NCBI GenBank assembly: GCA_014803575.1 | Contig: JAAVBO010000006.1 | Coordinates: 42,679 to 82,256 of the forward strand | Origin: a bacterium | Lineage (GTDB): Bacteria > Pseudomonadota > Alphaproteobacteria > Rs-D84 > CACZYB01 | DNA: 39,578 nucleotides | Reading direction: 5' to 3' | Part shown: positions 1 to 39,578 of the stretch, piece after piece | Layout: each line of letters starts with the position of its first letter | Position numbering within the stretch: the stretch's first letter is position 1 | The notes under the pieces: model-generated | Seen by the model: only the letters and a program-made list of their open reading frames with translations | Told to the model about the DNA's origin: nothing | Database searches by the model: none | Position numbers and translations under genes: made by a program

Positions 1-425
1 GCACCGATACGGTCCATTTTGTTAATAAAACAAATACGAGGAACTTTATATTTATCAGCTTGACGCCAAACTGTTTCGGATTGAGGTTGAACACCAGCAA
101 CACCTTCGAAAACAGCAACAGCACCGTCAAGTACACGAAGCGAACGTTCCACTTCAACAGTAAAGTCAACGTGCCCCGGTGTGTCGATAAGGTTAATTCT
201 GTGTTCTTTCCAATAGCAAGTTGTTGCAGCAGAAGTAATGGTAATACCACGTTCTTGTTCCTGTTCCATCCAGTCCATAGTTGCAGCACCTTCGTGAACT
301 TCACCAATTTTATGTGTTTTACCAGTGTAATATAAAATACGTTCTGATGTTGTGGTTTTACCAGCATCAATATGAGCCATAATACCAATATTTCTGTAAT
401 TTTCTAATGCAGTAGTCCTTGCCAT
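1..425 (-). CDS. fusA: Elongation factor G, N-terminal part (gene runs off the left edge)
   Basis: Reverse complement from ATG at 425 reads [69 protein letters not shown]...[31 protein letters not shown]; GTPase G1-G3 motifs; directly downstream of rpsG. Confidence 0.97.
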
Positions 426-452
426 AATAATATCCTTATTCCTTTTCTTAAA

Positions 453-923
453 TTACCATCTGAAATGAGAGAAAGCTTTGTTTGCTTCTGCCATTTTATG
501 AACATCAGCTTTCTTTTTCAAGGAAGCACTGTTTCCACCTAGAATATCCATAAATTCGCCAGAAAGTCTTTCTGCCATAGTTTTTTCGCCACGTTTTCTT
601 GCAGCTTCAATAATCCAGCGGATTGCAAGAGCTTCACGACGTGCAGGACGAACTTCTGTTGGAACTTGATATGTTGCACCACCCACACGACGGGAACGAA
701 CTTCAAGTGCAGGTTTTACCTTATCAACAAGTTCGATAAATTGTTCAAGTTCATCCTTTTTAGTTTTTGATTTAACTGTATCTAATGCTTCATACATAAT
801 ACCACTAGCAACAGTTCTTTTACCATCAACCATTAAATAGTTCATAAATTTAGAAATTAAAAGATTTCCATATTTTGGATCCGGATTGATAACGCGTTTA
901 TCAGCTTTCTTTCTTCTTGACAT
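453..923 (-). CDS. rpsG: 30S ribosomal protein S7
   Basis: [36 protein letters not shown]... and [35 protein letters not shown] are S7 signatures; str operon context. Confidence 0.98.
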
Positions 924-939
924 AATGACTCCTTAATTA

Positions 940-1311
940 TTATTTAGGTCTTTTAGCACCGTATAATGAACGGCCTTGTTTTCTGTTTGCAACACCTTGG
1001 GTATCAAGAACACCACGAATGATATGGTATCTAACACCAGGTAAGTCCTTTACCCTTCCACCGCGAATCATAACAACAGAGTGTTCCTGTAAGTTATGAC
1101 CAACACCAGGTATGTATGCAGTCACTTCGTATCCGTTTACTAATTTAACACGAGCAACCTTACGCAAAGCGGAGTTAGGTTTTTTTGGAGTTGTTGTATA
1201 AACCCTTGTGCAAACGCCACGTTTTTGTGGATTTTGTTGCATTGCAGGGACCTTTGACTTTTTAACTTTATCAGTCCTTGGATGTTTAATCAACTGATTT
1301 ATAGTTGGCAT
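940..1311 (-). CDS. rpsL: 30S ribosomal protein S12 (listed ORF start is too far upstream; [15 protein letters not shown] start used)
   Basis: [103 protein letters not shown]. Confidence 0.98.
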
Positions 1312-1568
1312 ATTTTTATCCTTTTTTTTGTTTTTACAATAATTTAAATGATAGATCCGAGAATCTATTTTATAAAGTGAAAATATCGTAATACTTATAT
1401 TGAAAAGAGTCAACAAAATTTTATAATTTTTTGAAATAATATTTTACGTTCTTATTTTGTTTTAATATATACTTGTTCTTTTTTAGTTCTTAAAAAAATC
1501 ATTGACTTAATTTTTTTTTACAATAGCATTATATGAATAATCAAAAATAGAAAGGTAACAAAATAAAA

Positions 1569-1841
1569 ATGCTTTACAATAAAAAATTGGATATTCTTAA
1601 AAAAGAATGTGAAATTAGAAAAAATCTTAAATTACAAATAAATGAAATTAAAAATGAAATTTATGAAAAAGAAGCTATTTTAGATAATGTCTATAACTCA
1701 GCTCCTCTTGATACTAATCTTTTTATTGATACTGTTTATGAAAGAAATATTTATTATAATAAATTGCAAAAATTATTATTTCAAATGAAAAAACGCCCTA
1801 ATTTGGTAAAGGTTTTCCTTGAAACTTTAAAGCAAAAATAA
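1569..1841 (+). CDS. Small charged, probably helical hypothetical protein (90 aa)
   Basis: ORF with plausible upstream A/G-rich site, 4 bp upstream of birA on the same strand. Confidence 0.6.
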   Translation: MLYNKKLDILKKECEIRKNLKLQINEIKNEIYEKEAILDNVYNSAPLDTNLFIDTVYERNIYYNKLQKLLFQMKKRPNLVKVFLETLKQK

Positions 1842-1845
1842 AATT

Positions 1846-2586
1846 ATGTTTGATATTGCTGATTTTAAATTTATTCATCTGTCAAATGTTGACAGCACAA
1901 ATGTTTATGCTAAATCTTTGATTTTAAACGGTGAAAATTCAAATTGTATTATTGTGGCCGATACGCAAACAAAGGGTAAAACGACAAAATCAAACTCTTT
2001 TTGGGAAAGTCCAGTGGGTAATTTATATTTTACTATGGCTGTAAAAATTGATGAACATTTTCAAAAGTTTTTACATTTGTTTTCCTTCTTATCTGCTTTA
2101 TCTCTTGTCGAAAGTGTAAAAGATCTTTCATCAGAAGATATTAATATAAAAATTAAATGGCCTAATGATGTACTTTTTAATGTAAAGAAACTTTCCGGAA
2201 TTTTGATTGAAAAGGAAAAAGATTTTATTATTATTGGGGTGGGAGTTAATATTTCACATTATCCAAAAAGTATAAATATAAAGTATCCTACTACATCTCT
2301 TTTGAATGAGGGAATAAATATAGGCAAGGATGAATTCGCACACATTTTTGCAAGACAAATTATTAAAAATCTTAATTGGTGTATGGAAACAGAGTTTTCT
2401 GAACTTATAGATAGAATAAAAAATTATATGTATAAGATTGGTGAAAAAATTTTTATTACATTTAATAATGAAAATTTTATCGGAATCTTTGAAAATATTG
2501 ATTCAAACGGTGCCATTGTTATAAAAACGGACAGTGGAGTTAAAAGTTTTCTGTCCGCCGAACTTACAAAAGAAAATTTTATCTGA
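1846..2586 (+). CDS. birA: Biotin--[acetyl-CoA-carboxylase] ligase, no N-terminal HTH
   Basis: HLSNVDSTNVYAKSL, GNLYFTMAV, IKWPNDVLFNVKKLSGILIE, IIIGVGVNISHYP are BPL catalytic-domain motifs; the GRGRRGR loop is divergent. Confidence 0.88.
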   Translation: MFDIADFKFIHLSNVDSTNVYAKSLILNGENSNCIIVADTQTKGKTTKSNSFWESPVGNLYFTMAVKIDEHFQKFLHLFSFLSALSLVESVKDLSSEDINIKIKWPNDVLFNVKKLSGILIEKEKDFIIIGVGVNISHYPKSINIKYPTTSLLNEGINIGKDEFAHIFARQIIKNLNWCMETEFSELIDRIKNYMYKIGEKIFITFNNENFIGIFENIDSNGAIVIKTDSGVKSFLSAELTKENFI

Positions 2587-2886
2587 TTAAAGATGTATGT
2601 TTTTTATACTTTCTATTATATTTATTAACGGATTAGTATTTATATTAGTTAATTTTTCATAAAAATCAATATTGGATTGTATTATATAATTTATAACTTC
2701 CTTATGTCTTACTGACATTCTTATACGACTAAAAATATCCTTTTTAAATTCTATTTGTAATAAAAGCAACTGTTTATATTTAGTGTTTGTATTTTTCCTT
2801 GAATAAACAATTTTTTTTACTTTTGATATATAATAATTCATTAAAAATTTTACAACTTCGCCTTCGCTTGTAAAAGAATCTGTCAT
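2587..2886 (-). CDS. Hypothetical protein (99 aa)
   Basis: ORF immediately downstream of lepA (end touches the lepA stop); no recognised family. Confidence 0.5.
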   Translation of the reverse strand: MTDSFTSEGEVVKFLMNYYISKVKKIVYSRKNTNTKYKQLLLLQIEFKKDIFSRIRMSVRHKEVINYIIQSNIDFYEKLTNINTNPLINIIESIKNIHL

Positions 2887-4691
2887 TATTCATCTCCTAT
2901 TTTAAGGGCTTGGATAAATGCTTCTTGCGGGATTTCAACGGATCCGAACATACGCATTTTCTTTTTACCCTTCTTTTGTTTATCAAGAAGTTTTCGTTTT
3001 CTGGAAATATCACCGCCATAGCATTTTGCAAGGACGTCCTTTCTGTATGCGGAGATAGTTTCACGGGCAATAACCTTTGCACCGATTGCCGCCTGTATTG
3101 GAATTTTGAACATATGGCGAGGAATTAAATCCTTTAATTTAGTGCAAATTGCCCTGCCCCTTTTTTCAACCTCGGTTTTATGGGCGATAAAGGATAATGC
3201 CTCCACCGGTTCTTCGTTTATAAGTATTGAAACCTTTGCAAGTTCCGCCTCTTGATATTCGCAAAGTTCGTAATCAAAACTTGCATAACCGGAGCTGATG
3301 GATTTAAGTCTGTCATAAAAATCAAATACAATTTCGTTAAGCGGAAGTTTATATACCACCATTGCTCGGGTGCCTACATAAGTAAGGTTTTCCTGTATTC
3401 CGCGTCTGTCAGTGCAAAGTTTAAGTATTGCGCCCAAATATTCGTCCGGTGTCATAATTGTTGCACGGACAAGAGGTTCTTCCATATACTTTATCTTACT
3501 TGGGTCCGGCATATCGGCAGGATTCATCAAGGTCATTTCCTCCCCGTTGGTAAGGTATATTTTATATGCAACGGATGGTGCTGTGTTTATAATATCAAGG
3601 TTAAATTCACGACTTATTCTTTCCTGTATTATTTCCATATGAAGAAGCCCCAAGAAACCACAACGAAAACCGAATCCTAGAGCGGTTGAATTTTCAATTT
3701 CGTGGGTAAAACTCGCATCGTTTAGAGAAAGTTTTGCAATTGCTTCTTTAAGTGCGGGATAATCGCTTGCATCAACCGGAAACATTGATGAAAATACAAC
3801 AGGCACGGATGGCTTGAAACCCTCCAACGGTGCATCTGTCGGATTTTTTTCATCGGTTATAGTATCACCGACCTTGCAATCAGAAAGTTGCTTAATACCA
3901 CTTATGATATAGCCTACTTCACCGGATGAAAGTTCATCAACCTGTTCCATTTTTGGGGTAAAGATACCTATTTGTTCAGCCTTGTATACAGCATTGTTGG
4001 ACATCATTTTTATTGATTGACCCTTTTTAATAACGCCTTCCTTCACACGGATAAGCATAACGACCCCCAAAAAAGTATCATACCAGCTGTCGACAAGAAG
4101 AGCTTTTAACGGTTTATCATCTTTGTCTTCCGGTGCAGGAAGTCGTTCAACGATAGCCTCCAACACATCGGTTATACCTAAACCTGTTTTTGCTGAAATA
4201 AGAAGAGAGTTTGAGGCGTCAATTCCTATTACATCCTCTATTTGCTGTTTTACCCTTTCCGGATCGGCAGCAGGAAGGTCGATTTTGTTAAGAACTACTT
4301 CTATCTGTAAATTTGCATCTATTGCCTTATATACATTAGCGAGGGTTTGAGCCTCCACTCCTTGGCTGGCATCAACGACAAGCAAAGCACCTTCGCATGC
4401 GGAAAGGGAACGTGAAACTTCGTATGAAAAGTCAACGTGCCCCGGTGTATCAATGATATTTAATTGATAAGTCTGTCCGTTTTTTGCCTTATAATTAAGA
4501 CGGACTGTTTGAGCCTTTATTGTAATACCTCGTTCTCGTTCAATATCCATATTATCAAGAAGTTGGTCCTTCATTTCCCTGTCGCTTACGGCACCGCAAG
4601 CTTGTATCAACCTGTCGGCAAGGGTTGATTTGCCATGGTCGATATGAGCAACGATAGAAAAATTCCTGATATTGGATTTTGGTGTTTTCAT
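2886..4691 (-). CDS. lepA: Elongation factor 4
   Basis: [67 protein letters not shown]...; full-length 601 aa with LepA C-terminal domain ([43 protein letters not shown]). Confidence 0.98.
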
Positions 4692-5152
4692 TATTTTGCT
4701 TCCTTTTTCGACTTTGCAATTTTATCTAATACGGCATTTACCAAAGCTGTTTTATTTGATGGGTAAAATTCGTTTGCAATTTTTGTGTATTCAGCAATTA
4801 TCACATTTGCTGGTGTGTTTTCGCGAAACAAAATTTCAAATGCACCTGCACGGATAATTGAAATTACAAGTTGGTCATTTTTCTTTATATCAATTTTAAG
4901 GTTTTGATTGATAATATTATCAATAGTATCTTGGTTACGGATAACTCCCTTTACCAAATAAGAAAACAATTTTGAATTTATTTCAGCGGATTTATCACCC
5001 AAAGTATCCTCCTCAGATAAAAAGGATTTATTTTTGAAATAACGCATTGTTTTACCACTTAATTTTTCACCCAAAAATATAACTGAATATATACATTGGA
5101 TTGTTGCTACACGAGTATTTGTTGTAATATTTTCTATAACTTTATCAGACAT
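4691..5152 (-). CDS. nusB: Transcription antitermination factor NusB
   Basis: C-terminal [49 protein letters not shown] is a NusB signature; overlaps lepA start. Confidence 0.85.
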
Positions 5153-5281
5153 AATAGCATTCCTATAATTTGATTGGGAATAATATATAATACATTGAAA
5201 AAAAAATAAAGTCTAAAATTTACTTTACAAACATATTTTTTTTGTTTTATAGTCTTTTATGTAAAATGAAAAGGAGTTATT

Positions 5282-5764
5282 ATGGTGGAAGATTTCCTTA
5301 ATTATGATAAAATGCTTGATAATGCACTTATCGGAATTGTTAAAAAATCACTTATGCTTGTGGCGGATAACGGGCTTCCAAACAATCATTTTTTCTATAT
5401 TACATTTAAAACTTCAATAAAGGGAGTTATGATTCCGGATTTCCTTTATAAACAATATCCAGATTCTCTTACCATTATAATTCAACACGAATATTCGAAT
5501 CTTTCTGTTAATGACAAAGAATTTGGGATTACACTTTCATTTAACAATCATAATTACCATATTATTGTGCCGTTTAATGCAGTTATGGTGTTTTATGATA
5601 AGTCGGTTGATTTTTCTCTTACATTTACACCTTATGATATTATTGATGAAGTTAAGGAAGTGGAGCCAGAGTTATCATTCAAGGATGAAAACAGTGAAAA
5701 TATTATTTCCATTTCTGATTTTATAAAGAGAAATTCGACACCAAGTGGCGATGATGTCGCTTAA
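5282..5764 (+). CDS. sspB: SspB-like ClpXP adaptor, alphaproteobacterial type
   Basis: NHFFYITFKTSIKGVMIPDFLYKQYPDSLTIIIQHEYSNLSVNDKEFGITLSFNNHNYHIIVPFNAVMVFYDKSVDFSLTF matches the SspB fold pattern; preceded by AAGGAG. Confidence 0.8.
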   Translation: MVEDFLNYDKMLDNALIGIVKKSLMLVADNGLPNNHFFYITFKTSIKGVMIPDFLYKQYPDSLTIIIQHEYSNLSVNDKEFGITLSFNNHNYHIIVPFNAVMVFYDKSVDFSLTFTPYDIIDEVKEVEPELSFKDENSENIISISDFIKRNSTPSGDDVA

Positions 5765-6843
5765 AATCCTATTTCTTTAAATACATAATATAAAAACAAT
5801 ATATAGATTATTAAAAGTATAAAGCCTTTTAATATCCATTGTTTGTTTTTTGATATGAATATAAGGACTGATAAAATTACAAGTATTATACTTAGATTTT
5901 TTAAATTATTTATGTTTTCTATTGATGTTTCACCCAATATGATTTCTGTATGATACATTAAATTATAAATCATTATCGGGAATCCGATACAAAAACTTAT
6001 GTTAAAAATGTTTGAACCAAAGGCGTTTGTAATTGCCTCATCAAATTCACCTACTTTTGCATCTTTGACTGATATAACTGTATCTGGTATAGAGGTTGCT
6101 ACTGCTGTAATGGTAAGTGCAATAAAATAGCTTGGTATATGAAAAAGCATTCCCAGATTATAGCTACTTGAAACTAATAATTTACAGGAAAAATAAAAAA
6201 TTACTATGCTTAATAATAAAACTATTATTGATTTTTTATAATTTGGGGTTGTGTTGTTTCTGAACAAAATATTATATAAATCTATATCTAAAATTGATTT
6301 TACAAAGTCTTTATTTTCTATTACGGGAGAAATTTTTATTTTATCTTTATCCATTAACTTTTTATTTTTTGGAAAGTTAAATATTATTACCAAGTAAAAC
6401 AAATATATTAAAACCAATGTTATTGAATTTGAAAGTGTAAATTTACCGCTTGTAAGGATAATCATTAAAAATATTTGTATGATTATTAAGAAAATTCCGT
6501 CCCTGATTAGTATATATTTTTTGAACTGTAATTTATTAAGGTTATTAAAAAAATAGCAAGCAATGAAAACGACAAATGGAATGACGGTGATATTGTAAAT
6601 TACACTTCCTGTTGTGTTTGCTATACCAAACAGTGCTCCGTCATTTTGAGAGTAATTAAATATTGCAATAAATGATGTCATAAATTCTGGAAAAGAGCTT
6701 CCTATTGCATTGATAGTGGCTCCTCTTGTTCCTATTGGCATAAAGCGTCCTAAAAACATAGAAGCAGTTTGGAACGAATCACATACTTTCCATATTATAT
6801 ATGATGATAAAATAAGAAGTATGATATTATATGCTATACTCAT
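5761..6843 (-). CDS. Sodium/calcium exchanger (CaCA) family antiporter
   Basis: Two inverted alpha repeats: NAIGSSFPEFMTSFIAIF and ITAVATSIPDTVISVKDAKVGEFDEAITNAFGSNIFNISFCIGFPIMI; about 10 TM segments. Confidence 0.85.
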   Translation of the reverse strand: MSIAYNIILLILSSYIIWKVCDSFQTASMFLGRFMPIGTRGATINAIGSSFPEFMTSFIAIFNYSQNDGALFGIANTTGSVIYNITVIPFVVFIACYFFNNLNKLQFKKYILIRDGIFLIIIQIFLMIILTSGKFTLSNSITLVLIYLFYLVIIFNFPKNKKLMDKDKIKISPVIENKDFVKSILDIDLYNILFRNNTTPNYKKSIIVLLLSIVIFYFSCKLLVSSSYNLGMLFHIPSYFIALTITAVATSIPDTVISVKDAKVGEFDEAITNAFGSNIFNISFCIGFPIMIYNLMYHTEIILGETSIENINNLKNLSIILVILSVLIFISKNKQWILKGFILLIIYILFLYYVFKEIGF

Positions 6844-7069
6844 TTTGTCTCCTTTTTAAACTTTGAGAGTATATGGAATATGTATGCTTTGGCAATAGGT
6901 TTTTAATCTTTTCTTTTTATTGACTTTTGATTTTATTTTTATAAAATATGTTTAATAAAAAATTAGGACACATGTTGTGCGAATTGCACGTAAATCTGAT
7001 TACAGAACCGAATTCTTCGGCAAATATTTTTTATCATACATTAACATATAAAAAAAGGAGTATATTATT

Positions 7070-7585
7070 ATGCCTAATACTAAAATAGAGCGTATTGTGT
7101 TTGCGTTATTAACTGTTATTATTACTGTTCATTGTTTTGTATTTTACTGTCTTGCAATTGAAATGGGAGGTATGTCATTAAATGTAATAAAGTCTGCTTA
7201 TTCAACAAGAACTTGGATTTATCCTATTCCTATAGTTTTTCTTGAATTTGTTTGTGCATTTCTTTGTGAGATGTTAATTGGAAGTCCTATGTCTATGAAA
7301 TTGACATTTAAAAAATTAAATCCAAAAGAAGCTACATTTGAGGAAATTGAAAGGTCTATTATAAAAAATACTGTTTTGATTATGTGTCCTTTGATGTCAT
7401 TTATTGCAGTGATTTTATATAAGGTTATTCCTGCGGGTGGATTTAATGCGGAATTTATTCCTGCATTTTTGCAAACTGTAGTTATAAATTTTCCATTTGC
7501 ACTTTTATCACAAATATATTTTATACAGCCACTTGTAAAAATAATATTTTCAAAACTTTACAGAAGACAGGTAGTAAATGCTTAA
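7070..7585 (+). CDS. Integral membrane protein, possibly DUF2798-like
   Basis: About 4 hydrophobic segments; good SD (AAAGGAG); followed by a terminator. Confidence 0.6.
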   Translation: MPNTKIERIVFALLTVIITVHCFVFYCLAIEMGGMSLNVIKSAYSTRTWIYPIPIVFLEFVCAFLCEMLIGSPMSMKLTFKKLNPKEATFEEIERSIIKNTVLIMCPLMSFIAVILYKVIPAGGFNAEFIPAFLQTVVINFPFALLSQIYFIQPLVKIIFSKLYRRQVVNA

Positions 7586-7615
7586 AAATAAAGCCCCGTA
7601 AAAGGGGTTTTATTT
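7585..7615 (+). terminator. Rho-independent terminator after the 7070-7585 gene
   Basis: AAAATAAAGCCCCGTAAAAGGGGTTTTATTT hairpin with T tract. Confidence 0.8.
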
Positions 7616-7723
7616 AAAATCTTTGATTATTTGATTTTTATATATAAATTTAATTATTTTTTTTGACAAAACAAATTTTATATATTATATTGTTTATATT
7701 TAAACAACAAAATAGGTAAAAAA

Positions 7724-7900
7724 ATGGATAAACTAACAAAAATGGCTTTATATGCTGAAATTGAAGATTCAGAAGATAAATTTGATAAATCATATAATTT
7801 AGAAGAAAGAAGAAAATTAGAGAGAAAAATTAAAAAATTAAAAATGATGCTTTCTGCTTCTAGTATAACTGAAAAGCTTATCAAAGAATGTATAAGATAA
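7724..7900 (+). CDS. Small protein (58 aa) missing from the ORF track: MDKLTKMALYAEIEDSEDKFDKSYNLEERRKLERKIKKLKMMLSASSITEKLIKECIR
   Basis: ATG at 7724 to TAA at 7900; upstream TTGACA at 7662 and TATATT region; AGGT about 8 nt upstream of ATG; directly followed by a terminator hairpin. Confidence 0.65.
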   Translation: MDKLTKMALYAEIEDSEDKFDKSYNLEERRKLERKIKKLKMMLSASSITEKLIKECIR

Positions 7901-7901
7901 T

Positions 7902-7935
7902 AAAAATTCCCTCGTTATGAGGGAGTTTTTATTTT
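7902..7935. terminator. Terminator between the convergent 58-aa ORF and licD-family gene
   Basis: AAAAATTCCCTCGTTATGAGGGAGTTTTTATTTT: CCCTC/GAGGG stem with A tract on one side and T tract on the other (bidirectional). Confidence 0.8.
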
Positions 7936-8891
7936 AATAATGTTTTCAAAATTTTCTTATTATCAAGTTGTAAGAAATCCTCCATATCTTTGATATTTTT
8001 GACATTGAAATGGGTGTAGTTTGTATGAATTGGAGTTATATCAGGAGGAAAGGAGTAAAAATCACCATAATATTTCTGTAAAACTGAATGATAGTTGTTT
8101 GGACCTTTGAATTTATAGCCTTCAAATTCGTATTCTTTAAGTGGAAAAATTTCCTCCGGTTTATATATCACGTTATCAAGGACCCAACAATCTATACCAA
8201 GAAACATATCACCGTTTTTTGCTGGAGGATTATTTTTCATAACTATGGTATCGGACAGATTGCGAATCTCCTCATATGTTTTTTTGCATTGTCTTAGTTC
8301 ATAAAATTTATGTTCTTTTTTTATTACCTTGTAATGAAAATGTGAACGAGCGGTATCACAATCTTTTTTCAAAGTATGTGTTTCCTCTTTAGTTTTTATT
8401 TTTTTATAGTAGTTATCAAATGGGAAAATATCTACCCACACAGGGCAATCTTTGTAACAAATTTTAACAAAGCCACCCACACCGAAATGAAAATCTGTAT
8501 TTTTCAACAGTTTTGTTATAAGTTTTATAAATTTCTCATAATCAGTTCTTTGCATAGCAATATCAATATCGTCGTCCCATGGGATGAAGCCATTATGTCT
8601 TATACTGCCAAGAAGAGTACCATAATGTATCCAATATGTGATATTATGCTTATCACAGATAGAATTTATTAAATCAAGCAACTTTGCAGAAGCGAGTTGT
8701 TGAAGGCGGATATTTCCCTTTGCAACAGGGACATTTGTAATATCATGTGTTGCCTTTATAAGATTTTCTATGTAATTTAATTTGCTTAGTAAAATTGTTT
8801 TATAAGAGTATGAATATTTATCTCTTATTTTATGTCTTAGTTTTTTGTTTGGTATAAAAGCACAAATAAATTTTACGATTAATTTTCTCAT
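7929..8891 (-). CDS. LicD-family nucleotidyltransferase/phosphotransferase-like protein
   Basis: ICDKHNITYWIHYGTLLGSIRHNGFIPWDDDIDIAMQRTDYEKF is the LicD signature (HGTLLGxxRxxxFIPWDDDxD). Confidence 0.9.
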   Translation of the reverse strand: MRKLIVKFICAFIPNKKLRHKIRDKYSYSYKTILLSKLNYIENLIKATHDITNVPVAKGNIRLQQLASAKLLDLINSICDKHNITYWIHYGTLLGSIRHNGFIPWDDDIDIAMQRTDYEKFIKLITKLLKNTDFHFGVGGFVKICYKDCPVWVDIFPFDNYYKKIKTKEETHTLKKDCDTARSHFHYKVIKKEHKFYELRQCKKTYEEIRNLSDTIVMKNNPPAKNGDMFLGIDCWVLDNVIYKPEEIFPLKEYEFEGYKFKGPNNYHSVLQKYYGDFYSFPPDITPIHTNYTHFNVKNIKDMEDFLQLDNKKILKTLLK

Positions 8892-8904
8892 AATATTCCT
8901 TTCT

Positions 8905-8927
8905 ATCGTTCCAAAAAAAAGAACGAT
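8905..8927 (-). promoter_or_regulatory. Inverted repeat in the licD-family gene leader
   Basis: Minus strand: ATCGTTC-TTTTTTTTG-GAACGAT directly followed by AGAAAGGAATATTATG. Confidence 0.5.
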
Positions 8928-9085
8928 TTTTTAGTTTGGTAAAAAGGTAAATATTTATAAATATAAAAAAATCTAAAATGTATAATATAATCAAGAAGAT
9001 AGAAAAAACAAGTTGAAATACTTCCTAATCTAGGATATTATTATTTTTTGTAGTAAAAAAAATCGTTCGTTTTTTTTGCACTCTA

Positions 9086-9451
9086 TTACAAAAATTTACT
9101 AAATATACTTATCCATACAACAAAGAAATACACAAATGAAAACAAAACAAGAAGGCTTCCCATATCCTTTGTTGCCTTTGATAATTTATGCCAATCGGAC
9201 GAAATCCTGTCGATGCAAGCCTCAATTGAAGAATTTACAATCTCCGCAAACAAAATAAAAAATAATCCGGAAAATAAAATCACTCTTTCAATAATTGAAA
9301 AATCAAATACAAACATCAACACCAATCCGATAACAAAAAATAACAAATCTTGGCGAAAAGCCTCTTCCTCACGGAAAGCAAACAAAAAACCATCAAACGA
9401 ATTTTTGAATGCTGACAAGATACGTTTTATGCCCTTTTTTTCGTGTTTCAT
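9086..9451 (-). CDS. dgkA: Diacylglycerol kinase
   Basis: LFFILFAEIVNSSIEACIDRISSDWHKLSKATKDMGSLLVL matches the DgkA active-site pattern. Confidence 0.9.
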   Translation of the reverse strand: MKHEKKGIKRILSAFKNSFDGFLFAFREEEAFRQDLLFFVIGLVLMFVFDFSIIERVILFSGLFFILFAEIVNSSIEACIDRISSDWHKLSKATKDMGSLLVLFSFVYFFVVWISIFSKFL

Positions 9452-10210
9452 TTAAACCGAATAATCCTTTTTTGCTTTAACAAACTTTAATATAGTTATC
9501 GGAATTGTTAACAAATATATAATACTTATTACAGAAATAGTATACCAGAAATGAAAGTATAGTGATACCAATGCGATTATGAATAAAATCATTACCGGTG
9601 CGATTTCTTCCCTTGTTAATTTTATTTTTTTCAGTGATAAAGTTGGAACTCTACTAATCATTAAAAAGCCGACAATTAACATAAAACAAATTGAAAATGA
9701 TGAATTTTTAAAGATTTCTTCACCTGTTGCTAAATACAAAGATAATGGAATTGTAGCAAGTAATGCACCACCAGGTGCCGGAATACCGGTAAAAAATGAA
9801 TTCCAATATTGCGGAATATTTTCGTTTCCTGTCATAGTATTAAATCTTGCAAGTCTTAATACACAACAGATTGCATAGATAACTGTTGCAAGCCAACCAA
9901 TGCTTTTTATTTCATAGGCGGAAAAGAAAAATAAGATAAATGCAGGTGCAACACCGAAACTTATGCTATCAGCAAGGCTGTCTAATTCAACACCAAATTG
10001 AGATGCCGATTTAAACATTCTTGCAACTCTTCCATCAAATCCATCAAACACCGCAGCCAACATTACGGCAATCAATGCCTTTTCAAAAGCACCTCTGGAT
10101 GCAAGTAAAATTGCGGTTAATCCAGCTACTACTGAGGCAAGTGTAATCATTGCCGGCAGAATTTTTCCAAGGGGAAATAATTTTTTTTCTTCTATGACTT
10201 TTTTGACCAT
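9452..10210 (-). CDS. pssA: CDP-diacylglycerol--serine O-phosphatidyltransferase
   Basis: AAVFDGFDGRVARMFKSASQFGVELDSLADSISFGVAPAFIL: CDP-alcohol phosphotransferase motif DG(x)2AR(x)8G(x)3D(x)3D. Confidence 0.95.
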   Translation of the reverse strand: MVKKVIEEKKLFPLGKILPAMITLASVVAGLTAILLASRGAFEKALIAVMLAAVFDGFDGRVARMFKSASQFGVELDSLADSISFGVAPAFILFFFSAYEIKSIGWLATVIYAICCVLRLARFNTMTGNENIPQYWNSFFTGIPAPGGALLATIPLSLYLATGEEIFKNSSFSICFMLIVGFLMISRVPTLSLKKIKLTREEIAPVMILFIIALVSLYFHFWYTISVISIIYLLTIPITILKFVKAKKDYSV

Positions 10211-10221
10211 TTGTTAAATCC

Positions 10222-10926
10222 CTATTTTTTTAATCTTGCGAGAATTGTTTCACCGCTTACCATTCTTTGGCCTGCCATAACTTCAATATCATATTTTGAC
10301 TTTGGAATATACACATCCAAGCGAGAACCGAATTTGATAAGTCCGAAACGTTCGCCCATTACAACCTCATCATCTTTTTCAATACGTGAAACTATACGAC
10401 GAGCAATAAGTCCCGCGATTTGCACATAACAAACCTTATCCCCATTATCAGTTTCCACCAAAATAAGGTTGCGTTCGTTATCTTTGCTTGCCTTATCCAA
10501 ATCGGCATTGAAAAATTTACCTGCAATGTAAAGGGTTTTAAGCACCTTTCCGCTTACCGGATTTCTGTTCACATGAACATTGAAAAGTGACATAAAGATT
10601 GAAATTTTAACATACTTTTCCGAACCCATTTTCAACTCTTCCGGAAGGGGAGATTCTTTGATTGGAAGCACAATTCCATCTGCTGGTGCAACAATCAATC
10701 CCTCACCCTTTGGGGTATATCTTTCTGGGTCACGAAAGAAATAAAAAGCAAATAACGAAACACCTATCGCCAAAAGTCCCAAAGCATTAGATATAAGAAG
10801 CAATAACACACTTATTGCAAAAAATATTGCAACAATAACTGCCCCTTCATTACTTATTTTAGGAAGCAAAAAACTCCTTATACTCAAATCAATATTTTGC
10901 TTTACTTTTGTTTCTTTTTTCACCAT
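10222..10926 (-). CDS. psd: Phosphatidylserine decarboxylase proenzyme (short form)
   Basis: FYFFRDPERYTPKGEGLIVAPADGIV, FMSLFNVHVNRNPVSGKV and RFGLIKFGSRLDVYIP (GS self-cleavage site); next to pssA. Confidence 0.95.
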   Translation of the reverse strand: MVKKETKVKQNIDLSIRSFLLPKISNEGAVIVAIFFAISVLLLLISNALGLLAIGVSLFAFYFFRDPERYTPKGEGLIVAPADGIVLPIKESPLPEELKMGSEKYVKISIFMSLFNVHVNRNPVSGKVLKTLYIAGKFFNADLDKASKDNERNLILVETDNGDKVCYVQIAGLIARRIVSRIEKDDEVVMGERFGLIKFGSRLDVYIPKSKYDIEVMAGQRMVSGETILARLKK

Positions 10927-10963
10927 TTTAAACTCCTTCTTTAATAATTAACAGAATAATAAA

Positions 10964-11728
10964 CTACTTATTACGAAAAGTAAATTTATTTTTCAATATT
11001 TCGGGCATTATCCAAACAAGCCTGTAAAGTGCAATATAAAATTTATATGCAAGCTTTGGAAAATTTTTATACCAAGGCCTACGATTTTTCTTTACCATTT
11101 TATAATCAATGGTAGAAGGTCCTTCTTCCTCCCATGATGGAAAAGGAGCAACAGAAAATCCGCGAATTTTATATTTCCAAAACTTTATATATTCGTGATC
11201 GATTGGCACAAACATAGGAAGCAACTTTTCATAATATGATTTTCCTGCCTTTCTGTTTATCAAATACGCACCTGTTTTTGATTGATGAAAAGCATTTAAC
11301 ACAAGCGAGTATTTACCGGTCAACTTCACCGCCCTTACATTTCCACCGCTGTGACCACCGTTAAGCTTTACCAAATCCCACGATTTATTTTTAAGTATAG
11401 CTTTTAATACATCCAAAAAGTCATCTGCAAAAATCATATCATCTTCCAACACAAGAGCAAACTTCTTATCCGAATTTTCACAAAATTCCTTCATCACATT
11501 ATAATGAGAAACGAAACAGGCAACCTCGGTCGGAGTAATATATTTACCGTGGCAACGCTCATACTTTTTCGCATTAACCTCATTTGTCCCAAACTCGGTC
11601 TTCTTTCCGTCAACTGCAGAAATTCGTGTATATGAAAGCCCCAACGCCTTCAACCTTTTATCCATAGATTTCATACGTTCCGGACTTCTGTCAAGGTTTA
11701 TAACATAAACTTCCAAATCCTTAAACAT
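10964..11728 (-). CDS. Glycosyltransferase family 25 (LPS biosynthesis-type)
   Basis: MFKDLEVYVINLDRSPERMKSMDKRLKALGLSYTRISAVDG and ALVLEDDMIFADDF are GT25 hallmarks. Confidence 0.9.
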   Translation of the reverse strand: MFKDLEVYVINLDRSPERMKSMDKRLKALGLSYTRISAVDGKKTEFGTNEVNAKKYERCHGKYITPTEVACFVSHYNVMKEFCENSDKKFALVLEDDMIFADDFLDVLKAILKNKSWDLVKLNGGHSGGNVRAVKLTGKYSLVLNAFHQSKTGAYLINRKAGKSYYEKLLPMFVPIDHEYIKFWKYKIRGFSVAPFPSWEEEGPSTIDYKMVKKNRRPWYKNFPKLAYKFYIALYRLVWIMPEILKNKFTFRNK

Positions 11729-11731
11729 CTT

Positions 11732-13978
11732 CTACTCCTTATTAAATTTATTTGATTTAGGGAAGCCGTCAGGTGGCATATGACCGACACTTGCACGTTT
11801 GCCCTGCCACATAGAAATATCGGCAACCTTAAAATTCCTGTTTCCATTTACCCAAGTCATTCCGTCATCTTTCTTAAATGTCATCACATCGGAAAGATAA
11901 GTATTCGGCTCCTTATATTTTTGAAGTATCACACCCTTACCACGTGAAAATGAAGGAAGCCCATCAATACCGAAAACAAGAAGCTTTCTGTTGTTGCCAA
12001 CAACCGCAACCATATCATCATCAGCTATAATATTTTTTACGATTAAAAGTTTATCTTTATCCGCCAAATTCATAACTGACTTTCCGTTTTTCGTTTGTGC
12101 GATAAGATCATTTTGCGAAACCTTAAATCCGTATCCGTTAAGTGATGCAAGAAGTATATTCTCATCTTTTTGATAAGGGAACACCTTTATAATCTTTGCA
12201 TCTACCGGAATTTCAAGCATAAGTCGTAAAGGCTCACCATAACCTCTTCCACTTGGGATTTTATTTGCGTCCAAGGTAAAGAATTGCCCCATATCAGTTG
12301 CAAAAACAATTTTATCGTTTGTCATTGCGTGAATTGCAACTGCACGACTGTCCCCTTCCTTGAAAGCAAAATCGCTGTTCAAATCCACGTGATTTTTTAC
12401 ACTTTTTATCCAACCCATATTTGAAAGAATTATTGTAATAGGTTCCTTTGGCGTAAAGTCATAAACAGGCACAACAACATTTTCCACATTTTCATCAATA
12501 ATCGAATAACGCTTACTTAGTTCTTTGTTCTTTGCAAAAACGGAACGTAAATCCTTCACTTCCTCAACAATCTTCTTTAATTTATTTTTCTCATTACTGT
12601 TAAGTTCGGTAAGGCTTGCTTGTTCTTTTTTCAAATTATCCGCTTCTGCCTTTATTTCCATTTCTTCTAATTTACGAAGAGAACGAAGTTTCATATTAAG
12701 TATTGCATCTGCCTGTACATCTGTAAGTTTGAAACGCTCCATCAACCTTGGCTTTGCATCATCATACTCACGAATGATATGTATTACTTCGTCAAGGTTA
12801 AGGTAAGCCGTCAAATATCCCTCCAATATCTCCAACCTGTGGGCTATATTTTCAAGTCGGAAATTTGTGCGACGTGTCAAGACTTCAACTCTGTGTTCAA
12901 CATAAGCTTCCAAAACTTCCTTTAAATTCATAACCTTTGGCACACAGTTTTTATCAAGCACGTTCATATTAAGTGCGAACTTGCTTTCCAATTCGGTATT
13001 TGCAAACAACTGTGCCATCACAATTTTATCATCCACGGTTCGGGATTTAGGTTCAATCACAATTCTTACATCTTCCGCCGATTCATCACGAATATCCGCC
13101 ACGGTGGAAAGTTTTCCGTTTTCAATCAGCTCCGCAATCTTTTCAATCAACTTTGACTTTTGCACTTGATACGGGATTTCGGAAATAACAATTTGATAAT
13201 TGCCATAGGATAAATCCTCACGTTCCCATTTCGCCCTTATCACAAAATTACCGCGACCGGTTTCATAGGCGGAAATAATTGATTCCCTATCCTGACAAAT
13301 GACACCACCGGTCGGAAAATCCGGACCCTTTATATAATCAATAAGTTCGGCAACCTTAATATCCGGATTTTTAATCAAAGCAATTATACCATCGCAAAGT
13401 TCCAAAATGTTATGTGGAGCAATGTTTGTTGCCATACCAACCGCAATACCGTTTGCACCATTGGCAAGCAAATTCGGGAAACCCGCCGGCATAACGCAAG
13501 GCTCTATTTCCTCTCCTGAATAGGTATCCATAAAATCAACTGTATGTTCGTCAAGTCCGTCCATAATTGCAACGGCTGCCTCTGACAACTTTGCCTCTGT
13601 ATAACGCATAGCAGCAGCACTGTCTCCGTCAACGTTTCCAAAGTTGCCCTGTCCCATAACCAAAGGATAGCGAACGGAAAAGCTTTGGGCCAAACGAACC
13701 ATAGCATCATAAATAGATGCATCCCCATGCGGATGATATTTACCCATAACATCACCAACGACACGAGCACATTTTTTATATCCGCTTTTTGGATCAAGTT
13801 TAAGTTGTCGCATTCCATACAAAATTCTTCTGTGGACCGGTTTCAAGCCATCCCTTACATCAGGAAGAGAACGGGACACAATAGTTGACATTGCATAGGC
13901 AAGGTATCTTTCGCTTATTGCCTCTTTTAATTGTTGCGATTTTATGTTTTCCTTTATAACTTTTGCTTCTTCACTCAT
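11732..13978 (-). CDS. parC: DNA topoisomerase IV subunit A
   Basis: [58 protein letters not shown]; ParC length (748 aa) and C-terminus [28 protein letters not shown]. Confidence 0.95.
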
Positions 13979-14045
13979 AATTAATCCTTTATTTTAGATA
14001 AAACTAAGTCTATAATAAAAAAATAAAAAATCAAAGGAATATTTT

Positions 14046-14777
14046 ATGAAGTGGGAAGATAAAGGTATTTTAATCGCAATAAAAAAGTTTGGCGAAACTG
14101 ACCAGATTGCAACTTTTATTACATCCGAGCACGGACTTTCCAACGGTTTAATAAAGGGTGGAATTTCAAAAAAACAAAAACCGTATCTTCAAATCGGAAA
14201 TTCCTTTAATATCATTTGGAAATCACGATTGGAGGAACAACTTGGCTTTTTTTCATTTGATCCGGTTGATATTTTGGGGACAATGCTTTTTGATAATCCT
14301 TTAAAATTACAATTGTTATCTTCGCTTTGTTCCATATTATATGATGCGTTGGCTGAAAATCAAAATTATCATGAATTATTTATTCAAACGAAATTTTTAA
14401 TTGATAATTTGAAAACTACGCAAAAGGATACGCAACTTCTTCTTCAATATATAATATGGGAAAAAAATTTGCTTGGATTTATCGGATTTGCACTTAATCT
14501 TGATAAATGTAATGCAACAGGCGGGACTGAAAATCTTTGCTATATATCACCAAAAACCGGACATGCCATTTGTAAATCTGCTGGCGAGCCATACAAGGAC
14601 AAGCTACTCCCTCTTCCAAAAATTTGGAAAAAGGAAAACGAGCTGTATCTAAATGAAGTATGCTTTTCTGATTTAAAGGAAGCGTTGGAAATTTTATCTT
14701 TCTTTTTGGAACAAAGGATATATTTTGAAAAAAACAAACCCTTTCCGTTTATAAGAAAGGGGTTGGAAAATTTGTAA
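14046..14777 (+). CDS. recO: DNA repair protein RecO
   Basis: MKWEDKGILIAIKKFGETDQIATFITSEHGLSNGLIKGGISKKQKPYLQIGN and CYISPKTGHAIC match RecO. Confidence 0.9.
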   Translation: MKWEDKGILIAIKKFGETDQIATFITSEHGLSNGLIKGGISKKQKPYLQIGNSFNIIWKSRLEEQLGFFSFDPVDILGTMLFDNPLKLQLLSSLCSILYDALAENQNYHELFIQTKFLIDNLKTTQKDTQLLLQYIIWEKNLLGFIGFALNLDKCNATGGTENLCYISPKTGHAICKSAGEPYKDKLLPLPKIWKKENELYLNEVCFSDLKEALEILSFFLEQRIYFEKNKPFPFIRKGLENL

Positions 14778-14782
14778 ATACT

Positions 14783-15418
14783 CTACACATCGTCGCTTAA
14801 CTTTAACTTTACAACTTTGTCTTGGATTTTTTCTGTTAAATATTCGACAGGGGATTTGCCCTCTTCACTTCCTGTTTTTAAAATAGGAGCGTATTCGTTT
14901 TTATAGCTCATCGCCATAGAAACTCCCTCTATAATGACATCAATAACTTTATAGCTGTCATCGACTTTCATAATACGCCAATCGACAATAAAATCTTTGT
15001 CCCCCGGATTATTTGAAATTACTTTACTTGAAACAAAATATTGACCTTCTTTTTTGCCCTGTGTTGCATCAGTCACTTGAATTTTTTGATCAGAATATGA
15101 TGCAAACTTTTTTGCAAAAGTATATACATTAAGTTCGGCAAATTCCTTTATGAATTTATCTTTTTGTTCCGGAGTCATATCTCTTGCATATACACCCAAA
15201 ACGAAATTAGAAATAAAATCAAAATTCAAGTTTGCATTTATAACTTTTCTGAATGGCGGGATTCTTTCCGCTGTTGTTTGTAAATCTTTGTTAAAAATTT
15301 TTACAATCGCGTCGTCAATTACATTTTGAGTATACTTTTTAACATTGCTTAAATCATCAGCCGATACGGAAAAAGAAAACATAATAAGCATAGAAAATAT
15401 TGCTAAAAATTTCTTCAT
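14783..15418 (-). CDS. MlaC/Ttg2D-family phospholipid-binding periplasmic protein
   Basis: Signal peptide; FDFISNFVLGVYARDMTPEQKDKFIKEFAELNVYTFAKKFASYSDQKIQV and DFIVDWRIMKVDDSYKVIDVIIEGVSMAMSYKNEYAPIL. Confidence 0.88.
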   Translation of the reverse strand: MKKFLAIFSMLIMFSFSVSADDLSNVKKYTQNVIDDAIVKIFNKDLQTTAERIPPFRKVINANLNFDFISNFVLGVYARDMTPEQKDKFIKEFAELNVYTFAKKFASYSDQKIQVTDATQGKKEGQYFVSSKVISNNPGDKDFIVDWRIMKVDDSYKVIDVIIEGVSMAMSYKNEYAPILKTGSEEGKSPVEYLTEKIQDKVVKLKLSDDV

Positions 15419-15485
15419 ATAAACCTCCTTTTTATATATTTAACATAAAATAACTATAATTAAAAAAAATTAAAAAATCAAGCGG

Positions 15486-16775
15486 TTAATCATCCCAATA
15501 AAACTTTATGAATTCGTCTAAAACTAGACTGTTTTTAATAGATGAAAAGGCACTTAGCAAATAGGATTTGTATATGATATTTTTTGCATCATCTTCGTTT
15601 ATCCCTCTTGTGTTAAGGAAAAATAAATCGTCGTTTTTAATTCCACTGACGGTCGCACCGTGAAAGGCCGATACATTTTGAGAATATATACTTTGAAATG
15701 GTTTTATAAATCCGTTTGCATTTTCTGATAACAGTAAAATTTTTGATAATTGATTAGTTTTTATGTTATCAAGCAAAGCAGAAGTATTAAGCAAAGTTGA
15801 AAATGAAATATTACTGTTGTCATTTGCGACACCAACAAATTCAACATTGGAGCTGGAATTTGATGCAATATGTGAAATATCTGCAACAAAATTTACTTTA
15901 TTTTTTCCAGCGGAATAAACGGAAGTATAAGAATTTAACTCTGCATTACTTAAAATATTAAAGTTATATTTCATATCCATAATTCCGGATTTTGAAATAC
16001 AATTATAAGTATTATATTTTGCCCTATCGCCACATTCCACAAAATCACGCTCTATACATAAAGAATCGTCAGAATTGCTGAAATATCTGTAATGATTAAG
16101 TGTTGAGCCTGCCTTTAAATCAATTTGCAAAACTTTGTTTTCAAAATATTTTGCACCGGAAAGTGAAAGTGACGATTCTAGTAAATCCAACTTTGCCCCC
16201 TCTTCTAACTCTATTATAATTCTGGGAGTTGAAAATAAAACTTTATCATCCGAAATATGAAGTGAAATAATGTGTATAGGTTTAGAAAGTTTTTCACTTT
16301 TGGAAACTTTTAATACTACACCATCGTGTAGATATGCTGAATTTAAACTTACGAATAAGTCATTGCCAATAAAAACTCTGTTTTGTAAAAAATCAGGATT
16401 ATCAATCAGGCAATTATTGATTCCATCGCTGTATATGGAAAACGGCAAATCTTCCTCATCTGAAATTTCTGGTATATATTTCCCATTTACAAGAACTATT
16501 GTATAGGCTTCCATATCAAAGGTTTTATATTTAAAAAGAGTTTCCAATGCAGGAACAAATTTTTCCTTTGCCAAATAAAATTTATTATTTGTAATGAAGT
16601 TTAAGATTGGTTCGCTTATATTCTTCTTATTAAAAATGCGTTTATAGGTATCCATTGCATTACGTTTGAAAGCCAATGTCCACGGATAAAATCCTATATT
16701 ATCAAGATTTTTGTAATCTGATATAAAAGGAATATTTTCTTTTTCATCAACAATGCTAAGTTTTACATCAGACAT
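15486..16775 (-). CDS. sufD: Fe-S cluster assembly protein SufD
   Basis: SufBD-family C-terminus (FHGATVSGIKNDDLFFLNTRGINEDDAKNIIYKSYLLSAF); adjacent to sufC and sufB. Confidence 0.92.
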   Translation of the reverse strand: MSDVKLSIVDEKENIPFISDYKNLDNIGFYPWTLAFKRNAMDTYKRIFNKKNISEPILNFITNNKFYLAKEKFVPALETLFKYKTFDMEAYTIVLVNGKYIPEISDEEDLPFSIYSDGINNCLIDNPDFLQNRVFIGNDLFVSLNSAYLHDGVVLKVSKSEKLSKPIHIISLHISDDKVLFSTPRIIIELEEGAKLDLLESSLSLSGAKYFENKVLQIDLKAGSTLNHYRYFSNSDDSLCIERDFVECGDRAKYNTYNCISKSGIMDMKYNFNILSNAELNSYTSVYSAGKNKVNFVADISHIASNSSSNVEFVGVANDNSNISFSTLLNTSALLDNIKTNQLSKILLLSENANGFIKPFQSIYSQNVSAFHGATVSGIKNDDLFFLNTRGINEDDAKNIIYKSYLLSAFSSIKNSLVLDEFIKFYWDD

Positions 16776-17502
16776 TTTCGAAACCTTCTTTTAATACACA
16801 TTCGGCAAGAGAGCAATCTCCACTTTTTACAATAATACCATTTTTCATAATATGAACAAAGTCTGGGTTTATGTTTGAAATAAGTTGCGGATAGTGGGAA
16901 ACAACTATGAACGATGTTCCCTTTTCCTTTAAATACTCAATAGCCTTTATAATAATATTTACGCTGTCAACATCAACACCGCTGTCCGGTTCATCAAGAA
17001 GTGCAAGTTTTGGTTCCAAAAAAAGCATTTCCAACATACTAAGTCTTTTCTTTTCACCACCGGAAAAGCCGACATTAACCTCTCGTTTAAGCCAAGCATT
17101 AGGAATAGACAGCAACTGACAATACTTATCAGACAATTTAAAAAATTCTGGTGCCGATAATGGAGTTTTGCCATTTGCACGACGGACACTGTTCACAGAA
17201 TATTTAAGCAATGTTGAAACGGAAAGTCCGGAAATTGACGGTGGATTTTGAAAACTTAGAAATATTCCCTTATCCGCAACCTCTGATATAGAAAGTTCGG
17301 ACAAATCCACACCGTCAAAGGAAATACTTCCATCGACAACCTTATATTTTGGATTTTTTATAATTGTATTTAAAAGGGAGCTTTTACCACTTCCATTTAC
17401 ACCCATAATGATATGGGTTTGTCCCTGAGCTATGGTCATATTTACGCCCTTTAAAATTTCCTTATTATCAACATTTACTTTTAAATCTTTTATTTCTAAC
17501 AT
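16768..17502 (-). CDS. sufC: Fe-S cluster assembly ATPase SufC
   Basis: IIMGVNGSGKSSLLNTI Walker A, VGFSGGEKKRLSMLEML signature, LALLDEPDSGVDVD Walker B. Confidence 0.97.
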   Translation of the reverse strand: MLEIKDLKVNVDNKEILKGVNMTIAQGQTHIIMGVNGSGKSSLLNTIIKNPKYKVVDGSISFDGVDLSELSISEVADKGIFLSFQNPPSISGLSVSTLLKYSVNSVRRANGKTPLSAPEFFKLSDKYCQLLSIPNAWLKREVNVGFSGGEKKRLSMLEMLFLEPKLALLDEPDSGVDVDSVNIIIKAIEYLKEKGTSFIVVSHYPQLISNINPDFVHIMKNGIIVKSGDCSLAECVLKEGFENV

Positions 17503-17505
17503 TTT

Positions 17506-18936
17506 CTAACCTTCTATACTTATGTTTATAAGTTCTTTTGCTTCCATTGCAAACTCTGCTGGCAAATATCTAACAATATCTCCACAAAATCCATTTACTA
17601 TAAGTCCTGTTGCCTGTTCTTCCGTTAATCCACGAGATTGCAAGAAAAAAAGTTGTTCATCACTGATGGAAGAGACGGAGGCTTCGTGTTCTACCTGTGA
17701 TGACATATTCATATTTGATATTTCTGGAAGCGCGAAACTTGCTGATTTATCACCTATAACAAGGTTGTCACATTTGGTATAATTTTTTGCATTTTTGGCG
17801 TTATGTGTGATTTTCACCATACCTCTGTATCCATTTTTTGAATGACCTAGGGATATTCCCTTTGAAAGTATAGTGCTTGACGTATCGCGACCAATGTGAA
17901 TCATTTTTGTTCCGGTATCTGCCATTTGATAATTATTGGTAATTGCAACAGAAAAAAATTCACCCTTGCTTCTGTCCCCTTTTAATATACAAGATGGATA
18001 TTTCCAGGTTTTAACAGCACCTACTTCCAGCTGGGTCCACGAAATTATTGCATCATCGTGCGCAATACCTCGCTTTGTCACAAAGTTATAGATACCGCCC
18101 TTACCTTCCTTATCACCGGCATACCAGTTTTGAACTGTTGAGTATTTAATCTTTGCCCCTTTAAGTGCGACAAGTTCGACAACACCACTATGTAATTGAT
18201 TATCATCTCTGATTGGGGCGGAACAACCTTCTAAGTATGAAACCTCACTTCCCTCATCCGCAACAATCAAAGTTCGCTCAAACTGACCCAGCTTTTCCGT
18301 TTGAAGACGGAAATAGCTTGAAAGCTCTATCGGGCATTTCACACCCTTTGGAATATATACAAAAGTCCCATCACTAAACACTGCAGAATTAAGGGCAACA
18401 AAGTAATTATCCATAACAGGTACGACCGAGGCAAAGTATTTCCACACCAAATCAAAGTGATTCTTCAATGCCTCACTCATAGGGCAAAATATAATGCCAA
18501 GCTCCGCCAACTGTTCCCTATAAGTTGTTTTCACGGAAACACTGTCAACAACCGCATCTACTGCCTGTGATTTGCCAAGCAATATTTCCTGCTCACGAAG
18601 AGGAACTCCCAATTTATCATAAGTTTTCTTTATCTTTTCATCTACTTTCTTATTTTCAAGTTTTGGGCGGGAGAAATAGTATATATCATTATAGTCAACA
18701 GGTTCATAGTTGAACAAAGCCCAATGTGGCTCCACCATATTTTGCCATTTGTGATATGCGTCAAGACGGAATTTTAAAATGGTATCGGATTCGTTATTTT
18801 TTGCACTTATATATTTAATAACATCTTCTGATAAACCCTTGATTCCAATTACATCAGAATTGATTTTGGGGTCAAAACCAGCTTTATATTCCGATAAGTC
18901 TTTATCAATTATATTTTTTAAATCTTCTTTTGCCAT
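17506..18936 (-). CDS. sufB: Fe-S cluster assembly protein SufB (start MAKEDLKNII)
   Basis: SufB motifs: GVKCPIELSSYFRLQTEKLGQFERTLIVADEGSEVSYLEGCSAP, YKGISLGHSKNGYRG-like region and EHEASVSSISDEQLFFLQSRGL. Confidence 0.95.
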   Translation of the reverse strand: MAKEDLKNIIDKDLSEYKAGFDPKINSDVIGIKGLSEDVIKYISAKNNESDTILKFRLDAYHKWQNMVEPHWALFNYEPVDYNDIYYFSRPKLENKKVDEKIKKTYDKLGVPLREQEILLGKSQAVDAVVDSVSVKTTYREQLAELGIIFCPMSEALKNHFDLVWKYFASVVPVMDNYFVALNSAVFSDGTFVYIPKGVKCPIELSSYFRLQTEKLGQFERTLIVADEGSEVSYLEGCSAPIRDDNQLHSGVVELVALKGAKIKYSTVQNWYAGDKEGKGGIYNFVTKRGIAHDDAIISWTQLEVGAVKTWKYPSCILKGDRSKGEFFSVAITNNYQMADTGTKMIHIGRDTSSTILSKGISLGHSKNGYRGMVKITHNAKNAKNYTKCDNLVIGDKSASFALPEISNMNMSSQVEHEASVSSISDEQLFFLQSRGLTEEQATGLIVNGFCGDIVRYLPAEFAMEAKELINISIEG

Positions 18937-18989
18937 AAAATGAAAACTACTATATAAATAAAGCAGTTTCAAGTTTAAAAGATAAGAAA

Positions 18990-19835
18990 TTATTCTTCGA
19001 CATTATCATCGACCAATTTCATTATTTCATCAATGTTGACTTTGCGAGAGATTTCCGTTTCAGATTCTTCCTCTTCTTTATTTTGAAAAATTGACTGTAA
19101 ATCTTCGTCATTTGCCATTGATTTTACTATATTTTCCGATGAATGGACTGACATACTTAAAATATTATGGACTTTTCCAAGTTCTCCTTCTTCGATAAGG
19201 GAATAAACGAATCCATCCAAATCATAATTTTTAAGTATTTTTAATAGTTTATTATATTTTAAAGAAAAAATTCCTATACTTCCGGCAATGGTCATATCTT
19301 TTTTGACTTTTCTTCTTAAATTTTCATCAAAGTGCGGAGTCGATTCTCTTAAATCCAAGATAATTTTGCATACGGAATAAAGTCTGTTGTCTCCATTTTT
19401 ATTTAGAGCGTCAAAAATAACTACATCTGATGCCATACCTGTTTTTGAAATAATGTCGGCCAAACAAATACTTATATCATTTAAAATAATAGGCAGATTT
19501 AAGAAAAACTGATTCGTAAAGCCCAGCTTTCTTACTTCTATTAATGCACGCGAAACTGTTTGAAGAGATGACATTTGTGCTTTATTTCCCGATAAAATAT
19601 TCAATAAAACATCTCTGTTTTGATGATTCGACATTGCAATAAATAATATTACCCCAACAAATAAAAGTAAAATTATCGGCATACCAACTGCAAAAATCAT
19701 ATATGCCATATCTTGGGGTAGAATCTGTCCGAATCCTTGGAAATTATAGCTGGAAAGGAAATAATTACTGCTCCAAATCCCCCAAAACATACTTAAAAAA
19801 CAAATAAAACCTATTAAAGAATACAACCAAACCAT
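18990..19835 (-). CDS. Predicted membrane protein with two N-terminal TM segments and a cytosolic/acidic C-terminal region
   Basis: Long ORF with hydrophobic segments at about aa 3-25 and 45-68; no recognised family. Confidence 0.65.
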   Translation of the reverse strand: MVWLYSLIGFICFLSMFWGIWSSNYFLSSYNFQGFGQILPQDMAYMIFAVGMPIILLLFVGVILFIAMSNHQNRDVLLNILSGNKAQMSSLQTVSRALIEVRKLGFTNQFFLNLPIILNDISICLADIISKTGMASDVVIFDALNKNGDNRLYSVCKIILDLRESTPHFDENLRRKVKKDMTIAGSIGIFSLKYNKLLKILKNYDLDGFVYSLIEEGELGKVHNILSMSVHSSENIVKSMANDEDLQSIFQNKEEEESETEISRKVNIDEIMKLVDDNVEE

Positions 19836-19947
19836 CGCAGTTTTCTCCCATTTTTTAAAATTTTATTAATGTATTATATCACATAATTTCACTAAATTAT
19901 AGATTTTTCTGAACTTTTCGCTCGTCAAGAATTTTATTTTACAAAAA

Positions 19948-19963
19948 ACACAAAATATAGTTT
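19948..19963 (+). promoter_or_regulatory. NrdR-like box 1
   Basis: ACACAAAATATAGTTT matches consensus ACACWATATATWGTGT at 14/16. Confidence 0.75.
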
Positions 19964-19990
19964 GCTAAGTTAAAAAAAATACTATATATT
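19962..19990 (+). promoter_or_regulatory. Candidate sigma70 promoter of nrdD overlapped by the NrdR-like boxes
   Basis: TTGCTA-N17-TATATT. Confidence 0.5.
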
Positions 19991-19994
19991 GTTT
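19979..19994 (+). promoter_or_regulatory. NrdR-like box 2
   Basis: ATACTATATATTGTTT matches ACACWATATATWGTGT at 14/16; starts 31 bp after box 1 (about three helical turns). Confidence 0.75.
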
Positions 19995-20046
19995 ATTGAA
20001 GGACGAAAAGAAGAAAAAACAATTACTTATAAAAAAGGAGAGAAAA

Positions 20047-22098
20047 GTGAGTAATCAAGAAAATGAAAAAATTATAAATTTAACCCCTTTAAAAAAGTTA
20101 AATATTAAACAAATTGTAAAAAGAAACGGGGAAGTTGTTGATTTTGATATAGAAAAGATTCATAATGCCATAAAACTTGCCGGCGAAGCAACAATTCCCT
20201 TCTCTCCCGATGAATTAGTAAAACTTACTAATAATGTAATAAAAGTTTTAAATCACAAATATGATGGCAATCAAGCCGTGTTCATTGAAAAAGTTCAAGA
20301 TATTGTTGAACAAGTTTTGATTGATGCAAATTATTATGAAACTGCAAAGGCTTATATATTATATAGAGAAAAAAGAGCGCAAAGTCGCGAATCCGAAAAA
20401 ATTAAAATTGATGTTGAAAAATCAATCAGTGAATATTTAAACCAACTTGATTGGCGTGTAAATGAAAATGCGAATCAGGGCTACTCTCTTGGTGGTATGA
20501 TTTTAAATATTTCTGGTAAAGTTGTTGCAAACTACTGGCTTTCATATATATATCCAAAGGAAATAGGTGAAGCACACAGAAATGGTGATTTTCATATCCA
20601 CGATTTAAGTATGCTTTCCGGATATTGTGCAGGTTGGTCGCTTCGTGCATTACTTGAAGAAGGTTTTAACGGTGTTTCCGGCCATGTTGAATCTATCGCA
20701 CCAAAGCATTTATCTTCTGCTGTTGGTCAAATGGTAAACTTTATGGGTACACTTCAAAACGAATGGGCTGGTGCACAGGCTTTCTCATCAGTTGATACCT
20801 ATCTTGCACCATTCGTTCGTCTTGATAATATGAGCTATAAGGAAGTAAAACAAAAAATCCAAGAACTTATTTACAACCTTAATGTTCCAAGCCGTTGGGG
20901 AACACAAACTCCGTTTACTAACTTTACATTTGATTGGGTATGTCCAAAGGATTTGGCTCCGCAACATCCAAAAATCGGCGGTAAAGAAATAGAAGAATTT
21001 ACTTACGGCGATCTTCAAAAAGAAATGGATATGATTAACAAAGCTTATATTGAAGTTATGACTCAAGGTGATGCGATGGGTCGTCCATTCACATTCCCAA
21101 TTCCGACATATAACATTACAAATGATTTTATATGGGAAGGTGAAAACGCTGATTTGCTTTTTGAAATGACTGCAAAATACGGACTTCCATACTTCCAAAA
21201 CTTTATGAATTCAGATTTAAAGCCTACTGATGTTCGCTCTATGTGTTGCAGACTTAGACTTGATGTTCGTGAACTTTTAAAACGAGGAAACGGGCTTTTC
21301 GGTTCTGCGGAACAAACCGGTTCAATCGGTGTTGTGACAATTAACTGTGCAAGACTAGGTTATAATTTTAAGGGTAATTTGGAGGGATTGTATTATCAAC
21401 TTGATAAACTTATGGAACTTGCAAAAACAAGTTTGGAAATCAAAAGAAAGACAATTCAAAAACTTATTGATGGTGGACTTTACCCATATACAAAAAGATA
21501 TTTGGGAACACTTCGCAACCACTTTGCGACAATAGGTGTGAACGGTATCAATGAAATGATTCGTAACTTTACAAATGACGAATATGACATTACCGATATG
21601 CGTGGTCAAAAAATGGCTTCTGACTTCCTTGATCACATTCGTGAAAAAATGGTTGAATTCCAAGAAGAAACCGGCAACCTTTATAATTTAGAGGCAACTC
21701 CGGCAGAAGGAACAACCTATCGTTTTGCAAAGGAAGATGCAAAGGTATTTTCAGATATAATCCAAGCAGGAAAGAAGGATGCTCCATACTATACAAATTC
21801 TTCACAAGTTCCTGTCGGATATACGGATGATCCGTTTGAAGTTTTGGATATTCAAGACGCCCTTCAAACAAAATATACTGGTGGAACAGTACTTCACCTT
21901 TATATGGCAGAAAGAATATCAGATGCTGATACGGCAAAGAAAATTATAAAAAGGGTATTTGAAAATTATCATGTTCCATATATTACAATAACACCGACAT
22001 TTTCAATTTGCCCTAAACACGGATATATCGCAGGTGAACACGAATATTGTCCTATCTGTGATGAAGAAATCATATCAAAAGAAAAAGCAATTGCTTAG
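20047..22098 (+). CDS. nrdD: Anaerobic (class III) ribonucleoside-triphosphate reductase large chain lacking the C-terminal glycyl-radical segment; likely GTG start at 20047
   Basis: N-terminal ATP-cone (KQIVKRNGEVVDFDIEKIHNAIKLAGE), GDFHIHDLSMLSGYCAGW, SRWGTQTPFTNFTFDWVCP, GSIGVVTINCARLGY, TPTFSICPKHGYIAGEHEYCPICD Zn site; ends 14 aa after CPIC. AGGAG at 20036 is 6 nt before the GTG. Confidence 0.95.
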   Translation: MSNQENEKIINLTPLKKLNIKQIVKRNGEVVDFDIEKIHNAIKLAGEATIPFSPDELVKLTNNVIKVLNHKYDGNQAVFIEKVQDIVEQVLIDANYYETAKAYILYREKRAQSRESEKIKIDVEKSISEYLNQLDWRVNENANQGYSLGGMILNISGKVVANYWLSYIYPKEIGEAHRNGDFHIHDLSMLSGYCAGWSLRALLEEGFNGVSGHVESIAPKHLSSAVGQMVNFMGTLQNEWAGAQAFSSVDTYLAPFVRLDNMSYKEVKQKIQELIYNLNVPSRWGTQTPFTNFTFDWVCPKDLAPQHPKIGGKEIEEFTYGDLQKEMDMINKAYIEVMTQGDAMGRPFTFPIPTYNITNDFIWEGENADLLFEMTAKYGLPYFQNFMNSDLKPTDVRSMCCRLRLDVRELLKRGNGLFGSAEQTGSIGVVTINCARLGYNFKGNLEGLYYQLDKLMELAKTSLEIKRKTIQKLIDGGLYPYTKRYLGTLRNHFATIGVNGINEMIRNFTNDEYDITDMRGQKMASDFLDHIREKMVEFQEETGNLYNLEATPAEGTTYRFAKEDAKVFSDIIQAGKKDAPYYTNSSQVPVGYTDDPFEVLDIQDALQTKYTGGTVLHLYMAERISDADTAKKIIKRVFENYHVPYITITPTFSICPKHGYIAGEHEYCPICDEEIISKEKAIA

Positions 22099-22108
22099 CA
22101 TTTTGATG

Positions 22109-22137
22109 TTGATAAAAAGAGAAAAAACTGATATAAT
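22109..22137 (+). promoter_or_regulatory. Near-consensus sigma70 promoter for the 66-aa glycyl-radical ORF
   Basis: TTGATA (22109-22114), 17-nt spacer, TATAAT (22132-22137). Confidence 0.7.
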
Positions 22138-22166
22138 AAAATAAAAAAATAAAAAGGAGGAGAAAA

Positions 22167-22367
22167 ATGAAAACATTTGAAAAAGAACTTGATAACAGCA
22201 AAAGAACTAAATGTGAAATTTGGACACGTGCTATGGGATATTGCCGTCCAGTTCAAAATTTCAACAAGGGTAAAAAATCAGAATTTTATGAAAGAAAATA
22301 TTTCACAGAATCTGCAACAATGGAATCTATGAATTGCAACTGTGTTTATGATAAAAAAATTGCATAA
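22167..22367 (+). CDS. Stand-alone glycyl-radical domain of class III ribonucleotide reductase (66 aa)
   Basis: MKTFEKELDNSKRTKCEIWTRAMGYCRPVQNFNKGKKSEFYERKYF; contains the (R)xxGY glycyl-radical motif typical of NrdD C-termini; AGGAGG at 22155-22160. Confidence 0.88.
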   Translation: MKTFEKELDNSKRTKCEIWTRAMGYCRPVQNFNKGKKSEFYERKYFTESATMESMNCNCVYDKKIA

Positions 22368-22386
22368 TTTATATTAAAAAAAACTA

Positions 22387-22420
22387 AAATCCCCTTTAAT
22401 AAGAAGGGGATTTTTTATTT
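22387..22420 (+). terminator. Rho-independent terminator after the glycyl-radical ORF
   Basis: AAATCCCCTTTAATAAGAAGGGGATTTTTTATTT. Confidence 0.85.
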
Positions 22421-22467
22421 CAATTATCAATACACGAATCGTTAAAAAATATTATTAATGTAAGTAT

Positions 22468-23067
22468 TTACATACAGATTTGTTTAAAATCTTCATAATA
22501 TTTTGAAAAAATATCATCTATCTTTTTTTGTTTTTCTTTTTGCTCTTCCTGTTGAACATTATCATAAAAAGAAGAATATAATTCTGTAAGCATAACTCTT
22601 TCATTAAGTAAAATGTAATATTCTTCTTTCATTATATAGTCAGATATTTTTTTCATAAAATTATTATTACTTTTGTTTGCATTAACAATATTTGTTATTG
22701 TCTTCAATACAATAGATAAATCCTTGTGTTTACATTCCACAAACTTATTATGAATGTATATAAAGGAAGACAAACAATCAATAAAATTTTCTTCAAATAT
22801 TTTTTTCAAAGTATTTAAACATTCTAATATATTATATTTGTATTGTTTTGATAAACTGATTTCTGCCAGACTTGAAAAGAACCTCTGAAATTCACCATCA
22901 TCTGCAATAAAACTGTTTTTTAAATTTCTAACATTTTCCCTCTCATATTTAGAAACTATATCATCTACAGGATCTTTATAATACCATTTTTCAAGGGTTT
23001 GTATTCTTTTTTCAACATCATCAAAAGAAGAATAATTATATATTGGAACATCCTTATGTTTTTTCAT
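22468..23067 (-). CDS. Hypothetical protein (199 aa), predicted helical
   Basis: ORF with upstream AAGAAAAG region; no recognised family. Confidence 0.55.
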   Translation of the reverse strand: MKKHKDVPIYNYSSFDDVEKRIQTLEKWYYKDPVDDIVSKYERENVRNLKNSFIADDGEFQRFFSSLAEISLSKQYKYNILECLNTLKKIFEENFIDCLSSFIYIHNKFVECKHKDLSIVLKTITNIVNANKSNNNFMKKISDYIMKEEYYILLNERVMLTELYSSFYDNVQQEEQKEKQKKIDDIFSKYYEDFKQICM

Positions 23068-23178
23068 TTTGCTTTTCTTTCAATTTTTTATTTATTAATC
23101 ATATAATTCTTTCGAATCTTTTAGTATTATAATAAACAAAAAAAAATGAATGTCAATGAGATTTTAAAGAAAATATCG

Positions 23179-23207
23179 TTGCATATAATCCTAAAATATG
23201 GTATTAT
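23179..23207 (+). promoter_or_regulatory. Candidate sigma70 promoter for the poly-G-interrupted gene
   Basis: TTGCAT-N17-TATTAT, about 40 bp upstream of the ATG at 23247. Confidence 0.5.
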
Positions 23208-23246
23208 AAAACAGGTTTTAAAAACTAAACAAGAAAGGAAATAAAT

Positions 23247-24210
23247 ATGAAAAATAACAATAAACACCCTATGGGGGGGGGTAAATAATACTGTAAATTC
23301 AAAGGTTTATAATAAATTCCTCAAATATTCTTTAATTGCCTTGATGATTGGAATGTCAACAAATAATGTTGATGCAAGACCAATTAAAAAAAGAGCTTCC
23401 TCTTTAAATAGTGTATCTGCAAATTCAGATACTTCAACATCAACAGACAATTCTGTTCAACAAGATACGGCATATATTAAAAAATCATTTTTTAAATATG
23501 AAAACTACGACTTGAATGTTGGAAGTAGTATTGAAATGAAAGATTTAGTTTATGAATCTGCTTATGATGATTTTAAAAACGAAATGGTATGTTTTAATCT
23601 TGAGACCTCTAGTGGAATTACAATAGAAGGAGGAACTGTTATTAATCCAAAACCAACAGAATTGGCATCGTTTGAATGTTTTAAAAATCCAGAAAGAATT
23701 GTTATAGATTCTAAAGCTTATGCAATAAACAACAGCTTTTATATTTTGACAACTGAATTTAATGAATCACAAAACAAATATGACTGGACAGATACTATAG
23801 ATATAAACTTAAAAAAAACACCTAAGCCAGATGAAACTTTTATTTCTATCACAAAAGAATCCTATGAAAATATGATAAAAAGTTGCAAAGATATAGATAT
23901 TGATACATTGAAAAATATTAAAAATCTTCTTACCGCATCTACAGTTACCTCTGGAATAAGTGCAGTTGGTGGTATTGCTAATACTGTTATGGGTGGTGTC
24001 AGTATTGCAAATGATAACAGTAAAGAGGACAAGAGTGATACCAACAAAAAACTTGATATAGCAACTACTATAGTATCCGGTGTGACTACTGCGACATCGG
24101 GGGCTTCTACTGCTACAAGTGCTGTTGCTATAAGCAAAGTTAATACTGTAATCGATAAAGTAAATGAATGTAAAAAAGCTATTAATAATCTTGTAATGAA
24201 AATAGATTAA
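23247..24210 (+). pseudogene. Predicted secreted protein, currently out of frame at a G9 tract (possible phase-variable gene rather than a dead one)
   Basis: ATG at 23247 (SD AGAAAGGA) reads MKNNNKHPMGGGK-stop. Shifting frame at G9 (23273-23281) gives MKNNNKHPMGGGVNNTVNSKVYNKFLKYSLIALMIGMSTNNVDARPIKKRASS..., joining a signal peptide to the 23341-24210 ORF. Confidence 0.75.
23273..23281 (+). repeat. Homopolymeric G9 tract
   Basis: CCCTATGGGGGGGGGTAAATAA; the only G/C run of this length noticed in an AT-rich window. Confidence 0.95.
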
Positions 24211-24242
24211 GGAAAGAGGAACTTTGCTTCCTCTTTTTTATT
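24211..24242 (+). terminator. Terminator after the 23247-24210 gene
   Basis: GGAAAGAGGAACTTTGCTTCCTCTTTTTTATT. Confidence 0.75.
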
Positions 24243-24297
24243 TCCTTTTACTTCTTTATATGCTATAATATTTTTGTTATAAAAAAATGGAGGAAAT

Positions 24298-24696
24298 ATG
24301 AAAAAAATTATATCAACCGTGTTTATGGCAACAATGCTTTTTGCATGCTCGAAAAATGAAAAACTTAATGGAAATAAGTATATAAATAAATCTGATGACA
24401 ATGTGCAAATCAGTTTGTCGTTTGCGGAAAATGAGGACAGATTGTTTGGCAAGGTTGTGAATAATTATTTTACTACTTATAAAACTGACGGGAATAAAAT
24501 AAATTATAACGGAATTGCATCTACTATGATGATGGGTCCTGAAAATGCAATGAAGGTAGAGCAACAGTATTTTGAATTTATGAATGGAAAGCCTTTAGAA
24601 TACGAAGTAAAAGACAATCAATTAATACTTAAAAATACAAATGGAAAGACTTTGATTTTTGATAAAGTTGATGTTATTCCGGAGGTTGAATATTAG
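24298..24696 (+). CDS. META/HslJ-like domain lipoprotein
   Basis: Lipobox MLFACSK; GIASTMMMGPENAMKVEQQYFEFMNGKPLEYEVKDNQLILKNTNGKTLIFDKV resembles the META domain; GGAGG upstream of ATG. Confidence 0.7.
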   Translation: MKKIISTVFMATMLFACSKNEKLNGNKYINKSDDNVQISLSFAENEDRLFGKVVNNYFTTYKTDGNKINYNGIASTMMMGPENAMKVEQQYFEFMNGKPLEYEVKDNQLILKNTNGKTLIFDKVDVIPEVEY

Positions 24697-24704
24697 TTTA
24701 AAAA

Positions 24705-24735
24705 AAATTTCCCCTCAGATGAGGGGAGTTTACCA
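24705..24735. terminator. Convergent (bidirectional) terminator
   Basis: AAATTTCCCCTCAGATGAGGGGAGTTT; T tract strongest on the minus strand. Confidence 0.75.
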
Positions 24736-24746
24736 AAAGCCAAAAA

Positions 24747-25259
24747 TTATCTTTGTTTCTGTGCTTCATAAATTAAATTAAGATTTTTATCAACAAGATT
24801 TGTAGAGGATGTAAATCCTTCTACCGTAAGTTTGAATACATCCCATTCTTCAATATCTTCAGGTAATATAAACATTTTTATATACGTATTGTTTCTTTTT
24901 TCTTCAAAATCTCGTAAAACCCACCATGGAGCCACTGTATTTGGATGTTTTCTCATTATCTTATCCATTTCCTTTGTAGTTATAAGTTCCTTATCAGAAA
25001 TTAAATAATGACCAATCTCTTCACTTGACATAATTTCTCCATCTTTATTTAAATTTTGAATAGAGATATCAAAAGCGTCAAGTGAAGCTTTCTTACTTTT
25101 TAATTCTTCCATACGATTTTTTATTATATTTTTTACATTGTCCTTATTTTTTGTTTGTTGTAAAGAACTGCTTTTATACATAGTATGTGGAAACTCCTCT
25201 GAATAATGAGTTTCAATAAATTTAATAATATATAGTTTTTCAAAAACATTAAGAGCCAT
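24747..25259 (-). CDS. Hypothetical protein (170 aa)
   Basis: Intact ORF with terminator downstream; no recognised family. Confidence 0.55.
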   Translation of the reverse strand: MALNVFEKLYIIKFIETHYSEEFPHTMYKSSSLQQTKNKDNVKNIIKNRMEELKSKKASLDAFDISIQNLNKDGEIMSSEEIGHYLISDKELITTKEMDKIMRKHPNTVAPWWVLRDFEEKRNNTYIKMFILPEDIEEWDVFKLTVEGFTSSTNLVDKNLNLIYEAQKQR

Positions 25260-25340
25260 TTTTTATCCTTTATTTTTTATTGATACTTTTACATAATAAA
25301 CAAAAAGAAAAGAAATGTCAATATATATTTTGATTTTTTA

Positions 25341-25560
25341 TTTTTAGCGGGGGATTTTACCCTCCTCTATTTCCTTGGCTGATAGTTCCTGTCTGTTCGG
25401 CACCCCATACCCCTCTTAGGGGTGCCGGAAAACCACTTCGTGATTTTCATTACTTGCAGATATAGTTATATGATTTTGTTTTTCTTCCCAGTCCCCCGAA
25501 GGGTCGTCCGCTAGGACCTGCGGTCCCATAGGCTGACTACGGCTTTCCTTTAAAGATTTT
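25341..25560 (-). repeat. GC-rich repeat-like intergenic block with nested inverted repeats and a decayed coding frame
   Basis: CGGCACCCC...GGGGTGCCG 9-bp stem, GGACCGCAGGTCC, GGGTAAAATCCC hairpins; composition contrasts with flanks; minus-strand frame MGPQVLADDPSGDWEEKQNHITISASNENHEVVFRHP*EGYGVPNRQELSAKEIEEGKIPR*. Confidence 0.5.
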
Positions 25561-25574
25561 TAATAAATAAAAAT

Positions 25575-26291
25575 CTACTCTTTCTTACTATTTAATAGTT
25601 TTTTAAAGACTCTTTCCTTTGGTAATCTTTTTAAGCATAAGAACCAATCAAGGCAAGTTTTATCTTCGCTGTTTAGGGCTGACATTGCTCCTTGACAGGT
25701 ATTTTCCGTTGGAATTATGACATCATCGCCTGCCTGCCAATTAACGGGGATTGATACCTTAAATCCGTCAGATGTTTGAAGAGCTATCAATGCTCTTTTT
25801 ATTTCCTCTATATTTCTTCCAACCGAAGATGGATAGTAAAATATTGCACGGACTTTTGAATCTGGGTCTATGATAAATACAGCACGCACAGTTTTTGTAT
25901 CACTTGATGTTTCCTGTATCATACCATATTTTTTTGCAATATCCATTTTTAAATCTGCGATAAGCGGGAATTTGACGCATACATTTTTCATTCCTTTGTA
26001 TTCAATTTTTTCTTTTATGGTTCTAAGCCATGCAATATGACTTGTTATTCCATCAATGGAAAGTCCGACAAGTTGAGTGTTAAGGCTTTCAAATTCTTCA
26101 CCCATAGATGCAAATGCCATAAATTCGGTTGTGCATACTGGTGTGAAATCTGATGGATGGGAAAAAAGTATTATCCATTTACCCTTATAATCGTTTGGAA
26201 AGCTGATTTTTCCCTGTGTTGTTTCTGCTTCAAATGATGGTGCAATACTTCCAATAATCGGAAATGAAAAATGTTCAAATGTTTCTTCCAT
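25575..26291 (-). CDS. Peroxiredoxin (AhpC/TSA, Prx6-like)
   Basis: WIILFSHPSDFTPVCTTEFMAFA active site; GLSIDGITSHIAWL; PVNWQAGDDVIIP C-terminal Prx6-type segment. Confidence 0.95.
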   Translation of the reverse strand: MEETFEHFSFPIIGSIAPSFEAETTQGKISFPNDYKGKWIILFSHPSDFTPVCTTEFMAFASMGEEFESLNTQLVGLSIDGITSHIAWLRTIKEKIEYKGMKNVCVKFPLIADLKMDIAKKYGMIQETSSDTKTVRAVFIIDPDSKVRAIFYYPSSVGRNIEEIKRALIALQTSDGFKVSIPVNWQAGDDVIIPTENTCQGAMSALNSEDKTCLDWFLCLKRLPKERVFKKLLNSKKE

Positions 26292-26311
26292 AATATCCTC
26301 CTTTTTTGTTG

Positions 26312-27577
26312 TTAAAACATAAATGTTGTTCTTATACTTGCAACGGTTGCCGTATCTTCGTTTTTATCAAGTGCTGGGTGTATATAGAATTGCAAATCCG
26401 GTGTGATTGTAAGCCAGTTGCCAATTCCCCATGCCCAGTATGCTTCTAACACAGTTTCGTAATCTCTTGTATCATCACCGACAACTTCCTTATTTACCTT
26501 ATTTATACTTGTTGCCAAGCCTATTTGATCAAGTTGGTTTCTGTTTAATGGGTTATTCATAACGCCACCTATTACATAAGTTTGATTGATTTCTTCCGGT
26601 GAATTATAGGTTGCGGAGACTCTTCCGAAAAGTCCGTAAGTATCATTTAACATTTGTTCCATGTTTATTGAAAATCCGTTGGAAGTGCCCCTTTGCTCCT
26701 CTACACTCGGTTGATTAAAGACAAGGATGGAGTATTCACCACTTCCCAAATCTTTTATAGTTGGGGTGAAAGAAAGGCTTGCAAAACTTGTATATTTACC
26801 CTTGCCAAAATCTGATGAACTTATTGATGTTCCATTTATATTATGGGCATCTTGCATACCAGCAATTATTTGCCATTCGGGATTAAGTGTGAATGTAAGG
26901 TAGGCACCCAAACTTGCGGACGGATAACTGGACGAAGCATTTTGTGAAAGTGCATAGTTTAAGAAATTTACCTGTTGGTTGGAATCGTATGAAGTACCAT
27001 CAAATGCGGATATTCCGAACTGCCCTACTGTGATTGCAAGCCAGTTTAAAGAGCCGGCGAATTGGTGGGTAAAGTTTAAATCGCTGAATGTATTACCTTT
27101 TGTTGTAGAATCATTTACCGAGGAGACCACATTTATATTATTTGATAAATCTTCACCGGATGTGGAATTCCAATAACGAACCGGATTATATGCAACATTC
27201 AAAGTTCCTGTTCCATATTCTCCGTTATATGCTTGCCAGCTGATAGTTGGGTAAAGTTGGAATTGGATTGCGGTACCTTTACCATTCGGAGCACCTCTTT
27301 GTCCTAAAATTGAACCATCAATGGAATAAGAAAGTCCGTAATTGTCAGTTAATGATTTTTTGAAATTGGCATAGGCTTCTTCCCAACTTTCGCTTTCTGC
27401 ACCATCCTCTCTTATTCTTGTATAATTAGTTTTATCGTTTACATTTTTTTCGCTGTATGTATAAAGTGGTCGAACAAATTCATACGTGTCAACCTCATCA
27501 ACATAAACAACTTGTGCAAATGTTATATTTGGAATTAATAAAAAACTTAATGCCAATAAATATTTTGATTTTAACAT
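26312..27577 (-). CDS. OprB-like outer-membrane porin, candidate AaxA-like
   Basis: Signal peptide MLKSKYLLALSFLLIPNITFA; beta-rich body; C-terminus EAYWAWGIGNWLTITPDLQFYIHPALDKNEDTATVASIRTTFMF resembles OprB family ends; terminal Phe. Confidence 0.78.
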   Translation of the reverse strand: MLKSKYLLALSFLLIPNITFAQVVYVDEVDTYEFVRPLYTYSEKNVNDKTNYTRIREDGAESESWEEAYANFKKSLTDNYGLSYSIDGSILGQRGAPNGKGTAIQFQLYPTISWQAYNGEYGTGTLNVAYNPVRYWNSTSGEDLSNNINVVSSVNDSTTKGNTFSDLNFTHQFAGSLNWLAITVGQFGISAFDGTSYDSNQQVNFLNYALSQNASSSYPSASLGAYLTFTLNPEWQIIAGMQDAHNINGTSISSSDFGKGKYTSFASLSFTPTIKDLGSGEYSILVFNQPSVEEQRGTSNGFSINMEQMLNDTYGLFGRVSATYNSPEEINQTYVIGGVMNNPLNRNQLDQIGLATSINKVNKEVVGDDTRDYETVLEAYWAWGIGNWLTITPDLQFYIHPALDKNEDTATVASIRTTFMF

Positions 27578-27626
27578 TTAAAACTCCCTTAAACAGGGGA
27601 AAGAAAATCCTTCCCCTTTTTATTAA

Positions 27627-29099
27627 TTAAACACTAATTACTCCACGTGCAAATATGTATATTGCGATTATGGAAATCAAAAGGATAATGCTGACAAGAC
27701 ATTTTTCACAGCTTGTAAAAAGTGCCATTTTCTTTGCACTTTCCTTTCTCGCCCATATATACATAGGGATACCGACTGCGATAAATACTACTGCAAGGAG
27801 TAAGTATTTAAGACCTGCGGCATATATTAACCAAAGGGCATAGACAGTTCCCACGATTGATGTGAAAAGTGCGAATGCTCTTCCTATTCCTGCTTTGGTA
27901 TTAAATTCACCGTCTTCACATATTTTCCAAAGATAGCAAGTCGATGCCAAATATGCAGGAAGCACCATCACGCTTGTGATACTTAGCATAGTGTTCCATG
28001 CATTGCTTGAAAAGTATACCAAGAACATTGCAAGTTGCATTATCACACTTGTAACCCAAAGGGAAACATTTGGTGTGTCGTTTTTATTTGATTTTGCAAA
28101 GACTTTTGGAAAAGTTCCGTTTTGTGCCATTGCGTATGGCATTTCTATCACAATCAAAGTCCATGCAAGCCAGCTTGCAAGAACGGCGACTAATAAACCT
28201 ATGTTCATAAGCCATGCTCCCCATGGTCCTACTGCCAACTTTAATATACCTGCGGTTGACGGGTTGGATATTGTTGCAAGTTGTGCTTGGCTTAAAAATC
28301 CGTATGGAATTACTGATAATAATACATAGATTATTAAGCAACCAAGGAAACCAAGCAAGGTTGCCTTTGATACCGTTTCTTGGCTTTTTGCACGACTGGA
28401 AAGAACTACTGCTCCTTCTATACCTATGAATGCCCAAAGGGTTACAAGCATTGTGCTTTTAAGTTGTGCACCAATGGAACCCAACGATTTTGTTTTTCCC
28501 AAAATACCTTCACCCCAGAAATCAAAATCGAATCTGTCTATTTTAAACATAAACATTAAAATTATTATGAAAAGTATAAGTGGAACTATTTTAAATACTG
28601 TTGCAATTAAGTTTATGATTGTTGCTTGCTTTACTCCTCTTAATACAAGAACATTGAATCCCCATATTAAAATTGAACCGCCTATTATTGAATAAAGGTT
28701 ATTTCCGCCCGTGAATACTCCTGGGAAAAAATAATCAAGAGCATCCATTGTAATGACTGCATATCCTACGTTTCCGAATATTTGGCAAAGCCAATAGCTC
28801 CATCCGATATTGAAACCCATATAATTTCCGAAACCTTCCTGACTATACATATAAATACCGGAAGTAAGTTTTGGTTTTACGGTTGATAAAACTCTGAATG
28901 TGTTTGCAACGAAATACATTCCTATACCCGTTACGACCCATGCCAAAATAACGGCACCGACTGATGCGGCTTGTGCCATATTTTGTGGAAGACTGTATAT
29001 ACCGCCTCCTATCATAGAGCTTATGACTATGGCGGCAAGACCTAATACTCCTAATTTTTCTGAGGAATCTGACTTTGATTTATTTTTTGATTTTAACAT
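27627..29099 (-). CDS. APC-superfamily amino-acid antiporter, candidate arginine/agmatine exchanger (AaxC-like)
   Basis: GLAAIVISSMIGGGIYSLPQNMAQAASVGAVILAWVVTGIGMYFVANTFRVLSTVKPKLTSGIYMYSQEGFGNYMGFNIGWSYWL; operon with arginine decarboxylase. Confidence 0.85.
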   Translation of the reverse strand: MLKSKNKSKSDSSEKLGVLGLAAIVISSMIGGGIYSLPQNMAQAASVGAVILAWVVTGIGMYFVANTFRVLSTVKPKLTSGIYMYSQEGFGNYMGFNIGWSYWLCQIFGNVGYAVITMDALDYFFPGVFTGGNNLYSIIGGSILIWGFNVLVLRGVKQATIINLIATVFKIVPLILFIIILMFMFKIDRFDFDFWGEGILGKTKSLGSIGAQLKSTMLVTLWAFIGIEGAVVLSSRAKSQETVSKATLLGFLGCLIIYVLLSVIPYGFLSQAQLATISNPSTAGILKLAVGPWGAWLMNIGLLVAVLASWLAWTLIVIEMPYAMAQNGTFPKVFAKSNKNDTPNVSLWVTSVIMQLAMFLVYFSSNAWNTMLSITSVMVLPAYLASTCYLWKICEDGEFNTKAGIGRAFALFTSIVGTVYALWLIYAAGLKYLLLAVVFIAVGIPMYIWARKESAKKMALFTSCEKCLVSIILLISIIAIYIFARGVISV

Positions 29100-29126
29100 A
29101 TTATTCTCCTTGATAAGTTAAAAATT

Positions 29127-29153
29127 GGGGAAGTGCTTTTGGCATTCTTCCCC
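29127..29153 (-). terminator. Intercistronic hairpin/attenuator between decarboxylase and antiporter genes
   Basis: Minus strand: GGGGAAGAATGCCAAAAGCACTTCCCCAATTTTTAAC. Confidence 0.55.
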
Positions 29154-29171
29154 TTAGTTTGCCCCGTTGTT

Positions 29172-29756
29172 TTATCTTGGCATTGCCGGTGCTGCGTATT
29201 CGAAATTTAAAAATCCGAGTGCAGTTAAGCAATAACCAAAATTTTGTGTGATATTTAAGTAGTTGTGGAAGAATTGGAATTCACTGTGTTTATCCACACC
29301 TCTTAATTCAAGTTCGTGATTTAATGATTTTGTAAGCCACATTTGGGCATGTGCTTGTGCAATTTCATCATTGATATAGGTATCAAAATATTCAACATAT
29401 TCTGCAGCCCAACCACCAAGGAAGTTTCCTTGTTTATCCTTGCCCCAAACTATACCGACACCGGTTGCAATTGCTTTGTGGTCTTCTATCCTTGCTCCGT
29501 TTCCGGCAATGATTACTTCCAAAACAGCACCGTGTTTGAATTGATCTTTTACCTGATCAACATGAACTATATTATTATATAATTCCGGTGGTAAAACAGA
29601 TGTGTATGGCACAACATTGAAGTCTTGGATTTTTGCTTCCAATAATGCGCTGTCATAACAAAATGTTTCAAATGGTTGTGGTGGGATGCCGTCGTCTGCC
29701 TGACCTGCACCACCTGTGTGGAAAGCTAATGTTGGATAACGTGTTCCTACTGTCAT
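29172..29756 (-). CDS. Pyruvoyl-dependent arginine decarboxylase (PvlArgDC, AaxB-like)
   Basis: [48 protein letters not shown]; conserved T52-S53 self-cleavage motif (TSVLPPE); [15 protein letters not shown]-terminus. Confidence 0.92.
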
Positions 29757-29791
29757 AATTTTTCTCCTTTTCTTTGTGTTAATATTAGAAA

Positions 29792-29809
29792 TAGAATTTA
29801 AAAATTCTA
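29792..29809. promoter_or_regulatory. Perfect inverted repeat upstream of the arginine decarboxylase gene
   Basis: TAGAATTT-AA-AAATTCTA (8+2+8). Confidence 0.5.
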
Positions 29810-29892
29810 CAACTATGATTAGAATAAGTTAGAATCAAGAAACTGGCAATAATAATAAATTCCTTAAACATAATTGTTCCTAAAAATAAGAT

Positions 29893-29921
29893 TTGACAAA
29901 AATATTTAAAGGTTTTATGAT
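29893..29921 (+). promoter_or_regulatory. Sigma70 promoter for the 29953-30240 ORF
   Basis: TTGACA-N17-TATGAT. Confidence 0.6.
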
Positions 29922-29952
29922 TGACAATTATTAAAAATTCAGGAATAAAAAA

Positions 29953-30240
29953 ATGGATAATGATGCAATTAATTTATTTTATAAAAAATTTAATACTTAT
30001 TACAAAAAATTAAATAATATCAATGATGATAGGGCAAAGGACACTGCTATTGAGTTTGCCTTTTACGATTTAAAAAATAAATTCGGAGACAAATTGGATC
30101 TTAGATTATTAATAGAAATTCCTGAACTCCTTTCTTATTTAAAAAGAAATCCAAAGGGTGAAAGATCATCTTTTCATTTTGGAAAAGATAACAGCCCTAT
30201 TACACAACTTAATACTGCACTTTCACAAAAATATCTTTAA
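29953..30240 (+). CDS. Hypothetical protein (95 aa)
   Basis: Intact ORF with good promoter and upstream AGGA. Confidence 0.6.
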   Translation: MDNDAINLFYKKFNTYYKKLNNINDDRAKDTAIEFAFYDLKNKFGDKLDLRLLIEIPELLSYLKRNPKGERSSFHFGKDNSPITQLNTALSQKYL

Positions 30241-31610
30241 TTATATTTTTTTCTGATTATTGTATATGTAGGGAAGAGTTTTAAAACCTCTTCCTTTTTC
30301 ATATCAAAATTTTCAAATGGGAAAAGGATAAGTTTTGTCGCAACGGTTGCACGGTCCAATTTTTCATTATTTTTCATATTGATTATGTGATTAACTTTTA
30401 CATTATATGGGGCAAGTCTTGATGGTGAAACAAATTCCAAACTGTCACCAATTTCAAAAGAATTTTTTACATCAAGGATAAAACCGTCGGCGGTTTTCCC
30501 TGTTATTTGTGCGGTAAATCTGTAATCACCGTTAGAGCGGGTTGTTTCGTAATCCATTGCGTGATGAGTTAAATGTCCATCAAAAAATCCGTATGTATAG
30601 CCTCTGTTTTGCAAAGTGTTTAATTCTTCCATATATGGTTTGTAATCCCATTTGTCCGGAGTTTTGAAGTAATCATTTATTGCATGACTGTATGCGTGGG
30701 CGGTAGTTCCGGCATAATATTCGGATTTATTTCTGCCCTCTACTTTAAGCGAATCTATACCTATTTCAAGAAGTTTATCAAGTTTCGGCATAAGGCATAA
30801 ATCTTTTGAATTCATAATATAGGCGCCTTTATCATCTTCGCAAAGTTCCATAAATTCACCTTTGCGTTCGGCTTCCTCCAAATAAAAATCGAAAAGTTTC
30901 ATTGTGTCGGAGTTTATATCTATGCCGAGCCTTGAAGCTTCCTCCTTTATACTTCCTGTTTCAATTAATTCTTCGCGTGGACGGACATACATTTTGTAAT
31001 TCCATCTGCAACAGTGTGCGCAATTTCCCTGATTGGAACTGCGTTCCGTTAAAAAGTTGGAAAGAAGGCAACGTCCGGAATAGCTCATACACATACTTCC
31101 ATGTATAAAAGTTTCAAGTTTTAAATCAGGTGCAACACGCTCTCTTATTTCCTTTAATTCTTCAAAGGACACTTCACGACCGAGGACACAAAGTTTTGCA
31201 CCTATATCATACCAAAACATTGCTGTTTCAAACGAGCATACGTTTGCCTGTGTTGAAACATGAAGCGGAATTTCGGGGATTGCGTTTCTCATAAATCTAA
31301 ACACACCGGCATCAGCGATTATCAAACCATCGGGATTTAACTTTCGTAATGTATCTGCAAAAATTGGAAGTTTATCAATATCCTTATTATGAGTATAAAG
31401 GTTGACTGCCAAATAAATTTTTTTACCGATTGAGTGGGCAAAATCTATACTTTCCTTCATTTCATCAAGGGTGATTTTCGCCTTTGCCCGCAAACTCATA
31501 TCCGGAGTTCCTGCATAAACTACATCTGCACCGTATAAAAATGCCGTTTTTAATCTTGAATATGAACCTGCCGGTAATAAAAGTTCTGATTTTCTGTTAA
31601 TTTTTGACAT
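30237..31610 (-). CDS. U32-family peptidase/hydroxylation protein (TrhP/YegQ-like)
   Basis: ELLLPAGSYSRLKTAFLYGADVVYAG, ETFIHGSMCMSYSGRCLLSNFLTERSSNQGNCAHCCRWNY: U32 signature and cysteine cluster. Confidence 0.92.
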   Translation of the reverse strand: MSKINRKSELLLPAGSYSRLKTAFLYGADVVYAGTPDMSLRAKAKITLDEMKESIDFAHSIGKKIYLAVNLYTHNKDIDKLPIFADTLRKLNPDGLIIADAGVFRFMRNAIPEIPLHVSTQANVCSFETAMFWYDIGAKLCVLGREVSFEELKEIRERVAPDLKLETFIHGSMCMSYSGRCLLSNFLTERSSNQGNCAHCCRWNYKMYVRPREELIETGSIKEEASRLGIDINSDTMKLFDFYLEEAERKGEFMELCEDDKGAYIMNSKDLCLMPKLDKLLEIGIDSLKVEGRNKSEYYAGTTAHAYSHAINDYFKTPDKWDYKPYMEELNTLQNRGYTYGFFDGHLTHHAMDYETTRSNGDYRFTAQITGKTADGFILDVKNSFEIGDSLEFVSPSRLAPYNVKVNHIINMKNNEKLDRATVATKLILFPFENFDMKKEEVLKLFPTYTIIRKKYN

Positions 31611-31750
31611 AATAAGCCTCTACTTTTTTTACAATTTTCTTTATAAAAGCATATTTTTCGCAAAAAGTAAAATAAAATTTAAAATATACTTGCAAGAGGG
31701 GTTTTTATGGTATAAATTAAAGTATTGTAAAAGAAAAAAAGGAGTTAAAA

Positions 31751-32023
31751 ATGTATTCAAATTTTAGAGTTTTATTACTTAACACAATACCTGGAAATTG
31801 TTTTTCCGATTTTATTTATTTGGGAATGCTTATATTTATAATCGCAGATTTCTTTTCACATAAAAAATGGGGTCCATTTATTATAACTGTTGCTTTTTCA
31901 ATTGCATTTAAGGCTTGCGATTATGTTTTGCTTAATCAATCCAGCAGTTTGGTTATTGAACAATTTTTACATATGATATTTCTTCCTTTGGTGCTTTCAT
32001 TTTTATATACAAGAAGAAGTTAG
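31751..32023 (+). CDS. Small hydrophobic membrane protein (90 aa)
   Basis: GGAG SD, several hydrophobic stretches, followed by a terminator. Confidence 0.6.
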   Translation: MYSNFRVLLLNTIPGNCFSDFIYLGMLIFIIADFFSHKKWGPFIITVAFSIAFKACDYVLLNQSSSLVIEQFLHMIFLPLVLSFLYTRRS

Positions 32024-32040
32024 TTTTATATAAACCTTTG

Positions 32041-32077
32041 GGGCAATTACAATTATATATAATTGCCCTTTTTTATC
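32041..32077 (+). terminator. Rho-independent terminator
   Basis: GGGCAATTA-CAATTATATA-TAATTGCCC-TTTTTT. Confidence 0.8.
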
Positions 32078-32084
32078 TTTTGTA

Positions 32085-34052
32085 ATGAAAAAATATTTTT
32101 ATACATTTATTTGCAGGATATTTTTTGTTGTTATATTTTTATTTATAACAAATGGTAATGTTTGGGCGCATCTTCCAACCGTGCTTTATGACAGTGATGT
32201 GAAAAATTATAAAAAGATTTTTGAACTTCAAGAAAAGGGAAGATGGACCGATGCCGATAAGGTTATTAAAAAAATAAAAAATGACTCACTTATGGGTTAT
32301 GTGTTGTATCAAAAGTATATGAGTCCGTATTACAAAACTCCTTTTGCCGAAGTGAAAGAATGGCTTAACAAATATTCTGATTATCCCAACGCAATGGACA
32401 TTTACAATCTCGGACTTAAAAAAGGGGCAAAAAAGGAGCTTAAAAAACCTTTGAAGGAAGCTCATAAAACTCAATATTTTGCGGATGATGAGTATAAAAA
32501 TTCGTATCAGATGATTCAAAATTCGTATAAGAAACTTGAAAAAAAAGACAGGGACGAAGTTGCTTATATGATAAAGATTTTTAATCGCAGACTTAAACAA
32601 GGATACACAAAAAATGCACGTCAGATTTTGGAAAATCCTCATGCAAAAAAACTTTTTAAACGTGATGATTATTTAAGGATGGAGGCATATCTTTCTTATG
32701 CTTATTTCCTTGCAAATGAAGATGATTTGGCAATTCTTTGGGGGCGGGAGCCTGCGGAAGAAATTAATTTTTACTTGGCAAATTGGGCTTTGGGTCTTAC
32801 ATATTGGAGAAAGGGTGAGTATAAATTATCACGTGATTATTTCAAAAATATTGCATTTTCAAAAAAAGTTCCGATTGAGGTTTTATCTGCTGCGGCATAT
32901 TGGGCATATCGTGCAAATGAAAGAATTGAGGACAAATCTGATAGGGATGATAGCGATATATTTTTGGAAACGGCAAGTAATTATCCAAAAACTTTTTATG
33001 GAATTTTGGCGAATAAAAAACTTAATAAAAAGTTAGAAATAAATTGGGAAGAACCTATGTTGACCCTACAAAATGCACGTGAAATTATTTCGTGGCAAGG
33101 TGGGGTGCGTGCGCTTGCTCTTTTACAACTTGATATGAAAGAGGAAGCAAGTAGCGAGTTGAAATTTTTAATTAATACTGCAAGTGATGATTATTCTGAT
33201 GACCTTATCAATGCGGTGCTTGCCGTGTCAGAGACGGCAAAGATGCCTCATCTTTCTATTAATATTTCTAATTATAAAAAGGAGTATGTGGACCACAATA
33301 CTTTTGCAACCTGTGTTTATCCTACTATTGATATAGAATTGAAAGATGGTTGGAGTGTGGACAAGGCTTTGCTTAATGCCTTGATACGACAAGAATCAAG
33401 ATTTAATCCAAAGGCAAAATCTTCTGTGGGTGCAAGAGGTTTGATGCAAATTATGCCTGCGACCGCGTCCTTTATTACAAAAGATTCAAGTCTTGGAAAG
33501 AAGGGTAAATCAAAGTTGTTTGATGTGGAGCTTAATTTAAAAGTTGGGCAGATGTATATTGAATATTTGCTTGCGTTTCCTAATGTGAACGGAAATTTAT
33601 TTAAGTTTTTGCTTGCTTACAATGCGGGACCGGGGAATCTTAAAAAACAGGAAGAACGCATTTTGAATCCTAATAATGATCCATTATTTTTTATTGAGGC
33701 AATCAATCTTAAAGAAAGTCGTATTTATATAAAGCGTGTGATGGCGAATTTTTGGATTTACAGGAATAAACTTAATCAAGAATCCGAATCGCTTGATGAT
33801 ATAATAAATGATAAATGGCCCGTGTATATAAGTAAGGGAGATATGCCTATTAATAATTATACGGAGGAGGAAATTGAATATTTGGAGGAATATTTAGAAG
33901 AGACCGAAAAACTTTCGGTGGAGGGAAATGATACTGAGGTTGACGGCGTGGCTGATAAACTTGAAGATATGGCAAAACCCGAAGTTGATGATGGGGTATC
34001 TGACATAACTGATGGAAATGAAAGTATAGAGTCTGAAGTTAAAGATGAGTAA
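32085..34052 (+). CDS. Soluble lytic murein transglycosylase (SLT domain)
   Basis: KALLNALIRQESRFNPKAKSSVGARGLMQIMPATASFI and FLLAYNAGPGNLKKQEERI; signal peptide; superhelical N-terminal region. Confidence 0.93.
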   Translation: MKKYFYTFICRIFFVVIFLFITNGNVWAHLPTVLYDSDVKNYKKIFELQEKGRWTDADKVIKKIKNDSLMGYVLYQKYMSPYYKTPFAEVKEWLNKYSDYPNAMDIYNLGLKKGAKKELKKPLKEAHKTQYFADDEYKNSYQMIQNSYKKLEKKDRDEVAYMIKIFNRRLKQGYTKNARQILENPHAKKLFKRDDYLRMEAYLSYAYFLANEDDLAILWGREPAEEINFYLANWALGLTYWRKGEYKLSRDYFKNIAFSKKVPIEVLSAAAYWAYRANERIEDKSDRDDSDIFLETASNYPKTFYGILANKKLNKKLEINWEEPMLTLQNAREIISWQGGVRALALLQLDMKEEASSELKFLINTASDDYSDDLINAVLAVSETAKMPHLSINISNYKKEYVDHNTFATCVYPTIDIELKDGWSVDKALLNALIRQESRFNPKAKSSVGARGLMQIMPATASFITKDSSLGKKGKSKLFDVELNLKVGQMYIEYLLAFPNVNGNLFKFLLAYNAGPGNLKKQEERILNPNNDPLFFIEAINLKESRIYIKRVMANFWIYRNKLNQESESLDDIINDKWPVYISKGDMPINNYTEEEIEYLEEYLEETEKLSVEGNDTEVDGVADKLEDMAKPEVDDGVSDITDGNESIESEVKDE

Positions 34053-34683
34053 GATTATTTCTTTTGATATAGAAAATAGTTTCGGTGAAAATTCCGTGTG
34101 TTTTGGAATTGATGAGGCGGGACGAGGTTGTCTTGCGGGACCTGTGGTTGCTGGGTGTTGTTGGATGAACAGAAGGGCTTTTCCACAAAAACTTTTATCG
34201 CTTATAAATGATTCAAAAAAGATTAGTGAGGCAAAGAGAGAGGATATTTTTTTGCAACTTTCTGCCCTTCCCTCTGATGTATTTATGTATGAATGGGCTG
34301 ATGTAAGTGCAAAAGTTATTGATGAAATAAATATTTTGCAGGCGTCACTTCTTGCAATGAAGAATGCATATTTTAAGTTAATGGAAAAGGTTTCTTTCAA
34401 TCCTGATATTATTTTGGTGGATGGGAACAAATCTCCTTCTATTTCTCCTTGTAAATGTGTGATTGGTGGCGATGCGATTTCTTATTCTATTGCGACTGCA
34501 TCTATTATTGCAAAAGTAAACAAGGATCATTTGTTAAATGAGATTGGAGAGAGATTCCCTCAGTATGAATTTTGCAAAAATAAGGGATATGGGACAAAGG
34601 GGCATTTGGAGGCATTAGAAAAATTTGGGATTTGTCCGTATCACAGAAAAACCTATGCTCCGGTTAAAAAATTTGTTAAATAA
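34045..34683 (+). CDS. rnhB: Ribonuclease HII
   Basis: CFGIDEAGRGCLAGPVVAGCCWM, INDSKKISEAKRE, GDAISYSIATASIIAKVNKDHLL. Confidence 0.97.
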   Translation: MSKIISFDIENSFGENSVCFGIDEAGRGCLAGPVVAGCCWMNRRAFPQKLLSLINDSKKISEAKREDIFLQLSALPSDVFMYEWADVSAKVIDEINILQASLLAMKNAYFKLMEKVSFNPDIILVDGNKSPSISPCKCVIGGDAISYSIATASIIAKVNKDHLLNEIGERFPQYEFCKNKGYGTKGHLEALEKFGICPYHRKTYAPVKKFVK

Positions 34684-37600
34684 TTTCCATTAGATTTGCA
34701 GTTTCAAACCACAAAATAAAAGTCCGTATCTTGTATTGCGGATAAATTTTTTCCATTACTTTTTTATAATTTGCAAGTTGTAATTTATAGGCTGTTGGCA
34801 CATTATCTTTGTTTGGAACATTTGTATCCGTTTTATAATCTATGATTAAAATTTCATTATTTTGAATTACTAACTTATCAATTCGGTAAGTTTTGTTTTC
34901 TATTGCTACTTCAAGCTCGGCGAATGTATTATCTTTAAACATAAAGTCTAACTCTGAATTATTCAGTATAGTTTCAATTTGGTTTATAATTTTTTCCTTA
35001 TCATCTGTACCAGTTTTTTCAAGATATTTTAATGCCGAAGTTTTAAAATTTTGCACATTTTTACCCTTGAAATTTTCAAGAAGTTTGTGAATGATACTTC
35101 CTTTTTTAAGGGAGTTTTTTTCCATATTTATTGGATTTAACGGAGAAGTCGCCGTAATATTATCAATACAGTTTTCGGAAGTTTTTTCTCTTTCATATAA
35201 ATATGTCGGGATTGTGATTTTTGTTTCTTTTGTGTGTTGTTGTGTATCAACTGTATCGGTTTGGATATTTGGATTGCCAATGAATAAAATTTCATCATCA
35301 ATGATTTCTTTGCCTGCAAGGGTCAGGATTTTATCGGTGGTTTTATTTGCTGATTTTTCAATCACTTCTTTTATACAAGAATACCAACTTTTTGTGTGTT
35401 CGCCCTTTAAATCCTCCCAACCGGAAATATAAAGTTTATCTCTGGCACGAGTCATTGCAACATAAAGAAGGCGGTAAAATTCGTCTTCGTTAAGTTGTTT
35501 TCGGTTGTTATAAATTTTTGCAAAATTATTATTTATATTTTGAAAATTGCTTGTCTTTACAATAGGAAGATTATCGTTCCACAAAATTTTATCACTTAAA
35601 TTTGCGTCATTAACATTTGCATCAAAAAGAAAGACTATCGGTGCTTCCAATCCCTTTGAACCATGGACTGTCATAATACGGACGTAATTTCCCATTTGTT
35701 CCATATCTCGCTTGACTTCTATTTTACTGCTCGTAAACCAAGAGTAAAAATCAAACATAGATTTGCCCATTTTTTCCTTATCATAATAGAGACATTTTTG
35801 AATAAATTCGTTTAGGACATCGTTTACTATATCACCAAATCTGGATATGAAATTTTTTCGTTTATCCTTTACTTTTAAAACATAATCGAAAAATAAGAAT
35901 GGTGTTTGTATGCGGGAAAGTTCTATAAATTCGGATAATTCGTTATAGATATTTTCATAATTTTTGTGTGACTTTAATTCCTCAAACAATGCTCCTTTTC
36001 TTTCATAGCAAAGGGTAAATAAATCATCGTCGGTAAGGTTATAAAGCGGAGATTTCAGAACCTCGGCAAGACTTAAATCATCGTATGGTGAAAGTGTAAA
36101 TTTAATAAGGGAGATTAAATCCTCCACCACAATATTTTCGGAAAGGTTTAATTTATCTTGTCCGGAAAACGGGATATGATATTCGTTTAACTTTTCTATT
36201 AAATACTTACTGTTTTTGCGTTTTTGGACAAGTATCATTATATCCCTTGGTTCAACTTTTCTTTTTGAATGTTTACCGGTGGAAATAAAATCGTTATCCA
36301 AAATATGTCTTATTTTTTTTGCAATAATATCTGAGATAGTGATTTTGGCATTTGAGATATGCACTACTTCAACAGGAGGTTTTATATAGTCTTCGCTTTC
36401 GTCCTTTTTTGCCTTTGCAAGCGGGATAAGTTCAATGTAGCCATCAAAATCCGTTCTATGCGGGATATGTTCAATTTCTTCGTTTGCGAGCAAAACGCCC
36501 TTTACCCTTTGGGATGTATTAAGGACATTATCGACTAAATTTAAAATATTTTTACAGGAACGAAAAGAGCGGTTAAGCGGTAAATCCTTAAACACAAAAC
36601 CGTCGCGTTCAACCCTGTTTTTAAAATGTTTTTTGTATTTTTCAAAAAGGGAGATGTCGGCACCTTGGAAACCAAAGATTGATTGTTTTCTGTCGCCCAC
36701 GGAAAAGATACTTTTCATATTTTTTTCATCTCTTGCGGTGGTGAAAAATTGTTCAGTTAATGTATCGACTATGTCCCATTGTATTGGCGAGGTATCCTGT
36801 GCTTCATCAATTAAAATATGGGAAACGCCACCATCCATTTTGTAAAGTATCCATTCGGAAATGTTTGGCTTTTTAAAAAGGCGTTCTACTGTTTCTATAA
36901 GGTCGGAAAAGTCCATTACCCCCTCTTTTTCTTTGAGAGATTTATATGTGTTCATCAGCTCCAATGCAATATCAATTACTGCGATGGTCAGATTATACAC
37001 ATTTATACAACCCAATATTTCAAATGCGGTTTTGATACGTTCCGCTTCTTTAATCAAACAGGTTTCAAGTTGCGGATTGTTGATTGCATCATCTTTGACA
37101 AGCAATTTATCTCTAACCGTATTGTCCTTTGTAAGAAAAATTGATTTGTAATTATCAATATTTTTTACCTTGTCTGCCACACTTGAAAGGGCGAGGAAAT
37201 TTGATAAAATTTTAAAATTTTTTTGTGCGGTTTTTGATTGTGATTTTTCCAATACGGAAAGATAATTTTTCAAAATATCAGTTGGTATTTTTTCTATGAA
37301 ATTTTTCAGTAAAGATTCCTCATCCTTTTCAATTTGTTCATTTTCGTATGGGGCAAAAAAGTTTTTCCACAAAGATTTTTGTATGTTGTCCTTTGTTTTA
37401 TAAATATTTAAAAGTGTATTAAATTTTTCCCTGTCAGAAATTATATTTTCCATTAACTTTTCAAAATCTGTTTGTGAAAGATTTTTTGTTAAAAGTGTAA
37501 ACTTGTTGAAAAGATTTATATCATTTTCCGATTTTGTATGTCTTATTTTCAAAAGGAACTGTTTGTATGCTTCCTTTAAAAGTCGGCTTGCATCAATAGG

Positions 37601-38065
37601 TTCAATAATTTTGAAATGTGGAGAAATGTTTGCCTCTATCGGAAAACGTTTTAACACTGATTGGCAAAAGGCGTGTATTGTATAAATTTTAAGAGGTATC
37701 GGGTTATCGATTAATTTTGAAAAAAGTTTTCGGGCAGTTATTTTTAATTCATCAATGTTTGAATCTTTAAAATCAAAATTTTCAATATCTGTTGTAAAAA
37801 GATTTTTAATTTCAAGTTCCAAATCTTCATCACTTATGACACTCCAATTTCTTGCACGTTTGAAAATACGATCTTGCATTTCAATTGCACCTGCATTTGT
37901 GTATGTAAGGCACAATATTTTTGTGGGGTCAATGTTTGATAAAAACAAACGTAACAGTCGAGATACAAGGACGGTAGTTTTTCCTGTTCCCGCACTTGCA
38001 GAAACCCAAACGGAAAAATTTGGATTTGATGCATCTTTTTGATTTTGTAAAGAATTATCCTTCAT
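34676..38065 (-). CDS. addA: Double-strand break repair helicase/nuclease AddA (alphaproteobacterial type)
   Basis: VWVSASAGTGKTTVLVSRLLRLFLSNIDPTKILCLTYTNAGAIEMQDRI, DEAQDTSPIQWDIV, VMTVHGSKGLEAPIVFL, C-terminal nuclease motif ILIIDYKTD...AYKLQLANYKKV. Confidence 0.95.
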   Translation of the reverse strand: MKDNSLQNQKDASNPNFSVWVSASAGTGKTTVLVSRLLRLFLSNIDPTKILCLTYTNAGAIEMQDRIFKRARNWSVISDEDLELEIKNLFTTDIENFDFKDSNIDELKITARKLFSKLIDNPIPLKIYTIHAFCQSVLKRFPIEANISPHFKIIEPIDASRLLKEAYKQFLLKIRHTKSENDINLFNKFTLLTKNLSQTDFEKLMENIISDREKFNTLLNIYKTKDNIQKSLWKNFFAPYENEQIEKDEESLLKNFIEKIPTDILKNYLSVLEKSQSKTAQKNFKILSNFLALSSVADKVKNIDNYKSIFLTKDNTVRDKLLVKDDAINNPQLETCLIKEAERIKTAFEILGCINVYNLTIAVIDIALELMNTYKSLKEKEGVMDFSDLIETVERLFKKPNISEWILYKMDGGVSHILIDEAQDTSPIQWDIVDTLTEQFFTTARDEKNMKSIFSVGDRKQSIFGFQGADISLFEKYKKHFKNRVERDGFVFKDLPLNRSFRSCKNILNLVDNVLNTSQRVKGVLLANEEIEHIPHRTDFDGYIELIPLAKAKKDESEDYIKPPVEVVHISNAKITISDIIAKKIRHILDNDFISTGKHSKRKVEPRDIMILVQKRKNSKYLIEKLNEYHIPFSGQDKLNLSENIVVEDLISLIKFTLSPYDDLSLAEVLKSPLYNLTDDDLFTLCYERKGALFEELKSHKNYENIYNELSEFIELSRIQTPFLFFDYVLKVKDKRKNFISRFGDIVNDVLNEFIQKCLYYDKEKMGKSMFDFYSWFTSSKIEVKRDMEQMGNYVRIMTVHGSKGLEAPIVFLFDANVNDANLSDKILWNDNLPIVKTSNFQNINNNFAKIYNNRKQLNEDEFYRLLYVAMTRARDKLYISGWEDLKGEHTKSWYSCIKEVIEKSANKTTDKILTLAGKEIIDDEILFIGNPNIQTDTVDTQQHTKETKITIPTYLYEREKTSENCIDNITATSPLNPINMEKNSLKKGSIIHKLLENFKGKNVQNFKTSALKYLEKTGTDDKEKIINQIETILNNSELDFMFKDNTFAELEVAIENKTYRIDKLVIQNNEILIIDYKTDTNVPNKDNVPTAYKLQLANYKKVMEKIYPQYKIRTFILWFETANLMEII

Positions 38066-38307
38066 TATAACTCTTTGGAATTAAGATATTCTTTCAGACT
38101 TAATTCCTGTTCCGATAAAAATGAATCTGGATTTTTGATAAGTTGTTCTTCTTGCTTTTTTATTATTATAACAGCATCACGAAAATTTTTAGCAATTTTC
38201 TTTTCAACCATATCGTCGGCTTTAAACTGTCTTAAAGTAGCAGCTTGATCCGAAAAAAATTCTTCTAAAATTTTTTCTTTTTCTTTTTGTGTTATTTTTT
38301 CTGTCAT
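38065..38307 (-). CDS. Hypothetical protein (80 aa) translationally coupled to addA
   Basis: Stop overlaps addA start; charged helical sequence. Confidence 0.55.
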   Translation of the reverse strand: MTEKITQKEKEKILEEFFSDQAATLRQFKADDMVEKKIAKNFRDAVIIIKKQEEQLIKNPDSFLSEQELSLKEYLNSKEL

Positions 38308-38405
38308 AGCAACCTTCTAAATTTTATTAATTATTAAAAATAATTATAGCATAAAGTTTAAAAATATGCTACATTATTTTTATATAAAAATTTGGAGGGG
38401 ATAAA

Positions 38406-39578
38406 ATGAACAAAGAATTAAGAAATTTAAAATATGTAAAAGAAAGATTAACTTACTATCTGTCAAAGACATCAAATAAAACCATTAAACAAGCAAACGT
38501 TCGCGATTGGTATAATGCTTTTACAGATATGATTAATAATGAGCTTATCAGTTCGGCAAACGATACTGAAGAAAATATTCTTAATCGTAAAAATAAGTTT
38601 GTAGCATATCTTTCTATGGAATATTTGCTTGGAAAACTTGGTAATCAAACTTTGCTTAATTTGAAGGCAAAGGAAATTTTCAGTCGTGCGTTTGACAGTT
38701 TTGGCGTAAAGCTTGAAGATGTGCTTGATTTGGAAGTTCAAACACAACTTGGTAATGGCGGACTCGGAAGATTGGCTGCGTGTTTTTTTGATTCACTTTC
38801 CACACTTAACCTTCCGGCATTCGGATACGGACTTTTTTATCGTTGCGGTATTTACAAGCAAGTTATTGAAAAGGGTATGCAAGTAGAAAAACCTGATTTA
38901 TGGATAAAGGATAAAAATATTGCCGTTGATAAAAGAAAGGATATTTCTTATATTGTAAATTTCGGCGGTCGCATTGAAAAAGGTGATAATATTGAAACTA
39001 TGAAATGGATACCGGCAGAGGGTGTAAAATGTAATGCGAATGATATTTTGCTTGCCGGATACGGGGACAAAGCGACTTTGCGTGTTCGACTTTGGGAGGC
39101 GGAAAGGAATGATAAATCCGCACCTGATATTAAAAAGACTATTACAAACATTACTGACTTTTTATATCCGCCGGATATGACGGATGAGGGACGACGTCTT
39201 CGTCTTCGTCAGGAATATGTTTTGGTGTCTGCATCTGTACAGGATTTGTTTGCAAGATTTAGGAAAACAGGATTAAGTATAAACAAAATTGATAATTTCT
39301 TGGCGGTGCAGTTAAATGATACTCACCCTACTCTTGCAATTCCCGAAATTATCAGAATACTTATGACAGAGTATGCGTTTTCTTATGACGAGGCATACAA
39401 GAAAATGTATAAAATTTGTGCCTATACAAATCATACATTGATGGCGGAGGCGTTGGAAAAAATTGGTATTAATCTTTTCAAATCCGAGCTTCCATATCAC
39501 TTTGCGATAATTGAAAAAATTAATGCCGACTTTATGGCTATGGCAAAGGAAAAAGTGGCAAACTTTAAATTGTCACAA
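38406..39578 (+). CDS. glgP: Glycogen/alpha-glucan phosphorylase, N-terminal part (runs off right edge)
   Basis: FVAYLSMEYLLGKLGNQTLLNL, DVLDLEVQTQLGNGGLGRLAACFFDSLSTLNLPAFGYGLFYRCGIYKQ, AVQLNDTHPTLAIPEIIRIL; SD GGAGGGG; absent from the ORF track because no stop is reached. Confidence 0.95.
   Translation, partial: MNKELRNLKYVKERLTYYLSKTSNKTIKQANVRDWYNAFTDMINNELISSANDTEENILNRKNKFVAYLSMEYLLGKLGNQTLLNLKAKEIFSRAFDSFGVKLEDVLDLEVQTQLGNGGLGRLAACFFDSLSTLNLPAFGYGLFYRCGIYKQVIEKGMQVEKPDLWIKDKNIAVDKRKDISYIVNFGGRIEKGDNIETMKWIPAEGVKCNANDILLAGYGDKATLRVRLWEAERNDKSAPDIKKTITNITDFLYPPDMTDEGRRLRLRQEYVLVSASVQDLFARFRKTGLSINKIDNFLAVQLNDTHPTLAIPEIIRILMTEYAFSYDEAYKKMYKICAYTNHTLMAEALEKIGINLFKSELPYHFAIIEKINADFMAMAKEKVANFKLSQ

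Follow-up and report, generated by a model that had tools for sequence, protein, structure and literature searches.

The proteins closest to the enzyme analyzed here are the fused class III NrdD of the NF006126/PRK08270 type (for example those of the G116 group), which have the same barrel, an R-x-M-G-Y-x-R-P segment and an NrdG2-type activase. In the locus described below, by contrast, the glycyl segment is a separate chain of 66 aa with its own promoter. The same split, followed by the activase, appears on plasmid pSULKU01 of Sulfuricurvum kujiense (WP_013449873/WP_013449874), in Aquabacterium and on Paracoccus plasmids, where a large "ribonucleoside triphosphate reductase" is accompanied by a 58-64 aa "nrdD" or "hypothetical protein". 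These labels are pipeline annotation, we found no description of the pairs, and their genes are tight or overlapping with no internal promoter, unlike the case presented here. A small stand-alone protein with a glycyl radical site is also known in YfiD/GrcA, the spare part of pyruvate formate-lyase. However, GrcA is a member of PF01228 and the enzyme that it repairs carries a glycyl domain itself, while the small chain studied here matches the C-terminus of PF13597. The authors of the YfiD work expected spare parts for further glycyl radical enzymes (PMC8683613). One RNR polypeptide is also distributed over two genes in the class II NrdJa/NrdJb of Pseudomonas aeruginosa, but the class and the cut are different and no glycyl radical is involved (PMC9669993). 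Phage nrdD splits and the class II NrdJab were considered as prior descriptions of the split and set aside as different systems. In the openly accessible part of the literature we found no description of a separately encoded glycyl-radical subunit of a bacterial class III RNR. The promoter as such is ordinary, whereas the split enzyme with uncoupled control has, as far as we could find, no earlier description.

We have analyzed a window of 39,578 bp (the whole stretch of DNA examined) from a gut-type alphaproteobacterium. Its nrdD codes for a large chain that matches PF03477, PF13597 (positions 1-531 of 562, E 6.7e-179) and NF006126 (2-657 of 684). The profile matches end before the glycyl-radical segment, which this chain does not have, and the small ORF that follows picks up the family model at the very point where the large chain stops and completes it, with a PF13597 match that exceeds the cut-off (Table 1). 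Of the hallmarks of a class III RNR, the barrel with its finger-loop cysteine is found in the large chain and the glycyl segment only in the separate ORF. An NrdG2 activase is present at an unlinked location (TIGR02495 match at G000:C8:4823-5407). According to these profile matches, the two ORFs together make up a single class III RNR, with the glycyl-radical segment encoded as a protein apart. We found no class I or class II RNR in this genome or its genus, the split class III being the only RNR found, and no PFL-type glycyl domain (PF01228) in this genome or in ten relatives. Within assemblies of the genus that are 93-97% complete, these absences make the small gene, which is single copy in this genome, look essential here. 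As the large chain itself lacks a glycyl segment, the small protein would be obligatory for it, and for the same reason the small protein is not a GrcA, there being no such segment to replace. Its use as a spare part for pyruvate formate-lyase was discarded, as the genome has no PFL-type glycyl domain. Recoding or a frameshift joining the two ORFs was ruled out as well, since they are well apart in many relatives (gaps of up to 421 bp), in one the order is swapped (G047) and in two the genes are unlinked (G160 and G329).

Table 1. Features of the split nrdD locus (positions in the window)
Feature	Position	Strand	Details
NrdR box 1 (ACACAAAATATAGTTT)	19948-19963	+	2 mismatches to ACACWATATATWGTGT; conserved in genus
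Putative nrdD promoter TTGCTA-N17-TATATT	19962-19990	+	9/12 match; both NrdR boxes overlap it
NrdR box 2 (ATACTATATATTGTTT)	19979-19994	+	2 mismatches; 15-bp spacer after box 1
nrdD, large chain	20047-22098	+	GTG start; ATP-cone, class III barrel (MCCR finger loop), CxxH/CxxC motif
Gap holding the probable internal promoter	22099-22166	+	68 bp, between nrdD and the radical-subunit ORF
-35 element TTGATA	22109-22114	+	Hexamer match; same position in 5/6 genus members
Extended -10 TGA-TATAAT	22129-22137	+	TATAAT at 22132-22137; 17-bp spacer to -35
Shine-Dalgarno AGGAGG	22155-22160	+	-11.6 kcal/mol with anti-SD (nrdD, -8.7)
Glycyl-radical subunit, 66 aa (RAMGYCRP)	22167-22367	+	PF13597 530-562/562; NF006126 649-682/684
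Codon of predicted radical Gly24	22236-22238	+	Conservation over 116 small proteins
Intrinsic terminator 3' of small gene	22386-22414	+	12-bp stem

The small chains are well conserved around the predicted radical site. Among 116 sequences, the glycine and the positions R+3, N+9, G+11, K+12, E+15, R+19 and F+22 are near-invariant, and a cysteine is found 8 residues (109 sequences) or 6 residues (6 sequences) ahead of the glycine. In the window this is Cys16 (codon 22212-22214). The near-invariant cysteine distinguishes the small chains from the fused NrdD of the G116 type, from which it is absent, and it is kept in the re-fused NrdD mentioned below. We suggest that it may help to keep the chains joined, possibly by way of the CxxH/CxxC knuckle that ends the large chain. 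As a separate observation, the C-terminal tails of 50 of the 116 small proteins have a CC/CxC/CxxC pair (NCNC at residues 56-59 in the window), which recalls the redox-active cysteines at the C-terminus of class I/II RNRs.

The initial annotation had read a TTGATA-N17-TATAAT promoter (22109-22137) and an AGGAGG ribosome site in the gap between both genes, and its coordinates proved exact. The promoter scores 11/12 against the consensus and is of the sigma-70 type, with near-consensus hexamers, 17-bp spacing and a non-random match. The distance from the -10 to the ATG of the small gene (22167) is 29, within the range of 22-34 seen in most comparable gaps of the genome. The tandem NrdR-like boxes that had been described for the large chain were borne out, with a spacer that agrees with the 15-16 bp reported for NrdR sites (PMC12051234), and the gene for NrdR is found in the same genome (at G000:C8). 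In this respect nrdD resembles other members of the NrdR regulon, with tandem boxes and a 15-bp spacer. At this locus the boxes are found only upstream of nrdD. The gap, as had been stated, contains no recognizable NrdR box (the top match has 7 mismatches over 16 positions), and the promoter of the small gene would escape NrdR. It is also a better match than that of nrdD (11/12 against 9/12). No terminator was seen in the gap, and neither the gap nor the region upstream of nrdD gave an Rfam match to an RNA element. At the 3' end of the small gene, a hairpin with a T-run analogous to the one in the window is found in all six genus members. Very probably, the gap holds a genuine housekeeping-type promoter from which the glycyl-radical subunit (66 aa) of the split class III RNR is transcribed alone.

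This regulatory asymmetry would have consequences for the enzyme. As for transcription, that from the gap promoter would add to read-through from the NrdR-controlled promoter of nrdD, which would reach the small gene because no terminator lies between the genes. Under repression of nrdD by dATP-loaded NrdR, production of the small subunit and of the activase from the unlinked nrdG would continue. As for docking and radical chemistry, the activase NrdG would generate the radical at Gly24 in the small chain, and this chain, once docked in the large-chain barrel, would hand the radical to the finger-loop cysteine. The proposal that the radical subunit can be made independently is well supported by the separate chain with its own NrdR-free promoter and ribosome site. 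The additional claim about stoichiometry, that it is perhaps made in excess, fared less well. The small gene starts with ATG and nrdD with GTG, two promoters would serve the former and one the latter, and the Shine-Dalgarno of the small gene is equal to or stronger than that of nrdD, but this difference vanishes in two of the relatives (G002 and G005). Over-production of the small chain is only hinted at by these signals.

We have compared the gap in the genus, all the genomes compared being uncultured assemblies. A TTGnnn-N17-TATAAT is present at the same place in five of the six members (G000, which is the genome of the window, G004, G002, G005 and G001), the other four scoring 11, 10, 10 and 10 of 12, while identity at four-fold sites of nrdD among genus members is just 52-72%, the divergence surrounding the element being saturating. 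In the sixth (G003, with a NrdD 92% identical) a deletion takes away the -10, indicating that the gap promoter is dispensable. Among the linked split pairs that we examined, 86 in total, no other gap outside the genus scored at least 10 in the coding direction, and further genera of the family have no near-consensus promoter at this place.

The split itself is widespread, with more than 80 pairs across several phyla. Nearly all large-chain relatives in Alpha-, Beta- and Gammaproteobacteria, Coriobacteriia, Chlamydiae and Acidobacteria have the small ORF after them, and Campylobacterota and Paracoccus plasmids are likewise split. In one genome the gene order is reversed and the NrdR boxes are ahead of the small gene (G047), and in two the small gene is away from nrdD (G160 and G329), adjoining nrdG in the latter. 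Extra stand-alone copies were detected in four genomes, G147 (L148, C37), G130 (L142, C60), G340 (L143, C12) and G060 (L145/L146), that of G147 with its own TTGACG-N17-TACAGT, Shine-Dalgarno and terminator. An Allochromatium plasmid (L200) carries a small gene with no adjoining large chain, and some of the extra or stand-alone copies are on plasmids or plasmid-like contigs. Besides the set before nrdD, Atopobiaceae have further NrdR boxes in the gap that precedes the small gene. Six gaps have boxes with at most 3 mismatches against 0.15 expected (Coriobacteriia loci L019, L021, L022, L028, L063 and L076), with a period of 31 bp in three of the Atopobiaceae gaps and 32 bp in L021. Given these own promoters and boxes and the relocated copies, independent transcription of the radical subunit probably arose more than once, with and without NrdR. 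Re-fused NrdD were found in two alphaproteobacterial cases of the same family (L081/G213 and G310). A quick NrdD tree suggests that fused members are nested inside the split clade, the direction of change not being settled by it. In this tree, L169 and L172 are distant members of other NrdD subfamilies labelled as split only because the regular expression missed their glycyl motif. In one genome (G011, L114 6411-6761) nrdD is separated from the radical gene by an ORF of 116 aa with unknown function.

How special the promoter is has to be judged against the genome as a whole, for which we used 406 kb of stretches with genes from a simple purpose-made caller rather than a curated annotation. Among the 63 same-strand gaps of 45-120 bp, 10 score at least 11/12 on the coding strand and none on the reverse strand, with 0.23 expected from shuffles. 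At a score of at least 10 the numbers are 17, 3 and 2.5 respectively. Gap lengths have one peak at 0-20 bp and another at 60-70 bp, and a promoter scoring at least 10 is found in 4 of 8 gaps of 55-65 bp and in 6 of 18 gaps of 65-75 bp. The same sigma type is in use elsewhere in the genome, as indicated by the promoters of tRNA-Met (TTGACA-N17-TATTAT) and of the unlinked activase gene nrdG (TTGACT-N17-TATAAT). Promoters being routine in gaps of 60-80 bp, that of the small gene is itself ordinary and, as one among many, matters little alone. We would give an even chance to the explanation that it is real and serves no special purpose, a compact genome placing a minimal promoter in any same-strand gap of about 60-80 bp. 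The frequency of such gaps, the loss of the element in G003 and its absence outside the genus fit well with this. What speaks against it is the independent recurrence elsewhere of a separate promoter for the small gene, as in the NrdR boxes of Atopobiaceae, in G047 and in the unlinked or extra copies.

The initial annotation had suggested a purpose related to oxygen, with the radical subunit as a replaceable part. Oxygen would cleave the small chain at Gly24, a fresh chain would restore the enzyme and a surplus would be kept. This role would follow from the chemistry and from the YfiD/GrcA precedent with pyruvate formate-lyase (PMC8683613), and the stand-alone copies in relatives make the idea reasonable. 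The loss would be limited to a 66-aa chain, and the ATG start, strong Shine-Dalgarno and NrdR-free expression point in the same direction, as do the second stand-alone small genes in G147, G130, G340 and G060. In contrast, this genome has the small gene only once, we identified no oxygen-responsive element, no regulator of the Crp/Fnr family was found in the genus and the promoter is missing in G003. A promoter of a type common in the genome, and lost in one relative, does not have to reflect adaptation to damage by oxygen. We consider this explanation rather unlikely for the gap in the window. Somewhat less doubtful, though still tentative, is the broader reading that a widespread form of class III RNR consists of a stable barrel and a separately made, exchangeable radical subunit. 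Under this reading, expression of the radical subunit would have been separated from that of the barrel several times, by a promoter or NrdR boxes belonging to its gene or by unlinked or additional copies, and chains damaged by oxygen could be swapped while the costly barrel is kept.

It is improbable that the match is a by-product of AT-rich and purine-rich sequence, with read-through from the nrdD promoter as the sole transcription. Promoter-like sites over the 5.5-kb region are as frequent as in shuffles (31 against 31.8), so a bare consensus match tells little. However, the shuffled gap attains 11/12 with a frequency of only 0.0005 (0.05%), and this, together with the strand bias of 10 to 0 genome-wide and the conservation in five of six species, indicates with high probability that the promoter is real; the shuffles and the strand-biased enrichment rule out a chance origin. 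An oxygen-controlled promoter of the Fnr type is very improbable: TTGAT-GTTG-ATAAA (22103-22116) resembles TTGAT-N4-ATCAA, agreeing at 9 of the 10 bases of the half-sites in this genome, but the genus does not keep the second half-site. A search that detected all 14 controls gave no Crp/Fnr HTH protein in five genomes of the genus, which largely refutes control by Fnr/Crp.

Beyond the promoter, the split offers a naturally occurring two-component system, with which the installation of the radical on a 66-aa protein could be studied separately from its transfer to the barrel. If class III RNR can exchange its glycyl-radical chains, many gut anaerobes would have a cheap way to repair oxygen damage to their sole DNA-precursor enzyme, and the concept of "spare parts" would reach DNA synthesis. 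To our knowledge, such parts have so far been shown only for pyruvate formate-lyase. A different arrangement was seen in a faecal phage scaffold (L203, MT835493.1, 1503-3935), with a fused NrdD whose glycyl segment is followed by a glutaredoxin/thioredoxin-like tail (CPNC). Just downstream of the locus in the window, a run of about nine G (23273-23281) is found near an ORF start. Similar runs (G, or C on the other strand) are present at L115 246, L118 9032, L188 16363, L189 10128 and other places, often sharing the context CCCTATGGGGGGGGGTAAA..CTGTAAA(A)TCAA, with 17 runs of at least 7 in 406 kb of a genome of 33% GC. The pattern looks like a family of phase-variable genes, one of which is the gene just downstream of the locus.
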